DNA of 64,000 nt from Streptomyces sp. HUAS ZL42 (GTDB lineage: Bacteria; Actinomycetota; Actinomycetes; Streptomycetales; Streptomycetaceae), in the NCBI RefSeq assembly GCF_040782645.1, contig NZ_CP160403.1, positions 6,793,001-6,857,000 of the forward strand, read 5' to 3'. The notes under the pieces were generated by a model. That model did no database searches. It saw nothing but the letters and a program-made list of their open reading frames with translations, and was not told the origin of the DNA. This document shows positions 1 to 64,000 of the stretch, one piece after another (position 1 is the stretch's first letter; every line of letters starts with the position of its first letter). The translations under genes were made by a program, and so were the position numbers.

Positions 1-519
1 CTTGCCGAGGTCCCCGAAGACCTCGGCCGCCCGGCCGCTGCCCTCCGGGTCGAAGGCGAGGATCTGGCGGTCCTTGCTCATCATCGACTCGAAGCGGTGC
101 ATGCGGCGGCCCGCCTCCTGCTGCCCGGCCGGCGTGAGCCGCGGGTCGTGCATACGCCTGCGCTCGGTCTTGCGTGCCTGCGCGAGCGCGGTCCGGTTGG
201 CGCGGTAGCGCAGTTCCACGGGCGCGCCGTTCATGTTGCCCACCGCGAGCGGGTAGCGGCGGGCGAGGGAGGTGCGCTCGGCGGTGCTGAGGGAGGCGAA
301 GAACCGGGCGAGGAGGGCGGGGGCCGCGTGCGGGTCCGGCAGCCGGCGTCCGTCCATACGGCCGTGCTCCCAGTCCGTGAGCGAAGCCTGGAGAGCGGTG
401 GACTCCCGGTGGTGGCGCAGTGCGGTCCATCCGGTGGTCGTCAGCATCACGAACACCACGGCCAGCGCGAGCAGTGCGCGCCAGGCGTTGAGTTGCGGGG
501 AGGTGTCGAAGGAAGTCAC
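1..519 (-). CDS. Alpha/beta hydrolase (DUF1023-type), N-terminal part, runs off the window
   Basis: The frame is open from a GTG at 519-517 to the first base of the window, 173 codons, so the C-terminal part is missing. Residues about 13-32 form one hydrophobic segment (ALLALAVVFVMLTTTGW), suggesting a membrane anchor or signal. Next comes a basic region with the stretch LAVGNMNGAPVELRYRAN, which I recognise from the linker before the catalytic domain of actinobacterial DUF1023-type alpha/beta hydrolases. The nucleophile serine and the rest of the triad would lie outside the window and cannot be checked. No clear Shine-Dalgarno precedes the GTG, so the start is uncertain; the hydrophobic segment directly after it favours this choice. 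Confidence 0.6.
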   Translation of the reverse strand, partial: MTSFDTSPQLNAWRALLALAVVFVMLTTTGWTALRHHRESTALQASLTDWEHGRMDGRRLPDPHAAPALLARFFASLSTAERTSLARRYPLAVGNMNGAPVELRYRANRTALAQARKTERRRMHDPRLTPAGQQEAGRRMHRFESMMSKDRQILAFDPEGSGRAAEVFGDLGK

Positions 520-586
520 TGGGAGGACACACTAGGAGAACGAGCGGGTCTCGCGTTAACCAAGTGACGGGGATCACGTTTCGATA

Positions 587-604
587 ACGGGGGCAATGCC
601 CCGT
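587..604 (-). terminator. Possible hairpin terminator after the TetR gene
   Basis: ACGGGG (587-592) and CCCCGT (599-604) can pair, extended by one C-G pair beside a bulged G. It lies 11-28 bases downstream of the TetR stop codon. There is no T-run, which is usual for high-GC actinobacterial terminators. Confidence 0.4.
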
Positions 605-614
605 GTCGTGACCT

Positions 615-1274
615 TCAGGTCGTGCGCCAGCTCCCCGTGAGCGCGGGTCCCACCTGGTCGAGGTATGCGGTCGTGAGCTCGCGGATCGCGTCGAGGCTGA
701 AGTCCTCGCCGATGCTCCACTGCCGTTCCGTCACCCTGATCACCCCGCCGAAGACCGCCACCGCCAGGCGCGGGCGCGGGTCGGCGTCCACGTCGAGCCC
801 TTCACGCTCGGCCAGTACGCGGGCGATCTTCTCCTCCGTCTCCACGGAGCGGCGCAGATGGGCGGCGAGCAGTGAGGGCGTCGATTCGATCACCCGGTAC
901 ATGCGCAGATACAGCTCGACCGGGACGACGACTCCGACGGCCTCGCTGAGCGTGTCCCAGCCCTCGACGAGGGCGTGCCGCATCGCCTGCATCGGGGACT
1001 CGTCCCGGGGCCTCGCGCGTACCGCCTCCACATACTGCGCCTCCGTCATGTCCTGGACGGCGAAGGCGGCCTCCTCCTTGCCGGCGAAGTAGCGGAAGAA
1101 CGTGCGCTGCGAGACCTCGACGGCCTCGGCGATCTCGTCGACGGTCGTCTCCTCGTAGCCCTGCGTGGTGAAGAGCTCCAGCGCGGCCCGCAGCAGAGCG
1201 TCCCGCGTGCGCTGCTTCTTGCGGGCGCGCAGCCCCGGCAGCGGGGCGACCTCCGCGCTCCCCAGCGTGTCCAT
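615..1274 (-). CDS. TetR-family transcriptional repressor
   Basis: A 219-residue protein with a classic N-terminal TetR helix-turn-helix at about residues 19-66 (key words ALELFTTQGYEETTVDEIA and VSQRTFFRYFAGKEE). A divergent all-helical ligand-binding and dimerisation domain follows. The ATG at 1274 is preceded by AAGGAGAGG, a good ribosome-binding site. The gene is divergent from the DHA2-type exporter at 1388. This is the usual repressor-exporter pair, in which the repressor releases the exporter promoter when it binds the exported compound. Two perfect palindromes lie in the 113-base gap and are candidate operators. The ligand cannot be read from sequence. Family assignment is firm; pairing with the exporter is inference from layout. 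Confidence 0.92.
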   Translation of the reverse strand: MDTLGSAEVAPLPGLRARKKQRTRDALLRAALELFTTQGYEETTVDEIAEAVEVSQRTFFRYFAGKEEAAFAVQDMTEAQYVEAVRARPRDESPMQAMRHALVEGWDTLSEAVGVVVPVELYLRMYRVIESTPSLLAAHLRRSVETEEKIARVLAEREGLDVDADPRPRLAVAVFGGVIRVTERQWSIGEDFSLDAIRELTTAYLDQVGPALTGSWRTT

Positions 1275-1287
1275 GGGCCTCTCCTTA

Positions 1288-1305
1288 GAACTGTTCTCCC
1301 AGTTC
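1288..1305. promoter_or_regulatory. Palindrome near the TetR start (candidate operator)
   Basis: GAACTG (1288-1293) and CAGTTC (1300-1305) are perfect inverted repeats with a 6-base spacer, 14 bases upstream of the TetR start codon. The position suits autorepression by the TetR protein. Its sequence differs from the second palindrome at 1359-1373, so at most one of the two is likely to be the true TetR site. Confidence 0.4.
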
Positions 1306-1350
1306 AGACTATGGGTGAGTGACGTGACAGTTACCGACTAGTGAATTGGT

Positions 1351-1380
1351 TTGTCAATTGTCAGTGGCTGACACTAGCCT
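1351..1380 (+). promoter_or_regulatory. Promoter of the DHA2 exporter with operator-like palindrome in the spacer
   Basis: A -35-like TTGTCA (1351-1356) and a -10-like TAGCCT (1375-1380) are 18 bases apart. Between them sits TGTCAG-TGG-CTGACA (1359-1373), a perfect 6-base-arm palindrome placed where a repressor would exclude RNA polymerase. Transcription would be expected to begin about 7 bases after the -10, that is at or next to the ATG at 1388. No Shine-Dalgarno is visible there. Confidence 0.55.
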
Positions 1381-1387
1381 CGAACGC

Positions 1388-3034
1388 ATGACTAGTCAGA
1401 CCACCATCGACACGACCGGGTCGGGGGACAAGGCACCGGCCGCCCCGGCGGACGCGGCGCCGTCCGCCGGGCTGCGCGGCCACCCCTGGTTCACCCTCGT
1501 CACCGTCGCCGTAGGGGTCATGATGGTGGCCCTGGACGGCACCATCGTGGCCATCGCCAACCCGGCCATCCAGAAGGATCTCGGCGCCACCTTCGCCCAG
1601 GTCCAGTGGATCACCAACGGCTACTTCCTCGCCCTCGCGGTCTCCCTCATCACCGCAGGCAAGCTCGGCGACCGCTTCGGCCACCGCCAGACCTTCCTCA
1701 TCGGCGTCGTCGGCTTCGCCGCCGCCTCGGGCGCGATCGGACTGTCCGACAGCATCGCGCTGGTCGTCACCTTCCGTGTGTTCCAGGGACTCTTCGGCGC
1801 CCTGCTGATGCCGGCCGCACTGGGTCTGCTGCGCGCCACCTTCCCGGCCGAGAAGCTCAACATGGCCATCGGCATCTGGGGCATGGTCATCGGTGCCTCC
1901 ACCGCGGGCGGCCCGATCCTCGGCGGCGTCCTCGTCGAGCACGTCAACTGGCAGTCGGTGTTCTTCATCAACGTGCCGGTCGGCGTCGTCGCCCTCGTCC
2001 TCGGCGTGCTGATCCTGCGCGACCACCGCGCCGCCCTCGGGCGGAGCCCGAAAGATGGGCACAGCGCCCCGCGCTCCTTCGACCTCCTCGGCATCGCCCT
2101 CCTCTCGGCCGCGATGTTCTGCCTGGTCTGGGCCCTGATCAAGGCGCCGACCTGGGGCTGGGGCGACGGCAAGACCTGGACCTTCATAGCCGCGTCCGTC
2201 CTGGGCTTCGGCCTCTTCTCCTTCTGGGAGACGAAGGTCAGGGAACCCCTCATCCCCCTGGCGCTGTTCCGCTCGGTCCCGCTGTCGGCGGGTGTCGTCC
2301 TGATGGTCCTCATGGCCATCGCCTTCATGGGCGGCCTCTTCTTCGTGACGTTCTATCTCCAGAACGTCCACGGCATGAGCCCGATCGACGCCGGTCTGCA
2401 CCTGCTCCCGCTCACCGGGATGATGATCGTCGGCTCCCCGCTCGCGGGCGTGCTGATCACCAAGCTGGGCCCGCGCATCCCGCTGGCCGGCGGCATGGCG
2501 GCCACCGCGATCGCCATGTACGGCATGTCCACCTTGGAGACGGACACGGGCAGCGCGGTCATGTCGCTCTGGTTCGCCCTGCTGGGCCTCGGCCTCGCCC
2601 CGGTGATGGTCGGCGCCACGGAGGTCATCGTCGGCAACGCCCCGATGGAGCTCTCCGGTGTCGCGGGCGGCCTCCAGCAGGCGGCCATGCAGATCGGCGG
2701 CAGCCTCGGTACGGCCGTGCTGGGCGCCGTGATGGCCTCCAAGGTCGACGGCGATCTGCCCGGCAACTGGCAGGACGCGGGCCTGCCGCAACTCACCCCG
2801 GCCCAGCTGGACCAGGCCTCCGAGGCGGTCCAGGTCGGCGTGCCCCCGGTCGCGCCCGGCACACCGGCCGAGGTCACCGCGAAGATCACCGACGTCGCCC
2901 ACGACACGTTCATCTCCGGCATGAGTCTGGCGTCCCTGGTGGCAGCGGGCGTGGCGGTGGTGGCGGTCCTGGTCGCCCTGCTGACGAAGCGCGGCGAGAA
3001 CGCGGAGGCGGGCGCGGGAGCGGCACACATCTGA
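1388..3034 (+). CDS. MFS multidrug exporter, DHA2 (EmrB/QacA-type, 14 membrane segments)
   Basis: About 548 residues, the normal length for 14-segment DHA2 proton/drug antiporters. The first helix carries the family signature VALDGTIVAIANPAI. The cytoplasmic loop motif A appears as GKLGDRFGHRQTF, and motif C-like GASTAGGPILGGVL lies in helix 5. The C-terminal third has further hydrophobic helices and ends in a short basic tail. The open frame extends upstream to 1346. I prefer the ATG at 1388 because the likely promoter ends just before it and no ribosome-binding site precedes either start, which fits a leaderless message. The gene is divergent from a TetR gene that probably represses it. Substrate unknown. 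Confidence 0.9.
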   Translation: MTSQTTIDTTGSGDKAPAAPADAAPSAGLRGHPWFTLVTVAVGVMMVALDGTIVAIANPAIQKDLGATFAQVQWITNGYFLALAVSLITAGKLGDRFGHRQTFLIGVVGFAAASGAIGLSDSIALVVTFRVFQGLFGALLMPAALGLLRATFPAEKLNMAIGIWGMVIGASTAGGPILGGVLVEHVNWQSVFFINVPVGVVALVLGVLILRDHRAALGRSPKDGHSAPRSFDLLGIALLSAAMFCLVWALIKAPTWGWGDGKTWTFIAASVLGFGLFSFWETKVREPLIPLALFRSVPLSAGVVLMVLMAIAFMGGLFFVTFYLQNVHGMSPIDAGLHLLPLTGMMIVGSPLAGVLITKLGPRIPLAGGMAATAIAMYGMSTLETDTGSAVMSLWFALLGLGLAPVMVGATEVIVGNAPMELSGVAGGLQQAAMQIGGSLGTAVLGAVMASKVDGDLPGNWQDAGLPQLTPAQLDQASEAVQVGVPPVAPGTPAEVTAKITDVAHDTFISGMSLASLVAAGVAVVAVLVALLTKRGENAEAGAGAAHI

Positions 3035-3289
3035 CGGGATTTCAAACGGAGTTCCCCTATCAGGGTGACAACGCCGAAGATCCCTCCCCTCCGGTACGCG
3101 CCGCAGGTCACATTGGGTCAAGCCCTCCGTACGGCATGCTCCTTGGGCAAGTCCGTACGGCGAGGAGGGCGGGCCGGGCCGCGGCGCGCTGCCGGAGGGG
3201 GACAGCGCGCCGACGCCCCGGAAACGGGGAGGAATAGGCGCCGCACGGTGGGTACCCGCCCCACCGAACCCCGACTCAGGGAGTTGAAG

Positions 3290-3595
3290 ATGGCGGGCTT
3301 CGGACACGGAACGCGCAGGTACCCCCGCTCACGTGGCCGGACGTGGTCACGGACCGGGCCGGATCGCGCGACGCTGGGCATCATCGGCACCATCTGCGCG
3401 GTCGCAGGATTCTTCGTCCTGGGCATCATCCTGGGCCCGGTGGCGATCGTCTGCGGCTGGCTCGCCATGGGCCGCACATGGTCGGGCTCCCGCCCGATCC
3501 CAGCGCTGATCGCCTTCGTTCTGGGCGCCATCGACACGCTCCTGGCCATCATCTGGTTGGCGGGAGCGGCGACCCCGGGCAACGGAATGTTCTGA
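3290..3595 (+). CDS. Small hydrophobic membrane protein
   Basis: 101 residues. A basic N-terminal 25 residues (RRYPRSRGRTWSRTG) is followed by two long hydrophobic stretches: GIIGTICAVAGFFVLGIILGPVAIVCGWLAM and, after a short polar break, ALIAFVLGAIDTLLAIIWLAGAA. It is therefore predicted to have two to three membrane spans with the N-terminus inside. The frame is open from 3065, but the ATG at 3290 has GGGAG seven bases upstream and gives a protein of the size seen for 'small hydrophobic protein' entries in Streptomyces. No function can be assigned. It is alone between the exporter and a repeat block. Confidence 0.75.
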   Translation: MAGFGHGTRRYPRSRGRTWSRTGPDRATLGIIGTICAVAGFFVLGIILGPVAIVCGWLAMGRTWSGSRPIPALIAFVLGAIDTLLAIIWLAGAATPGNGMF

Positions 3596-3640
3596 CCCGG
3601 GTCGAGTGAGGGAAAGCCGCTGCGCCTCAGCCTGCGCAGC

Positions 3641-3931
3641 CACGCAGCTGCCGTTGCTGCCGTAGCTGCGTGCAGTCGTGCCGCCGGGGCGGCACGGGCG
3701 GGCGCGGCGGCACCCGTCGTCGCCGGTTGCGGACCCACCTCGCGCCGGCGGCAGAGCCGGGTGCCTGTGCATCCGGCCGAACGAGCCGCAGGCCACCGCA
3801 CCCCGGCGGCGTCGGGTTGTGCGACCCACCTCGCGCCGGCCGCAGCACCGGGTGCCGCCGCAGGCCACCGCATCCCGCAAGCGTCGGGTTGCGCGACGCA
3901 CCCCGCGTCGGCCGTGGCGCCGGGTGCCTGT
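3641..3931. repeat. Interspersed GC-rich repeat block between convergent genes, copy 1
   Basis: The 368-base gap between the small membrane protein and the K+ channel gene holds no gene. It contains a hairpin CACGCAGCT / AGCTGCGTG (3641-3649, 3664-3672), a second hairpin GTGCCGCC / GGCGGCAC (3678-3685, 3688-3695), and then repeats of a roughly 72-base unit. Two units start at 3788 and 3860, each with a GTCGGGTTG.GCGAC core and a CCGGGTGCC end; a shorter partial unit precedes them at about 3718-3764. The same elements recur in inverted orientation near 36118-36220, so this is an interspersed family. Both copies sit between convergent genes, where they may end transcription. Confidence 0.7.
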
Positions 3932-3963
3932 TCGTCGCCGCTCGCGCCGGCCCCGGCGCACGG

Positions 3964-4701
3964 TCAGGTGCTGGGCGACCGCTCCTGCAGTGCCGCCACT
4001 TCCGCCCGCAGCGCCCGCACCTCCTCCGTCAACGCCAGAATCGCCTCCGTCTGCGCCCGCTCCTCCACGTCGTCCTTCTCGAACCGCTCGATGAACCACG
4101 CGGCGATGTTCGCGGTCACCACACCCAGCAGGGCGATCCCGGACAGCATCAGCCCCACCGCGATCATCCGCCCCAGCCCGGTCGTGGGCGCATGGTCCCC
4201 GTACCCCACGGTCGTCATCGTCGTGAACGACCACCACACCGCATCACCCAGCGTCCGGATGTTCCCGTCCGGCGACTCCCGCTCCACCGACAGCACGGCC
4301 AGCGACCCGAACATCAGCAAGCCGACGACCGCGCCGGCGACGTACGTCGTCACCTGGATCTGCGAGGCCATCCGCGCCCGCCGCCCCACCAGCAGCAGCG
4401 TCGAGACGAGCCGCAGCAACCGCAGCGGCTGCAACAGCGGCAACACGACCGCGCACAGGTCCAGCCAGTGCGTGCGGACGAACTCGCGCCGGTCCGGAGC
4501 GAGTACCAGCCGCACCAGATAGTCGACGGCGAACGCCCCCCACACCACCCACTCGATCATCGTGCACACGACCGTCAGCGACCGCCCGGCCGACGTGTCC
4601 ACGATCGGTACCGCATAAGCCACGGCGAACACCACGGCCAGGGCCAGCAGAGGTCGCTGAGTCCGCTGTTCCCACCGTGCCTGGGCCGTTTGTTCGCGCA
4701 T
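3964..4701 (-). CDS. Voltage-gated-type potassium channel subunit
   Basis: 245 residues from the ATG at 4701. The order is S1 (about 18-34), S2 (43-66), S3 (74-92), a short S4-like helix with spaced arginines (RLLRLVSTLLLVGRRAR, about 94-110), S5 (118-138), the pore loop with selectivity filter TVGYGD (164-169), S6 (178-203), and a C-terminal coiled coil (about 212-241) likely used for tetramer assembly. This is the full six-helix layout of bacterial Kv-like channels, so it should be a plasma-membrane K+ channel. S4 carries few regularly spaced charges, so voltage sensing may be weak. The frame is open up to 4740, but the earlier start would read through the hairpin at 4724-4757. It lies downstream of aceE on the same strand, separated by that hairpin. 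Confidence 0.9.
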   Translation of the reverse strand: MREQTAQARWEQRTQRPLLALAVVFAVAYAVPIVDTSAGRSLTVVCTMIEWVVWGAFAVDYLVRLVLAPDRREFVRTHWLDLCAVVLPLLQPLRLLRLVSTLLLVGRRARMASQIQVTTYVAGAVVGLLMFGSLAVLSVERESPDGNIRTLGDAVWWSFTTMTTVGYGDHAPTTGLGRMIAVGLMLSGIALLGVVTANIAAWFIERFEKDDVEERAQTEAILALTEEVRALRAEVAALQERSPST

Positions 4702-4723
4702 GTGCGCATCGTAAAGAAGACGT

Positions 4724-4757
4724 AAGGGTGGTGGAGCCACAAGGCCCCACCACCCTT
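4724..4757 (-). terminator. Terminator downstream of aceE
   Basis: AAGGGTGGTGG (4724-4734) and CCACCACCCTT (4747-4757) are perfect 11-base complementary arms around a 12-base loop, about 59 bases past the aceE stop codon. It also separates aceE from the K+ channel gene that starts at 4701. Confidence 0.75.
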
Positions 4758-4776
4758 CTCGTTCAAGCCGAGCGAT

Positions 4777-4814
4777 GGGGGTCCCCCCGCTCGAGCGAAG
4801 TCGAGAGTGGGGGA
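4777..4814. repeat. Short Streptomyces-type intergenic hairpin repeat
   Basis: A GGGGGTCCCCCC run, a CTCGA-loop-TCGAG stem and a closing GGGGG form an imperfect hairpin directly after the aceE stop. From memory, elements with this CCCCCGCTCGAGCGAAGTCGAG core are very common between genes in Streptomyces genomes. A related element (CCCAGAC-TTC-GTCTGGG flanked by C and G runs) is at 10340-10379 in this window. It may help end aceE transcription. Confidence 0.6.
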
Positions 4815-4815
4815 G

Positions 4816-7563
4816 CTACGCGTCGCCGCCCGCCGCCCCCGGGTCGGCCGCCGCCACGTCCAGCAGCTGGTACCGGTCGATCGCCTGCTTCAGCGCCGAC
4901 CGGTCCACCTTCCCTTCCTTCGCGAGCTCGGTCAGCACCGCCACGACCACCGACTGCGCGTCGATGTGGAAGAAGCGGCGGGCGGCCCCACGGGTGTCCG
5001 CGAAGCCGAAGCCGTCCGCACCCAGCGACTGGTACGTCCCCGGCACCCACCGGGCGATCTGGTCCGGAACCGACCGCATCCAGTCCGAGACGGCCACGAA
5101 CGGCCCCTCGGCACCGGTCAGCTTCCGCGTCACATACGGCACCCGCTGCTCCTCCTCAGGGTGCAGCAGATTGTGCCGCTCGACCTCGACCGCCTCGCGC
5201 CGCAGCTCGTTCCAGGAGGTCGCCGACCAGACGTCCGCGCGTACGTTCCACTCCTCGGCGAGGATCTTCTGCGCCTCGATCGCCCAGGGAACCGCGACAC
5301 CCGACGCGATGATCTGCGCCGGGATCGAGCCCGATGACCCCTCGCTGAAGCGGTAGATGCCCTTGAGGATGCCCTCGGCGTCCACGTTCTCCGGCTCGGC
5401 CGGGTGCTGGATGGGCTCGTTGTAGACGGTGAGGTAGTAGAAGACGTCCTCGCCGTGCGGGTGCTCCGCGTCCGAGCCGTACATCCTGCGCAGACCGTCC
5501 TGCACGATGTGCGCGATCTCGAACGAGAACGCCGGGTCGTACGCCACACAGCCCGGGTTCGTCGACGCGAGCAGCTGCGAGTGGCCGTCCGCGTGCTGCA
5601 GACCCTCACCGGTCAGCGTCGTACGGCCGGCGGTGGCACCGAGGACGAAGCCGCGCGCCAGCTGGTCGGACATCTGCCAGAACTGGTCGCCGGTGCGCTG
5701 GAAGCCGAACATCGAGTAGAAGACGTACACCGGGATGAGCGGCTCGCCGTGCGTGGCGTACGCCGAGCCCGCCGCGATCAGCGAGGCCGTACAACCGGCC
5801 TCCGAGATGCCGTCGTGCAGCATCTGACCCGTCGGCGACTCCTTGTAAGCCAGCAGCAGGTCCCGGTCCACGGCCTCGTACTGCTGCCCCAGCGGGTTGT
5901 AGATCTTCGCACTCGGGAAGAAGGAGTCCATTCCGAACGTGCGGTACTCGTCCGGTGCGATCAGCACGAAGCGCTTGCCGAGCTCATTGTCCCGCATGAG
6001 GTCCTTGAGCAGACGTACGAAGGCCATGGTCGTCGCGATCGACTGCTGACCCGAGCCCTTCTTCACGGTTGCGTACGTCTTGTCGTCCGGCAGCGCCAGT
6101 GGCTTCGACCGTACGACGCGCGTCGGGACGTACCCGCCGAGCCCCTTGCGCCGGTCGTGCATGTACTGGAGCTCCTCCGAGTCCCGGCCCGGGTGGTAGT
6201 ACGGCGGCGCGCCGGACTCCAGCTCCTTGTCGGAGATCGGCAGGTGCAGGCGGTCGCGGAAGCGCTTGAGATCGTCGACCGTCAGCTTCTTCATCTGGTG
6301 CGTGGCGTTGCGGCCCTCGAAGTTCGGACCCAGCGTCCAGCCCTTGATCGTCTTGGCGAGGATCACCGTCGGCTGGCCCTGGTGCTCCTTGGCCGCCTTG
6401 TACGCCGCATAGATCTTGCGGTGGTCGTGACCGCCGCGGCCCAGGTGCAGGATCTGGTCGTCGGTCATGCCCTCGACCATGGCGCGCAGCCGGTGGTCGT
6501 CGCCGAAGAAGTGGTCGCGGATGTACGCGCCCGACTCGGTGGCGTAGGTCTGGAACTGGCCGTCCGGCGTGGTGTTCATCTTGTTGACGAGGATGCCGTC
6601 GCGGTCCTGGGCGAGCAGCGGGTCCCAGGTGCGGTCCCAGATCAGCTTGATGACGTTCCAGCCGGCGCCCCGGAAGACCGACTCCAGCTCCTGGATGACC
6701 TTGCCGTTGCCGCGCACCGGGCCGTCCAGGCGCTGCAGGTTGCAGTTGACGACGAAGGTCAGGTTGTCCAGGCCCTCGCGTGCGGCGATGGTCAGCTGGC
6801 CGAGCGACTCGGGCTCGTCCATCTCGCCGTCGCCGAGGAACGCCCACACGTGCGACTTCGAGGTGTCCGCGATCCCGCGCGCGTGCAGGTAGCGGTTCAT
6901 CCGCGCCTGGTAGATCGCGCCGATCGGGCCGAGGCCCATCGACACGGTCGGGAACTCCCAGAACTCCGGCATCAGCCGCGGGTGCGGGTACGAGGACAGC
7001 CCGAACGGCGCCTTGGACTTCTCCTGGCGGAACGCGTCCAGGTTCTGCTCGCTCAGACGGTCCAGCAGGTAGGCGCGCGCGTAGATGCCGGGGGAGGCGT
7101 GCCCCTGGAAGAAGACCTGGTCGCCGCCGTCGCCCTCGTCCTTGCCGCGGAAGAAGTGGTTGAAGCCCACGTCGTACAGGGACGCGGAGGAGGCGAAGGT
7201 GGCGATGTGGCCGCCGACCCCGATGCCCGGCCGCTGGGCGCGCGATACCATCACGGCCGCGTTCCAGCGGGTCGCGTTGAGGATCCTGCGCTCGATCTCC
7301 TCGTTGCCGGGGAAGAACGGCTCGCTCTTGGTGGGGATGGTGTTGACGTAGTCCGTGCTGCGCATCTCGGGCACGGCCACGCGCTTCTCGCGGGCGCGCT
7401 CGATCAGGCGCAGCATCAGATAGCGGGCCCGCTCCCGGCCGCGCTCGTCGATGGCGGCGTCGAGCGAGTCGAGCCACTCCTGCGTCTCTTCGGGATCGAA
7501 GTCAGGAACCTGACTCGGAAGGCCGCCAATGATGATCGGGTTGCGATCGGATCCGGAAGCCAC
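4816..7563 (-). CDS. aceE: Pyruvate dehydrogenase E1 component, homodimeric (AceE)
   Basis: 915 residues, matching the single-chain E1 of actinobacteria and proteobacteria. It oxidatively decarboxylates pyruvate with thiamine diphosphate and passes the acetyl group to the lipoyl E2 of the pyruvate dehydrogenase complex in the cytoplasm. The thiamine-diphosphate motif GDGEMDEPE begins at residue 244 and ends in NCNLQ at 273-277. The N-terminal region has the family words ESLG, WAFLG and [15 protein letters not shown]. The C-terminal half carries the transketolase-like pyrimidine and C-terminal domains. The start is GTG at 7563 with AAGGAA five bases upstream. It is divergent from the DUF3052-ahpE pair and followed by a strong terminator. 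No other PDH subunit gene is in the window. Confidence 0.97.
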
Positions 7564-7926
7564 GCTGTTCCTTACCTGTCAGAGGGGCTGTTTTCGTTGG
7601 GGTCTCGGTACGCCTGCACCGCTCCCCATCGTGTACCTCGGGGCGGCAAACGTCATCTCTACTGTGGGGTAACCAGGATCTGGGTCGGCTCCCCGGGTTT
7701 CCCCCTGGTTCCCAAACACGCAAACCGGGCAGAAAGGTGTGGTGTGGGTCACGCGTCCCCGGGAGCCGGTGCCGTAAGTTGCGGCGACACGGCCGGGATC
7801 GTCACCGTTTCGGCGGTCTGAACCGCCGGGTACTTGCGCGATCCGTCCCGCCCGTGTGGACTACGGCCAATGCTTCGCGCACGCGCGTGGCTGAGTTATT
7901 CCCAAAACATGATCAGGAGGCAACCC
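7564..7926. promoter_or_regulatory. Divergent promoter region aceE / DUF3052 with a palindrome
   Basis: These 363 bases contain no gene and must hold the promoters of both flanking transcripts. The clearest structure is CGGCGGT-CTGA-ACCGCCG (7811-7828), a perfect 7-base-arm palindrome about 100 bases upstream of the DUF3052 start. An AGGAGG ribosome-binding site lies at the right end (about 7915-7920). I could not place promoter boxes with confidence. Confidence 0.4.
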
Positions 7927-8364
7927 GTGAGCGCGACCGCGGACCACGCGGAGGAGCGGACGAACCCTGCCGTCAGGCTGGGGTTCCAGCCCGAGCAGGT
8001 GGTCCAGGAGATCGGCTACGACGACGACGTCGACCAGGAGCTCCGCGAGGCCATCGAGGAAGTCATCGGCAGCGACCTGGTGGACGAGGAGTACGACGAC
8101 GTGGCCGACGCCGTGGTGCTGTGGTTCCGCGACGAGGACGGCGACCTGACGGATGTGCTGGTGGACGCCACCACGTACATCGAGGAGGGCGGCGCGATCC
8201 TGCTCCTCACGCCGAAGACCGGCCGTGACGGATACGTGGAGCCGAGCGACATCTCGGAAGCCGCTACGACTGCGGGGCTGTCGGCCTCCAAGAGCGTCAG
8301 CGTGGCAAAGGACTGGATCGGCAGCCGGCTGCTGACCCCGAAGGCCGCGAAGACGAAGAAGTAG
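7927..8364 (+). CDS. DUF3052 family protein
   Basis: 145 residues, very acidic in the middle (EIGYDDDVDQELREAIEE, VDEEYDDVADAVV) with a lysine-rich tail ending KAAKTKK. The family has no established biochemical role. The open frame reaches back to 7834, but the GTG at 7927 has a consensus AGGAGG seven bases upstream and gives the usual family length. It lies between aceE and ahpE. To my knowledge mycobacteria keep the same three genes together (aceE, a DUF3052 gene, ahpE), which hints at a conserved role linked to central carbon or redox metabolism; that is inference from neighbourhood only. A strong hairpin at 8381-8409 follows the stop codon. Confidence 0.85.
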   Translation: MSATADHAEERTNPAVRLGFQPEQVVQEIGYDDDVDQELREAIEEVIGSDLVDEEYDDVADAVVLWFRDEDGDLTDVLVDATTYIEEGGAILLLTPKTGRDGYVEPSDISEAATTAGLSASKSVSVAKDWIGSRLLTPKAAKTKK

Positions 8365-8380
8365 CCCCGGCCTCACTGTC

Positions 8381-8409
8381 CGGACGGGCTGACTTCGTCA
8401 GCCCGTCCG
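8381..8409 (+). terminator. Terminator after the DUF3052 gene
   Basis: CGGACGGGCTGAC (8381-8393) and GTCAGCCCGTCCG (8397-8409) are perfect 13-base arms closing a CTTCG-type loop, 16 bases past the stop codon. No T-run follows. Confidence 0.8.
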
Positions 8410-8496
8410 TGGGCCCGTCGTGATCGCTGCGTAGGGTGGCACAGGAGCGTTCTCACCGCTCTCACCCCAACAGCCCACCGAAAGGGAAGCACGACG

Positions 8497-8955
8497 ATGG
8501 CGATCCAGGTCGGCGACAAGGCCCCCGACTTCGAGCTCAAGGACAACCACGGCGCGACCGTGAAGCTCTCCGACTTCCGCGGTGAGAAGAACGTGGTACT
8601 GCTCTTCTACCCGTTCGCCTTCACCGGCGTGTGCACCGGCGAGCTGTGCGAGGTCCGCGACAACCTGCCGAAGTTCTCGGACCGCGACACCCAGGTGCTC
8701 GCCGTCTCCAACGACTCCATCCACACCCTGCGTGTCTTCGCCGAGCAGGAGGGCCTGGAGTACCCGCTGCTGAGCGACTTCTGGCCGCACGGCGAGGTCT
8801 CGCGCGCGTACGGCGTCTTCGCCGAGGACAAGGGCTGCGCGGTGCGCGGCACCTTCGTCATCGACAAGGAGGGCGTCGTGCGGTGGACCGTCGTCAACGC
8901 GCTGCCGGACGCCCGTGACCTGAACGAGTACGTCAAGGCGCTCGACACCCTCTGA
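8497..8955 (+). CDS. ahpE: Peroxiredoxin AhpE
   Basis: 152 residues, a compact thioredoxin-fold peroxiredoxin that reduces hydroperoxides and peroxynitrite in the cytoplasm. The peroxidatic cysteine is C46 in the motif [13 protein letters not shown] (the P-x3-T-x2-C signature). A second cysteine, C51, sits five residues later, where the one-cysteine mycobacterial AhpE has another residue, so the recycling mechanism may differ. The conserved arginine and tryptophan-containing helix ([18 protein letters not shown]) is present. The ATG at 8497 follows a weak purine-rich stretch (AAAGGGAAG). A strong terminator separates it from the DUF3052 gene, so it probably has its own promoter. Confidence 0.92.
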
Positions 8956-9068
8956 TTGTTCGGTCGCAGGGCCTGCGACGGTCGGGAACCCGTCACTAGG
9001 ATCGACTCGTTGATCCGATATCAAACGCATGGCGGGGCTCCCCGCCCCTGGACACCAATGGAGGACTC

Positions 9069-9644
9069 GTGGGAGTCAGCCTCAGCAAGGGCGGCAACGT
9101 ATCGCTGACCAAGGAGGCCCCTGGCCTGACCGCGGTCATCGTCGGTCTGGGGTGGGACGTCCGCACCACGACCGGCACCGACTTCGACCTTGACGCGAGC
9201 GCACTGCTGCTGAACAACTCGGGAAAGGTCGGCAGCGACCAGAACTTCGTCTTCTTCAACAACCTCAAGAGCCCGGACGGCTCGGTGGAGCACACCGGTG
9301 ACAACCTCACCGGTGAGGGCGAGGGCGACGACGAGCAGATCAAGGTCAACCTCGCTGGCGTCCCGGCCGACATCGAGAAGATCGTCTTCCCGGTGTCGAT
9401 CTACGACGCCGAGAACCGCCAGCAGTCCTTCGGCCAGGTGCGCAACGCGTTCATCCGCGTCGTCAACCAGGCCGGCGGAACGGAAATCGCTCGGTACGAC
9501 CTGAGCGAGGACGCGTCCACCGAGACCGCGATGGTCTTCGGCGAGCTGTACCGGCACGGCGCGGAGTGGAAGTTCCGGGCCATCGGCCAGGGGTACGCCT
9601 CGGGTCTGCGCGGTATCGCGCAGGACTTCGGCGTCAACGTCTGA
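9069..9644 (+). CDS. terD: TerD-family calcium-binding stress protein (first copy)
   Basis: 191 residues, standard TerD length. It carries the family motifs [12 protein letters not shown] at the start, [12 protein letters not shown] (acidic Ca2+ ligand loop), [19 protein letters not shown] and the second acidic loop [10 protein letters not shown], then [22 protein letters not shown] and the ending [10 protein letters not shown]. TerD proteins bind Ca2+ and belong to the tellurite, phage and general stress response. In Streptomyces they affect growth and development, but the molecular role is not settled. GTG start with GGAGG upstream. The next gene is a close paralogue, most likely from tandem duplication, but a 14-base-arm hairpin lies between them. 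Confidence 0.95.
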
Positions 9645-9667
9645 GCCGGCCGGCCGACGGGCTCACC

Positions 9668-9702
9668 GTCCGGCGCCGCACCGTTTACGTGCGGCGCCGG
9701 AC
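9668..9702 (+). terminator. Very stable hairpin between the two terD genes
   Basis: GTCCGGCGCCGCAC (9668-9681) and GTGCGGCGCCGGAC (9689-9702) are perfect 14-base arms with a 7-base loop. It lies 24 bases after the first terD stop and 46 before the second start, so it is a terminator or attenuator that uncouples the two copies. Confidence 0.8.
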
Positions 9703-9747
9703 GCGCAGGACAACCAAAAAGGCATCACCCGGGGAGGGACCAGCATC

Positions 9748-10323
9748 ATGGGCGTCACGCTCGCCAAGGGGGGCAATGTCTCCCTGTCCAAGGCCGCACC
9801 GAACCTCACTCAGGTGATGATCGGGCTCGGCTGGGACGCGCGCTCCACCACCGGAGCCCCCTTCGACCTGGACGCCAGCGCGCTGCTGTGCAACAGCGGG
9901 CGGGTGCTGGGGGACGAGTGGTTCGTCTTCTACAACCAGCTCAAGAGCCCGGACGGCTCGGTGGAGCACACAGGCGACAACCTCACCGGTGAGGGCGACG
10001 GCGACGACGAGTCGATTCTGGTCGACCTGTCCAAGGTGCCGGCCCACTGCGACAAGATCGTCTTCCCGGTCTCCATCCACATGGCCGACGAACGGGGCCA
10101 GACCTTCGGTCAGGTCAGCAACGCGTTCATCCGGGTGGTCAACCAGGCCGACGGCCAGGAGCTGGCGCGCTACGACCTCAGCGAGGACGCCTCCACCGAA
10201 ACCGCGATGATTTTCGGCGAGGTCTACCGGTACCAGGGCGAATGGAAGTTCCGGGCGGTGGGACAGGGGTACGCGTCGGGGCTGCGGGGCATCGCTCTAG
10301 ACTTTGGGGTCAACGTTTCGTAA
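9748..10323 (+). CDS. terD: TerD-family calcium-binding stress protein (second copy)
   Basis: 191 residues and strongly similar along its whole length to the protein at 9069. It shares [19 protein letters not shown], the acidic loop [58 protein letters not shown] and [13 protein letters not shown]. Main differences are two extra cysteines or histidines around CNSGR and AHCDK and a changed middle loop, so the copies may differ in metal binding. ATG start with GGGGAGGGA upstream. It stands before the TerC-like membrane gene with a repeat hairpin in the 76-base gap. Role as for the first copy: Ter stress response, cytoplasmic, probably at the membrane with TerC. Confidence 0.95.
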
Positions 10324-10339
10324 AGCCGAGTACGGCGCG

Positions 10340-10379
10340 GGGGAGACCCTCCCCCAGACTTCGTCTGGGAGGCGCCCCC
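10340..10379. repeat. Hairpin repeat between terD and the TerC-like gene
   Basis: A core CCCAGAC-TTC-GTCTGGG with flanking CCT/AGG and C/G runs makes an imperfect hairpin filling the 76-base gap. It is of the same general design as the element at 4777-4814. It ends about 20 bases before the GTG of the next gene, where no clear ribosome-binding site is visible. Confidence 0.6.
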
Positions 10380-10399
10380 AACACACGATTGGGTAGCCA

Positions 10400-11548
10400 G
10401 TGCTTCTGAAAACCTTCGGCTGGTCGTTCGCGATTACCGCGCTCGGCTTGGTCGCTGCGGTCTTCTACGGGGGGTGGGAAGCCTTCGGCATCGTGGCGAT
10501 CCTCTCCATCCTCGAGATCTCGCTGTCGTTCGACAACGCGGTGGTCAACGCCGGAATCCTGAAGAAGATGAATGCCTTCTGGCAGAAGATCTTCCTCACC
10601 ATCGGCGTGCTCATCGCGGTCTTCGGCATGCGGCTGGTCTTCCCCGTCGTGATCGTCGCCGTCAGCGCCAAGATGGGCCCCATCGAGGCCGTCGACCTCG
10701 CGCTCAACAACAAGGACCGCTACCAGGAACTCGTGACCGACGCCCACCCGTCGATCGCCGCGTTCGGTGGCATGTTCCTGCTGATGATCTTCCTCGACTT
10801 CATCTTCGAGGACCGGGACATCCAGTGGCTGCGCTGGATCGAGCGCCCGCTGGCCAAGCTGGGCAAGGTCGACATGCTGTCGGTCTGCATCGCCCTCGTC
10901 GTCCTGCTGATCACCTCCTTCACCTTCGCGACCCACGCCCACCAGCACGGCGGCGCGCACGTCGACAAGGCGCAGACGGTCCTGATCTCCGGAATCGCGG
11001 GCCTGATCACCTACATGGTCGTCGGCGGACTCTCCGGCTACTTCGAGGACAAACTCGAGGAAGAGGAGGAGCGCGAGCACGAGGCGGAGGAGGCAGCCGC
11101 CCGCTCCGGAAAGCCACGCTCGGCGATCCTCCTGGCCGGCAAGGCCGCCTTCTTCATGTTCCTCTACCTCGAGGTCCTCGACGCGTCCTTCTCCTTCGAC
11201 GGCGTGATCGGCGCCTTCGCCATCACCAACGACATCGTGCTGATGGCGCTGGGTCTGGGCATCGGCGCGATGTACGTCCGGTCGCTGACCGTGTACCTCG
11301 TGCGCCAGGGCACCCTCGACGACTACGTCTACCTGGAGCACGGCGCCCACTACGCGATCGGTGCGCTGGCCGTGATCCTGATGGTCACCATCCAGTACGA
11401 GATCAACGAGGTGATCACCGGCCTCGTCGGCGTCGTGCTGATCGCCTGGTCCTTCTGGTCCTCCGTGCGCCGCAACCGCGCGCTGGCAGCGGCAGAGGGA
11501 AAAGCTGAGGACTCGGACGAAAAGGCTGAAGTCTCGTCCGGGGTGTGA
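10400..11548 (+). CDS. TerC-like integral membrane protein (DUF475)
   Basis: 382 residues with about nine hydrophobic spans. Two internal-repeat motifs of the TerC superfamily carry conserved aspartates in the membrane: SLSFDNAVVNAG (residues 41-52) and DASFSFDGVIGAFAI (about 260-275). A charged cytoplasmic stretch (about 213-233, rich in EEEEREHEAEEAA) and an acidic tail may interact with TerD proteins. TerC-type proteins are thought to move or sense metal ions, with Mn2+ export shown for some members, and to anchor Ter complexes at the membrane. The GTG at 10400 lacks a good Shine-Dalgarno, and the repeat hairpin just upstream could affect translation. A strong terminator at 11576-11615 follows. 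Confidence 0.88.
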   Translation: MLLKTFGWSFAITALGLVAAVFYGGWEAFGIVAILSILEISLSFDNAVVNAGILKKMNAFWQKIFLTIGVLIAVFGMRLVFPVVIVAVSAKMGPIEAVDLALNNKDRYQELVTDAHPSIAAFGGMFLLMIFLDFIFEDRDIQWLRWIERPLAKLGKVDMLSVCIALVVLLITSFTFATHAHQHGGAHVDKAQTVLISGIAGLITYMVVGGLSGYFEDKLEEEEEREHEAEEAAARSGKPRSAILLAGKAAFFMFLYLEVLDASFSFDGVIGAFAITNDIVLMALGLGIGAMYVRSLTVYLVRQGTLDDYVYLEHGAHYAIGALAVILMVTIQYEINEVITGLVGVVLIAWSFWSSVRRNRALAAAEGKAEDSDEKAEVSSGV

Positions 11549-11575
11549 TCACCTTCTGAGTGAGGAACGCTCTGT

Positions 11576-11615
11576 GCGGGGCGGCCGTCGAGGACGTGTC
11601 CTCGGGCCGCCCCGC
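11576..11615 (+). terminator. Terminator after the TerC-like gene
   Basis: GCGGGGCGGCC (11576-11586) pairs with GGCCGCCCCGC (11605-11615), and GAGGAC / GTCCTC (11590-11595, 11598-11603) closes the top of the stem after a small internal loop. Confidence 0.75.
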
Positions 11616-11645
11616 CGGTCTTTCGAGTGAACGTGGGGGGCGGGA

Positions 11646-12380
11646 ATGGGCTTCTTCGACGGCTGGCGCGGACGCACGGCCGACTTCGACTCCGGCAGTG
11701 CGGCGACCAACGCCATCGAGCTGACCAAACGGCACCACCAGGTCTCGCTCACCAAACAGGACGCGGCCAACGGTCATCTCCGCATCAACCTGAACTGGCG
11801 GATGCGAACCTCCGACATCGGCGGCTCCCAGCGGGAGAGCCTGCTGCGGCACCCCTTCAAGGCACTCCGGCCGCCGGAGGTCATAGGGCACAGCCAGAGC
11901 ATGGTCAACGTGGACCTCGACCTGGGGTGCCTGTACGAGCTGCAGGACGGCACCAAGGGGGTCGTCCAGCCGCTCGGAAGCTACTTCGGCGACGTGAACG
12001 CACCGCCGTACGTGAAGCTCAGCGGCGACGACCGGTTCGGTTCGGCGTCCGGTGAGACGATCTACGTCAACCTCGACCACCGGGACGAGATCAAGCGGCT
12101 GCTGGTCTTCGTGTACATCTACGACCAGACGCCCGCGTTCGACCGTACGCACGCGATCGTGACGCTGTATCCGAGCAACGGGCCGCGGATCGAGATAGGC
12201 CTGGACGAACGGCATCCGCAGGCGCGTTCCTGCGCGGTGGTGATGATCGAGAACGTGAAGGGGGAGATCGTCGTCCGGCGTGAGGTGAAGTTCGTGTACG
12301 GGTTCCAGGCGGAGCTGGACCGGCTGTACGGGTGGGGGCTGCAGTGGGGGCGGGGCTACAAGACGAAGGTGGAGCGTTAA
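11646..12380 (+). CDS. TerA-like tellurium-resistance protein
   Basis: 244 residues. The N-terminal GWRGRTADFDSGSAATNAIEL and the helix ELTKRHHQVSLTK precede a TerD-related beta-sandwich with VNVDLDLGCLYELQDGTKG (acidic metal loop), VQPLGSYFGD and PPYVKLSGDDRFG, and then the second half RLLVFVYIYDQTPAFDRTHAIV. DLDLGCL.EL.DG.KG is a feature I associate with TerA and related proteins, which are divergent TerD-superfamily members. It probably joins the TerD/TerC complex as an additional Ca2+-binding subunit; that is inferred from family and position. ATG start with a purine-rich GGGGCGGGA. It converges with the TerD-tail gene across 56 bases of CGAGCCC-type repeat. Confidence 0.82.
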   Translation: MGFFDGWRGRTADFDSGSAATNAIELTKRHHQVSLTKQDAANGHLRINLNWRMRTSDIGGSQRESLLRHPFKALRPPEVIGHSQSMVNVDLDLGCLYELQDGTKGVVQPLGSYFGDVNAPPYVKLSGDDRFGSASGETIYVNLDHRDEIKRLLVFVYIYDQTPAFDRTHAIVTLYPSNGPRIEIGLDERHPQARSCAVVMIENVKGEIVVRREVKFVYGFQAELDRLYGWGLQWGRGYKTKVER

Positions 12381-12384
12381 GCCA

Positions 12385-12429
12385 CGAGTCCCGAGCCCCG
12401 AGTCCCGAGCCCCGAGAGCCCCGAGCCCG
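12385..12429. repeat. Short tandem GAGTCCC/GAGCCCC repeat
   Basis: GAGTCCCGAGCCCC occurs twice in a row, followed by further GAGCCCC units, between the convergent TerA-like and tailed TerD genes. It looks like slippage-type repetition. No stem typical of a terminator is evident. Confidence 0.6.
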
Positions 12430-12436
12430 CCGGCCC

Positions 12437-13219
12437 CTACGGCCGGATGAACTGAGGCCCCTGAGGAGGCAACCGGAAGTCTGGGTCCGCCACCGCCGTC
12501 ACCGGCGGTGGGTAGCCGTACCCCGACGGTGCGCCCGTCGCGACCGGCGCCGTCTGCGGATAGCCGTACGCCGGCTGTGTCGTGGCCGGCTGCGGGTAGC
12601 CGTACGCGGGCTGGGTCGGGACGCCCGTCGGCTGTTCCGGGGGCAGGGGCTGGGAGATCTCGGGCTGGGCCGCCTCCGACTCGTCGACCGAGATGCCGAA
12701 GTCCGTGGCCAGGCCCTTCAGACCGTTGGAGTAGCCCTCGCCGAGGGCGCGGAACTTCCAGCCCTCGCCGCGGCGGTACAGCTCGCCGCAGATCAGGGCC
12801 GTCTCCTGGCCCGTCTCCGGCTTGATGTCGAAGTACGCCAGCGGCTCGCCGTCGGCGATCGTCGCGTCGTACAGCAGGATGCGCAGGTCCCGTACGCGGT
12901 CGAAGGTGACGCCGTCCGCCGAAGCGACGAGGAGGATCTGACCGACTCCGCCCTCGACACCGGCCAGATCCGTCTGGACGGTGTCGGTGAGGCCGTCGGC
13001 GATCCGCTTCTTGCCGAGCCGCCAGACCTTCCCGGAGGGGTGCCGGGGCTGGTTGTAGAAGACGAAGTCCTCGTCGGAGCGCACACGTCCGTCGGGGCCG
13101 AGGAGCAGCGCCGAGGCGTCGACGTCCGGGATCCCCTGCCCGGGCGTCCAGCGCAGCACGGCGCGCACCGTCGTGGCTTCGAGCGGTACGTTCGACCCCT
13201 TCAGCATCGCGTGCGTCAT
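12437..13219 (-). CDS. TerD-domain protein with Tyr/Pro/Gln-rich C-terminal tail
   Basis: 260 residues. Residues 1-175 form a TerD domain with LKGSNVPL, the acidic loop [57 protein letters not shown] and [10 protein letters not shown]. The tail, about 176-260, is low complexity: [20 protein letters not shown] and further YGYP units, ending [13 protein letters not shown]. Such tails tend to be disordered and may mediate self-association or membrane recruitment; that is inference. Start ATG at 13219, with another in-frame ATG four codons later; AGGGCAGGA precedes the first. It is transcribed opposite to the rest of the Ter island, facing the TerA-like gene and back-to-back with the aldolase gene. 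Confidence 0.88.
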
Positions 13220-13419
13220 GCGGTCATCCTGCCCTCTCGGTCCTGATCACGACAACGCGGGGGGTACGACGGCCGACACTGGTGTGCTTGGCTTGCGTTA
13301 CCTGAAATTCATGCCCGGTGGGAACCCCTGACATGGATCCCTACGTACTATTACCGGCCACCTATAGGCACTTTTCACCGGCCACTTCAGAGGCAGTTCC
13401 GTCACCACGGGGGAGTTCT

Positions 13420-14586
13420 ATGCGTCATTTCGGGCACATCGCCCCTGAGGTGCGGCAGCGCCTCTTCCACCGGGAGCCGTGCGAGTTCGGCACGGACTCC
13501 CCGGCCAGGCTGCTCTCCGCGGCCCTGGGCGCCACGCTGTACAGTCCGGCCACCCGGCCGCGGCTCGCGGACGACATCGTCAAGCGGTCCGGGCACGGCG
13601 TGGTCTCGATGGTGCTGTGCCTGGAGGACTCGATCGGCGACGAGGACGTAACGGAGGGCGAGGAGAACCTCGTACGCCAGTTCGCGGACCTCGCCGGACG
13701 GCCGGGGGCCGAACTTCCGCTGCTCTTCATCCGGGTGCGTACGCCCGAGCAGATACCCGATCTCGTACGGCGGCTGGGCCCGGCCGCGCGGCTGCTGTCC
13801 GGGTTCGTGATGCCGAAGTTCACGGAGGAGCGGGGCATCCCCTTTCTGGAGGCGCTCGCCACGGCGGAGGCCGAGAGCGGTCGCCGTCTGTTCGCCATGC
13901 CCGTCCTCGAGTCGCCCGAGCTGCTGTACCGGGAGTCGCGGGTGGAGACGCTCGAGGGCATCTCCCGCGCGGTCGGCAAGTACCGCGAGCGGGTGCTGGC
14001 GCTGCGACTCGGCGTGACCGACTTCTGCTCCTCGTACGGGCTGCGCCGAGCCCCTGACATGACCGCGTACGACGTCCAGATCGTCGCCTCCGTGATCGCC
14101 GACGTGGTGAACATGCTGGGCCGCGCCGACGGCACCGGGTTCACGGTGACCGGGCCGGTGTGGGAGTACTTCCGGGTCCAGGAGCGCATGTTCAAGCCGC
14201 AGCTGCGCCGCAGCCCCTTCCTGGAGGGGCAGGCCGAGGAACTGCGCGAGGCCCTCATCGAGCACGCCATGGACGGGCTGCTGCGCGAGATCGCCCTCGA
14301 CCAGGCCAACGGGCTGCTGGGCAAGACCTGCATCCACCCCTCACACGTACTGCCCGTGCACGCTCTGTCAGTGGTCAGTCACGAAGAGTTCAGCGACGCC
14401 CAGGACATCCTGCGGCCGGAACGGTGCGGTGGGGGTGTACTCAGGTCGGCATATACGAACAAAATGAACGAAGTGAAGCCGCACCGTGCGTGGGCCGAGC
14501 GGACCATGCTGCGTGCCGAGGTCTTCGGCGTGGCGAACGAGGACATCGGCTTCGTGGAACTCCTCGCCGCCGGAATTCCGACCTGA
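13420..14586 (+). CDS. HpcH/HpaI (citrate-lyase-beta-like) aldolase of the Ter metabolite operon
   Basis: 388 residues from the ATG at 13420, which has GGGGGAG just upstream; the open frame begins earlier at 13318 without a better site. It is a TIM-barrel C-C lyase of the HpcH/HpaI and citrate-lyase-beta superfamily: VSMVLCLEDSIGDEDV supplies the acidic metal ligands after the first strands, LLFIRVRTPEQIPDLV carries the conserved arginine, GFVMPKF a lysine, and RLFAMPVLESPEL another acidic position. GKTCIHPSHVLPVHAL is the end-of-barrel signature. Such aldolases are part of predicted Ter-associated biosynthetic operons. The substrate is unknown. The next gene starts 33 bases after the stop, so the three genes 13420-17878 look like one operon. 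Confidence 0.85.
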   Translation: MRHFGHIAPEVRQRLFHREPCEFGTDSPARLLSAALGATLYSPATRPRLADDIVKRSGHGVVSMVLCLEDSIGDEDVTEGEENLVRQFADLAGRPGAELPLLFIRVRTPEQIPDLVRRLGPAARLLSGFVMPKFTEERGIPFLEALATAEAESGRRLFAMPVLESPELLYRESRVETLEGISRAVGKYRERVLALRLGVTDFCSSYGLRRAPDMTAYDVQIVASVIADVVNMLGRADGTGFTVTGPVWEYFRVQERMFKPQLRRSPFLEGQAEELREALIEHAMDGLLREIALDQANGLLGKTCIHPSHVLPVHALSVVSHEEFSDAQDILRPERCGGGVLRSAYTNKMNEVKPHRAWAERTMLRAEVFGVANEDIGFVELLAAGIPT

Positions 14587-14618
14587 CCGGCCGAAACCGG
14601 CTTCTACACAAGGGACGC

Positions 14619-17066
14619 ATGAACAACGCAGTGAACAACGGGGTCTGGTCCGGGACCTGGGTCTCCGAACGGCTCGGGCTCGAACTCGTGGGCGACGACA
14701 AGCTGGTCGACCTGCTGGGGCTGGCTCTGCGCCGCAATCCCAGGCGGGCGCACCTGCTCGTGTCGAACGTGCTGGGCAAGCACGTGCCGCAGTCGCCCAC
14801 GGTCGTGTACGGCTACGGGTTCGCCCTCGGCCGGCGGGTGCGCGAGCTGCTCGGCGCCGAGGAGGCGGGCGCGGCGGTCGTCCTCGGCTACGCGGAGACC
14901 GCGACCGGCCTCGGTCACTCCGTCGCCGACGGCCTCGGTCTCGCGCCCTACCTGCACTCCACCCGCCGTCCGGTCTCCGGCGTCGCCCCGGCGGGCGGCT
15001 TCGAGGAGTCCCACTCGCACGCCACCTCGCATCTGCTGCTTCCGGAGGACCCGGCGCTGCTGGTCGGCGACGGCCCCCTGGTCCTGGTCGACGACGAGTT
15101 CTCGACGGGCAACACGGTCCTCAACACCATCCGTGAGCTGCACGAACGCTATCCGCGCAAGCGGTACGTGGTCGTCGCCCTGGTCGACATGCGCTCCGCG
15201 GCCGACGCCGGACGCCTCGCGGACTTCGCCCGGGAGATCGGCGCCCGCGTGGATCTCGTGGCGGCGGCGTCGGGGACGGTCGCACTGCCGGAGGGCGTGC
15301 TGGAGAAGGGGCAGGCGTTGGTGGCGCGGCACGAGTCGCCCACGGCGTCCGAGCAGCGGTCGTACGGCCGGATCGAGCGCGTCGAGTTGTGCTGGCCCGC
15401 CGGCCTGCCCGACGGCGGCCGGCACGGCTTCACGCCCCGGCACCGGATGCGTCTGGAGTCCGCCCTGCCCGCCATGGCCGCACGGCTCGCCGAGGCGCTG
15501 CCCGCCGATGCCGTGCGGGTACTCGTGCTCGGCTTCGAGGAGCTGATGTACGCGCCGCTGAGGCTGGCCCGCGAGCTGGAGCAGATCGTGTCCGCAGACG
15601 TGCGCTACTCCACCACCACCCGCTCACCCGTCCTCGCGGTCGACGACCCCGGCTACGCGATACGCAGCCGCCTGGTCTTCCCCGCCCACGACGACCCGGC
15701 CGACGGCCCCGGCGAGCGCTACGCCTACAACGTGGCGGGCAGCGGCTTCGACGCCGTGGTCGCCGTCGTCGACTCCGTCGCCGACACTCCCGAACTCCAC
15801 GCCCCCGACGGCCTGCTGACCCAGCTCGCCGCCCACACCCCGCACGTCGTCCTCGCGATCGTGCCGTCGTACGTCCCCGAGCCGCCGGCCGTCCCCGAAA
15901 GGCCCCACATGCTGCCCGAGCCCCTCCGTGGCCCCGCCTTCTCCTCGTACGCGCCCGAGGAGGTCGGCTGGCTGCTGCAGGACCTCTCGGACGTGACGCT
16001 GGAGGCGCCCACCGAGGAGCGCGAGGAGGCCATCCAGAGCGGCGGCGCGCACTACGCGGAGTCGCTGCCGGTGGAGTACCAGCCGAGCGAGGAGTACCAG
16101 GCGCTGTTCCATGCCGCGCTGGAGGAGTCGGCGGGGCGCCTGGCCCACGCGGTCGGCGTGGTCACGGAGACGGTGCTCGCCGAGCGGTCACCCCGGCCCG
16201 TGCTCGTCTCCCTCGCCCGCGCCGGCACGCCCGTGGGTGTTCTGATGCGCCGCTGGGCCCAGCACCGGCACGGTCTCGAACTGCCGCACTACGCGGTGTC
16301 GATCGTGCGCGGCCGCGGCATCGACGCCAACGCGCTGCGCTGGCTGGCAGCCCACCACGAGCCGTCCGACGTCGTCTTCGTCGACGGCTGGACCGGCAAG
16401 GGCGCCATCACCCGCGAACTCGCCGACGCGATCGAGGAGTTCGAGGCGTCGGACGGCGTCACCGGCTTCGACCCGGAGATCGCCGTGCTCGCCGACCCGG
16501 GCTCGTGCGTACGGACGTACGGCACCCGGGAGGACTTCCTGATCCCCTCGGCCTGCCTCAACTCGACGGTGTCGGGCCTGATTTCGCGGACGGTCCTGCG
16601 CGCGGACCTGGTCGGCCCGCACGACTTCCACGGCGCGAAGTTCTACCGCGAACTCGCCGGTACGGACGTGTCGACGGTCTTCCTCGACGCGGTCTCGGCG
16701 CGCTTCACGGAGGTCGCGGACTCGGTGGGCTCGGCCGTTAAGGAGCTGATGGCCGGTGACCGCACCCCGACCTGGGAGGGCTGGGCGGCGGTCGAGCGGA
16801 TCAGCGAGGAGTACGGCATCCACGACGTGAACCTCGTCAAGCCGGGCGTCGGCGAGACCACGCGCGTGCTGCTGCGCAGGGTCCCGTGGAAGATCCTGGC
16901 GCGGGCCGGGGCGGGCGCCGACCTCGACCACGTACGACTGCTCGCCGAACAGAGGGGGGTGCCCGTCGAGGAGGTGGGTGAACTGCCGTACACCTGCGTG
17001 GGGTTGATCCATCCCAGGTACACGCGGGGTGCGACGGGCGCCGACGGCAGGGCGGTGACGGTCTGA
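14619..17066 (+). CDS. Double phosphoribosyltransferase with TRSP and PELOTA-type domains (Ter nucleoside-metabolite enzyme)
   Basis: 815 residues. The first PRTase domain (about 10-230) has the PRPP-binding motif VLVDDEFSTGNT (155-166). Next is the domain named after the sequence TRSP, which is literally present at 334-337. A second PRTase of the StiP-like type (about 475-700) has PRPP motif VVFVDGWTGKGA (585-596). A C-terminal segment (about 735-805) ending GLIHPRYTRG resembles the PELOTA-like RNA-binding module. In related genomes these units are separate genes or partial fusions. They are predicted, with an aldolase and a HAD phosphatase, to build a ribosylated nucleoside-like compound in Ter stress response; this is a genomics prediction. 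Start ATG at 14619 after AAGGGA. The stop overlaps the next start (TGATG). Confidence 0.85.
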   Translation: MNNAVNNGVWSGTWVSERLGLELVGDDKLVDLLGLALRRNPRRAHLLVSNVLGKHVPQSPTVVYGYGFALGRRVRELLGAEEAGAAVVLGYAETATGLGHSVADGLGLAPYLHSTRRPVSGVAPAGGFEESHSHATSHLLLPEDPALLVGDGPLVLVDDEFSTGNTVLNTIRELHERYPRKRYVVVALVDMRSAADAGRLADFAREIGARVDLVAAASGTVALPEGVLEKGQALVARHESPTASEQRSYGRIERVELCWPAGLPDGGRHGFTPRHRMRLESALPAMAARLAEALPADAVRVLVLGFEELMYAPLRLARELEQIVSADVRYSTTTRSPVLAVDDPGYAIRSRLVFPAHDDPADGPGERYAYNVAGSGFDAVVAVVDSVADTPELHAPDGLLTQLAAHTPHVVLAIVPSYVPEPPAVPERPHMLPEPLRGPAFSSYAPEEVGWLLQDLSDVTLEAPTEEREEAIQSGGAHYAESLPVEYQPSEEYQALFHAALEESAGRLAHAVGVVTETVLAERSPRPVLVSLARAGTPVGVLMRRWAQHRHGLELPHYAVSIVRGRGIDANALRWLAAHHEPSDVVFVDGWTGKGAITRELADAIEEFEASDGVTGFDPEIAVLADPGSCVRTYGTREDFLIPSACLNSTVSGLISRTVLRADLVGPHDFHGAKFYRELAGTDVSTVFLDAVSARFTEVADSVGSAVKELMAGDRTPTWEGWAAVERISEEYGIHDVNLVKPGVGETTRVLLRRVPWKILARAGAGADLDHVRLLAEQRGVPVEEVGELPYTCVGLIHPRYTRGATGADGRAVTV

Positions 17067-17878
17067 TGCCGGTACTGGTGGCGAGTGACCTCGACCGTAC
17101 GCTCATCTACTCCTCGGCGGCTCTGGCGCTGACCATGCCGGACGCGCGGGCGCCGCGGCTGCTGTGCGTGGAGGTGCACGAGAGCAGGCCGCTGTCGTAC
17201 ATGACGGAGACGGCGGCGCAGCTGCTGACCGACCTCGGCGACGCGGCGGTCTTCGTGCCGACCACCACCCGGACGCGCAAGCAGTACCTGCGCATCAACC
17301 TGCCCGGACCGGCGCCGAAGTACGCGATCTGCGCCAACGGCGGCCATCTGCTCGTGGACGGGGTGTCGGACGACGACTGGCACCGGCGGGTGACCGACCG
17401 GCTGGCCGGCGAGTGCGCGCCCCTGGCGGAGGTGCAGGAGCACCTGCTGAGGAGCGCCGACCCGGTCTGGGTGCGCAAGCACCGCGTCGCCGAGGACCTG
17501 TTCGCCTACCTCGTCGTGGAGCGCGAGCTGCTGCCCGACGAGTGGGTGAAGGAGCTCGCGGTGTGGGCGGAGAACCGCGGCTGGACGGTCTCGCTGCAGG
17601 GCCGCAAGATCTACGCCGTGCCCAAGCCGCTGACCAAGAGCGCGGCCATGCACGAGCTCGCCCGCCGCACCGGCGCCGACCTCACCCTCGCCGCGGGCGA
17701 CTCCCTGCTCGACGCGGACCTGCTGCTCGCGGCCGACCGGGGCTGGCGGCCTGGACACGGCGAACTGGCCGAGGCGGGCTGGGCGGCCCCGCAGCTCACG
17801 GCACTGCCGGAACGTGGGGTGCTGGCGGGGGAGCGGATCGTACGAGAGTTCCTGAAGGCGTCGCGGGCGCCCCGCTGA
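17066..17878 (+). CDS. HAD-superfamily phosphatase of the Ter metabolite operon
   Basis: 270 residues. Motif I is SDLDRTL (D8 nucleophile and D10), motif II a Thr in VFVPTTTRT, motif III the lysine in KPLTKSAAM, and motif IV AAGDSLLDADLL. A C2-type cap lies between strands (about 85-190). This arrangement resembles Cof/SPP-type phosphatases. The ATG overlaps the previous stop by one base (TGATG), a sign of translational coupling, so it probably dephosphorylates the product of the PRTase fusion. It is the last gene of the three-gene unit. No ATP-grasp gene, which often accompanies this set elsewhere, is found in the window. Substrate not established. Confidence 0.88.
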   Translation: MPVLVASDLDRTLIYSSAALALTMPDARAPRLLCVEVHESRPLSYMTETAAQLLTDLGDAAVFVPTTTRTRKQYLRINLPGPAPKYAICANGGHLLVDGVSDDDWHRRVTDRLAGECAPLAEVQEHLLRSADPVWVRKHRVAEDLFAYLVVERELLPDEWVKELAVWAENRGWTVSLQGRKIYAVPKPLTKSAAMHELARRTGADLTLAAGDSLLDADLLLAADRGWRPGHGELAEAGWAAPQLTALPERGVLAGERIVREFLKASRAPR

Positions 17879-17904
17879 CGTGGTGGCGGGGGTTCCTGGC
17901 GGCG

Positions 17905-18126
17905 TCAGCCGCAGCAGCCCCCGCCACAGCACCCGCCGCCCCCGCCGCCCGAGCGGGGCGCCGGCGTCGGGGCGGACGCCGTGCCGCCCACGGCCACGGT
18001 CGACAGGAGCTTCACCGTGTCGTCGTGGCCCGCGGGGCAGGCCGCGGGGGCGCCGGACTCCGCCATGGGGCGGGTCAGTTCGAAGGTGTCGCCGCAGGTC
18101 CGGCAGCGGTATTCGTAACGAGGCAT
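17905..18126 (-). CDS. FmdB-type zinc-ribbon protein
   Basis: 73 residues. MPRYEYRCRTCGDTFEL gives the first CxxC knuckle and the second lies in AACPAGH, the layout of the small FmdB/regulatory zinc-ribbon family. The C-terminus is a glycine run followed by paired cysteines (CCGGGCCG), which could hold another metal. The function of these proteins is not settled; some are linked to amide metabolism or RNA binding. It ends 26 bases from the stop of the convergent HAD gene. The start ATG has no strong ribosome-binding site. Confidence 0.85.
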   Translation of the reverse strand: MPRYEYRCRTCGDTFELTRPMAESGAPAACPAGHDDTVKLLSTVAVGGTASAPTPAPRSGGGGGGCCGGGCCG

Positions 18127-18184
18127 GGGGACAGGCTAGCGTCGCACGTTCCCGAGGCGAGCGGCCCCGCCGACCCTTCATGAA

Positions 18185-18200
18185 GATCACGTAAGTGATC
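18185..18200. promoter_or_regulatory. Palindrome in the FmdB / transglycosylase gap
   Basis: GATCAC-GTAA-GTGATC is a perfect 6-base-arm inverted repeat about 60 bases upstream of the FmdB-type start and just before the small frame at 18202. It could be an operator for either. No known regulator is recognised. Confidence 0.3.
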
Positions 18201-18201
18201 C

Positions 18202-18420
18202 TTGTGGATCTCATTGGACACCACCACCGGGGCGTTGTCCCGCAACGTTGGTACGGCAACCCCCGCACCGGCCGACAGGCCCGCGTCGAACCACTTGAGA
18301 ATGGGTGATTTCGGCGTCTTCGGTCTTCGGGCCGCCACGTCGGGCCAGGCGCACATCTACGTCGATGGCACGTCCGGCAGGGCCACGATCACCACCGACG
18401 CGATCGTTCGCCTCGAGTAG
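18202..18420 (+). CDS. Possible small protein or gene remnant
   Basis: An open frame of 72 codons (or 39 from the ATG at 18304, giving MGDFGVFGLRAATSGQAHIY...). It ends 36 bases before a strong intrinsic terminator, which shows that something is transcribed rightward through here. The C-terminal stretch VDGTSGRATITTDAIVRLE looks protein-like, with no recognisable family. It may be the tail of a lost gene, a real small gene, or the passenger sequence of a small RNA. This is the only candidate gene in the 628-base gap 18127-18754. Confidence 0.3.
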   Translation: MWISLDTTTGALSRNVGTATPAPADRPASNHLRMGDFGVFGLRAATSGQAHIYVDGTSGRATITTDAIVRLE

Positions 18421-18455
18421 TGGGGCATTCCGGACTGCACATCCAGCCTTCCCGA

Positions 18456-18487
18456 GGGGGTGCCGATTGTCGGCACCCCCCCTTTTT
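18456..18487 (+). terminator. Intrinsic terminator with T-run
   Basis: GGGGGTGCCGA (18456-18466) and TCGGCACCCCC (18470-18480) are perfect 11-base arms with a 3-base loop, followed by CC and five T residues. This is the most classical rho-independent terminator in the window. Confidence 0.85.
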
Positions 18488-18754
18488 CATGTGGAGTGGC
18501 GCGAAATTTCAAAATGGGAGCCATGTGGTGCGATATGCACCTCAGGGTCTTGGACGGTCTTCGCTTCTGTCGCTTTCTTATGTGGAGAACTTGCGAAGAG
18601 CGCTGGTAACTTGAGAGCGCCGCGAAGGACCAGCGTGGTGGGGGAATCAGGGGTGCAGCCGCATTTGCGGTAATACGGCATACCAACATCAAACCCGTGT
18701 ACGTCTGTACGTCTGCCTGCGCGAGTAACACGGAATGCGGAGGGAGACGCCGTC
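18488..18754 (+). promoter_or_regulatory. Leader and promoter region of the transglycosylase gene
   Basis: The 267 bases upstream of the GT51 gene are less GC-rich than the surroundings and must hold its promoter. GGTGC-GATAT-GCACC (18527-18541) is a perfect short palindrome and GTACGTCT is repeated directly about 18700-18717. GGAGGGAG just before 18755 is the ribosome-binding site. No known riboswitch is recognised. Confidence 0.35.
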
Positions 18755-21022
18755 GTGACCCAGTTAGGCAAGGGGGAGGAGCCCCAAGAGCCGGATGTCA
18801 CCATTCAGTTGAAGGTCCCCGCCGATTTCCGGCCAGACGAGACCATGCAACTGCGGATACCTGAACAGCGTGGCATATCCGACCATCCGGAATTGTCTGC
18901 CGAGTCCTCGTGGTCCCCATGGTCCACCGAATCCCCCTGGTCCTCTGAGTCCCCTGGGTCCCCCGAGCCGGCAAACGGGCGAAAACTCCAGCGACGGGCC
19001 CGGCGAAGGGCCTCCCGCCTCTCCCTCCGCGCCCGCCTCACCGGACTGCTCGGCCCTCGCCTGCTCGCCCTCCTCTCCCCCCTGGCCCCTTATGCCCGCC
19101 GACTTCGCCCGCAGTACCCCCGTCCCGGCCGACCCGGCTGGCGCCGCTGGTTACCGTCCTGGCGGCAAACGCTGGGCGCCGCGCTGACGTTCGTCGGTCT
19201 TAGTGTCGTGTTCCTGGGCATCGGCTACGCCGCCACCGACATCCCCGAGAACCTCAACTCGTACGCCACACAGCAGGACAACGTCTACTTCTGGTCCGAC
19301 GGGACGCCGATGGCCCGCACCGGCTGGGTGCAGCGGCAGGACATGCCCCTGAAGGACGTACCCGAGGACGTCCGCTGGGCGGTGCTCGCGGCGGAGAACG
19401 CGAGCTTCTACAGCGACCCCGGCATCTCCCTCAAAGGCCTCACCCGCGCCCTGTGGCGCACCTTCGGAGAGGGCGACACCCAGGGCGGCTCCACCATCAC
19501 CCAGCAGTACGTCAAGAACGTCTACCTGAACCAGGACCGCTCGATCGGCCGCAAGTTCACCGAGGCGATGCTCGCCCTCAAGCTCGACAACAGGATGAGC
19601 AAGGACGACATTCTCGAGGGCTACCTCAACACCAGCTGGTTCGGCCGCGGCACCTACAGCCTGCAGCGCGCCGCCCAGGCCTACTACGGCAAGGACGTCG
19701 GCCAGCTCAACGTCAGCGAGGCAGCCTTCCTCGCCTCCCTCCTCAAGGGCGCGGCCCTCTACGACCCCGCGCTGAGCAAGGCCAACCACGCGCGGGCGGT
19801 GGAGCGCTGGTCGTGGATCCTCGACCGCATGGTCGACATCGGCAAGCTGTCGAAGTCCGAGCGGGCCGAGTACAGGACGTTCCCCGAGCCGCTGAAGCAG
19901 GCCCGCGTCTACGACACCGGCAAGCAGAGCGACTACCTGGTGGAGCTGGCCGCGCAGTACGCCAAGAAGGCCGGGCACATCTCGGACAAGCAGTTCGACC
20001 TGGGCGGATACCAGATCTACACGACCTTCGACCGCAAGCGGGAGACCGCACTCACCGACGCCGTCGCCAAGGCCCGCAAGAAGGCGCGGAAGGACGACGC
20101 GGCCGGCGCGAAGACCGTCCACTACGGCGCCGCGTCGGTGGCCGCCGACGGACGGATCCTGGCCGTCTACGGCGGCCCCGACCACCGTACGCAGGGCTAC
20201 AACGAGTCCAACGCGACCACCGTGCCCGCCGGTTCGGCCTTCCTGCCGTTCGTCTACGCCGCCGCCCTGGAGAACGGCGTCCACAAGAGCCGCGACGGTG
20301 CCGCGACCACGGTCACCCCGCTGACGCTGTACGACGGCGACGACGGCATCCCGGTCATGACACCCGAGGGGCCCTACTGGGACCGCAACGGCGACCAGGT
20401 CACCTCCCACAACGAGGACAAGAAGTCCTACGGGCAGATCAGCCTGCGCCGGGCGCTCGCCCTGTCGGTGAACACACCGTTCATGCAGCTCGGCATGGAC
20501 ACCGGCCTGGACACGGTGCGGGAGACCGCGCAGGCGGCCGGCCTGCTGCCCTCCAGCTTCGGCGCGCAGGTGCCCGCGCTGTCCCTGGGCAGCGCCACGC
20601 CCAGCGCGATCCGCATGGCGAGCGGATACGCCACGTTCGCCGCCGCGGGCACACACGTCGAGCCGTACTCGGTGGCCCGGATCACCCGCAACGGCTCCAA
20701 GGTCGCCCTGGCCGAACCGGCCTCCAGGCGCGCGGTGAAGGCGGAGGTGGCCGAGGAGGTCCAGTCCGCCCTCACGCAGGCCTTCCGTACCGCCCACCCC
20801 GGCGCGGGCACCACCAAGCGGGTGGCCGGGAAGGCCGGCACCGTGCAGGACGACACCGCGGCCTGGTACGTCGGCACGGCGACCTCCGTGTCGACGGCCG
20901 TCGTGGCCTACCGCATCGACCTCACCAAGAGCCTCCAGCCACTGCCGTTGAACGGGATCGCCGGCACGTCCGCCGACAGCGTCCCGTACGACATCTGGTC
21001 CGGTGCCCTGGGCCTCGGCTGA
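18755..21022 (+). CDS. Class A penicillin-binding-protein-like transglycosylase with degenerate transpeptidase site
   Basis: 755 residues: a Ser/Trp/Glu-rich cytoplasmic region (1-75), a basic stretch, a membrane anchor (about 139-160), a GT51 glycosyltransferase (about 175-390) and a penicillin-binding fold (about 455-725). The GT51 part keeps catalytic E214 (AAENASFYSDPG; the family usually has ED at this motif), GGSTITQQ (244-251) and ILEGYLNTSWFGRG (286-299). In the second domain the active-site SxxK box reads S494-A-F-L497, so the general-base lysine is missing. SVN (571-573) is kept and the KTG box is K693-A-G-T. It therefore probably polymerises glycan strands without cross-linking. 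GTG start with GGAGGGAG. The next two genes encode wall-acting exported proteins. Confidence 0.9.
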   Translation: MTQLGKGEEPQEPDVTIQLKVPADFRPDETMQLRIPEQRGISDHPELSAESSWSPWSTESPWSSESPGSPEPANGRKLQRRARRRASRLSLRARLTGLLGPRLLALLSPLAPYARRLRPQYPRPGRPGWRRWLPSWRQTLGAALTFVGLSVVFLGIGYAATDIPENLNSYATQQDNVYFWSDGTPMARTGWVQRQDMPLKDVPEDVRWAVLAAENASFYSDPGISLKGLTRALWRTFGEGDTQGGSTITQQYVKNVYLNQDRSIGRKFTEAMLALKLDNRMSKDDILEGYLNTSWFGRGTYSLQRAAQAYYGKDVGQLNVSEAAFLASLLKGAALYDPALSKANHARAVERWSWILDRMVDIGKLSKSERAEYRTFPEPLKQARVYDTGKQSDYLVELAAQYAKKAGHISDKQFDLGGYQIYTTFDRKRETALTDAVAKARKKARKDDAAGAKTVHYGAASVAADGRILAVYGGPDHRTQGYNESNATTVPAGSAFLPFVYAAALENGVHKSRDGAATTVTPLTLYDGDDGIPVMTPEGPYWDRNGDQVTSHNEDKKSYGQISLRRALALSVNTPFMQLGMDTGLDTVRETAQAAGLLPSSFGAQVPALSLGSATPSAIRMASGYATFAAAGTHVEPYSVARITRNGSKVALAEPASRRAVKAEVAEEVQSALTQAFRTAHPGAGTTKRVAGKAGTVQDDTAAWYVGTATSVSTAVVAYRIDLTKSLQPLPLNGIAGTSADSVPYDIWSGALGLG

Positions 21023-21082
21023 CCCCCGGCGCCCAGGCACCACCACAACCCCCCACCACCCCCCTCGCAGAATGAGCCGCGC

Positions 21083-22369
21083 ATGATGTCACCGACCGGC
21101 CGCCGCCGCAGAGCCCGCGCACCCCGCCGCACCCCACCACCGGGGATGCTGACCCTGGCGGCCTTCCTCGTCGTCGCATCCCTGGTCGCCGGATACCTGG
21201 TCCTGACCCGCTCCGACAGCACCACCCCGACGGCGTCCTCCGGGTCCCGCGACAGCGGCAGGCCGGCCTCCGCCAAGGCGACCAAGGAACCCGAGTGGGA
21301 CGGCAGGACCAAGGTCCTCGGGGACGGTTCCACCTCCTACACCGGCCCCCAGCAGGGCCAGTTGAAGCCGGTGCCGCTCAAACCGGGCGAGAAGCCACCC
21401 CAGTTCGTGGTCTTCTCCTGGGACGGCGCACTCCAGGGAGACGACGGGCTCTTCTCGCACTACCGGGAACTGGCCAAGAAGTACAACGCCCACATGACCT
21501 TCTTCCTCACGGGCATCTACCTGCTGCCCAAGGACAAGAAGGACCTCTACGCCCCGCCCCAGCACCCCGAGGGCTCGGCGGCCATCAGCTTCGCCACCGA
21601 CGAGCACATCCGCTCCACGCTGGAACAGCTCGGCAGGGCGTGGCAGGAGGGCAACGAGATCGGCACCCACTTCAACGGTCACTTCTGCGGCGCGAAGGGC
21701 GGGGAGGACTGGAGCGTCGAGGAGTGGAAGAGCGAGATCGACCAGTTCTACGCGTTCGTCGAGAACTGGAAGACCAACACCGGCTTCAAGGACGTCGACC
21801 CGCTGCCGTTCGACTTCAGGAAGGAGGTCACCGGGGGCCGCGCGCCCTGCCTGGAGGGCCAGGAGAACCTGCTGAAGGCCATGAAGAGCTACAACTGGCG
21901 CTACGACGCCAGCTCCGCGGGCGAGTTCCAGATATGGCCCAAGAAGAAGGAGGGCGTCTGGGACCTTCCGCTGCAGATGCTCCCGTACAAGGGCGAGGAC
22001 TTCCAGGGCCTGTCCATGGACTTCAACTTCCTCTACAACCAGTCCAACGGCCAGACCGAAGGCGACCCGGCCAAGTACGCGCAGTGGGAGCGGGAGACCC
22101 TCGACACCTACATGGACGGCTTCAACCGCGTGTACTACGGCAGCCGGGCGCCGATGTTCATCGGCAACCACTTCGAGGAGTGGAACGGCGGCATCTACAT
22201 GAAGGCCGTCGACCAGGTCGTCGAGAACGTGTGCACGAAGAAGGACGTCAAGTGCGTGTCCTTCAAGGAGCTGACCGACTGGCTCGACGTGCAGAAGCCC
22301 GAGACGCTGCAGCAGCTGCGCAACCTGGACCCGGGACAGTCGCCGGTCTGGTCGACGGTGGTGAAGTAG
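21083..22369 (+). CDS. Exported polysaccharide-deacetylase-like protein (NodB fold)
   Basis: 428 residues. A basic N-terminus and one hydrophobic helix (about 22-42, MLTLAAFLVVASLVAGYLVL) act as signal anchor, so the domain should face the cell wall. The deacetylase fold begins at QFVVFSWDGA, where the first NodB motif normally has the paired aspartates; here it reads SWDG, with one Asp kept. The metal-binding H-x3-H appears in EIGTHFNGHF. The later arginine/proline motif is not clear. It may N- or O-deacetylate a wall glycan, or be a reduced-activity relative. It starts 61 bases after the transglycosylase stop on the same strand. No strong ribosome-binding site precedes the tandem ATG ATG. 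Confidence 0.78.
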   Translation: MMSPTGRRRRARAPRRTPPPGMLTLAAFLVVASLVAGYLVLTRSDSTTPTASSGSRDSGRPASAKATKEPEWDGRTKVLGDGSTSYTGPQQGQLKPVPLKPGEKPPQFVVFSWDGALQGDDGLFSHYRELAKKYNAHMTFFLTGIYLLPKDKKDLYAPPQHPEGSAAISFATDEHIRSTLEQLGRAWQEGNEIGTHFNGHFCGAKGGEDWSVEEWKSEIDQFYAFVENWKTNTGFKDVDPLPFDFRKEVTGGRAPCLEGQENLLKAMKSYNWRYDASSAGEFQIWPKKKEGVWDLPLQMLPYKGEDFQGLSMDFNFLYNQSNGQTEGDPAKYAQWERETLDTYMDGFNRVYYGSRAPMFIGNHFEEWNGGIYMKAVDQVVENVCTKKDVKCVSFKELTDWLDVQKPETLQQLRNLDPGQSPVWSTVVK

Positions 22370-22420
22370 CAACCACCCCCCGTGTCTTCATAGTTGAGGA
22401 GAACATGTAAAGATTCCCTA

Positions 22421-22442
22421 CCCCGGCATCCCTCCGCCGGGG
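22421..22442 (+). promoter_or_regulatory. Hairpin in the leader of the amidase-like gene
   Basis: CCCCGGC (22421-22427) and GCCGGGG (22436-22442) are perfect 7-base arms, ending 17 bases before the GTG at 22460 and just upstream of AGAGGGGAAA. It is a partial terminator for the deacetylase gene or a translational control stem. Confidence 0.45.
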
Positions 22443-22459
22443 CAAGAGGGGAAACATCA

Positions 22460-23632
22460 GTGAAATCAAGGAAATTGAGCCGTACGCGCCGCCGCGCCAC
22501 CATATTGGGGGCCGCCGCCGCTTCGGTCGTCGCGGGAGCGGCACTGCTGCCCAACTGGAGCGCCGGCGCGGCGGTCGTCGACGACCCGACGGTGGACGCG
22601 CAGACCAAGGCCACCTTCCAGCGGCTGGCGGACGCCGTCTTCACCGACCGCACCAACGCCCTGGTCGACGCCCGATCCGGCGAGAGCCAGAAGCCGCTGA
22701 CCAACGGCTTCTCCGGCGACGTCCGGCTGTCCTCGGGCCAGGCCCGCAGCGAGAACACCGCCCTGTCCGCGCTCGACCGGCGCAAGGACCGTCTCGCACA
22801 GCTCGGCGAGAAGTACAGCAAGGCCGGCACCACCGTCACCCTGGACGCCACGCGCGTGAAGGGCCGTACCGCCAAGGCCGCCGTCACCGAGACCACGACC
22901 CTGACCTACGAGAAGGTCCGTGGCGACGAGCCGAAGACCACCGGCTTCCAGGCCCACCACGAGCTCACGTTCACCGCCGACCGCCAGGGCAACTGGCAGC
23001 TCACCGGCATCCGCGACACCGACCAGGGCATCGCGGTCAACACCGTCGCCAAGCCGTCCGTGAAGGCGACCACCACGGACGACACCATGCCCTCGGCGCC
23101 GCGCGCCGCCACCACCCGCCCCGCTCCGGCCAAGCCGAAGACCCTCACCGGCGCCACCCTGGACTACAAGGCCATGGCCACCTACGCCGAGAAGTACTGG
23201 AACAACTACAACAAGGACTACCCGGACTTCAACGGGCACGGCGCCGGCGGCGACTGCACCAACTTCGTCAGCCAGTCCCTCAAGGCGGGCGGCTGGAAGC
23301 ACGTCCCCGGCTACGTGTACGACTACACCAAGTGGTTCGGCAACGCCGAGATCCAGTCGGACTCGTTCGTCGGCGTCAACGAGTGGTCCTGGTTCGCCCA
23401 GAACTCCAAGCGGACCACCAGCCTCGCCAACGTCTACCAGCTGGACGTCGGTGACGTGCTCCAGGTGGACTTCGACAAGGACGGGTCCAAGGACCACACG
23501 ATGATCGTCACGTACCGCAGCCCGCAGGGCGTGCCCTACGTGACGTACCACTCCAACAACACCCTCCGCAGGTCGGTGGCGAGCCTCGTCGCCTCGTACC
23601 CGAACGCGTACTACTACGCCTACCGCACCTGA
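22460..23632 (+). CDS. Secreted amidase-domain protein (Amidase_6 type)
   Basis: 390 residues from the GTG at 22460, which has AGAGGGG upstream; the frame is open from 22394 but without a better start. Residues 1-38 are a signal peptide with an RRR pair near the start, possibly Tat-exported. A variable region to about 225 is followed by a conserved C-terminal domain. That domain has GGDCTNFVSQSL (cysteine near residue 265) and KDHTMIVTY (histidine near 346), the Cys/His pair typical of putative amidase / CHAP-like peptidoglycan hydrolases. It is the third wall gene in a row on this strand. Its 3' end overlaps the convergent DUF4383 gene by 13 bases. Confidence 0.82.
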   Translation: MKSRKLSRTRRRATILGAAAASVVAGAALLPNWSAGAAVVDDPTVDAQTKATFQRLADAVFTDRTNALVDARSGESQKPLTNGFSGDVRLSSGQARSENTALSALDRRKDRLAQLGEKYSKAGTTVTLDATRVKGRTAKAAVTETTTLTYEKVRGDEPKTTGFQAHHELTFTADRQGNWQLTGIRDTDQGIAVNTVAKPSVKATTTDDTMPSAPRAATTRPAPAKPKTLTGATLDYKAMATYAEKYWNNYNKDYPDFNGHGAGGDCTNFVSQSLKAGGWKHVPGYVYDYTKWFGNAEIQSDSFVGVNEWSWFAQNSKRTTSLANVYQLDVGDVLQVDFDKDGSKDHTMIVTYRSPQGVPYVTYHSNNTLRRSVASLVASYPNAYYYAYRT

Positions 23633-24198
23633 TCCGGCCGGTCCCGCTGGTCCGTGAGTTCCCGCCGCTCCTGCCCCTGCTCCTGGGCCGGCTCGGCGAG
23701 GTCGGGGTGGCGGGCCCGCCAGTACGGGTTGTCGTGCGGCAGGGCGGAACCGACCCTGCCGTACATCCCGAAGACCAGCAGCAGGATGCCGACCACGAAG
23801 CTGAACATCACGTTCTGGATCTCGAAGGCCAGGAAGTTGTAGTCCGTGTCCAGAAGGCCCATGTTCAGGAAGCCGCTGAGGATGAACAGCACACCGAGGG
23901 TCATGTTCAGCGTGGACGCGAAGTTCCCGCCGATCACCATGCCCACGAAGAGCAGCAGCCCGACGCCGACCGACAGCCAGCTCAGGGCGCCGTTGGTGTT
24001 CAGACTCAGGACCGTGTCCCCGCCGGTGTCGAAGAAGCCGATCTTGTCGATGATGCCGAAGATGCCGAAGACCAGCAGGAACAGGCCCATCAGGCCCGCC
24101 CCGATCCGGTAGACCAGGTTCAGGCGATGGTCCACCGGAAGGTGATCATTGAACCTGATCCGCCGACGGGTCCCCGAGTGCAGTGAGTGCGAGGCCAT
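23620..24198 (-). CDS. DUF4383 membrane protein
   Basis: 192 residues with four membrane spans (about 28-50, 70-92, 98-116, 123-145) and a charged cytoplasmic tail (PDLAEPAQEQGQERRELTDQ). The internal pattern (GFFDTGGDTVLSLNTNGALSWLSVGVGLLL) matches the DUF4383 family common in actinobacteria. No function is known. The 3' end overlaps the amidase gene by 13 bases, so the two transcripts run into each other. The next gene upstream on this strand begins 80 bases away (24279 is its stop), so it could be transcribed with it. Confidence 0.85.
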   Translation of the reverse strand: MASHSLHSGTRRRIRFNDHLPVDHRLNLVYRIGAGLMGLFLLVFGIFGIIDKIGFFDTGGDTVLSLNTNGALSWLSVGVGLLLFVGMVIGGNFASTLNMTLGVLFILSGFLNMGLLDTDYNFLAFEIQNVMFSFVVGILLLVFGMYGRVGSALPHDNPYWRARHPDLAEPAQEQGQERRELTDQRDRPDQVR

Positions 24199-24278
24199 CT
24201 CCGCCTCCCTCCGCGTGTGAGCGGAAGCCGTACGTCCGTCCCTTCAATATCCGCCCGCGGCGCCCCGGGGGCAACGGC

Positions 24279-25652
24279 TCAGTGGCCCGTCCCGCGCTCC
24301 CCACGGATCTGCGCCACCACACCCGCCACGGTCTGCCGCACGGCCTCCGTCTCGGTCAGGAAGTGCCAGTAGTCCGGATGACGGCCCTCCAGCGAGCCGA
24401 TCGCCCGCTCCAGCCGGCCCACGGAGTCGTCCAACGGCCGCGCATGCCGCGGATCCGGCGTGTTCCGCCCGGCCATCGCCAGCCGCTGCGCGTCCCGGAT
24501 CGCGAACCTGGTCCGCTCGATCTCCTGCTGCGGATCCTTCTGCACGGCGTTCAACCGCGTCAGCCGGTCGCCGGCCGCCGACACGGCCTCGTCCGTCGTG
24601 TTCAGCAGCGCCCGCACGGTCGACAGCAGCGCGGTGGCGTCCGGCCAGCGCTGCGCCTCCCGCGCGGCCTGCGCCTCCTTCAGCTTCAGCTCGGCCTGCC
24701 GTACGTTCTCCCCGGCCTGCTCCGGTACCCGCTGCAGGTCCTGCCAGCACGCCGCCGTGAACCGCCGCCGCAGCTCGCTCAGCACCGGATCGACCTGCCC
24801 GGCCCGGGTGGTCAGCGCCTGCGCCCGGGTCCGCAGCGACACCAGGCGGTGATCGATCTCGGCGGCCCGCTCGGGCAGCCGCTCGGCCTCCACCCGTACG
24901 GCTTCCGCCTCCCGCGCGACCCGCTCGGCACGCTCCAGGGTCTGCGGGACGCCGTGCTGCCCCGCCCCCTGGTTCAACTTGGTCAGCTCGGGCGCGAGGG
25001 CGGCGAGCCGGGCCGCCAGATCGTCCGCCTTCAGCCCCGAGCCCCGCACGGCATCGAGCGCGTTCGAAGCGGCCAGCAACGCCTGCCGGGCCCGCTCGAC
25101 CGCGGGCGCGAGCCGCGCCAGCTGCGTTTCGGCCTTGCCCAGCAGCGGCCCCAGACCGGTGCTGAAACGGTCCAGCTCCTGCTTGACGCGGTTGAGCTCG
25201 TCCTTGGCCCTGGTCAACTCGGTGCGGGCCCGCGCGGCCGCATGAGCCTCCAGGTCGTCCCGGTCGAGATCATGCGCGTCGACGGCGTCGATGTACTGAC
25301 GGCTGACCTCGTCGATCCGCCCACCGATCGCCTCGAAGTCGGCGATCGCCCGCCGGGCGGCCGACGAGTCGTCGACCGCGGTGATCGTCTCGATCGAGAT
25401 CCGCAGATCGCGCTGGGCGGTGTCCAGCTCGTAGAACGCGGCCGCGGCGGCGTCCTTCGCCGCCTGCGCCTCCGCCCGCTGGCTCTCGGACCGCCCGCCG
25501 AACCAGCGCCGGGTGCCGCCGCCGGCGAACGCGGCGGGCAGCGCCAGCGCGGCGACCAGCGGCAGCGCGATCAGGGCGAGCGTGTCACGCAGGACGTGAC
25601 GGGGTGCACGCGGCACCAACGGCGAGTACGACTTCGGAGGTGTCGCCGTCAC
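24279..25652 (-). CDS. Membrane-anchored long coiled-coil protein
   Basis: 457 residues. A signal-anchor helix (about 24-45, LALIALPLVAALALPAAFAGG) is followed by roughly 400 residues that are almost entirely helical and rich in Ala, Glu, Arg and Leu, with heptad character (for example RTELTRAKDELNRVKQELDRF). This predicts a long coiled coil outside or along the membrane. Only one cysteine (in FTAACWQDLQ) is seen and there is no catalytic motif. The start is GTG at 25652 with GGGAGAGG. Large helical proteins of this kind are annotated as hypothetical in Streptomyces. A role in cell-envelope scaffolding is possible but not shown by the sequence. Confidence 0.75.
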   Translation of the reverse strand: MTATPPKSYSPLVPRAPRHVLRDTLALIALPLVAALALPAAFAGGGTRRWFGGRSESQRAEAQAAKDAAAAAFYELDTAQRDLRISIETITAVDDSSAARRAIADFEAIGGRIDEVSRQYIDAVDAHDLDRDDLEAHAAARARTELTRAKDELNRVKQELDRFSTGLGPLLGKAETQLARLAPAVERARQALLAASNALDAVRGSGLKADDLAARLAALAPELTKLNQGAGQHGVPQTLERAERVAREAEAVRVEAERLPERAAEIDHRLVSLRTRAQALTTRAGQVDPVLSELRRRFTAACWQDLQRVPEQAGENVRQAELKLKEAQAAREAQRWPDATALLSTVRALLNTTDEAVSAAGDRLTRLNAVQKDPQQEIERTRFAIRDAQRLAMAGRNTPDPRHARPLDDSVGRLERAIGSLEGRHPDYWHFLTETEAVRQTVAGVVAQIRGERGTGH

Positions 25653-25726
25653 ATCCCTCTCCCGTGCTGTGATTCGCCCTGCCCGGTGTCATTCTCCCAC
25701 CGGTTAAGGACGAACACACGGGCCCG

Positions 25727-26494
25727 TTAGTTCGCGGTCCGGACCGTGACTTTGCCCTCCCCGGTGCGCGCCGACACGACATGCGAGCTGGACTCGTCCC
25801 GCGGCACCGACACGTCGACCCCGCCGTCCCCGGTGTCCGTGGTCACACGGTACGTGGCCCGCGGCAGCGCGATGGTCACGGAACCGTCGCCGCTACGGGA
25901 GTCCACCCGGTCCGGTACGACTCCCAGTTCGAGGCGGACGGAGCCGTCCCCGGTCCGGGTTCGCACCTCGCGCGAGGAGACCTCCGCGCGCACCGACCCG
26001 TCGCCGGTACGCAGGTCGAGCGGCCCGGAGGAGTCCGTGACGTGCACGGACCCGTCCCTCGTACGAATGCTCAGAGCCTGCTCGAATCCCCGCGCCCGCA
26101 CACTCCCGTCCCCATCCACCACCTTCACCGCGACCCCGCGCGGCACCTCGATCCGGTGCCGGGCCGAACAGTCGGCGACCACCCCACTGCACTTCATCCG
26201 CAGCACCAGCCGATCGTCCTTCATGGACCAGGTCACCTTCGGATCCTTCCCGATGGCGACCGACCCCTCGAACCACCGCGTGACCTCGACTCGCCCCGCC
26301 TTGTTCCCCTCCGCGGCGACGATCTCCAACGCGGAGTCGTCGGAGTCGACGGTGAGGGTACTGCCCTGCAGAGCGAAGCTCCGGTGCTCGGGATCCTTGT
26401 CGTCCCCGGCGGAGGCGCCACAGGCGCTGACCCCGCCGACGAGCGCGACGGCAACCACGGCGAGGGCCACGCGGGCTGCAACGGTACGGTCCAT
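25727..26494 (-). CDS. Lipoprotein with DUF4097 beta-helix-like repeats
   Basis: 255 residues. The N-terminus is a lipoprotein signal ending in VSAC with the lipidated cysteine at position 25. The body is built from repeated strands around the words GDGSV and RTGDGSVR (at least six units between about 125 and 235), the pattern of DUF4097 putative adhesin domains, which form a right-handed beta-structure. It should sit on the outer face of the membrane. Function is unknown; family members occur in envelope-stress operons. It is followed downstream on the same strand by the coiled-coil gene after a 74-base gap. No regulator is adjacent. Confidence 0.85.
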   Translation of the reverse strand: MDRTVAARVALAVVAVALVGGVSACGASAGDDKDPEHRSFALQGSTLTVDSDDSALEIVAAEGNKAGRVEVTRWFEGSVAIGKDPKVTWSMKDDRLVLRMKCSGVVADCSARHRIEVPRGVAVKVVDGDGSVRARGFEQALSIRTRDGSVHVTDSSGPLDLRTGDGSVRAEVSSREVRTRTGDGSVRLELGVVPDRVDSRSGDGSVTIALPRATYRVTTDTGDGGVDVSVPRDESSSHVVSARTGEGKVTVRTAN

Positions 26495-26666
26495 GCCGAT
26501 CTCCCCCTGGGACGAACTTCGACGGTTCCTCGACCGTACGGATCCGGGGGCGCCGGGGGGATCCGGAGCACTCCCGGATCCGGGGTGGGGATAACCCCCG
26601 CCTGCACGTCCGGGGATACGGGTTTGCGTGGCAGTGCCCCGGGCAATGTAGGCTGTCGGCCTGTCC

Positions 26667-26738
<72 letters not shown>

Positions 26739-26745
26739 CGTCAGG

Positions 26746-26778
26746 AGAAGACCCCGGTCCGTTGGGCCGGGGTCTTCT
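26746..26778. terminator. Terminator between tRNA-Val and the convergent gene
   Basis: AGAAGACCCCGGTCC (26746-26760) pairs with GGGCCGGGGTCTTCT (26764-26778), 15 base pairs with one G-T wobble and a 3-base loop. It is 7 bases past the tRNA and 12 past the stop of the opposing gene, so it can serve both. Confidence 0.85.
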
Positions 26779-26790
26779 GCGTGTGCCGGT

Positions 26791-27138
26791 CTATCCCTGT
26801 TGCTGTGCCTCCGCGTCCTCGTGTGCGTGTTTGAGGCGCATGCGGGCCTCCACCCGCTCCGCCGTCGCCACCTCCGCCCAGAAGCGGTGGCAGCTCACGA
26901 ACACGGCGAGTTCGTGCTCCCGCCGGCGTAGCTTCTCCACCTCGGCCTGTTCGTCTGCTGTCCAGCCGGGGGAGGCGGGGCGTTCCACCTTGCGCCAGCC
27001 GTTGTCGTCGCTGAAGGCGTCCAGGGGCTCGACCGACCAGGGGAGCCGCTTCAGCAGGGCCGACAGCTCGGCCCGGACCTGATGCAGCTCCTCCTGACCG
27101 GCGCGCAGGTCGCTCGGAAAGTCATAGGTCGTAGCCAC
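26791..27138 (-). CDS. Conserved hypothetical protein, helical
   Basis: 115 residues, not recognised. The first half contains RAELSALLKRLPWSVEPLDAF and a Trp-containing turn (DNGWRKVERPASPGWTADEQ). The second half is a long charged helix (EVEKLRRREHELAVFVSCHRF) ending in an Ala/Gln-rich tail. It has no signal peptide, so it is probably cytoplasmic. It is divergent from the GNAT gene at 27250 and shares a bidirectional terminator with the tRNA. The sequence composition and the tidy start suggest a real gene. Confidence 0.7.
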   Translation of the reverse strand: MATTYDFPSDLRAGQEELHQVRAELSALLKRLPWSVEPLDAFSDDNGWRKVERPASPGWTADEQAEVEKLRRREHELAVFVSCHRFWAEVATAERVEARMRLKHAHEDAEAQQQG

Positions 27139-27249
27139 GGCGCAATGCTACGCCTGTTCGAATTTGGGGCGCGAGCTCCTTCCGGGGGTTCGTGCGAACG
27201 GGTGTACGAGTCCGGTCGGGTGTCAGACCTACGCCGTACGGTGACCGGC

Positions 27250-27765
27250 ATGGACCTCGATGGTGTGGAGCAGGTGCGGCTGGTGCCCTGGGCGGAGGGG
27301 GACTTCTGGTTGCTGCGGAGGACCAACAGCCCGGAGATGACGGAGCACTTGGGAGGGCCGGAGAGCGAGGAGCAGCTCGTGCGGCATCGGCGGTATGTGG
27401 AGACGCAAGTGGGGTGCATGTACCGGGTGACCTTGGCGGAGGGAGGGGAGACCGCCGGGTCGATCGGGTTCTGGGAGCGGGCGTGGCGGGGCGGGACGGT
27501 GTGGGAGACGGGGTGGGGTGTGCTGCCGGAGTTCCAGGGGCGGGGGCTCGCCGTGCGGGCGGCGCGGGCCGTCGTGGAGGAGGTGCGGGCGGCCGGCCGG
27601 CACCGGTATCTGCACGCCTTTCCGGGCGTGGCGCACGCCGCGTCGAACGGGGTGTGCCGCCGGGCGGGTTTCACGCTGCTGGGGCCGGTCGACTTCGAGT
27701 ATCCGAAGGGGCACCGGATCAGTTCCAACGACTGGCGGGTCGACCTCGGGGGAGTCGCCGAGTAG
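27250..27765 (+). CDS. GNAT-family N-acetyltransferase
   Basis: 171 residues from the ATG at 27250; an in-frame GTG three codons earlier and an open frame back to 27082 leave the start uncertain. The fold pattern fits RimJ/RimL-like GNAT enzymes: LVPWAEGDFWLL at the start, GSIGFWER and WETGWGVLPEFQGRGLAVRAAR, where QGRGLA is the acetyl-CoA pyrophosphate-binding loop. It ends with HAASNGVCRRAGFTLLGPVDF, the typical last helix-strand. It transfers an acetyl group from acetyl-CoA to an amine; the acceptor is unknown. It stands alone, with the small membrane gene 65 bases downstream. Confidence 0.85.
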   Translation: MDLDGVEQVRLVPWAEGDFWLLRRTNSPEMTEHLGGPESEEQLVRHRRYVETQVGCMYRVTLAEGGETAGSIGFWERAWRGGTVWETGWGVLPEFQGRGLAVRAARAVVEEVRAAGRHRYLHAFPGVAHAASNGVCRRAGFTLLGPVDFEYPKGHRISSNDWRVDLGGVAE

Positions 27766-27830
27766 GGGTGTACGTCGCCTGAGTACGGGCGCGGATGCGG
27801 GCGGTGGCCGTGATCCGTAACGTCCGGCAC

Positions 27831-28199
27831 ATGGAGAACACCGGCATCGCTTCCGAAACCGCGGGCCCCGCTGAGGGGCGCCGCCGCGCGCGTACGGCCG
27901 CCGATTGGGCCGGACTGACCGTGTTCGCCGTGCTGGTCCTGCTCGTCGGTGCCTTCGTGTACCTGATCGGGCCGCTGCTCGCGATCACCTGCGCGGCGTG
28001 CGAGGACGGCGTCCGCGGACCGCTGCGGTTCGCCGACGCCCTCCTCGCCGTCGCCCGGGTCGGGGTGCCGCTGGTCGTGTTCGGCACCGTGGCGGGGCTG
28101 TTCCATCCCCGGGGCGGGGCCCGGGCGGGCGCTGTCGGGCTGGGGGCGCTGGTGGTGCTGTTCGTCGTGATGCTGTGCCTCGGCCAGGTCACCGCCTGA
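27831..28199 (+). CDS. Small membrane protein, unknown
   Basis: 122 residues from the ATG at 27831 (MENTGIASETAG); the frame is open from 27795. Three membrane spans are evident: WAGLTVFAVLVLLVGAFVYLI with the following GPLLAITCAAC, then VARVGVPLVVFGTVAGLF, and AVGLGALVVLFVVMLCLG. A CAAC pair lies in the loop after the first span. No family is recognised. It ends 19 bases before the stop of the convergent reductase gene. Confidence 0.68.
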   Translation: MENTGIASETAGPAEGRRRARTAADWAGLTVFAVLVLLVGAFVYLIGPLLAITCAACEDGVRGPLRFADALLAVARVGVPLVVFGTVAGLFHPRGGARAGAVGLGALVVLFVVMLCLGQVTA

Positions 28200-28218
28200 G
28201 CGGGCCGGGGCCGACGGG

Positions 28219-29121
28219 TCAGTGCCCCGCTGCGCGCAACTCCCTTACCAGTCGGGCCGTTACCGGCACCTCAATGCCGTGCCGCTCGGCCGCCCGCAGC
28301 AACGCCCCGCCGATCGCGTCGAGTTCCAGTGGGCGTTCCGCTTCGGCGTCGCGCTGCATCGAGGACTTCGTCTGCGGTGGGAAGGAGTCGTAGCGGGCGA
28401 GGGCCTGTTCGGGGTCCGCCGGGCCGCCGCAGGCGCGGCTGACGGCCGCTGTCTCGGTGACCAGGGCGGTCAGTTCCTCGCGGTGGAGCGTGCGTACGTC
28501 GCCGAGGGGGAGGTCGTAGCGGGTGGTGAGCAGGGCGAAGGGGGCCAGGAAGGACATCTTTGCCCAGAGCGCGGCCGCTTCGTCGGGCAGGACGCGGGTG
28601 GTGGGGCCGGCGGCGTCGAGGGCTCCGGCCAGGGCGGTGAGACGTTCGTGGGGCACGCCGTCGCCCGTCAGGTCGATCTCCGCGAAGGGGCTGCCGTGTT
28701 CGATCACGCCGGGGGCGAGGCGGGTGGACTCGACGCGGATGACGGCCGGGGCCACGCGGTCGGGGCGGTAGCGGGCGCGCAGGGTCGCCGGGTGTTCGAC
28801 GCCGTTCAGAAGCGGTACGAGGAGGCCGTCGCCGAGGGTCTCGGGCGGGACGCGGGTCAGTGCCACGTCGAGGGCGGTGTGCTTGACGGCGACCAGGCAC
28901 GCGTCGACCGGTTCGCGCAGGGCCGTGTCCGCCTCGACGGGGGCCGTGAAGTCGCCGAATCGGGCGCTGCGGACCTGGATCCCGGCCGTGGACAGCGTCT
29001 TGGCCGTCTCTTCGCCGGCCAGGCAGATCACGCGGTGACCGCCGCGGGACAGCAGCGCGGCGAGCAGTCCGCCGACGCCGCCCGGGCCGAGGACGGCCAC
29101 GGTGAGTTCGTCGTTCGCCAT
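28219..29121 (-). CDS. Ketopantoate reductase (PanE/ApbA)-family protein
   Basis: 300 residues from the ATG at 29121. The N-terminal Rossmann fold begins VAVLGPGGVGGLLAALL, the NADP(H)-binding GxGGxG-type loop. VKHTALD and PLLNGVEHPATL follow, the latter close to the NG-E word of the family. The C-terminal helical domain has KMSFLAPFALLTT (catalytic-lysine region) and SSMQRDAEAERPLELDAIGG, matching the SSM..D...R..E....G signature. The enzyme class reduces 2-dehydropantoate to pantoate for coenzyme A synthesis, but many paralogues use other oxo acids, so I give no gene symbol. It is divergent from the DUF2277 gene across 106 bases. Confidence 0.88.
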   Translation of the reverse strand: MANDELTVAVLGPGGVGGLLAALLSRGGHRVICLAGEETAKTLSTAGIQVRSARFGDFTAPVEADTALREPVDACLVAVKHTALDVALTRVPPETLGDGLLVPLLNGVEHPATLRARYRPDRVAPAVIRVESTRLAPGVIEHGSPFAEIDLTGDGVPHERLTALAGALDAAGPTTRVLPDEAAALWAKMSFLAPFALLTTRYDLPLGDVRTLHREELTALVTETAAVSRACGGPADPEQALARYDSFPPQTKSSMQRDAEAERPLELDAIGGALLRAAERHGIEVPVTARLVRELRAAGH

Positions 29122-29227
29122 GATCGAGGTTCTTCCTCTCGTCGGTCGGCCCCGAACGGTGGCCGCCTCGGAGATGATCATCGCACTCGTCCGTGAACGC
29201 CGGGGCGTCTTCGGCGACACTGGTGGC

Positions 29228-29458
29228 ATGTGCCGCAGCATCAAGACTCTCCGCCCGCCAGCGCTGCCCGAGGAGGCCACGGACGAGGAGATCCGTGCCG
29301 CCGCCCTGCAGTACGTGCGCAAGGTCTCCGGGTTCCGCGCGCCCGCCGCCCACAATCGGGAGGTGTTCGACCATGCCGTCGACGTGATCGCGCAGGCCAC
29401 GGCCGATCTGCTGGGCGGGCTGGAGGTCAGGGGGCAGGCGGTCCGGCAGGCGGGCTGA
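29228..29458 (+). CDS. DUF2277 family protein
   Basis: 76 residues from the ATG at 29228, giving MCRSIKTLRPP, the highly conserved start of DUF2277 proteins (Cys2 then SIKTLR). EEATDEEIRAAALQYVRKVSGFRAP and NREVFDHAVDVIA complete the helical domain. The conserved N-terminal cysteine suggests metal or thiol chemistry, but no function is known. The ribosome-binding site is weak. The gene converges with the DedA-type gene, leaving only 18 bases between the stops. Confidence 0.9.
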   Translation: MCRSIKTLRPPALPEEATDEEIRAAALQYVRKVSGFRAPAAHNREVFDHAVDVIAQATADLLGGLEVRGQAVRQAG

Positions 29459-29476
29459 GGTGCGGGCCCCGGCGTG

Positions 29477-30079
29477 TTACGCGGGCTGCCTGCGCATCAG
29501 GTACGTCGCGCCCGCGCCCGCTGCGAACAGCGCCACCAGGGACACGCCCGTGGCCAGCCATGTCGTGCCCAGCCAGTGGGCGCCGAAGTAGCCGAGGGCC
29601 ACGCTGTACGTCGCCCAGGACAGGCCGGCCAGGGCGGACCAGGGCAGGAAGTCGCGGACGCGGCGGTGTGCGGCGCCCGCGATGAGGGAGACGACCGAGC
29701 GACCGGCCGGGGCGAAGCGGGCCAGGACGACCAGGAGGCCGCCGCCGCGGGCCAGGGCCGCGCCGAGACGTTCCTGCGCGGTGGTGAGGCGGCGGGAGCG
29801 GGATATCGCGCGGTCCAGGCGTTCGCCGCCCCGCCAGGCCAGCCGGTAGGCGACCAGGTCGCCCAGGACGGAGGCGGCGGCCGCGGAGAGGATCAGCGTC
29901 AGGACGTCTATCTCGTTCGCGACCTGGCCGGTCGCCGAGCCCGCCGCCGCGGCCGTCGCCGCAGCGATGACCAGGACGCCGCTCGGCAGCACGGGCAGGA
30001 ACACGTCGAGGAGGACCGACAGGGCCACCATCGCGTAGATCCATGGGCTGCCCGTCAGCGACCCCACACTCTCCAGCAC
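29477..30079 (-). CDS. DedA-family (VTT domain) membrane protein
   Basis: 200 residues from a GTG at 30079 preceded by GGGGAGAG. The family core is evident: LPVLPSGVLVIAAATAAAAG, then LGDLVAYRLAWRGGERLDRAI, and the signature GGLLVVLARFAPAGRSVVSLIAGAA with R-F-x-P-x-G-R. C-terminal spans LPWSALAGLSWATYSVALGYFGA and TGVSLVALFAAGAGATYLM follow. DedA/VTT proteins are proton-dependent lipid scramblase or undecaprenyl-phosphate recycling candidates in the inner membrane. The in-frame region upstream to 30499 is not protein-like and was left out. Confidence 0.88.
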   Translation of the reverse strand: MLESVGSLTGSPWIYAMVALSVLLDVFLPVLPSGVLVIAAATAAAAGSATGQVANEIDVLTLILSAAAASVLGDLVAYRLAWRGGERLDRAISRSRRLTTAQERLGAALARGGGLLVVLARFAPAGRSVVSLIAGAAHRRVRDFLPWSALAGLSWATYSVALGYFGAHWLGTTWLATGVSLVALFAAGAGATYLMRRQPA

Positions 30080-30273
30080 CGCACTCTCCCCGTGTCTCCC
30101 CCGTACGGCCGTTCCGTGCCGCGATGTCGCGGTCGAGCGGCAGGCGGCCGACAACAGCCATACAGCGTACGCGTGGGATGTGGCAGGAGGTTCACGGGGG
30201 GCTCGTGTGTTCGGCACAGTGTGTTCACGTGCGTACCGGCGGGCGCGTTCGCCCTGTGTACCGGAAATGACAA

Positions 30274-30309
30274 GGGGCGCCCTCTCCGTCTGCGGGTGGA
30301 GGGCGCCCC
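30274..30309. terminator. Terminator downstream of the DoxX gene
   Basis: GGGGCGCCCTC (30274-30284) and GAGGGCGCCCC (30299-30309) are perfect 11-base arms with a 14-base loop, 27 bases past the DoxX stop codon. The rest of the gap 30080-30336 holds the DedA promoter region; nothing else is seen in it. Confidence 0.75.
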
Positions 30310-30336
30310 GGGGGCGTCGATCAGGGCGTCGGTCGA

Positions 30337-30792
30337 TCAGGCCGTCACGGGCGCCTTGTCGGCCGCCGGCTTGTGCTCCCGCACCGGGCGTTTGGCGAAG
30401 AGCCGGTCCAGGCCGAGCGCGCCGGAGCCGGTGAAGACCAGCACGAAGAAGGCCCAGCAGAACATCGCCGAGGCCTCGCCGCCGTTCTCCATCGGCCACA
30501 GGGCGTTGGGCTGGTGCACGTCGAAGTAGGCGTACGCCATCGAGCCCGAGGCGAGGAAGGCGGCCGCGCGGGTGCCGAGGCCGAGCAGAACCAGGCTGCC
30601 GCAGACCAGCTGGATCACGGCCGCGTACCAGCCGGGCCAGGTGCCTGCCTCGAGGGTGCCGCCGTCGGTGCCGGCGGCACCGCCGAGGACGCCGAAGAGC
30701 GATGCTGCGCCGTGGCAGGCGAACAGCAGGCCGACGACCATGCGGAACAGGCCGAGGGCGTACGGCTGTAGGAGGTTGAGGCGAGCGGACAT
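30337..30792 (-). CDS. DoxX-family membrane protein
   Basis: 151 residues with four membrane spans: ALGLFRMVVGLLFACHGAASLFG (the conserved RxxxGxxFxxHG start of DoxX), AAVIQLVCGSLVLLGLGTRAAA, FLASGSMAYAYFDV and SAMFCWAFFVLVFTGSGALGLD. DoxX proteins are quinone- or thiol-linked membrane proteins; in mycobacteria a relative works with superoxide dismutase. AAGGAGT precedes the ATG. The upstream region carries CTTGCAAG (30898-30905) inside an AT-rich patch, a likely promoter or operator area for this gene. Confidence 0.88.
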   Translation of the reverse strand: MSARLNLLQPYALGLFRMVVGLLFACHGAASLFGVLGGAAGTDGGTLEAGTWPGWYAAVIQLVCGSLVLLGLGTRAAAFLASGSMAYAYFDVHQPNALWPMENGGEASAMFCWAFFVLVFTGSGALGLDRLFAKRPVREHKPAADKAPVTA

Positions 30793-30897
30793 GTGGGGGG
30801 TACTCCTTGGGTTTCGGTCGGTCCGGTCCCGGAGGACCGGGTCGGTGGGGGCGGCGGTACCGAACGAAGGACCCAGGCTAGGAGCACCCCATCAATG

Positions 30898-30905
30898 CTT
30901 GCAAG
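30898..30905. promoter_or_regulatory. AT-rich patch with CTTGCAAG palindrome upstream of doxX
   Basis: Around 30890-30915 the sequence drops in GC and contains the perfect palindrome CTTGCAAG within TTGAACTTGCAAGCATT on the reverse strand, roughly 105 bases upstream of the DoxX start. Operators of this look are used by MarR- and HxlR-type regulators. No regulator gene is adjacent. Confidence 0.3.
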
Positions 30906-30914
30906 TTCAACATT

Positions 30915-31191
30915 TGGCCACGGTGCGGGCTCCGTTTGCGGCTCCGCTTCCGTAACCGCCGCACGTAGGACGGCTCGTGCCACCGCGTCCGCGTCCGAAA
31001 GTGTGACCGAATACACCCCCGGACGGGCGCCCGCCGCGGTCACCCAGTGCACGCCCGGGGCCGGGTGGCGCCCGGTCGGCCATGTGGTCCGTCAACTCCT
31101 GGCAGGGTGCGAGGAGTTCGGGGGTGGAGGCGCAGAGGCGTTCCAGTGCGCCGGCGCCGCGCGGTTCGGCGCCGACCACGGCGACGGAGAC
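30915..31191 (-). pseudogene. Possible frameshifted gene remnant
   Basis: On the reverse strand two adjacent frames read like protein: one gives GAGALERLCASTPELLAP then CQELTDHMAD (about 31191-31065), the other GVHWVTAAGARPGVYSVTLS then DADAVARAVLRAAVTEAEP (about 31058-30920). They would join by a single frame change near 31060. No family is recognised and neither half has a convincing start or stop. This covers most of the 460-base gap 30793-31253. Confidence 0.22.
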
Positions 31192-31253
31192 CGGCGTTCA
31201 CGGAAGCCGACGGGATCCCGGACATCCCGTGGCTCCCGCGCGTCACTCCGGAC

Positions 31254-31667
31254 TCATCTGGGGTTGCCGGTGCTGATGCTGAGCCACGGTGTCCAGGTCG
31301 AACAGTTCTCCCAGCCGATGTCGTTGGAGTAGTTGCGCAGGCACACCTTCATCCGGAAGCCGCCGGACTCGGCGAAGTCGTAGTTGCACTCCGTCTTGCC
31401 GGTGAAGGCGCCGCCGGTGGCCTTGCACTCGCCCGAGCGTCCGTAGTCGGTCTCCCAACGGGTGACGGCGCTTCTGCCGTCCTCCCCGAGGTCCGCCGCC
31501 ATCACCCAGTCGCCCTCGGCCTGGAAGGCGCCCTCGCCCTTGTAGTCGGAGGTGTACGCGTGTTGCGGCCAGCCGGTCGGGTACCAGGTGGCATGGGCCG
31601 GGACGGCCATGAGGACGACGCCCGCTCCGGCGGCGGCGAACACGGTGCTGATCTGCTTCAAGTTCAA
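31254..31667 (-). CDS. Small secreted protein, unknown
   Basis: 137 residues. A clean signal peptide (MNLKQISTVFAAAGAGVVLM, cleavage after AHA near residue 26) is followed by a mature part rich in aromatics (TWYPTGWPQHAYTSDY). It has four cysteines, at GECKATG, ECNYDF, KVCLRN and ENCSTW, which could form two disulfides. The start is a rare TTG at 31667, chosen because it gives the signal peptide directly; AGGGCAGGG lies upstream. It is likely released to the medium or wall. I do not recognise the family. It ends in a WTPWLSISTG stretch, reminiscent of a compact beta domain. Confidence 0.75.
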   Translation of the reverse strand: MNLKQISTVFAAAGAGVVLMAVPAHATWYPTGWPQHAYTSDYKGEGAFQAEGDWVMAADLGEDGRSAVTRWETDYGRSGECKATGGAFTGKTECNYDFAESGGFRMKVCLRNYSNDIGWENCSTWTPWLSISTGNPR

Positions 31668-31785
31668 CGGACCCTGCCCTTCGGCGAGTTGAGGGCCTCG
31701 AAGCGGCCCCCGGTGCCGAGTGAGCGTATGTTCGATTGCGGGTTTCCTGAAGATTCATCTGTGCTCAACTCGCCGTTGGCATGGC

Positions 31786-33447
31786 TCAGTTGTGCCCAGT
31801 CCCGTCACGGGTATCGCTCAGCGCCGACTCCGTCACCGTCGCCAGCCGCGCCTTCCCGCCCCGTTCCGCCCGTGCCTGGTCCAGCCGCAGCCGGGCCGAA
31901 CGCCCCCGCAGGGTCAGCGTCATGATCTGGTTGCCGAACCAGGGACCACCCGTCCTGCGCCAGTCGATCGACGGCCGCGGGACGCGGCCGTGACCTGCGA
32001 GTCGGCGGCCCAGGGCCCGTGCGGCGGCGCTCCAGCCGAAGCGGAAGCCGAGGCGGATCGACGCGTGGATGGCGTTGTGCACGGGTGAGCAGGTGAGCTG
32101 CAGAACCCGGGCCTCCGGGCCGCGCCCGGGCCAGGACGGCTCGGCCACGTACGCGTGGTGCACGTCACCCGACAGTACGAGGACCGTCGCCGGTGCCTCC
32201 GGCCCCGAACCGGCCTCGGCGATCAGCTCCGTCAGCGCCTCGAAGGACGCCGGGAAGGCCGCCCAGTGCTCCAGGTCCGCCGCCCGCCGCAGCTTCTCCC
32301 CGAACCGCGCCCAGCGCGCTCCCTTCTCGCCCCGGCACAGCGCCGCGTTCCACCCCTCGGCGTCGTGCACGAGGTGCGGCAGCAGCCATGGCAGCGAGGT
32401 GCCGATGAGGAGGTGGTCGTACGAACCGGGCTCCTCCAGCGCCTGTGTGCGCAGCCACTCCGCCTCGCCGGGGCCGAGCATCGCGCGGCTGTCCTCGTCC
32501 AGGACGCGGGCCGCGCGGGTGTCCACCATCAGCAGCCGTACGCGGCCGAAGTCGCGCCGGTAGCTCCAGCGGACGGAGGCCGGGTCGGCGTCGGCGCGGG
32601 CGGCGAAGGCGCGCAGGACGTCGGTGGCGTCCGGGGTCTCGCGGACGGCCGCGTAGAGCGTGTCCGTGGCCAATTGGTCCGGGGAGAGGTTGCCCAGGTG
32701 CTGGTGCACCCAGTACGACATCAGGCCGCTCAGCAGCCTTTCGCGCCACCAGGAGGTGGCCCGCATGTCGGCGAGCCAGGAGGCGGAGGTGTTCCAGTCG
32801 TCGATGAGGTCGTGGTCGTCGAAGATCATGCAGCTGGGCACGGTGGACAGCAGCCAGCGGATCTCGGGGTCGAGCCACGACTCGTAGTAGAGCCGCGTGT
32901 ATTCCTCGTAGTCCGCGACCTCACTGCCCGGCGGGTCGCTCAGATCGCGCCGGGCGGCCAGCCACCGCTGAGTGGCCCGTGAGGTCTCGTCGGCGTACAC
33001 CTGGTCGCCCAGCAGCAGCAGGACGTCGGGCCGTTCGCGTTCCGGGTCGGCGGCGATCCGGGCGGCCAGGGTGTCCAGGGCGTCGGGGCCGACCGGGTCG
33101 TGCTCACCGGCGGGCGGGGCGGCCCAGCGGCAGGAGCCGAAGGCGACCCGGATCCCGTCGCCGTCGGCGGCGGTGCGGATGACGGAGGGCGGGAAACGGG
33201 AGTCGGGCAGCGGCCACACGCGCGTGCCGTCGAGGAGGACGTCGTACGACGGTGAGGTGCCCGGCGTCAGGCCGGTCACCGGTACCAGGGCGTAGTGATG
33301 GCCCGCGACCTGGAAGGTGCGGGCCGTGCCGCCGGCGCCGTCCGCGCAGCGCACCTCGGCGGTGCACGGACGGCTCGCCTCGACCCATATGGTCGCGGAC
33401 GAGCCGTCGGCGTATCTCAGCAGTGGTCCCAGGCGCAGTTCGGCCAC
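31786..33447 (-). CDS. PhoD-like metallophosphatase
   Basis: 553 residues. An N-terminal Ig-like/fibronectin-like domain (about 1-95, starting LRLGPLLRYADGSSATIWVE) precedes the PhoD-type calcineurin fold. Metal and active-site motifs are seen in order: VAFGSC (about 101-106), LLLGDQVYAD (145-153, metal Asp), MIFDDHDLIDDWNTS (207-221), TSLPWLLPHL, and LSGDVHHAYVAEP near residue 425. The family hydrolyses phosphodiesters and monoesters, and many members are Ca2+/Fe3+ enzymes. Unlike secreted PhoD it has no Tat signal: the GTG at 33447 leads straight into the Ig-like domain, so it may be cytoplasmic. The ribosome-binding site is weak. Confidence 0.88.
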   Translation of the reverse strand: MAELRLGPLLRYADGSSATIWVEASRPCTAEVRCADGAGGTARTFQVAGHHYALVPVTGLTPGTSPSYDVLLDGTRVWPLPDSRFPPSVIRTAADGDGIRVAFGSCRWAAPPAGEHDPVGPDALDTLAARIAADPERERPDVLLLLGDQVYADETSRATQRWLAARRDLSDPPGSEVADYEEYTRLYYESWLDPEIRWLLSTVPSCMIFDDHDLIDDWNTSASWLADMRATSWWRERLLSGLMSYWVHQHLGNLSPDQLATDTLYAAVRETPDATDVLRAFAARADADPASVRWSYRRDFGRVRLLMVDTRAARVLDEDSRAMLGPGEAEWLRTQALEEPGSYDHLLIGTSLPWLLPHLVHDAEGWNAALCRGEKGARWARFGEKLRRAADLEHWAAFPASFEALTELIAEAGSGPEAPATVLVLSGDVHHAYVAEPSWPGRGPEARVLQLTCSPVHNAIHASIRLGFRFGWSAAARALGRRLAGHGRVPRPSIDWRRTGGPWFGNQIMTLTLRGRSARLRLDQARAERGGKARLATVTESALSDTRDGTGHN

Positions 33448-33638
33448 GGTGATCGCCCGCCCTTTTCTTGGTCGGTTCGCCTCCGGGTGCTGCAGCCGGT
33501 GTCGGGACGGCGATCGTGCTCAGCCCTTCGGGCCTCCGCGCGTTCGCCGTCCCGCCTCCGGCGCGCCCCTTCGGCTCGCCCTCCTCCGTCGCCCCGTACG
33601 GTACGGAACGACAGAGGTGAAAGGGGAGGTCCCGGCGA

Positions 33639-34283
33639 TCAGCAGTTCGCGAGGTAGCTCGTCAGCGCGGACTTCTCGGCCGAGTCGACCGAAAGGTCGT
33701 AGTAGTACTTCACCTGGACCCAGGCGCGGACGTAGGTACAGCGGTAGGCCGTGCGCGAGGGCATCCAGGTGGCCGGGTCCTGGTCGCCCTTGGCCTGGTT
33801 GACGTTGTCCGTCACGGCGATCAGCTGCGGACGGGTCAGGTCGTTGGCGAAGGCCTGGCGCTCGGAGGTGGTCCAGCTGTCGGCGCCGGAGTCCCAGGCC
33901 TCGGCGAGCGGGACGAGGTGGTCGATGTCGAGGTCCGAGGCGGCGGTCCAGGTCGCGCCGTCGTACGGGGAGTACCAGCTGCCGCTGGTGGCGGCGCAGG
34001 TGGAGCTGGTGACGACGTTCGTGCCGTCGCGCTTGAGGACCGTCTCGCGGGTGTTGCAGGTGCCGGAGATGGTGATCCAGTGGGGGAACAGGTCACGGCT
34101 GTAGCCGGTGCGGTCCTCGGTCGCCACGGTGAGGGTCGCGAGGTAGCTGCGGGCGGTGGCGGCGCTGACGGGGGTGGGGAGGGCGGCGGAGGCGGTCGGG
34201 CCGTTGAAAAGTCCGACCGAGGCTATGAGGCCGGTAAGGGCCGCGAGTATGCTGAGCCGTCGACGCGCGTAGAACTTCGGCAT
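33639..34283 (-). CDS. Secreted HNH-type nuclease (DUF1524-like)
   Basis: 214 residues from the ATG at 34283, preceded by AAGGGAG. Residues 1-33 are a signal peptide (ARRRLSILAALTGLIASVGL, cleavage near TASA). The mature enzyme shows the HNH core DLDIDHLVPLAEAWDSGA (D119-H122 region), with the downstream DLTRPQLIAVTDNVNQAKGDQDP giving the Asn/Lys part, and NTRE and C-rich strands before it. It ends ALTSYLANC with disulfide-capable cysteines. This is the common extracellular GmrSD/HNH DNase of Streptomyces, likely for nutrient recovery or defence outside the cell. It is divergent from the riboswitch-GDT1 unit. Confidence 0.9.
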   Translation of the reverse strand: MPKFYARRRLSILAALTGLIASVGLFNGPTASAALPTPVSAATARSYLATLTVATEDRTGYSRDLFPHWITISGTCNTRETVLKRDGTNVVTSSTCAATSGSWYSPYDGATWTAASDLDIDHLVPLAEAWDSGADSWTTSERQAFANDLTRPQLIAVTDNVNQAKGDQDPATWMPSRTAYRCTYVRAWVQVKYYYDLSVDSAEKSALTSYLANC

Positions 34284-34439
34284 GCGAACTCCCTTGGGGA
34301 GGCAGGGGTGTTGGGGCGCGAGCGATGGAATGCTCGCGGTGCCGTATTGCCGTGGGGTGTGCGTTCGGTAAGAAGTTAATGACGCGTACATGACACGACA
34401 AGGTTTATGGCAGAACGATCTCGTACTATGGACGGCGCA

Positions 34440-34600
34440 GAAGGGGAGTAGCTCTTCGCCGGACCGTCGACATACTGCTCAGCTCGTCTGAGCCGGCGCC
34501 CGGAGGCGACCTGGGACCACCGGGTCGGCCAGCGAGACCTTCGGCAAGCAGTGCACGTCCGTGCCGTACGGCACGGGTGACATGTGTGCTGCCATGCCGA
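34440..34600 (+). ncRNA. Mn2+ riboswitch (yybP-ykoY type)
   Basis: The leader of the TMEM165/GDT1 gene begins AAGGGGAGTAGC, continues with GACCGTCGACATACTG (L1-like metal loop) and then has CAGCGAGACCTTCGGCAAGC (L3-like GAGACCTT loop). These three conserved blocks in this order define the yybP-ykoY motif. It senses Mn2+ and precedes Mn2+ transporters, including GDT1-family proteins. The remaining leader to 34660 includes GTGCCGTACGGCAC, which could be part of the expression platform. Boundaries are approximate. Confidence 0.85.
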
Positions 34601-34660
34601 GGTGTCGTGTACGAAGGCTCAGCACTCTCGGTGGGGCGGCACCCGACCGATTGAGGAACC

Positions 34661-35242
34661 TTGATCAGCTTCACCGTGACGGCGCTCGTCTTCGGCGTCG
34701 TCTTCCTTGCCGAACTGCCGGACAAGACCGCTCTCGCGGGTCTCGTCCTCGGCACCCGCTACCGCGCCTCGTACGTCTTCGCCGGTATCGCCGCCGCCTT
34801 CGCGCTGCACGTCGCGCTGGCCGTCGCGGCGGGAAGCGTGCTCACGCTCCTTCCGCAGCAGATCGTGCACGCGCTGACGGGCGCGCTCTTCCTGGGGGGC
34901 GCGGCGATGCTGCTCCTGAAGAAGGGCGAGGACGAGGAGGAGGTGCGGAGGCCGGAGAACCAGTCCTTCTGGAAGGTCGCCGGGGCAGGGTTCATGCTCA
35001 TCCTGGTCGCCGAGTTCGGTGATCTGACCCAGATCATGACGGCGAACCTCGCGGCCCGCTACGACGATCCCCTCTCCGTGGGTCTGGGAGCGGTGCTTGC
35101 GTTGTGGACGGTGGCCGGGCTCGGCATCGTCGGTGGGAAGGCGCTGATGAAGCGGGTGCCGTTGCGGCTGGTCACGCAGGTCGCGGCGGCGCTGATGCTG
35201 GGGCTCGGGGTGTGGAGTCTGTGGGAGGCCGTGAGCGGGTGA
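34661..35242 (+). CDS. TMEM165/GDT1-family cation transporter, probable Mn2+ exporter
   Basis: 193 residues with six membrane spans in two homologous halves. Each half carries the family E-x-G-D-(K/R)-T-type motif: FLAELPDKTALAG near residue 16 and LVAEFGDLTQIMTAN near 117. A short charged cytoplasmic linker (KKGEDEEEVRRPENQS) joins the halves. In bacteria these proteins export Mn2+ or Ca2+, and the Mn2+-type riboswitch in its leader argues for Mn2+. The start is TTG at 34661, chosen because GAGGA lies just upstream and the first span begins at once. Expression should rise when Mn2+ is high. Confidence 0.9.
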   Translation: MISFTVTALVFGVVFLAELPDKTALAGLVLGTRYRASYVFAGIAAAFALHVALAVAAGSVLTLLPQQIVHALTGALFLGGAAMLLLKKGEDEEEVRRPENQSFWKVAGAGFMLILVAEFGDLTQIMTANLAARYDDPLSVGLGAVLALWTVAGLGIVGGKALMKRVPLRLVTQVAAALMLGLGVWSLWEAVSG

Positions 35243-35393
35243 GCTGAACGGCGGGTGAACTGCCGCGCAGGGGGTGGCGGGATGCGGGCGGGTTTTGTAT
35301 CGTGAAGGAACAAAGTGGCTCTCGCCCGTTTTCCCTGACCGGCGGGCGGGGCCGTTTTGTTTTGCCTGGCACCTTGGAGTCCTGGAGCTGCCG

Positions 35394-36053
35394 ATGACTG
35401 CCACGACCGTGCTAACCGCCCGTGCCCTGCTGCTGGACATGGACGGCACCCTCGTCAACTCCGATGCGGTCGTCGAGCGAGTGTGGCGGCGCTGGGCCGC
35501 GCGGCACGGGCTGGACGGGGACGAGGTCCTCGAGGTCGTGCACGGGCGGCAGGGGCATGCCTCGATGGCGATGCTGCTGCCGGAGCGGCCGATGGAGCAG
35601 AACCTCGCCGACAACGCGCGCATGCTGGCGGAGGAGACCGCCGACAGGGAGGGGGTCGTCGAAGTCCCCGGCGCGGCGGATTTCCTGGCTTCCCTGCGGG
35701 GGTTGCCGCATGCGCTGGTGACCTCCGCGGATGTCGCGCTGTCCACGGCGCGGATGGCCGCGGCGGGGCTCGATCTGCCGGATGTGCGGGTGACGGCCGA
35801 GTCGGTCGGCGCGAGCAAGCCTGATCCGGAGGGGTTCTTGAAGGCCGCCGCCGAGTTGGGGGTGGCGGCCGCGGAGTGCGTGGTCTTCGAGGACTCCGGG
35901 GCGGGGATCGCGGCGGGACGGGCTGCGGGGATGCGGGTTGTAGGGGTGGGGGAGCGGGCGCAGGCTTATGGGCCGGATGTGGTGGTGCGTGACTTGACGG
36001 GCGTACGGGTGCAGTCGGGCGGGGGTGGGGAACTGCGGCTGTACGTGGGGTGA
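35394..36053 (+). CDS. HAD-IA phosphatase
   Basis: 219 residues from the ATG at 35394; the open frame upstream to 35274 is not protein-like. Motif I is LLLDMDGTLVNSD, motif II a threonine/serine in PHALVTSADV, motif III the lysine in GASKPDPEGFL and motif IV VVFEDSGAGIAAGRAAGM. A small helical C1 cap lies between motifs I and II (HGRQGHASMAMLL). This fits sugar-phosphate or 2-deoxyglucose-6-phosphate type phosphatases (YfbT/YniC-like). A cytoplasmic enzyme with unknown substrate. The C-terminus has a Gly-rich GGGGELRLYVG. It is followed by the second copy of the interspersed repeat. Confidence 0.87.
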   Translation: MTATTVLTARALLLDMDGTLVNSDAVVERVWRRWAARHGLDGDEVLEVVHGRQGHASMAMLLPERPMEQNLADNARMLAEETADREGVVEVPGAADFLASLRGLPHALVTSADVALSTARMAAAGLDLPDVRVTAESVGASKPDPEGFLKAAAELGVAAAECVVFEDSGAGIAAGRAAGMRVVGVGERAQAYGPDVVVRDLTGVRVQSGGGGELRLYVG

Positions 36054-36117
36054 GTGTGGGCCGCAGCCCGGCGTTGAGAGTGCTGGCCGGTGGGGTGCGA
36101 GTGACTGTGCCCGCGGG

Positions 36118-36220
36118 GTTGTGAGCGTGCCCGGTGCGGGGGCCGGCGCGGGGTGGGTCGCGCAACCCGGCGCTGGCGGGGTGCCGCCCGCGCCCACCCG
36201 TGCCGCCCCAGGCGGCACGC
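36118..36220. repeat. Interspersed GC-rich repeat, copy 2 (inverted)
   Basis: GCCGGCGCGGGGTGGGTCGC and the following CAACCCGGCG are the reverse complement of the repeat core at 3641-3931, and the hairpin GTGCCGCC-CCA-GGCGGCAC (36200-36207, 36211-36218) matches the one at 3678-3695. As at the first site, it sits between convergent genes. Confidence 0.7.
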
Positions 36221-36222
36221 AT

Positions 36223-36422
36223 GCCCGCGGATCGGCGTGGTGGCTGAGCGCCGCGCGCCCGCGGACCAACGAGGTGGCTGAGCGTGCGCCCGAGGACCAA
36301 CGCGGTGGCTGAGGACCGCGCGCCCCGTGGAGGGGTGGGGTGGTGTTGCGCGCGTCCGCGGATCGGCGTGGTGGCTGAGCGCCGCGCGCAGCCGCGGATG
36401 GGCGGCTGGTTGCGCGCTGTGC
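36223..36422. repeat. Degenerate tandem repeat of about 31-35 bases
   Basis: Five or more imperfect units of the form CCGCGGATCGGCGTGGTGGC + TGAGCGCCGCGC follow each other. Some read CGCGGACCAACGAGGTGGC and one GTCCGCGGATCGGCGTGGTG. With the copy above it fills the 445-base gap between the HAD gene and the convergent zinc-ribbon gene. No gene is visible. Confidence 0.65.
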
Positions 36423-36498
36423 GCCCGCGCCGCGAGCCCCGGGGTCTGCGTCCGCGCCCCGTGTCCGCTCCGCGCGCCGAGTGGCTGCACCCGCCTCG

Positions 36499-37503
36499 TT
36501 ACGGTTCCGTCGTCTCCGATTCCAGGCGGGTGCGCGTGGCCGCCCCGTACACCCCCGGTTCCTCGTCCTGGATGCCGCGTGCCTGTTGGTATCCGGTGAC
36601 CGCGTCTTCGACGCCCTCGTTGTACTTGCCGCCGGGCTGCCTTGTGTAGAGGCCGAGTTGGGTCAGGCGCAGTTCGAGTTCCGTGACCTCGGCGCCCTTG
36701 TCGCCGCGTCGTAGCACGGGGGCCGCGCTGGTCTTCTGGGCGTCGCCGGCGCCGTTCTCGGGTTCGATCGTGCCGGTCGCGCGGACGGTGGTCGCCGTCT
36801 CGGTGGGCTCGGTCGAGCGGGAGGCGCTCGGAGAGGCGCTCGATGCCGACGAGGACGGGCCGGTGCTGTGGGAGGAGGAGGCCGACGACGGTGGCGCCGA
36901 GGCGGGGCCTGAAGTCGTCGCGCCCGCCTGCGAGGAGGACACCGGCGCTGCGCTGGTCGACGTGTCCGGGACCGCCGCCCGTACGTCATCCGGCAGCGCG
37001 CCCTCCCGCGACGGCGTCTCGTACGAGAACAGCCCGCTCGCGTACCCGGCCGCCGCAACCACCGCCACGCAGGCGGCCGCGAGAGCGAGCAGCACGGTAC
37101 GGCGGCGGCCGCCCGGCCGGTCCTCGGCGCTGGGCGGGGCCGGGGTGCCCGGAACGCCGCCGCCCGTCTCGAAGAGGCTCAGGTCGGTCGCGCTGGGTTC
37201 CGTCTCCCGCGGTACCAGCGGGGTCGGAAGGGCCGGGGTGATGGCGTGCAGGGGCATCGTGTCCTCCGCCGCGGACGGTTCCGCCGGCGCGGTCCCCTCC
37301 ATGCCCGCGCCCTCCAGTTCCACGTACGGCCGTATCCGCAGCGGATCGAAGTCCTCCGCCGCGGCCGCCTCCGCCGTACGCGCGTCGCGCAGGGCCTCGG
37401 ACGCCCGCTCGGTGCAGGCGCACGACGGCGTGTTGTCCGGTGCCCGGAGTGCCCCGCATTGCGGGCACTCGTACCCCCGCCCCGATCCCTTCGGCTCGTT
37501 CAC
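36499..37503 (-). CDS. Membrane protein with N-terminal zinc ribbon and C-terminal peptidoglycan-binding domain
   Basis: 334 residues. Residues 10-31 form a zinc ribbon (YECPQCGALRAP and SCACTE). A Glu/Ala-rich linker leads to one membrane helix (about 135-158, TVLLALAAACVAVVAAAGYASGLF). Outside, a Ser/Thr/Pro-rich linker (about 180-245) is followed by a peptidoglycan-binding-1 domain (about 260-330: VLRRGDKGAEVTELELRLTQ, LGLY, YNEGVEDAVTGYQQARGI, DEEPGVYGAATRTRLE). So the zinc ribbon is cytoplasmic and the tail binds cell wall, a layout that could link wall state to an internal partner. GTG start at 37503 with GGGGAGGGG. No partner gene is obvious. Confidence 0.85.
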   Translation of the reverse strand: MNEPKGSGRGYECPQCGALRAPDNTPSCACTERASEALRDARTAEAAAAEDFDPLRIRPYVELEGAGMEGTAPAEPSAAEDTMPLHAITPALPTPLVPRETEPSATDLSLFETGGGVPGTPAPPSAEDRPGGRRRTVLLALAAACVAVVAAAGYASGLFSYETPSREGALPDDVRAAVPDTSTSAAPVSSSQAGATTSGPASAPPSSASSSHSTGPSSSASSASPSASRSTEPTETATTVRATGTIEPENGAGDAQKTSAAPVLRRGDKGAEVTELELRLTQLGLYTRQPGGKYNEGVEDAVTGYQQARGIQDEEPGVYGAATRTRLESETTEP

Positions 37504-37523
37504 GTGTTCGCCCCTCCCCGTGA

Positions 37524-40190
<2,667 letters not shown>

Positions 40191-40194
<4 letters not shown>

Positions 40195-40400
40195 TCTCGC
40201 GAGGCGGTGCGCGGGCCGTGCAACCGAATATGCGTCACCTCCGGTGCCCAGGTCGTTGAGCAGCCGGCGCCCACCGCACGTCGGCACCGGCACGACGTGC
40301 AGGACCAACTCGTCCAGCCGACCCGCGCGGACGAACTGCTGCACCAGGTCGGCCCCGCTCCCCGCCGATCCCCAGCGGATGCTCGCGCGGCGCTGCCGGC
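40191..40400 (-). pseudogene. Remnant of a DHFR/RibD C-terminal family gene
   Basis: Reading leftward from about 40400 one frame gives GADLVQQFVRAGRLDELVLH then VVPV and GGRRLLNDLG, the strand-helix-strand ending of small dihydrofolate-reductase-like (RibD_C) proteins. The final strand, APEVTHIRLHGPRTASRE and a stop, is in a different frame, so one frameshift lies near 40240. No N-terminal two-thirds can be found in any frame up to 40690. Its stop codon overlaps the GNAT start (ATGA), suggesting the two genes were once coupled. Confidence 0.6.
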
Positions 40401-40456
40401 GTCATGCGCCATCGCCGTGGCCGCCGTACCTGTGGAGTCCCCGCGGCCGTTGCCCC

Positions 40457-40499
40457 GGAGGCGCGGCCGAGAGCCCGGTCCGGAGGCGCGGCCGAGCGC
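40457..40499. repeat. Direct repeat in the gap before the 40694 gene
   Basis: GGAGGCGCGGCCGAG occurs twice, 24 bases apart, in the otherwise featureless 280-base stretch 40413-40693, which must also carry the promoter of the 40694 gene. Confidence 0.5.
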
Positions 40500-40693
40500 C
40501 GCTGCCGCGGGCCGCTGTATTCCCGGACACCGAACCGCCGGATTCCGCCGTCGACGGCACCCCGACGGTGGACGCCGCCCCGGACCGGGTCGCCTCGCCT
40601 TGCACCGTGGCGAGTGCCGTTTCGGGGCGTGCCTTCGCGGCTACCCGGTCCGGAAGCCGGCCCGCCGACCGGGCCGATACACGGAAGGCAACC

Positions 40694-41383
40694 ATGTCCA
40701 CAGGCGTGATCATCGCTCTGATCGTGATCGTGGCGGTCGTCGTCGCAGTGGCGGCCGTCCTGACCCTGCGTGCTCAGCGGGGCGCAGGGGGCACACGGGG
40801 TCTGAAGAGGCGCTTCGGGCCCGAGTACGACCGGACCGTGGCCCGGCACGACGGGGACACCAAGGCGGCCGAACGCGAGCTCACCACCCTCGTCGAGCGG
40901 CACGGCGGGCTGCGCGAGCGGCCGCTGGAGCCCGCGGAGCGCGAGCGGTTCGAAGCCCGCTGGACGGCCGCCCAGGAACGCTTCGTCGACTCGCCCAAGG
41001 AAGCGGTGGAAGAGGCGGACCGGCTGCTCGCGGAGCTCGCCGGAGCCAGGGGCTTCCCCGACGGCGGGCACTACGAGGAGCAGCTCGCCGCCCTCACCGT
41101 GCACCACGCGCCCCACGTCGGCGGCTACCGGCACGTGCACCGCGTGGCACACGCACGCGTGAACGGCGCGGACGACGACCGCGGCCCCGGCACGGAGGAC
41201 ATGCGCGCGGCCATGGTCGAGGCGCGCGCCCTCTTCGACGACCTCGTCCGACCGGTGCGCGAGGACACCGGCCGCACCCGCCCGCGCACGAGGCGGAAGG
41301 ACGACATCGAGACGCCGGCCCGCACCGAGACCCGCTCCCACCTGCCGTGGGCGATCCACCGGCACCACCCGAAGGAGGGCTGA
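40694..41383 (+). CDS. Membrane-anchored protein, unknown (paralogue pair, first)
   Basis: 229 residues with GGAAGG seven bases before the ATG. One N-terminal helix (MSTGVIIALIVIVAVVVAVAAV...) anchors a soluble helical domain: RGLKRRFGPEYDRTVARHDG, ERELTTLVERHGGL, FEARWTAAQERFVDSPKEAV and EEADRLLAELAGARGFP. A histidine-rich part (HYEEQLAALTVHHAPHVGGY, RHVHRVAHAR) follows. I recognise this type as a common actinobacterial 'secretory protein' of unknown function. The next gene, 5 bases downstream, repeats the VEEAD..L.EL element. An operon of two is likely. His clustering might bind metal; that is speculation. Confidence 0.8.
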   Translation: MSTGVIIALIVIVAVVVAVAAVLTLRAQRGAGGTRGLKRRFGPEYDRTVARHDGDTKAAERELTTLVERHGGLRERPLEPAERERFEARWTAAQERFVDSPKEAVEEADRLLAELAGARGFPDGGHYEEQLAALTVHHAPHVGGYRHVHRVAHARVNGADDDRGPGTEDMRAAMVEARALFDDLVRPVREDTGRTRPRTRRKDDIETPARTETRSHLPWAIHRHHPKEG

Positions 41384-41388
41384 CCGGC

Positions 41389-41733
41389 ATGGCAGACGTG
41401 ACTTCCGCCGCGGGCACCCCGGCCGCGTCCGGCGACGGGCGCACCCGGCTCCTGCCGCACGACGAGACCGACAAGCTCGAACAGCGGCTGCAGCACGCGG
41501 TCTCCGGATTCGTCGACGAGCCCCGCGCCTCCGTCGAGGAGGCCGACCACGTCCTCGAGGAGCTGGCCTCCCGCTTCACCGACGCGGTGACCCGGCGCCG
41601 GCGCACCCTGCGCATGTCCTGGCAGTCCACGGAGGGAGGCGAGGACAAGCCCGCGACGACCACCGACACCGAGCAACTCCGGCTGGCACTGCGGGACTAC
41701 CGCGAACTGGCGGAACAGCTCCTACGCATCTGA
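41389..41733 (+). CDS. Small acidic helical protein (paralogue pair, second)
   Basis: 114 residues, no membrane segment. The middle, HAVSGFVDEPRASVEEADHV and LEELASRFTDAV, is clearly related to RFVDSPKEAVEEADRLLAEL in the gene just upstream. The C-terminus is helical and charged (TEQLRLALRDYRELAEQLLRI). The start ATG lies 5 bases after the upstream stop; GGAGG is 10 bases away inside the previous gene's end. It probably works with the membrane-anchored partner. It overlaps the convergent DUF1992 gene by 12 bases. Confidence 0.8.
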   Translation: MADVTSAAGTPAASGDGRTRLLPHDETDKLEQRLQHAVSGFVDEPRASVEEADHVLEELASRFTDAVTRRRRTLRMSWQSTEGGEDKPATTTDTEQLRLALRDYRELAEQLLRI

Positions 41734-42159
41734 CCCGAGGGCGTCCGCCCCGTCCACCGCCGCCCGGCGCTCCCGCCACTGCCGTACGACGTCCTCGACG
41801 TCGTACGGCTTCATGCCCAGCGGGGGACCGGGCGGCGGCTTGAACATCATGTCGCGGATCTTGGCGTTGACGTCGGTGAGGAGCTTGCGCACGATCCGCT
41901 CCGAGGGCGCCGCGAACGCCGCCGCGAGGGTGTCCTCGGCCTCCTTGCGCAGAGCGAGGGAGGGCGGCAGGACCGCGAGGCCCTCACGGGCCATCTTGCG
42001 CTTGATCCACCACAGTTCGTCGTACGACGTGTCCGTCCCCGGCGGCAACGGCTTGCCCGCGCCGGGCAGTCGGTCGAACTCGCCACGGCTCTGCGCGTCG
42101 TGGATCTGCTTGTCGACCCAGGACTCGAACGGGACGCCGGGTGGCTTTCGCTCGGTCAT
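41722..42159 (-). CDS. DUF1992 (DnaJC28-like conserved region) protein
   Basis: 145 residues. ESWVDKQIHDAQSRGEFDRL then PGAGKPLP is the hallmark of the DUF1992 family, named for a region conserved in DnaJ homologue subfamily C member 28. The continuation SYDELWWIKRKMAREGLAVLPPSLALRKEAED also fits. No catalytic residues are known; a role as a small co-factor of chaperone or envelope processes is speculative. ATG at 42159 without an obvious ribosome-binding site. The 3' end overlaps the paralogue gene on the other strand by 12 bases. Confidence 0.9.
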   Translation of the reverse strand: MTERKPPGVPFESWVDKQIHDAQSRGEFDRLPGAGKPLPPGTDTSYDELWWIKRKMAREGLAVLPPSLALRKEAEDTLAAAFAAPSERIVRKLLTDVNAKIRDMMFKPPPGPPLGMKPYDVEDVVRQWRERRAAVDGADALGSDA

Positions 42160-42282
42160 GAGTCCATTGTGCCGGACGCGATACGCCCGGGCGATTTATC
42201 ATTCGGCGGCGGTGAACCAACCGGGCCGCCGCACAAGCATGTTTCACAGGTCTGTGCAAAGATCGTCTCAGGAGGAGCGCAC

Positions 42283-42675
42283 GTGCTCGAACTCACCATG
42301 GCCACCGTCTCAGCGGTGGAGGAGGGCGCCACGGCCGGGATGCTCATGGCCGACGCGCCCAGCGAGCCGGGCGCCGTGCTGCGGGTGGGCCGCGACAAGT
42401 CCGTCTGCCGTCTCGTGACACCGGACGACTGGCTGTTCGTCTCGCGGATCCACCTGGAGTTCCTGTGCGGGCCCGAGGGCAGCTGGCAGGTGAGCTGGCT
42501 GCGCGGCTCGCAGCCGGACCCGTCCTCCGAGGTCCGGCTCGTGGTCGGGGAGTACGCACAGACCATCGCGTACGGCGGGACCGTGCCGTTGCCGAGGGGC
42601 GGCTCCGGAGAGATCGTCATCCAGGACCGCACCGCGCCGCGCAGCGTCAACGTGGGCTTCTACCACGAGGTGTAA
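42283..42675 (+). CDS. Small FHA-like protein
   Basis: 130 residues from a GTG with GGAGGAG just upstream; the earlier open frame from 42100 is not protein-like. AVLRVGRDKSVCRLVTPDDW then LFVSRIHLEFL gives the forkhead-associated signature: the glycine-arginine (GR) loop and the S-R-x-H loop, which together read phosphothreonine. ERGSWQ-type strands follow (GSWQVSWLRGSQPDPSSEV, LPRGGSGEIVIQDR). A stand-alone FHA domain of this size usually docks to Ser/Thr-kinase-phosphorylated partners. No kinase gene lies in the window. The N-terminus LELTMATVSAVEEGATAG is unrelated to FHA. Confidence 0.75.
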   Translation: MLELTMATVSAVEEGATAGMLMADAPSEPGAVLRVGRDKSVCRLVTPDDWLFVSRIHLEFLCGPEGSWQVSWLRGSQPDPSSEVRLVVGEYAQTIAYGGTVPLPRGGSGEIVIQDRTAPRSVNVGFYHEV

Positions 42676-42686
42676 CCGGAGGGGTT

Positions 42687-42750
42687 GTCCAGGAGGGCTG
42701 TCCAGGAGGGGCCGTTCGGGAGGGCTGTCCGGGAGGGCCGTTCGGAAGGG
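42687..42750. repeat. Short tandem repeat, about 13-15-base units
   Basis: GTCCAGGAGGGCT, GTCCAGGAGGGGCC, GTTCGGGAGGGCT, GTCCGGGAGGGCC and GTTCGGAAGGGCT follow each other between the convergent FHA and methyltransferase genes. This is slippage-type repetition ending at the methyltransferase stop codon. Confidence 0.75.
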
Positions 42751-43422
42751 CTACGCCAGCACCCGCGCCAGCGCGAAGCCGTCGTAGCCCTTGGTGCCCA
42801 CCGTCTGGATGGCCGTGCCGCTCAGCCTGGGGTGGGTGCCGATCAGTTCGATGGCGGCGCGGGTGCCCTGGACGTCGGGCGTGGTGCTGTCCGGGTCGAC
42901 GATCCGGCCGCCACGCACGACGTTGTCGATGATGATCAGGCTGCCCGTGCTGGTGAGCCGGAGGGCCCATTCCAGGTAGTTGGCGTTGTTGGCCTTGTCG
43001 GCGTCGATGAAGACCAGGTCGAAGGGCGGCGGGTTCTCGTCGGCGAGCTGGGGCAGCAGATCCAGGGCCCGGCCCACCCGCACCTCCACCAGCTTGTCGA
43101 GGCCCGCGCGCGCGATGTTGCGGGTGGCCACCTCGGCGTGCTTGGGGCTGTACTCGAGAGAGATCAGCCGGCCGTCGGAGGGGAGCGCGCGGCCCAGCCA
43201 GATGGTGCTGTAGCCGCCGAGCGTGCCGATCTCAAGGATCGTGCGCACGCCCTGGAGCTGGGCGAGCAGCTGGAGCAGCTTGCCCTGGTTGGCCGTGACG
43301 TTGACGCCCGGCAGCTCGGCCGCCTCGCTGTCGCGCAGGGCAGCCCTGGTCACGTCGTCGTCCGGGGCGAGGTGGGCGGTGAAGTAGGCGTCGACGGCGT
43401 CCCAGATCTGCGACTCGCTCAT
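42751..43422 (-). CDS. O-methyltransferase (CCoAMT/COMT-like, SAM-dependent)
   Basis: 223 residues. The SAM-binding motif LEIGTLGGYSTIWLGRAL follows an N-terminal helical part (TAHLAPDDDVTRAALRDSEA). FDLVFIDADKANNANYLEWA holds the catalytic metal-binding aspartates (DADK..N), and GSLIIIDNVVRGG is the next strand, where DN..R..G matches the divalent-cation-dependent class. Members methylate catechol hydroxyls. The ATG at 43422 is preceded by AAAGGCAG. A large inverted repeat just upstream (43444-43478) suggests dedicated control. The next gene upstream on this strand is the DUF2330 gene. Confidence 0.93.
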   Translation of the reverse strand: MSESQIWDAVDAYFTAHLAPDDDVTRAALRDSEAAELPGVNVTANQGKLLQLLAQLQGVRTILEIGTLGGYSTIWLGRALPSDGRLISLEYSPKHAEVATRNIARAGLDKLVEVRVGRALDLLPQLADENPPPFDLVFIDADKANNANYLEWALRLTSTGSLIIIDNVVRGGRIVDPDSTTPDVQGTRAAIELIGTHPRLSGTAIQTVGTKGYDGFALARVLA

Positions 43423-43443
43423 ACGTCTGCCTTTCGTGTACCA

Positions 43444-43478
43444 GGCACAACTAGTTAGAAGCGCTAACCAGTTGTGCC
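43444..43478. promoter_or_regulatory. Large inverted repeat upstream of the O-methyltransferase
   Basis: GGCACAACTAGTTAG (43444-43458) and CTAACCAGTTGTGCC (43464-43478) pair over 15 bases with one mismatch and a 5-base spacer (AAGCG). It lies 22-56 bases upstream of the methyltransferase ATG, and its AT content is unusually high for this genome. The position over the expected promoter makes it a strong operator candidate; a terminator for the upstream DUF2330 gene is the alternative. Confidence 0.6.
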
Positions 43479-43542
43479 AACGTGGGCGGCCGCGCGCAGG
43501 TTCCCCCGGCGTTGCTCCTCACACCTTCCACGGTGGGGGATT

Positions 43543-44886
43543 TCAGCCGATCGGACCAGGGGGGTGGGGTGACCGCGTGGGCGGAAGCGGTGGCCGCGTG
43601 GCCGGCGTGGCCGGCATGGGCGGGAGGGGCGGCATGGGCGGCATGGGCGGTTGGGTGGGTGGTGACGGCATCCGACCGGGTGTAGGGGTCGGTGGCATCG
43701 GCGGCTCCGTACCCAGGTCCTGTCCCTGTCCCTGCCCGTGTCCGTGTCCCTGCCCCCGCAGCCGCGGCCGAGGACGCAGTGCCAGCCACACGGAGACCGT
43801 GGCGGCCGCGGCCAGACCGCCGACGATCGTCAGCAGCCACGCCGGGATCCCGGCCACCTCACGCATCCGGTCCTCGTAGATCACCTGCCGGAAGGATGCG
43901 TCCGTGGCCGCGCGGCGCAGTTCGTGGTCCCCGGAGATCGTCGAGGGCGTGGGGAACTCCTGGCCGACGGCCGTGAGGAACGGCGTGTCCTTCGCCAGCC
44001 TCGCGAGTTCGCCCGACGTGGCATCGACGCGTCCGGCGAAGGTGACGCGCGGCCGGGCGCCGCCGATCCGGGAGGCCGGCTCCATGCGGTGCGCGGCCAG
44101 GACGTACAGGCCGAGCGACTGCGGGGTCTGCGCGAGGCGCGACAGGCGCATCGGGTAGACCGGCGAGCCCGCGGCGAAGGTGAGGTGGAGCGGGTCGAGG
44201 GTGCCGTTCAGGGAGGTGTCGGCGCTCTCGGGTGCCAGGCGGACGGCCACGTACTCCCAGCGCTGCTCCACGTACGGCTCCAGCGCCCCCTCGAGCCGGG
44301 CGGGGAAGGCGAAGCCGTTGCTGCTCAGCCAGTCGTCGAGGGCGTCCGGGTCGGTGGCCGTCAGCAGGGCCACGTCGAAGGGCCCGAGCCGCTGGCGGCC
44401 GACCAGTCCCACGTCGGGCGGTGCGCCGGCGCCCACGCCGGGCGGCGGTGCCCCCACCGCGCCGTCGCCCGTGGTGAGCGGCCAGTCGCCGTCCTGCGGC
44501 CAGAAGTGGTACCGGGTGCGGTGCAGGGGGGCCGTGGCGGCGGCCAGCTCGTCGAAGAGCCCGGGGTCGCCGAGTTGGACCGTCGCCCGGTTCGGGACCG
44601 GCATGATCCAGGCGGCCTGCCGGGCGTCCCCGCCGATCTGCAGGCTCATCACGATCTGCTCCTGCCGCCCGTCCCACCGTACGAGGGACACCTCACGGCC
44701 GACGTTGACCCGCTGCCGGTCACCGGGGATCAGGGCACCGCAGCCGCAGGCATGGGCCGGGGCGACCAGGGAGCCGACCTGGAGGGCGAGGAGGGCGAGG
44801 ACGACGACGGTGACGCGCCGACCGATGCCACCACCCGCGCGGATGCTCGCGCTCCCCCGCAGTAAACCGACCATGCCCCGAAGCAC
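43543..44886 (-). CDS. DUF2330 membrane protein with Pro/Met-rich tail
   Basis: 447 residues. A signal peptide (about 22-46, ending VAPAHA) precedes CGCGALIPGDRQRV, a cysteine pair right after the cleavage site that typifies DUF2330. LVRWDGRQEQIVMSLQIGGDA and AAWIMPVPNRATVQLGD follow, then YHFWPQDGDWPL and YEQRWEYVAVRLAP-like strands. A second helix (about 353-375) and a cytoplasmic tail with GHGHGQGQGQ and repeated PPMPP words end the protein. The tail is low complexity and probably disordered. The function of DUF2330 is unknown. No convincing ribosome-binding site is seen before the ATG at 44886. Confidence 0.85.
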   Translation of the reverse strand: MLRGMVGLLRGSASIRAGGGIGRRVTVVVLALLALQVGSLVAPAHACGCGALIPGDRQRVNVGREVSLVRWDGRQEQIVMSLQIGGDARQAAWIMPVPNRATVQLGDPGLFDELAAATAPLHRTRYHFWPQDGDWPLTTGDGAVGAPPPGVGAGAPPDVGLVGRQRLGPFDVALLTATDPDALDDWLSSNGFAFPARLEGALEPYVEQRWEYVAVRLAPESADTSLNGTLDPLHLTFAAGSPVYPMRLSRLAQTPQSLGLYVLAAHRMEPASRIGGARPRVTFAGRVDATSGELARLAKDTPFLTAVGQEFPTPSTISGDHELRRAATDASFRQVIYEDRMREVAGIPAWLLTIVGGLAAAATVSVWLALRPRPRLRGQGHGHGQGQGQDLGTEPPMPPTPTPGRMPSPPTQPPMPPMPPLPPMPATPATRPPLPPTRSPHPPGPIG

Positions 44887-45140
44887 TCCGAGCCCTCCAA
44901 CCCCTCCAAGCCCTCCGCCGTCGCGTTCGACAGGGTGTACGGACGGTACGTCGGAGGGGCCGATTCCGTTCGGCGTGTGATCGATATCGCGCCCTGCGGA
45001 GGCAACCTTCGCGCTCGCGCACTATCGTCATCCGGACAAAAGGAGAGCGGACGTCAGGTGAAGAGGGGGTTGCCGGCGTCTCTGTCCAGGGGGTGCGAGC
45101 CTCGTAGGGTTCGTAGAGGAAACCCACCCATGGGACCCGT

Positions 45141-47222
45141 GTGACGAACGGGGCGGGAGGCCGACGCGGCGTGGCGGATGCGGAGCACAACGGGCGAACG
45201 GCGGAAGCGCTCGGAGCAACGGCCGTCGGCGCGGCCGGCGCACGTGTGCGCATGGCGCGGCTGGGCCTGTGGCTGGTCGCCGCCGTCCTCGCCGTACGGC
45301 AGATGACCCTCGTCCTCAGCACCCCGCGGGGCGAGCGGCTGACCGCCCTGGAGACCTGGGTCGGCCCCGAAGGCGTCCTGCACGTCAAGGGCTCCCTCTA
45401 CGAATCCACACAATTCACCGGCACCCCCTTCGGCGGGCTGGTCCTCAAGCCCCTCACCCGCTCGGCCGAACAGGCCCTCGGCTGGGGCTGGACCTTCGGC
45501 ACGCTGCTGCTGGTCGCCGCACTCGGCGTGCTCGCCGCGAGAGCCCTGCCGCAACCGGTGAGCCGTCTGACGTCGCTGCTGGCGGCCCCGGTGGCGATCA
45601 GCCTCCTCATGCTCTCGCTGCCCGTGCGCAACACCCTGTGGCTTGGCCAGACGAGCATCATGCCGGTGCTGCTCGTGCTGGTGGGCTGCTTCGCCGTACG
45701 CGGGGAGCGCGCCAGCGGCCTGTGCGTCGGCTTCGCGGCCGCGCTGCAGCCCGCGTTGCTGCTGTTCCTCCCGCTGCTGTGGTTCACCGGCCGCCGCCGG
45801 GCCGCGCTGACAACGGGCGTCACGTTCGCCGCGCTGACCGTGCTCGCGTGGGCCGCGATGCCGCACGACTCGTACGCCTACTGGGTGCACCACATGGCGG
45901 GCGCGGGCCTCGGCGGCGAGGCGGACGACCTGGCCAACCAGTCCCTGCACGGCGCACTGCTGCGGCTGGGACTGACCGGACCGCTGGAAATCGGCCTGTT
46001 CCTGGCGCTGGGCGCCGTCGTGGCCGTACTCGGCGTGCGGCGCGCCGTGCACTACGCCCACGACGGCCAGCTCCTCCTCGCCGTCGCGATCACCGGCTGC
46101 GCGGCCATCGCGGTCTCGCCCACGACGTGGCAGCACCAGCTGCTGTGGGTGCTGCTCGCGGTCGTGGGCCGGGTGGGCAGGCGCGCCTCGGACCGCTACG
46201 TCTGGCCGGTGGCCGTGATCCTGGTGATGACCCTCCCGGCGAAGATGATGCTGCCGAACATGGCGGCGCTCTACCCGCTGCGGGACAACGCGGTCCTGCT
46301 GGCCGCACTGGCCGCCGCGACCCTCGTACCCTTCCTGTCCCGCACCTCCCCGTACTACCGGTCCCCGATCCCGAGGGAGTACGCCCCTCCGGTCCCGACC
46401 CGTTTCCGCCGCGTCCCGCTGCTGCCGTACCTGCGCAGGGTCCTCACGCGCCCGAATCTGCTGCTGGAGCTGCTGCTGATCCGTGTCACGTATGCGGCCT
46501 ACCAGAAGGTCCGCCTGGCGGCGACCGGCGGCAGCAACTCGAAGGGACGGGGGAAGGCCGAGGCGCACGGTCAGGACATCCTGGATCTGGAGCGCGGGCT
46601 GCACCTGGACATCGAGCACTGGGTGAACCACGCGGTGGTGAGGGTCGACTGGCTCCGCAACTTCTTCGACTTCTACTACGAGTCCTTCCACTTCGTGGTC
46701 CCACTGAGCGTGCTCGCCGTCCTGTACTGGCGCCGACCGGTCGACTACCGATGGGCACGCTCGGCCCTGGGCTTCGCGACCTTGCTCGCCCTGGTGGGTT
46801 TCTGGCTGTATCCGCTGGCTCCGCCCCGGCTGATGCCGACGCTGGGGATCATCGACACGGTGCACGGCGTGCAGGACTTCTCGAAGCCGGACTACGGGAC
46901 GCTGACGGCGCTGACCAATCAGTACGCGGCGATGCCGTCGCTGCATTTCGGGTGGTCGCTGTGGTGCGGGGTCGTCATCGCCATCGTGGCGCCCAAGTGG
47001 TGGATGAAGGCGCTGGGACTGCTGCACCCCTTCTTCACGCTGTCGGCGATCGTGGCGACCGGTAATCACTGGGTGCTGGATGCGGTGGGGGGTGCGGCGG
47101 TCGTCGCGGCGGGGTTCGGGCTGACGTTTGCGTTGCAGGGGCCTCGGGGGCGGGGGGTCGTGGCTGTGGAGGAAGGCAGAAGGGAGACGGTGGTGCTGGA
47201 GAAGGACGGGGCTGCGAAATGA
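45141..47222 (+). CDS. Bifunctional glycosyltransferase 87 / PAP2 phosphatase
   Basis: 693 residues from the GTG at 45141; an in-frame GTG at 45171 behind GGGAGG is an alternative start. The first ~400 residues are a multispan GT87-type mannosyltransferase: an acidic first loop, SLLMLSLPVRNTLWLGQTSI, CVGFAAALQPALLLFLPLLW and QHQLLWVLLAV. From about 450 on is a PAP2/InsP-ceramide-synthase-like lipid phosphatase with HGQDILDLERGLHLDIE, PPRLMP, AMPSLHFGWSLW (about 596-608) and GNHWVLDAVGG (about 640-650); the catalytic His residues are present. The fusion probably handles polyprenyl-phosphate-linked mannose or lipoglycan precursors. It is followed by an AT-richer gap before the RHS gene. Confidence 0.88.
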   Translation: MTNGAGGRRGVADAEHNGRTAEALGATAVGAAGARVRMARLGLWLVAAVLAVRQMTLVLSTPRGERLTALETWVGPEGVLHVKGSLYESTQFTGTPFGGLVLKPLTRSAEQALGWGWTFGTLLLVAALGVLAARALPQPVSRLTSLLAAPVAISLLMLSLPVRNTLWLGQTSIMPVLLVLVGCFAVRGERASGLCVGFAAALQPALLLFLPLLWFTGRRRAALTTGVTFAALTVLAWAAMPHDSYAYWVHHMAGAGLGGEADDLANQSLHGALLRLGLTGPLEIGLFLALGAVVAVLGVRRAVHYAHDGQLLLAVAITGCAAIAVSPTTWQHQLLWVLLAVVGRVGRRASDRYVWPVAVILVMTLPAKMMLPNMAALYPLRDNAVLLAALAAATLVPFLSRTSPYYRSPIPREYAPPVPTRFRRVPLLPYLRRVLTRPNLLLELLLIRVTYAAYQKVRLAATGGSNSKGRGKAEAHGQDILDLERGLHLDIEHWVNHAVVRVDWLRNFFDFYYESFHFVVPLSVLAVLYWRRPVDYRWARSALGFATLLALVGFWLYPLAPPRLMPTLGIIDTVHGVQDFSKPDYGTLTALTNQYAAMPSLHFGWSLWCGVVIAIVAPKWWMKALGLLHPFFTLSAIVATGNHWVLDAVGGAAVVAAGFGLTFALQGPRGRGVVAVEEGRRETVVLEKDGAAK

Positions 47223-47578
47223 CCGACGGCGGGCGCAGGGCGGCGGCCGTCGCACCGGCGGCGGGTGTGAGAGGCGCTTGCGTTACCTGACCGCTTCCTT
47301 CACCTTTCGTTGCATTTCCTTTCAATGTTTGGAAAATTCTTGAAGCCTGAGACGGAAGGGCTTCATGCCGCTTTGGGGGAGGTGGCCGGGACGCAAACCG
47401 TGCAATGGGTGTATCGGCGATCTTTCCGTAGGTCCGGCCCGGTGAGCGTTTGTGCAAGCCTTGACTGCACCATGGTTTTGTCGTGGGCAGGGCAATACTC
47501 TGCCCGATCGGCTCTGTAGCCCCCTGTGATGATCGCGTTCGTTTGTGTTGATCATGATCATCAGGGAGGGAGCTGATC
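47223..47578 (+). promoter_or_regulatory. Promoter region and leader of the RHS gene
   Basis: These 356 bases hold no gene and are clearly richer in A+T than their surroundings. TTGACT at 47461 could be a -35 box. GGGCAG (47485-47490) and CTGCCC (47500-47505) form a short hairpin. The perfect 12-base palindrome TGATCATGATCA lies at 47549-47560, just before the ribosome-binding site GGGAGGGAGC. The palindrome is a candidate operator or translational control element. Confidence 0.5.
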
Positions 47579-50500
47579 GTGCGTCACAGACCTGTGGCAC
47601 ATGGCAGTTCGAGATTCAGACGTGCCCGTCAGTCGCGGTGGCTGCGGCAGCTGGCCGTCGGCGTGGTGCTGGCGATGGCGGCCCAGAGCGCACTGGTCGT
47701 GGGGGGCACCGGCACCGCATCCGCACAGCCCGCCTCGGCAAAGGCAAAGGCAAAGCCAAAAGCGTTGGGTCCTGCGCAGGCCCAGGACGATGCGTCGGCG
47801 ATGCTGATGGCCCGCCTTCAGCACCGCAGGATCGAGGTGCTGTCCGCTCGTACCGCCGACTCGACGACGTACGCGCTGCCCGGCGGGGAGCTGCAGACGG
47901 AGGCGTACGCCGGTCCGATCCGGGTGAAGCAGGGCGGGACCTGGAAGGCCATCGACACCTCGCTGTCGGACACGGGCGCCGATCTCACGCCGGCCGCGGC
48001 GGCCGCGGACGTCACGGTGTCCGACGGCGGCGACACGAAGCTCGCCTCGGTCACCAAGGGCAAGCAGTCCTTCGGGCTGGGCTGGGGCGCCAAGCTGCCC
48101 GCCCCGTCCGTCAAGGACAGCACCGCCTCTTACGCGCTGGGCAGCGGCCAGACCCTGTCGGTCACCGCGCTGGCGCAGGGCTTCTCCGAGAACATCAAGC
48201 TCGCCCGGAAGCCCGACGGCGCCTCCCCTGCGTACCGCATCCCGCTGAACCTGCACGGGTTGAAGCTGTCCCAGGCGGACTCCGGTCACCTGCTGCTGAA
48301 GGACTCCGCCGGCAAGCTGGTCGCCGAGGCGCCCGCGCCGATGATGTGGGACGCCAGCAAGGACGAGGCGTCCGGTGAGTCCGCGCACCAGGTACGGGTC
48401 GCGACGAGGATCGAGACCGCGTCGGACGGTTCGCAGACCCTGGTCCTCACCCCCGACAAGGACTTCTTGGCGTCGGCCACCTATCCGGTGACGGTCGACC
48501 CGACCACCACCCTCGCCGTGACCACGGACACGTGGGTGCAGAACCCGGACTACCCCGACTCGCAGATCTCCTCGGAGGAGTTGAAGTCGGGCACGTACGA
48601 CGGCGGGACGGACACGGCCCGTTCGTACCTGAAGTTCGACGTGTCGAAGTTCACCGGCAAGCACATCACCGCCGCGACGATGTCGCTGTACAACTACTAC
48701 TCGGCGACCTGCTCCACCTCGGGCGCCGCCACTCAGGCCCGCCGGATCACCTCGACGTGGTCGTCCTCGTCGATCACCTGGGGCGCTCAGCCGTCGACCA
48801 CGACGACCGGGGTGGCGACCAACACCGGGCACTGGGGCTACTCCTCGTCCTGCCCGGCGAACTGGTCCAACTGGAACCTGCAGACCATCGTTCAGGCGTG
48901 GGCCGACGGCTCGACCAACTACGGCCTGCAGGTCCGCAGCGCCGACGAGACCGACTCCACCACCTGGCGGCGCTTCCGTTCGGCGAACTACTCGACGTCC
49001 GGGTACGCGCCGAAGCTGGTGGTGACCTACAACTCGTACGCCACCACGTCCTCGGCGGCGATCTCGCCGTCGCAGGTCAACGCCTACAACGGCAAGCGGT
49101 ACGTGACCTCCCTGACGCCGAGCCTGTCGGCGAAGGTGACGGACGCGGACGGCGGCAACGCCCAGGGCCAGTTCGAGATCACCGCGGACCCGGCGTACGC
49201 GGACACCACGTACTCGTACACGGCGTACGGCAAGACGGTGGCCTCCGGCTCCACCTCCACCCTGACGGTGTCGTCGGCGAATGCCTTCCCCGCGGGCAAG
49301 CACCTGCGCTTCCGGGTGCGGGCGTACGACGGCACCGACTTCGGGGCCTGGTCCGGCTACACGACGTTCACGCTGAACACTGCGCTGCCCGTCGCGCCCA
49401 CCATCTCCTGCACCCCGTACAGCGAGAACACCTGGACGGCGAAGTCCGGTAGCGGCGCCACCTGCACGCTGGACACGTCCTCGACCGACGGCATGGGCTT
49501 CTACTGGGGCCTGGACGACTCCTCGGTGCCCAACCGGGTGTACGACACGACCGACGGCACGGGCGGCGACCCGCTGACGATCACGATCAATCCCGGCGAG
49601 GACTGGCACAAGCTGTACGCCAAGACCGTCGACTCCGGCGGCAACCTGTCCACGGCCACCACCTCCTACGCCTTCGGCGTCGGCGACGGGGCCGGTCTGC
49701 TCACCCCGGGCGAGGGCGACACGGCCGCACGCCGGGTCAGCCTGACGTCGACCGGCAAGACGACGTACACGGGTGTGACGTACCAGTACCGTCGCGGTGA
49801 GACCGACTCCTGGCACGACGTGCCGGTCGCGGACGTCACCAAGTCGTCGGACGGCTCCGCCGTCTCCGCCTGGCCGGTCACGGTCACGAGCGGCAGCCCG
49901 GCAGCGCTCACCTGGAACGTGACGACCTCGCTCACCGAGGACGGTCCCGTCGACATCCGCGCGGCCTTCACCGACGGCACCACCACCGCGTACTCCCAGC
50001 CGCACACCATCACCGTGGACCGCAAGGCCGGCACGGCGCCCACCGAGCAGGTGGGGCCGGGCGAGGTCAACACGCTCACCGGTGACTTCACGCTCTCCGG
50101 CACCGACGCGTCGGCGTTCGGTCTGACCGCCTCGCGCACCGCCTCCTCCCGCCGGCCCGCTGCCGGTGCGGACGCCGAGGGCCAGGTGGCGATCTACGGC
50201 CCGCAGTGGACCTCGGGCACGACGGCCCAACTCACCGATTCGGACTGGGCCTACGTCCGCAAGACCTCCGCGACCTCGGTCGCCCTGGTTGACGCCGATG
50301 ACGACGAGACCGGGTTCACCGCCACTTCCTCCGGTGGCTGGAAGCCCGAGCCGGGCTCGGAGAACCTCACCCTCACCGGCTCGCTGACCGGTTCCTTCAC
50401 GCTGAAGGACGACCAGGGCACCACGACCACCTTTGCGAAGGTGGACTCGGCGGCGACGACCTGGCAGGTCTCCACCACCCAGCTGCCCACTGACAACTCC

Positions 50501-53500
50501 ACCACCAAGGTCGTCTCGGAGAAGGTCACTTCGGGAACCAGCACCCTGGCCCGCCCGAAGTACGTGATCGCCCCCACCTCGGCGGTGTCGTCCTCGACGT
50601 GTGAGAGCACGCCGGCGACGAAGGGCTGCCGCATGCTGGAGTTCGTCTACGCGACCACCATCACCGCCACGTCGAGCACGCTCGGCGACTACAACGGCCA
50701 GGTCAAGCAGATCAAGGAGTGGGCCACCGACCCGGGCGCCTCGGCGGCGACCGCGACAGTGGTCGCTCAGTACTCCTACGACGACTCCGGCCGACTGCGC
50801 GAGGAGTGGGACCCGCGGATCAGCCCCGCGCTGAAAACCGCCTACACCTACGATTCCGCGGGTCGCGTCGCCACCCTGACCCCGCCCGGCGAACTGCCGT
50901 GGACCTTCACCTACGGCCAGGCCGGCAACGCGGCCACCGCCGGTGCCGGCATGTTGCTCAAGGCCTCCCGGCCGAACCTGACCGCGGGCACGAAGAGCAC
51001 CACCGACGGCACGACGGCGACCACCAGCGTGGTGTACGACGTCGCGCTGAGCGGCACCAAGGCGCCCAACGCCATGGGCACTTCGGACGTCGCCGCCTGG
51101 GGCCAGACGGACGTGCCGACGGATGCCACAGCCGTCTTCCCGGCGGACTCCGTTCCGGTGTCGAACACCGGTGGCGATCTGGCCGCGTCCGACTACGAGC
51201 GGGCGACCATCATCTACACCGATGCCTCCGGACGCGAGGTCAACACGGCCACGCCCGGCGGTCACATCAGCACCACCGAGTACGACCGCTTCGGTGACAC
51301 TGTCCGTCAACTTGCCCCTGCCAACCGCGAGTTGGCGCTGGCCACGAGTGGTGACGGACAGGCCGAGCAGGTGGCCCTGAGTATCGACCAGATGACGACT
51401 GCGGACCGTGCCGAGGTGCTGTCCACGAACTCGGTGTACTCCTCGGACGGTCTGCGTGAGACGGACGAGTACGGGCCGCTGCACCTGGTGACCCTGACCT
51501 CGGCGCTCAAGGCCGGCACGGGCGGCACCGACCTCTCCGCGGGTACCGAGGTGGCGGCACGTCAGCACACCGTGAACGTCTACGACGAGGGCCGTCCGAC
51601 CGACGGTTCGGCCGCCGTCTCCAACCAGGTCACCACCAGCAAGGTGGGCGCGTACGTGGACGGCTACCCGACGGACGCGGACGTGCACACCACGACCACC
51701 GTGTACGACTGGGCCAAGGGCCTGCCCACCCAGACGGTCACCGACCCGAACGGCCTGGCGCTGAAGAAGACGACCTGGTACGACTCCCAGGGCCGGGTCA
51801 CCAAGACCAGCCTGCCGAAGTCGTCCGGCTCGGACGCGGGCGCCACGGTGACCACGTACTACTCAGCGACCGGAACCGGCGCCTGCAACGGCCGCCCCGA
51901 CTGGGCCGACCTGCTCTGCACCACCGGCCCCGCGGGTGCCATCACACTCGGCGGCTCGAACCCGTCCGAACTGCCGGTGAAGACGGTCGAGTACGACCGT
52001 TGGGGCAGCCCCGCGAACATGACGGAGACGGCGAACGGCGTCACCCGCACGACCAGCAACGTCTACGACGCCGCCGGCCGGCTCACGAAGATCTCCGTCA
52101 GCGGCGGTGTGGGCACCGCGGTGCCGGACAGCACGATCGCGTACGCCACGGACAGCGGTGACGTGACCACGGTCAGCTCGAACGGCCAGACCATCACCCA
52201 CACCTACGACGCCCTCGGGCGGCAGATCACCTACAACGACGGTGCGGGCAACACGACGAGCACGAGCTATGACGCGCTCGGCCGGCCGGTGAAGACCACC
52301 AACTCCGCCCCGTCCACCACCACCTACACCTACGACACGTCCAAGGACGCGCGCGGCCTGGAGACCTCCCGCACCGACTCGGTCGCCGGCACCTTCGCCG
52401 CGGCCTACGACGCGGACGGCGCCCTCGCCACCGAGTCCCTTCCCGGCGGCTACACCCTGACCGTCGCGCAGGACGAGGCGGGAGACACCAACTCCCGGAT
52501 CTACACCCGTGACAGCGACGGTGCCGTGGTCGCCTCCGACATCGCCGACCGGTCCGCTCTGGGCCAGACGGTCACCGACGCCGGCAGCAACGGCCAGACC
52601 CGCGTCCACAGCTACAGCTATGACGCGTCGGGACGGCTGAGCCGGGCGGACGACACGGACCCGAACGGGGCCTGCACCCGCCGCGACTACACCTTCGACG
52701 ACAACGGCAACCGCACCGCCCTGGCCACCGCGACCAGCGACGTCGGCTCGGCCTGCACGTCGACCGGCGCGACCACCACGTCGTACGCGTACGACAGCGC
52801 GGACCGCCTGGAGACCGCGGGCACGGTCTACGACGCCTTCGGTCGCACCACGACCCAGGCATCAGGCGCGTCCATCGGCTACTACGCCAACGACCTCGTC
52901 CGGCAGCAGACTTCCGGCAGCAGCCGGCAGACCTGGGGCCTGGACGCGGCCGGCCGTCTCGCCACCTGGACCACCGAGACCCAGGGCAGCGACGGCACCT
53001 GGACCCAGACCGGGTCCCGGACGAACCACTACGGCTCGAACAGCGACAGCCCCGACTGGATCCAGGAGGACGGCTCCACCATCACGCGTACCGTCCGGGG
53101 CATCGACGGAGACCTGGACGCCACCACCACCGCCGGCGGGAACACGGTGCTGCAGCTGACCGGCGTTCGCGGCGATGTCATGGTGCAGCTTCCGCTCGAC
53201 ACCACCAAGGCGCCCGTCGCGCTGGCCTACGACGAGTACGGCAACCCTGAGGACAGCACCACCGCCACCCGGTACGGCTGGCTCGGCGCCAAGCAGCGCT
53301 CGAGCGAAACCGTCACCGGCGCGGTCCTCATGGGCGCCCGCCTCTACGACCCCAGCCTCGGACGTTTCCTGTCCACCGACCCCGTCCCGGGACCGGACAC
53401 GGCATACGACTACGCCGGCCAGGATCCCGTCAACCAGACCGATCTGCTGGGCACCTACCGGCACATGAAGATCAGCTGGCACTGGACGTACGTCGACATC

Positions 53501-53728
53501 AAGTTCGACAGAATGGGCACGAACGACGTGCTGGACTACTGGTGGGTGGTCGTGGGTGCCACCGCCGGCATCCCCGTCGTCGGTTGGATCGTGGCCACGG
53601 TGGCCGTCTTCGACTGGGCGCTCGTCGACTCGTACTACCGTCGTGGGTACTGCCTTGGTATCTGGGTGACCTACGCTCATCCCAAGACGCCCCACCCCTA
53701 CCCCTACAAACACGGGTTCTGTCGATGA
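47579..53728 (+). CDS. RHS/YD-repeat polymorphic-toxin-like exported protein with DNRLRE domain
   Basis: 2049 residues, GTG start with GGGAGGGAGC. Order: signal sequence with twin arginines and a hydrophobic helix (1-50, ending near SAQP), an Ala/Lys-rich linker, a beta-rich region, a DNRLRE domain (about 307-484: YLKFDVSKFTGKHI, WGYSSSCPANWSNWNLQTI), fibronectin-like segments, then RHS/YD repeats from about 1060 (AYTYDSAGRVATLTPPG, TYDALGRPVKTTNSA). The RHS core is GARLYDPSLGRFLSTDPVPG up to residue about 1958. After the conserved DLLG comes a 91-residue tip: MKISWHWTYVDIKFDRMGTN, a long hydrophobic stretch and two cysteines. In such proteins the repeats form a shell and the tip is the effector. 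The tip family is unassigned. Confidence 0.9.
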   Translation: MRHRPVAHGSSRFRRARQSRWLRQLAVGVVLAMAAQSALVVGGTGTASAQPASAKAKAKPKALGPAQAQDDASAMLMARLQHRRIEVLSARTADSTTYALPGGELQTEAYAGPIRVKQGGTWKAIDTSLSDTGADLTPAAAAADVTVSDGGDTKLASVTKGKQSFGLGWGAKLPAPSVKDSTASYALGSGQTLSVTALAQGFSENIKLARKPDGASPAYRIPLNLHGLKLSQADSGHLLLKDSAGKLVAEAPAPMMWDASKDEASGESAHQVRVATRIETASDGSQTLVLTPDKDFLASATYPVTVDPTTTLAVTTDTWVQNPDYPDSQISSEELKSGTYDGGTDTARSYLKFDVSKFTGKHITAATMSLYNYYSATCSTSGAATQARRITSTWSSSSITWGAQPSTTTTGVATNTGHWGYSSSCPANWSNWNLQTIVQAWADGSTNYGLQVRSADETDSTTWRRFRSANYSTSGYAPKLVVTYNSYATTSSAAISPSQVNAYNGKRYVTSLTPSLSAKVTDADGGNAQGQFEITADPAYADTTYSYTAYGKTVASGSTSTLTVSSANAFPAGKHLRFRVRAYDGTDFGAWSGYTTFTLNTALPVAPTISCTPYSENTWTAKSGSGATCTLDTSSTDGMGFYWGLDDSSVPNRVYDTTDGTGGDPLTITINPGEDWHKLYAKTVDSGGNLSTATTSYAFGVGDGAGLLTPGEGDTAARRVSLTSTGKTTYTGVTYQYRRGETDSWHDVPVADVTKSSDGSAVSAWPVTVTSGSPAALTWNVTTSLTEDGPVDIRAAFTDGTTTAYSQPHTITVDRKAGTAPTEQVGPGEVNTLTGDFTLSGTDASAFGLTASRTASSRRPAAGADAEGQVAIYGPQWTSGTTAQLTDSDWAYVRKTSATSVALVDADDDETGFTATSSGGWKPEPGSENLTLTGSLTGSFTLKDDQGTTTTFAKVDSAATTWQVSTTQLPTDNSTTKVVSEKVTSGTSTLARPKYVIAPTSAVSSSTCESTPATKGCRMLEFVYATTITATSSTLGDYNGQVKQIKEWATDPGASAATATVVAQYSYDDSGRLREEWDPRISPALKTAYTYDSAGRVATLTPPGELPWTFTYGQAGNAATAGAGMLLKASRPNLTAGTKSTTDGTTATTSVVYDVALSGTKAPNAMGTSDVAAWGQTDVPTDATAVFPADSVPVSNTGGDLAASDYERATIIYTDASGREVNTATPGGHISTTEYDRFGDTVRQLAPANRELALATSGDGQAEQVALSIDQMTTADRAEVLSTNSVYSSDGLRETDEYGPLHLVTLTSALKAGTGGTDLSAGTEVAARQHTVNVYDEGRPTDGSAAVSNQVTTSKVGAYVDGYPTDADVHTTTTVYDWAKGLPTQTVTDPNGLALKKTTWYDSQGRVTKTSLPKSSGSDAGATVTTYYSATGTGACNGRPDWADLLCTTGPAGAITLGGSNPSELPVKTVEYDRWGSPANMTETANGVTRTTSNVYDAAGRLTKISVSGGVGTAVPDSTIAYATDSGDVTTVSSNGQTITHTYDALGRQITYNDGAGNTTSTSYDALGRPVKTTNSAPSTTTYTYDTSKDARGLETSRTDSVAGTFAAAYDADGALATESLPGGYTLTVAQDEAGDTNSRIYTRDSDGAVVASDIADRSALGQTVTDAGSNGQTRVHSYSYDASGRLSRADDTDPNGACTRRDYTFDDNGNRTALATATSDVGSACTSTGATTTSYAYDSADRLETAGTVYDAFGRTTTQASGASIGYYANDLVRQQTSGSSRQTWGLDAAGRLATWTTETQGSDGTWTQTGSRTNHYGSNSDSPDWIQEDGSTITRTVRGIDGDLDATTTAGGNTVLQLTGVRGDVMVQLPLDTTKAPVALAYDEYGNPEDSTTATRYGWLGAKQRSSETVTGAVLMGARLYDPSLGRFLSTDPVPGPDTAYDYAGQDPVNQTDLLGTYRHMKISWHWTYVDIKFDRMGTNDVLDYWWVVVGATAGIPVVGWIVATVAVFDWALVDSYYRRGYCLGIWVTYAHPKTPHPYPYKHGFCR

Positions 53729-53979
53729 CCGTTCTCCTGTCCATCCTCATCGGCGCCCTCGCCGGCGCCGGTGTGGTGGCTGCTTCCCTGCCCGGTCGCT
53801 CCGGTCGGCCGAGCAACTGGCTCAGAGGACTCGGGGTACTGGCTCTCGCCGTCCCGTTCCTCTGGTGGTGGGCACGGAGTACGGATCAGTTCCCGGCCAC
53901 CTTCGGAAGTCTGGCGGTGGTCGAAATAACCGGGCAGACCCATCTGAGAAGGCGCGCCCGGCACACCGGTAACAACTGA
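53725..53979 (+). CDS. Small membrane protein overlapping the RHS gene, candidate immunity protein
   Basis: 84 residues. The ATG overlaps the RHS stop codon (ATGA at 53725), so the two are translated together. Two membrane spans: MTVLLSILIGALAGAGVVAA and WLRGLGVLALAVPFLWWWA. A polar tail of about 30 residues follows (PATFGSLAVVEITGQTHLRR). A tightly coupled small gene right after a polymorphic toxin is most often its immunity gene, and a membrane immunity protein would suit a membrane-active tip. This is inference from position and topology; no known immunity family is recognised. A perfect 14-base-arm terminator follows. Confidence 0.7.
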   Translation: MTVLLSILIGALAGAGVVAASLPGRSGRPSNWLRGLGVLALAVPFLWWWARSTDQFPATFGSLAVVEITGQTHLRRRARHTGNN

Positions 53980-53993
53980 CACAACCCCGCAAG

Positions 53994-54025
53994 CGTGCCG
54001 CCGATGCGTCTGCATCGGCGGCACG
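53994..54025. terminator. Bidirectional terminator between the RHS unit and the Imm1-like gene
   Basis: CGTGCCGCCGATGC (53994-54007) and GCATCGGCGGCACG (54012-54025) are perfect 14-base arms with a 4-base loop, 14 bases after the small membrane gene and 45 before the stop of the convergent Imm1-like gene. Confidence 0.85.
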
Positions 54026-54070
54026 TGTGCGTCTGGGGACTGCGGCGGTGCAGGCCGTGGCCGCGCAGGG

Positions 54071-54472
54071 CTACAACTCCCACCACTCGCCCAGATCGCT
54101 GGGCGCACCTGTCTGGATGAAGTGGCGCAGGAGGGCCCACGCGCGATCGACGTTCAGGACGAAGCCACCAGTGAATGCTGCCAGTTCGTCCATGATCGGG
54201 ACGTCGGCCAAGGTGCCCGAGGGGGCGGTGCCGTCTCCCACGAGAAGGGACACTCCCTCAGCCTCACTGAAGAGATGGATGACTGCGTGATCACCTCGGA
54301 ATCCGAGGGCCAACGTAGGAGAGTCGCTGTCTGGCAAGCGAACTTCGAGGTATCCCTGGCCACGGGAACGCAGTTCGCTGAAGCGGTCCGAGAGATCTCT
54401 GAGGTCCGAGCGTCTCTCAACCTCGGAGAACCGTCCCGATTCCGGCGACGTCGCCGCCCACACCGCGCTCAT
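54071..54472 (-). CDS. Imm1-like immunity-type protein
   Basis: 133 residues from the ATG at 54472, which overlaps the stop of the upstream lipoprotein gene (ATGA). The core strands GYLEVRLPDSDSPTLALGFR and HAVIHLFSEAEGVSLLVGDG then DVPIMDELAAFTGGFVLNVD, ending HFIQTGAPSDLGEWWEL, match my picture of the Imm1 family. These are alpha/beta proteins that neutralise polymorphic-toxin domains (often deaminases) in the cytoplasm. No cognate deaminase toxin is adjacent: the nearby RHS tip is on the other strand and looks membrane-active. It may therefore be an orphan immunity gene or be used for another purpose. Confidence 0.7.
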   Translation of the reverse strand: MSAVWAATSPESGRFSEVERRSDLRDLSDRFSELRSRGQGYLEVRLPDSDSPTLALGFRGDHAVIHLFSEAEGVSLLVGDGTAPSGTLADVPIMDELAAFTGGFVLNVDRAWALLRHFIQTGAPSDLGEWWEL

Positions 54473-55338
54473 CGCTGTCCGCGCTGCTCGTAGCGCCGCC
54501 ACTGGCGTCCGCCGTCGCGGGAGATCCACAGCCCTTCGCCCTGCACGAGGTCGCCGCGCACACCCTCGCCCTGGGTGAGGGACAGCGCCGTGGTGCCGGC
54601 CCGCGCGGCGAGGACGCCCCCCGCGTAGGGCTTCGGTACGGCCGTGGAGCCAAGGGTGCGACCGTCGCGCTGCCGTACGACGCGGTCGGGGGCGTCGGTC
54701 AGGGACTGGACCAGGCTCCATGCCGTGCCCCGCTCGTCGACGGCGAGGCGGACGGCGTCGTCCGGCACTGCGGCCGGGGGCGCCACGATGCGTCTGGCGG
54801 GGCGGTAGACGAGGGTCGGCTCCACTTCGGTGAGCAGGATGTCGCCGGGCCGGGTGCGTAACGGGGTCTCGGTGATGACGACTTTGTGCCGCTTGCCGCG
54901 TACGTCGAGGGCGTACGTTCCCTCGGCTCCCTCCTCGGGCGGCACCCGCACGAAGTCCCCGCGCACCGCCTTGAACGCGGCCGGCACCGCCTCCGCGTCC
55001 GCGTGTTCCGCGTGCTCGGCGACCGTACGGCCGTCGGGTCCGACGATGCGCCAGGCGGTGGCGGCCGGCCCCTCGTCGTCCTCGACATTGCCGGCGTCGT
55101 ACGTCAGAAGCAGCGAGCCGTCGTCCGCGCGAACCACGCCGGTGGGTGCGCCAGCCGCCTCGATGACGTCGGCGGGGCGCGGGTGAGGTTCTTCGATGAC
55201 GCGCTTGTACTTCGCCTCGCGGTCCCCGGAGGCCCTGTCGTCGGCGCCGCCCGGGCTGCAGGCGGTCAGCACCAGCGCCGCACTCGCCGCGGCCACGAGC
55301 CCGACCGTCCGATCACCGCGTTTCTCCAGCCACGCCAT
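54469..55338 (-). CDS. Lipoprotein, unknown
   Basis: 289 residues from the ATG at 55338 (GAGGAT upstream). Lipobox LVLTAC with cysteine 27 predicts lipidation and export. The body looks like a beta-propeller-type sensor: RIVGPDGRTVAEHAEHADAE, AVRGDFVRVPPEEGAEGTYALDV, DERGTAWSLVQSLTD, and LWISRDGGRQWRRYEQRG near the end, where S-x-D-G-G-x-x-W is an Asp-box motif seen in sialidase/BNR repeats. No catalytic residues are identified. Coupled by ATGA overlap to the Imm1-like gene and 10 bases behind the small ATPase gene, so 55792-54071 is one operon. Confidence 0.82.
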   Translation of the reverse strand: MAWLEKRGDRTVGLVAAASAALVLTACSPGGADDRASGDREAKYKRVIEEPHPRPADVIEAAGAPTGVVRADDGSLLLTYDAGNVEDDEGPAATAWRIVGPDGRTVAEHAEHADAEAVPAAFKAVRGDFVRVPPEEGAEGTYALDVRGKRHKVVITETPLRTRPGDILLTEVEPTLVYRPARRIVAPPAAVPDDAVRLAVDERGTAWSLVQSLTDAPDRVVRQRDGRTLGSTAVPKPYAGGVLAARAGTTALSLTQGEGVRGDLVQGEGLWISRDGGRQWRRYEQRGQR

Positions 55339-55348
55339 TGCGACATCC

Positions 55349-55792
55349 TCACATGCGGCCGGCCGACTCCCACTCAGCTGCCCCGCACTCGAACCACACC
55401 GTCTTGCCGCCCCCAGGTGCCGGTGACACCCCCCACTTGTCGACCACCGCGTCCACAAGTGCGAGGCCGCGGCCGTGTTCGGCGTCCGGCGGCAACTGGG
55501 AGGGGACGGTGGGGGATTGGGGGCAGGCATCCGTCACCTCCACCCGGATCCCCGCCGCCTCCCGCAGGAGCACCAGCGTGCAGCGCCGGTCCGGTACGTG
55601 CCGTACGACGTTGGCGATCAGCTCCGTCACCGCTAGCTCCACCGCGTCCGTCAGCTCCGTCAGCTCCCACTCCATCAGGCATGAGCGGGCGATGCGGCGG
55701 ATGTGGCGTGCCGAGTGTTCGCCGACAGTCAGGTGCATCCGGTACTGGGTGAGGCGCGGGGCCGCCAGCGTGGGGGGAAAGTATTCGTTCAC
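55349..55792 (-). CDS. Small ATP-binding protein (anti-sigma-type histidine-kinase-like fold)
   Basis: 147 residues, GTG start. HATPase_c_2 layout: SARHIRRIARSCLMEWELTE, then AVELAVTELIANVVRHVPDR (N-box with E..N), VEVTDACPQSP (the D-x-G position reads DAC, so the G1 box is degenerate) and HGRGLALVDAVVDKWGV, closing GGGKTVWFE. This small family is abundant in Streptomyces next to XRE/DUF397 genes. Some members are anti-sigma factors; others have no known target. It is divergent from the XRE regulator and heads the operon with the lipoprotein and Imm1-like genes. Confidence 0.88.
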   Translation of the reverse strand: MNEYFPPTLAAPRLTQYRMHLTVGEHSARHIRRIARSCLMEWELTELTDAVELAVTELIANVVRHVPDRRCTLVLLREAAGIRVEVTDACPQSPTVPSQLPPDAEHGRGLALVDAVVDKWGVSPAPGGGKTVWFECGAAEWESAGRM

Positions 55793-55883
55793 GGTACGAG
55801 GCTGGCCTGGCGTGACTACTCTGGGCTACCGATCGGATACAACAGGTCCCGCAGTGGACCGAGTTGCGCGAGAGGGGCCGTGC

Positions 55884-56691
55884 GTGACCCACATCAACGT
55901 CCTTGATCCGGGAGCCTCGCCGCTCGACTACTACGGCTTTGAGCTGCGGCGACACCGTGAGGCCGCCGGGCTCACGCAGCGGCAGCTCGGGGACATCGTC
56001 AACTACACCGGCTCGCTTGTCGGACAGATCGAGACTGCCCGGAAGCTGCCGACGGCCGAGTTCAGCGAGCGGGTGGACGCGGCGCTGGGGACCGGTGGGT
56101 TGTTGTCCCGGCTTGTCGCGCTCGTGATGCGCAGTCAACTTCCGGCCTGGTTTCAGCAGGTGGCCGAGTTGGAGGTGCGGGCGGCCGAGATCTGTACCTT
56201 CCAGACGCACATGGTTCACGGGCTGCTCCAGAGCCGGGCCTATGTCCGTGCCGTACTCGGCTCGCTGGACGAGGCCGATCTCGACGACCGCACCGCCGTA
56301 CGGCTGGCCCGCCAGCGCATCTTCGAGAAGCAGGAGCCGCCGGTTCTGTGGGCGGTGATCAGCGAGGCGGCCCTGTGTCAGGAGATTGGCGACTCCGAGA
56401 CCATGCGGGGCCAACTCGCCCACTTGTTGTCCTTCGAGCGCAATCCCCGGATCAACGTTCAGGTACTGCCCTTCTCGGTGGGGGCGCACGCCGGGCTTCA
56501 AGGCTCGTTCACACTCTTCCGATTCGAGAGCGACCCTACGATCGTCTATACCGAGGGCTACGGCAGCGGGCATCCCACCGCCAACCCGGACACGGTCAAG
56601 GACTGCGCACTCCGTTACGATCATCTCCGGGCCGCCGCGCTGTCCCCAAAGGATTCGGCGGAGTTGATCCGGCGTGTGATGGAGGACCGCT

Positions 56692-56711
<20 letters not shown>
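55884..56711 (+). CDS. XRE-family regulator with DUF5753 (WhiJ/AbaA-type)
   Basis: 275 residues from the GTG at 55884; the frame is open much further upstream but reads through the divergent promoter. Helix-turn-helix at about 15-70: ELRRHREAAGLTQRQLGDIV, NYTGSLVGQIETARKLP. The rest is DUF5753: AEICTFQTHMVHGLLQSRAY, RLARQRIFEKQEPPVLWAVI, INVQVLPFSVGAHAGLQGSF and IVYTEGYGSG. These are the WhiJ-like regulators that, with a DUF397 protein, control development or conditionally repress targets. The next gene (DUF397) overlaps by 20 bases. The small ATPase gene is divergent, completing the usual trio. Confidence 0.93.
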
Positions 56712-59635
<2,924 letters not shown>

Positions 59636-59668
59636 TCACGCCCCCGTTCCTGCCTCCCCCGAGACGGC

Positions 59669-60352
59669 TCACTCGCGACCGGACGCCGTGACCGCCAGCA
59701 CCCCCGCCACGACGGCCGCGATCAGCAGCGGGATGCCCAGCCCGTGATGCGACACCAGCCACGCTCCCAGCAGGGCGCCCGCCGCCAACGCGCACACCGA
59801 GGCGGCACGGCGGGCGGAGCGGGCGCCGCTTCCGCCGCCGATACGGGAGTCGGCGGCGAGGCCGGTCAGGGTCGTCGTCTGGACGGTGGTCGTCAGGTCG
59901 GGCACGCCGAGCCGGTGCACGGTCGCGTTGCGCAGGCCCATCGCGAAGGCCGTGAGCGCGATCAGTGGGTACGTCGCTCCGGTCGCGTCCGGGGCGACGA
60001 AGGCGACCACCGCCGATGTACCGATCAGCAGCGCCTCCGCGGCCAGCGTCACCCTTGCCCACGTGCGGCGCGACCCGGCGCCCAGCCGTCGCGCGAGGCG
60101 ACCGCCGGTCACCCCGCCCAGCAGGAAGCCGGCCAGGGATGTCGCCGTGTGCGGTACCGAGAAGCCCGGCGCTCCGGCCGCGGCGAAGCCGAGCACGACG
60201 ACGTTGCCGGTCATGTTGGCGGTGAAGACGTGATGCAGGCCCAGGAAGCTCACCGCGTCGATCAGTCCGCTGACGACGGTGAGGAGAAGCAGCACGGCCA
60301 CCAGAGGCAGGCCTCGTGCCTCCTGTGCTGCCTCCTCGGTCCTGGCGGTCAT
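59669..60352 (-). CDS. DUF1275 / YoaK-family membrane protein
   Basis: 227 residues from the ATG at 60352 (MTARTEEAAQEA); the frame is open to 60436 but that part is not protein-like. The YoaK signature VSGLIDAVSFLGLHHVFTANMTGN, with F-x-A-N-M-T-G-N, follows the first span. MGLRNATVHRLGVPDLTTTVQTTT (usually MG.QN......T.TY.TG) is the second conserved block. About six membrane spans are predicted. Function unknown, probably transport. It stands alone between two terminators or opposing genes. Confidence 0.9.
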   Translation of the reverse strand: MTARTEEAAQEARGLPLVAVLLLLTVVSGLIDAVSFLGLHHVFTANMTGNVVVLGFAAAGAPGFSVPHTATSLAGFLLGGVTGGRLARRLGAGSRRTWARVTLAAEALLIGTSAVVAFVAPDATGATYPLIALTAFAMGLRNATVHRLGVPDLTTTVQTTTLTGLAADSRIGGGSGARSARRAASVCALAAGALLGAWLVSHHGLGIPLLIAAVVAGVLAVTASGRE

Positions 60353-60490
60353 CGCACCAGTTGAGCATGGGGGGCGTGAGAAACGGCGAAGGCGGCGGCC
60401 CGGGGATCCGGAACCGCCGCCTTCGCCGTACGGCAAGAGGACGTAGACAAGAGGACGTACGACAAGAGGCCGTACGGCGAGTGGCTGCTC

Positions 60491-60907
60491 TTAGTACCAG
60501 CCGTTGGCCTGCCAGAAGTTCCACGCGCCGACCGGGCTGCCGTAGCGGGACTTCATGTAGTCCAGGCCCCACTTGATCTGGGTCTCGGCGTTGGTCTGCC
60601 AGTCGGAGCCGGCCGAGGCCATCTTGGAGCCGGGCAGGGCCTGGACCAGGCCGTAGGCGCCGGAGGAGGCGTTGGTGGCGTCGACGTCCCAGCCGCTCTC
60701 GTGCTCGACGATGTTGGCGAAGGCCTGGTACTGGGCCGCGTCCGGGATCATCTTGTGCGCGATCGCCTGAGCCTCGGAGGCGGAGGCCACGCCGGCCGCG
60801 TGAGCGGGAGCCGCGGTCAGAGCCATGCCGGCTGTGGCGGCGGCCACGGCGGCGGTGGTGAGGGCCTTCTTGGGGGAAGCGATGCGACGGATGAAGGAGA
60901 CGGACAC
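60491..60907 (-). CDS. Secreted lysozyme-like transglycosylase
   Basis: 138 residues from a GTG at 60907, with AAGG about six bases upstream. A signal peptide (1-40, cleavage near PAHA) is followed by a compact SLT/lysozyme-fold domain: IPDAAQYQAFANIVEHESGW, whose EHESGW holds the catalytic glutamate, then DATNASSGAYGLVQALPGSK, and ETQIKWGLDYMKSRYGSPVG ending GAWNFWQANGWY. It has the size and ending of the short peptidoglycan lytic transglycosylases of actinobacteria. It should act in the wall. The 346-base leader upstream was checked for a c-di-AMP riboswitch and does not clearly contain one. Confidence 0.9.
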   Translation of the reverse strand: MSVSFIRRIASPKKALTTAAVAAATAGMALTAAPAHAAGVASASEAQAIAHKMIPDAAQYQAFANIVEHESGWDVDATNASSGAYGLVQALPGSKMASAGSDWQTNAETQIKWGLDYMKSRYGSPVGAWNFWQANGWY

Positions 60908-61254
60908 GGAGAACCTTTTTCCTCGGGGACTGGGCTGTCGCAGCCATGCGGGAACCACGCGGTGCGTGGCGGGGCATGCGTCGGCGCCGCGGCCCTGTGG
61001 GCACGTCGGCGCCGTGCGACGTCGTCCAGAGAAACAGGCTCGAGAACTGTCCGCAATTTCCCCTTTTACTAGTTGTGGTCGCATTCGGGAGGAAGGTCGA
61101 CTGTGTGACGTGGCTCTCAATGTGCAGGTCAGGCGGTATAGGGGTGCGTACATGTCAGGACGTTGGGTCTACGACTTTGCCTCGTAGGTGATCTGGGTCA
61201 TGTGGGGCGCTTCACCGTTTGAGCGACGCTTTGTGACGCTTTGTGTGTGGCCTC
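60908..61254. promoter_or_regulatory. Leader region of the lysozyme-like gene
   Basis: 346 bases without a gene. CGTCGGCGCCG occurs twice as a direct repeat (60979-60989 and 61004-61014), the second copy inside the imperfect hairpin GCACGTCGGCGCCGTGC. The part beyond about 61070 is AT-richer and probably holds the promoter. I see no recognisable riboswitch. Confidence 0.4.
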
Positions 61255-62073
61255 TTACGGAGTCGGCGCCTCGAATGTGACAGGCGTCTCGAAAGCCGCA
61301 CGGCGCGTGGCCCGCCGCAGTGCCTTGAGCACCGCGGGGCCGAGAGCGAGCGTCAGGACGACCGTGACCACGGCCCGGCCCAGGTCCCAGCCGAGCGACG
61401 TGGCCAGGCAGTACGCGACGAAACGAGCCAGGTTGGCGGGGACGGCGGCCTGCGGGTCGAAGGAAATGTTCGAGGCGAGCGCGCCCATGAAGGGCCAGCC
61501 GGCCAGGTTCATCGCCGTGCCGTAGGCGAAGGCCGCCAGGAAGCCGTAGGCGGCGAGAAGCAGGCGTTCGGTACGGCCGCGCAGGCGGTCCGCGCCCGGC
61601 AGCAGGCCCGCGCCCATCGTGAACCACCCCATCGCCAGCATCTGGAACGGCATCCACGGGCCCACCCCGCCCGTGAGCAGCGCGGACGCGAACATCGTGA
61701 CCGAGCCGAGGACGAATCCGAAGCCGGGGCCCAGGACCCGGCCGCTGAGCACCATCAGGAAGAACATCGGCTCGATACCGGCCGTACCCGCGCCGATCGG
61801 GCGGAGGGCCGCTCCCGTGGCCGCCAGTACGCCGAGCATCGCGACCGCCTTCGGGCCCAGGCCCGACTCCGAGATCGTCGCCGCCACGACGGCGACCAGC
61901 AGCACCAGCAGGCCCGCGAACAGCCAGGGGGCGTCCTGGGCGTGGGCGGTGAGCTGTGAGGTGGGCGGGGCGAGGAACGGCCAGGTGAAGGCGGCGATAC
62001 CGACGGCGCTGGTCAGGGCGAGGGCGGCGAGGGAACGGGGGCCGAAGCGGATGGCTCGGGCTTGGCGGGTCAC
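61255..62073 (-). CDS. ECF transporter, substrate-binding S component
   Basis: 272 residues. The GTG at 62073 overlaps the stop of the ATPase gene (GTGA), so I chose it over the longer frame to 62109. Six to seven membrane spans are predicted. IEPMFFLMVLSGRVLGPGFG and LGSVTMFASALLTGGVGPWM, then PFQMLAMGWFTMGAGLL, are typical of S components of the CbrT/cobalamin-type group. AARATRRAAF-like basic residues end it. In ECF transporters the S component binds the vitamin, and the shared A-A-T module drives import. Substrate is unproven; cobalamin, cobalt or a vitamin precursor are possibilities. It is the last gene of the T-A1A2-S operon. Confidence 0.85.
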   Translation of the reverse strand: MTRQARAIRFGPRSLAALALTSAVGIAAFTWPFLAPPTSQLTAHAQDAPWLFAGLLVLLVAVVAATISESGLGPKAVAMLGVLAATGAALRPIGAGTAGIEPMFFLMVLSGRVLGPGFGFVLGSVTMFASALLTGGVGPWMPFQMLAMGWFTMGAGLLPGADRLRGRTERLLLAAYGFLAAFAYGTAMNLAGWPFMGALASNISFDPQAAVPANLARFVAYCLATSLGWDLGRAVVTVVLTLALGPAVLKALRRATRRAAFETPVTFEAPTP

Positions 62074-63740
62074 TTGAGGGCCTCTCTCACCTGGGCGACC
62101 GTCAGCCACTCCTGCGGGGCCAGGATCTTGGTGACCTGCGGTGCGAAGGAGGGCGACGAGACCACCACTTCCGCTGTGGGCCCGTCGGCGATCACCTCGC
62201 CGTCCGCCAGCAGGACCACCCGGTGGGCGAGTTCGGCGGCCAGTTCCACGTCATGGGTGGCCAGGACGATGGCATGGCCTTCGGCGGCGAGGGCGCGCAG
62301 CACGGTGACCAGGCGGGCCTTCGCCGCGTAGTCCAGGCCGCGGGTCGGTTCGTCGAGGAGGAGCAGGGGAGGGCGGGCTGTCAGGACCACTGCGAGGGCG
62401 AGCGCGAGGCGCTGACCTTCGGAGAGGTCGCGGGGGTGGGTGGTGTCGGCCACCCCCGGGAGGAGCTCCGAGACGAGCGTGCGGCAGGTACCGGGGTCGG
62501 CCCCGGCGTCGCCGTCGGCGGCCGCGCACTCGGCGGCGACCGTGTCGGCGTACAGGAGATCGCGTGGCTCCTGGGGGACGAGACCGACGCGGCGTACGAG
62601 GTCGCGGGGCGGGGTGCGGTGGGGGACCGAGCCGCCGACTCTCACCGCACCGGCGCTCGGCTCGACCAGGCCGACGAGCGTGTTGAGGAGCGTGGACTTT
62701 CCGGCGCCGTTGCGGCCCATGAGGGCGATCGTCTCGCCGGGGGAGACGGTGAGGTCCACATGGCGGAGGGCCTGGATGCGGGCGCGGCGGACGGCCAGGG
62801 AGCGGACTTCGGCCGTGTACAAGGGCGTTGGTGCCGGACGCTTGCGCGGGCGCCGACGGGAGGTGGAGGTGGGCAGTGCGGGGGCGCCGGGCGTCTGTGG
62901 GGAGTCGGGGGTGGCCACCCGGCGTCCGGTGAGCTGTTCCCGCAGGCCCGCTGCCCGTCGCCGCGCGTCCCGCACCGTCAGCGGCAGCGGCGACCAGCCC
63001 GCCAGCCGGCCCAGCCCTACGACCGGCGGGTACACGGGCGATACGGCCATCACCTCCGCCGGGGTGCCCAGGACCGGTGCCGCGCCCGGGGCCGGGAGGA
63101 GGGCGACCTGGTCGGCGTACTGGATGACGCGTTCCAGGCGGTGTTCGGCCATGAGGACCGTCGTGCCGAGATCGTGGACCAGGCGCTGCAGGACCGCGAG
63201 GACCTCCTCGGCGGCGGCCGGGTCGAGCGCGGAGGTCGGTTCGTCGAGCACCAGGACCCTGGGGTGCGGGGTGAGGACCGAGCCGATGGCGACGCGCTGC
63301 TGCTGGCCGCCGGAGAGGGTGGCGATCGGGCGGTCGCGCAGGTCGGCGAGGCCGAGGAGGTCGAGGGTCTCCTCGACGCGGCGGCGCATCACGTCGGGCG
63401 GCAGGCCCAATGACTCCATGCCGTAGGCGAGTTCGTCCTCGACGGTGTCGGTGACGAAGTGGGACAGCGGGTCCTGGCCCACCGTTCCTACCACGTCGGC
63501 GAGTTCGCGCGGCTTGTGGGTACGGGTGTCCCGGCCGGACACCGTGACACGGCCGCGCAGGGTGCCGCCGGTGAAGTGCGGGACGAGTCCGCTGACGGCT
63601 CCGAGGAGTGTCGACTTGCCGACACCCGACGGGCCTGCGAGGAGGACGAGTTCGCCTTCGGGGACCTCGAAGTCGACGCCCTGGATGGTGGGTTCGGTGG
63701 CACCGTCGTAGGTGACGGAGACGTTCTCGAAGCGGATCAC
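62070..63740 (-). CDS. ECF transporter ATPase, A1 and A2 fused
   Basis: 556 residues with two ABC ATPase domains in one chain. Domain 1: Walker A GPSGVGKSTLL (about 36-46), Q-loop VGQDPLSHFVTD, signature LSGGQQQR, Walker B VLVLDEPTSALD, H-loop MAEHRL. Domain 2: Walker A GRNGAGKSTLL, Q-loop VPQEPRDLLYAD, signature LSEGQRLA (G at position 4 kept), Walker B LLLLDEPTRGLD, H-loop ATHDVELAA. A Pro/Arg linker joins them (RRRPRKRPAP). GTG start at 63740, overlapping the T-component stop (GTGA), with AAGGAG upstream. Fused A1A2 is common in actinobacterial ECF systems. Function: ATP-driven vitamin uptake. Confidence 0.95.
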   Translation of the reverse strand: MIRFENVSVTYDGATEPTIQGVDFEVPEGELVLLAGPSGVGKSTLLGAVSGLVPHFTGGTLRGRVTVSGRDTRTHKPRELADVVGTVGQDPLSHFVTDTVEDELAYGMESLGLPPDVMRRRVEETLDLLGLADLRDRPIATLSGGQQQRVAIGSVLTPHPRVLVLDEPTSALDPAAAEEVLAVLQRLVHDLGTTVLMAEHRLERVIQYADQVALLPAPGAAPVLGTPAEVMAVSPVYPPVVGLGRLAGWSPLPLTVRDARRRAAGLREQLTGRRVATPDSPQTPGAPALPTSTSRRRPRKRPAPTPLYTAEVRSLAVRRARIQALRHVDLTVSPGETIALMGRNGAGKSTLLNTLVGLVEPSAGAVRVGGSVPHRTPPRDLVRRVGLVPQEPRDLLYADTVAAECAAADGDAGADPGTCRTLVSELLPGVADTTHPRDLSEGQRLALALAVVLTARPPLLLLDEPTRGLDYAAKARLVTVLRALAAEGHAIVLATHDVELAAELAHRVVLLADGEVIADGPTAEVVVSSPSFAPQVTKILAPQEWLTVAQVREALK

Positions 63741-64000
63741 GACGGCTCCTTCGGGGCGAGGAAGGCCGGGAGCAGGCCGAGGAGGATCGCCGCCGCGGGC
63801 CACAGGGGGAGCGTGGGGGCCACGAGGGGGACCACCCCGGGGTGCAGGGCCGGCGGGTCGGCGGACGCGGCGAGGGTGAGCAGGGCGGCCACCGCGATGC
63901 CGGACGCGGCGACCAGGCAGGCGCGGGCGTTCCAGGTGTCGGGGCGGTAGCGCGTGCGGAGGGACCGGCGGCCGCCGAGGCGGAGTCCGGCAAGGGCCGC
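63737..64000 (-). CDS. ECF transporter T component, C-terminal end (runs off the window)
   Basis: 88 residues are visible, ending LLGLLPAFLAPKEPS at a TGA that overlaps the ATPase start. The segment GGRRSLRTRYRPDTWNARA is the cytoplasmic arginine-rich coupling region of CbiQ-like T proteins (R-x-R-Y-R-P-D-x-W), which docks to the two ATPases. Membrane spans follow (LVAASGIAVAALLTLAA, PLVAPTLPLWPAAAILLGLL). The N-terminal part lies outside the window. Confidence 0.85.
   Translation of the reverse strand, partial: AALAGLRLGGRRSLRTRYRPDTWNARACLVAASGIAVAALLTLAASADPPALHPGVVPLVAPTLPLWPAAAILLGLLPAFLAPKEPS

Follow-up and report, generated by a model that had tools for sequence, protein, structure and literature searches.

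A membrane-acting RHS tip with a two-span immunity protein has been worked out for Tse5, a Gram-negative T6SS toxin of Pseudomonas aeruginosa, whose partner Tsi5, predicted to span the membrane twice, reverses the depolarisation caused by Tse5-CT (PMC9637101). The immunity proteins (CdiI) of CDI ionophore toxins are two-helix hairpins of 72–100 aa (PMC11630599). The LXG glycine-zipper toxins EsxX, TelE and TspA are Gram-positive, secreted and membrane-depolarising, and have membrane immunity proteins (PMC12744356). Streptomyces umbrella toxins include a membrane-type polymorphic tip, '4TM tox', with UmbC2 predicted to be pore-forming (PMC11062931), and the W-TIP domain is described as a small hydrophobic polymorphic-toxin tip with two predicted membrane helices (PMC3482391). 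Here we compare these systems with a locus of Streptomyces sp. HUAS ZL42. It lies in the window, that is, the whole stretch of DNA analysed (64,000 nucleotides), and has the following features.

47579..53728, + strand: gene for a secreted polymorphic toxin of RHS/WapA type, 2049 aa, starting at GTG (ORF; RHS repeats PF05593, CBM96 PF24517, DNRLRE NF033679, Rhs core TIGR03696)
47579..47725, + strand: probable Sec-type signal peptide, read by eye from a basic N-terminus, a hydrophobic core and an ASA-Q end resembling a cleavage site
48503..49027, + strand: CBM96/DNRLRE domain, residues 309–483 (PF24517, NF033679)
53228..53452, + strand: RHS core, residues 1884–1958, last letters DPVNQTDLLG (TIGR03696)
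53453..53725, + strand: tip (toxin domain), 91 aa, residues 1959–2049 of the RHS protein; relatives found
53486..53527, + strand: tip residues 12–25, TYVDIKFDRMGTND, probable strand with a pattern common to other tips, [VI]x[VIL]x[FLVA][NDS][KR] (alignment A3 and secreted proteins; pattern by eye)
53540..53626, + strand: tip residues 30–58, hydrophobic hairpin-like stretch with central Pro41 and a single charge, Asp54 (Kyte–Doolittle; link to L129 over residues 32–70)
53645..53653, + strand: GxC motif of the tip, Gly65 and Cys67, invariant in the eight tips of A3
53720..53722, + strand: Cys90, terminal Cys of the tip, invariant in the eight tips of A3, missing from cluster member L055
53725..53979, + strand: 84-aa partner gene, probable immunity protein, in ATGA overlap with the RHS stop (ORF; homologues P0007–P0013; alignment A1)
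53725..53790, + strand: partner span 1, residues about 1–22 (hydrophobicity)
53821..53874, + strand: partner span 2, borderline, residues about 33–50, ending LWWWA (hydrophobicity)
53881..53907, + strand: TDQFPATFG segment of the partner, residues 53–61, invariant in 7/7 rows of A1
53993..54026, no strand assigned: hairpin of 15 pairs (outermost G-U), probable terminator without a T-run (folding)
54071–54721, opposite strand: ORF without a Pfam match (ORF list)

Like Tse5/Tsi5 as described in PMC9637101 and PMC10684867, the locus combines an RHS shell with a C-terminal tip lacking an enzyme signature, predicted membrane segments and a small two-span candidate immunity protein. RHS repeats and the RHS-associated core stand directly before the tip. 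Because the TIGR03696 match ends at residue 1958, we took the remainder as the tip, which agrees with the 91 residues after the core counted in the initial annotation. Asp1934 and Asp1955 at the end of the core resemble the aspartyl-protease pair by which RHS tips are released, but they lie 21 apart instead of the 23 of the Tse5 motif, given as DPXG-X19-DPXG (PMC10684867), and DLLG stands in place of DPXG. Whereas Tse5 is described as a T6SS effector that begins with a PAAR-like region and carries a 149-residue tip, the window protein begins with a probable signal peptide, contains a DNRLRE/CBM96 domain and has a shorter tip with a Cys pair. The window partner also falls within the CdiI size range, and CDI ionophore tips likewise act on the membrane (PMC11630599). 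However, CdiA-CT ionophore domains are described there as bundles predicted to have five helices, accompanied by a separate entry domain; the window tip seems too small for such a bundle, and its low-confidence, single-sequence model (pLDDT 58) has two helices with strands at both ends. The AlphaFold models were of poor quality (pLDDT 58 and 60). The extended zipper described for LXG toxins, (G/A/S)xxxGxxxG or GxxxGxxx(G/S/T), is absent, as the tip has only Gly35-xxx-Gly39. '4TM tox' is set apart by its description, on ALF-repeat UmbC proteins and with four spans by name (PMC11062931); W-TIP is reported from proteobacteria only, with RxxR and W-TIP motifs (PMC3482391), and the window tip has no TIP tripeptide. 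Tse5/Tsi5 and the CDI ionophores are the nearest working counterparts of tip and partner.

Library searches of tip and partner returned no enzyme or pore-toxin family at its cut-off in Pfam and NCBIfam, nothing in PHROGs at E ≤ 0.01 and no meaningful match in the PDB. The tip profile had only two matches among PDB sequences, both at chance level (E 0.97 and 1.3) and to proteins other than Tse5, and neither the tip nor its profile showed sequence homology to Tse5 in the PDB, which presumably includes the Tse5 cryo-EM entry. Imm17, which has two TM helices, was not found for the partner in Pfam, the Imm17 model presumably being included; the sole row was a sub-cut-off BPD_transp_1. Weak matches under their cut-offs (DUF624, BPD_transp_1, Bfe1, two_anch, SFI toxin and others) were rejected, and 2TM-TIR of PADLOC (E 0.017, a model without cut-off) was taken as a hydrophobic look-alike.

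The tip is polymorphic. The 112 distinct tips (60–200 aa; 110 from loci and two database homologues) fell into 46 BLAST clusters, and of the nine closest other cores (59–69% identical), seven carry tips outside the window tip's group; the tip thus varies while the core is common. Hydrophobicity of the window tip peaks at 2.04 (Kyte–Doolittle, 19-residue window). The stretch of about 30 residues first described as continuous is present between Asp28 and Asp59, but 'continuous' was slightly generous because Asp54, the one charge among these 30 residues, interrupts it: the uncharged run covers residues 30–53 and hydrophobicity extends to 58. The two cysteines counted at the same time are Cys67 and Cys90. 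In A3, an alignment of eight tips including the window tip as one row, Ser8, Gly65, Cys67, Trp71 and Cys90 are invariant, and both the hydrophobic stretch and the GxC motif are common to the aligned tips.

Although the initial annotation considered the type of the pair unassignable, profile comparison, without a library model, places the tip in a wider Streptomyces group; the partner stays unplaced. The window tips scored 28.2 against ten other cluster members (best of 60 column shuffles, 19.9), and the window tip together with L154 matched that cluster with a probability of 92.4% (0/40 shuffles equal). The window tips alone were not significantly linked to the L060 group (2/40 shuffles did as well) and were only weakly linked to the secreted domains (21.9; 1/40 shuffles did as well); in both cases the connection runs through intermediate tips. 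With Gly65, Cys67, Trp71 and the terminal Cys of this hairpin-GxC-C group all present, the window tip appears to belong with Streptomyces RHS tips built as hydrophobic stretch, GxC and terminal Cys, a plan whose Cys pair is not complete in every member (L055). Domains of the same kind close three non-RHS secreted proteins, which appear to join the group through intermediate RHS tips.

The 84-aa partner is probably an immunity protein. As first noted, its ATG (53725–53727) overlaps the RHS stop TGA (53726–53728), and the frames of tip and partner are both open. Its reading as a two-span membrane protein holds clearly for span 1 (up to 2.47, 17-residue window), while span 2 is borderline (1.42); with this reservation, hydrophobicity gives it the two-span form of the immunity proteins of Tse5-type toxins. 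The homologue P0013, a 53-aa fragment, was left out of the seven aligned rows of A1.

Comparison with close homologues suggests that tip and partner travel together. P0005 of Streptomyces mirabilis has a tip 87% identical to the window tip on a body 33–76% identical, and P0008, with 81% identity to the partner, is also from S. mirabilis; we infer that the two lie on one contig from the organism and the equal contig size (56,623). Tip and neighbouring gene appear to have been exchanged together in this one case, and to form a cassette that moves between RHS bodies. The search for co-varying homologues proposed in the annotation gave homologues of both tip and partner. Three close tips are known (window, P0005 and P0006), and in the two whose neighbourhood could be judged, the window and P0005 (on the inferred shared contig), the tip does not occur without the partner. 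Close tips are rare: among 392 genomes of the genus, only the own genome has one, and a profile of the three gave at best E 0.003 after the own genome (L025, a 633-aa frame). The partner profile found only the own genome among 150 relatives at E ≤ 1e-3; single-sequence partner matches in 22 other genomes of the 392 (E 5e-4 to 1e-2) were taken as chance matches to membrane proteins. Searches by tblastn with tip and partner against a plasmid collection gave no match, and two contig scans for the partner yielded 592 and 56 pattern stretches with 0 relatives. Because a search for truncated RHS ends with the window tip in proteins of ~165–525 aa found none at E ≤ 1 (28 candidates), the tip was not demonstrable on the contigs of P0007, P0010 and P0012. 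The upstream extension of P0010, read back as an overlapping ...HGFCR end, was rejected as too degenerate, as five residues fit and the preceding Lys did not.

Small membrane ORFs preferentially follow tips of this group. A small multi-span ORF was found after the tip in 22/24 loci of the wider group, which include three non-RHS carriers, compared with 39/88 other tips and 71/720 random places from the same loci. In the BLAST-defined cluster, a small ORF with at least two spans followed in 10/11 loci (29/96 for other tips). A stricter rule for a small two-span ORF gave 9/11 versus 29/98, a count that took a 161-aa ORF at +171 for L060, whose true neighbour is a 59-aa two-span ORF at +1. As tip and partner both have homologues, and given the excess over random places, their pairing is more than chance; a two-span neighbour is not specific, however, because small membrane ORFs also follow many other tips. 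A Cys pair with G or K two positions before the first Cys was associated with a small two-span ORF (12/19 versus 27/88, p = 0.016). As predictors, the Cys pair alone (12/22 versus 27/85, p = 0.08) and a hydrophobic tip (21/43 versus 17/66, p = 0.02) were discarded, the latter as weak.

Together, these data suggest a model, which we regard as reasonably likely, where the tip is an RHS toxin domain that makes rival membranes leaky and the 84-aa partner guards the maker. The RHS shell would carry the tip out of the cell, the aspartyl-protease end of the core would free it, and a Cys67–Cys90 disulfide would hold the freed tip. The hydrophobic hairpin would then insert from outside into the cytoplasmic membrane of competitors, with other Streptomyces as the likeliest targets, to cause a leak and presumably depolarisation. 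In the maker's own membrane, the two-span protein would block insertion or assembly. At the level of sequence, the membrane toxin–immunity pair first proposed is well supported by the variable tip, the apparent joint travel and the membership in a group followed by small membrane ORFs. Weighing against the model, the hydrophobic run contains one charge and has little length for two complete spans, and some hydrophobic tips (L068, L079, L115 and L124) have a soluble neighbour.

A possible but unlikely alternative is a tip directed at a receptor or precursor. Such a tip would not cause a leak itself but bind a cell-wall lipid carrier or membrane protein, which the two-span partner would mask or mimic. 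This would fit the short hydrophobic run and the aromatic segments on either side; it would also explain why several partner groups are not detectably akin to each other or to the window partner, as expected if targets differ (against nine partner groups, the best match was L055, with a probability of 10% over 13 columns and no convincing kinship). However, the aligned tips share the hydrophobic stretch as well as the GxC motif, nothing points to a particular receptor, and some partner groups are akin across different tips, which fits one common kind of target. We consider it improbable that the stretch serves for entry or translocation, or anchors the RHS protein in the membrane, in a tip that is not itself the poison. 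In favour of this reading, the tips of cluster members L068, L079, L115 and L124 have a hydrophobic start ahead of a longer hydrophilic portion, and their neighbour is soluble, but only about 33 residues remain after the stretch in the window tip, aligned tips are complete at 90–133 aa and domains of this kind also terminate secreted proteins without any RHS shell. An accessory role of the 84-aa protein, for example in secretion or folding, or a decaying pair, as the empty search for truncated RHS ends and the fragment P0013 might suggest, is very improbable given two open frames, nine consecutive invariant partner residues, the apparent joint movement of partner and tip, and the partner's location where immunity genes usually lie.

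Returning to the membrane-leak model, we see a slightly better than even chance that the tip belongs to an unnamed Streptomyces superfamily of small, mostly Cys-paired, hairpin-inserting membrane toxins, used both as RHS tips and as C-terminal domains of simple, bacteriocin-like secreted precursors, every copy having a small membrane immunity protein of its own from one of several unrelated families. If so, Streptomyces would use a separate group of membrane tips, common to RHS proteins and simple secreted precursors. These would provide natural toxin–immunity pairs for studying membrane breaching by a very small domain and its prevention by a protein of 60–85 residues, and annotators would gain a name for a recurring tip that was assigned to no Pfam or NCBIfam family in this analysis.

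Downstream of the partner, the strong terminator of the initial annotation corresponds to a stable hairpin: the 86-nt stretch containing it folds at −46.2 kcal/mol (z = −4.25; 0/200 shuffles equal it). Its T-run is absent, however, and for this reason a consensus terminator scan gave no match. If the opposite-strand ORF is a gene, the hairpin would serve both sides, because that ORF converges just behind it.

The RHS gene lies in a genome of 9.87 Mb that forms a single contig. The gene, its tip and its partner are arranged as follows:

47579-53728, forward strand: RHS gene, 2049-aa product
N-terminus of the RHS protein: probable signal peptide, read by eye
Inside the RHS protein: CBM96/DNRLRE domain, then RHS repeats
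Residues 1884-1958 of the RHS protein: RHS core
53453-53725, forward strand: tip, the C-terminal 91 residues
53725-53979, forward strand: partner, 84-aa ORF, probable immunity protein

The tip starts directly after the RHS core, and its N-terminal part is rich in Trp, Tyr and His. As the initial annotation had claimed, the tip has a hydrophobic stretch (residues 30-58) and carries two cysteines (Cys67 and Cys90), and the RHS gene runs into the 84-aa partner through an ATGA overlap. Behind the partner, where it had claimed a strong terminator, lies a hairpin of 15 pairs that lacks a T-run. The core ends with DPVPG...TDLLG, in which Asp1934 and Asp1955 are spaced 21 residues apart. This is near the aspartyl-protease motif DPXG-X19-DPXG, which releases the tip of the membrane toxin Tse5 according to the available text of PMC10684867, and by analogy we infer that the core may cleave the tip from the window RHS protein. 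The upstream neighbour of the RHS gene (window 45141-47222) fuses a GT87 glycosyltransferase-type part to a PAP2 phosphatase part. A second RHS protein of the same genome, L072 (G000:C1:5508204-5508578), has a different, hydrophilic tip that clusters with L073 and L166, and its neighbouring ORF of ∼176 aa has no membrane segments.

For a survey of tips, RHS cores were searched in 61 genomes (match at E ≤ 1e-10 in 16/61) and in a set of 295 from the genus (E ≤ 1e-20 in 71/295). We sampled 120 loci (L054-L173, window included), 49 straight from the searches and 71 fetched; duplicates of another place, loci at contig ends and two cores matched only in part were left unfetched. Tips were obtained from all 120 loci, 118 of them distinct, and after exclusion of eight outside 60-200 aa, the remaining 110 were compared together with two database homologues. 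BLAST at E ≤ 1e-3 resulted in 46 clusters, the largest of which (14 members) holds the window tip, the two homologues and 11 further tips. The connection is made by the tip of locus L129, which matched the window tip at E 2.4e-4, over residues 32-70, and the S. mirabilis tip at 5.9e-5; common to L129 and the window are AGIPVVGW[IL]VA and then G-x-C-L. A profile comparison of the window group with ten other cluster members, from which the interrupted L104 was omitted, scored 28.2, compared with 19.9 for the top of 60 shuffles. Among the 45 other groups, L154 scored highest against the window group (22.5). At the level of sequence, the profile comparison confirms the L129-based placing, and the tip of the pair, whose type the initial annotation could not assign, now falls into a wider group. 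One sampled locus, L108 (G067:C2:140676-142817), has two RHS cores that face each other, inverted and with equal match scores, as if duplication or inversion had affected a C-terminal region.

Alignment of eight tips showed invariant Ser8, Gly65, Cys67, Trp71 and Cys90 (window numbering), and most of them have, as read by eye, a [VI]x[VIL]x[FLVA][NDS][KR] segment ahead of the hydrophobic stretch. L055 from the same BLAST cluster is an exception to this plan, with GxC and no terminal Cys. A Cys 19-43 residues ahead of a Cys no more than four residues from the C-terminus was found in 25/112 tips, four of which (L062, L162, L164 and L165) are of other kinds.

A small ORF containing at least two hydrophobic segments followed the tip at 10/11 loci of the BLAST cluster and at 29/96 others (Fisher p = 1.4e-4). 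Under a stricter rule, with a hydrophobicity threshold of 1.4 instead of the 1.3 of the other counts and different length limits, this was 9/11 versus 29/98. Any membrane segment in the ORF behind the tip was found at 11/11 versus 60/96 loci (p = 0.015). For the wider group, without L058 (no downstream sequence) and the interrupted L104, we counted ORFs of 45-170 aa with at least two hydrophobic segments and a start at -30 to +200. Such ORFs were present at 22/24 loci of the group, at 39/88 with other tips and at 71/720 random places in the same loci (22/24 versus 39/88, p = 2e-5), although all these partner p-values are too small because the rows are related. Many partners had also been viewed before the BLAST clustering and before the wider group was drawn; the clustering itself used tips only. 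The two misses are L184, a fragment of a tip, and L142, whose ORF of 57-59 aa is by eye kin to those of L097/L098/L110 and has its second segment below threshold. The weaker group members L141 and L086/L096/L102 (80% and 38%) have longer partners.

Judged by sequence, the partners as a whole are not one family. Against nine partner groups, the window partner showed no convincing kinship: the best was L055 (probability 10% over 13 columns, 0/30 shuffles as good), and the remaining groups reached ≤ 3%. In contrast, clear kinship joins the partners of L097/L098/L110/L142, L129 and L088/L095/L100/L143 (probabilities 97%, 96% and 88%; 0/30 shuffles as good). The L088/L095/L100/L143 loci have Gly/Ala-rich RHS tips and small two-span partners, and their tips showed no detectable kinship to the window's wider tip group (3/40 shuffles as good). 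In these comparisons, one immunity family stands behind two tip groups, which agrees with a common mode of action on membranes.

The eight-tip profile gave a match at E ≤ 1 in 33/159 genomes, and we read eight weaker matches ranking under the RHS tips. Besides the fragment L184, these included a coreless tip followed by a 68-aa two-span ORF (L185) and three with nothing usable (L187, L190 and L196). The other three, L188, L189 and L193, look secreted and have non-RHS front parts (open frames of 287-333 aa), a C-terminal domain of the hairpin-GxC-C type (near locus 1501-1770) with the pattern ...GT[LVA]Y[LF]N[RK]xET...C...C-K, and, behind it, multi-span ORFs of 101, 91 and 90 aa at +15, +44 and +24; their E-values against the profile were weak (0.008, 0.010 and 0.15). 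Profile-profile comparison of RHS tips (window, cluster, L060 group and L154) with these three gave a probability of 95.7%, E 9e-9 and a score of 49.5, figures that are too good because the three carriers were picked from 159 genomes by such a profile and by eye. None of 40 shuffles reached this score, and seven other tip groups scored ≤ 15.1 against the same RHS-tip profile. The window group alone was not convincing (21.9, 1/40 shuffles as good), and the link to the secreted carriers therefore runs via other tips. A search with the three in 150 genomes returned the same three strong and six weak matches (E 0.001-0.009), indicating secreted carriers are not common. They may be free-standing kin of the RHS tips that resemble bacteriocins.

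Close relatives of the pair were few. The source genome was the sole match to the tip among 392 genomes of the genus (E ≤ 1e-3), and 5.77 billion proteins held three matches at E ≤ 0.1, the window's own included; the others were P0005 from S. mirabilis (86% identity across the 95 residues used as query) and P0006 (76%). The partner had eight matches including itself, the other seven at 66-82% identity, and the named relatives from both searches are Streptomyces. Compared with the window protein, P0006 has 92% identity in its core and 75% in its tip, whereas P0005 is 87% identical in the tip and 33-76% in the remaining body (42% over the 84 residues preceding the core). In S. mirabilis, the tip and partner thus appear to ride a different RHS body. 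The contigs of P0005 and of the partner homologue P0008, also from S. mirabilis, are both 56,623 long, and we infer that the two lie on one contig.

Neither tip nor partner of the window reached a Pfam or NCBIfam cut-off, nor did five other tips, three other partners or the three secreted proteins or their domains. The window pair had no match in PHROGs and no usable match in the PDB; a single, weak PADLOC match was judged a look-alike. The open-licence PMC titles and abstract starts that our searches returned mentioned no RHS tips of such a plan in Streptomyces; the tip group may carry a number in supplementary tables. The nearest literature, in the text available, concerns the W-TIP domain (PMC3482391) and the umbrella toxin '4TM tox' (PMC11062931). 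By these searches, the close tip/partner pair is rare, and its tip belongs to a wider group that no library model covers.

The pair is real and open-frame, and by analogy probably functions as a membrane toxin with its immunity protein. The RHS shell would take the tip out of the cell and the aspartyl protease of the core would release it, steps that are probable from general knowledge of RHS proteins. The released tip would then enter a competitor's membrane by its hydrophobic stretch, while the two-span partner would shield the producing cell. Insertion and self-protection are probable from what the available texts describe for Tse5/Tsi5 (PMC9637101), CDI ionophores/CdiI (PMC11630599) and EsxX/TspA (PMC12744356), to which we liken the action of the pair, although the pair was not found to belong to their sequence families. 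A counter-example to reading hydrophobic tips as pore formers is provided by L068, L079, L115 and L124, where the tip begins with a strongly hydrophobic segment, yet the neighbour is soluble and acidic. Another set of loci (L119, L121, L126, L130 and L135) has an unassigned tip-partner pair: Trp/Tyr-rich, non-hydrophobic tips, with CATCRVPKHAWTG... in four of the five, and a three-span ORF of 87-101 aa behind the tip in all five.
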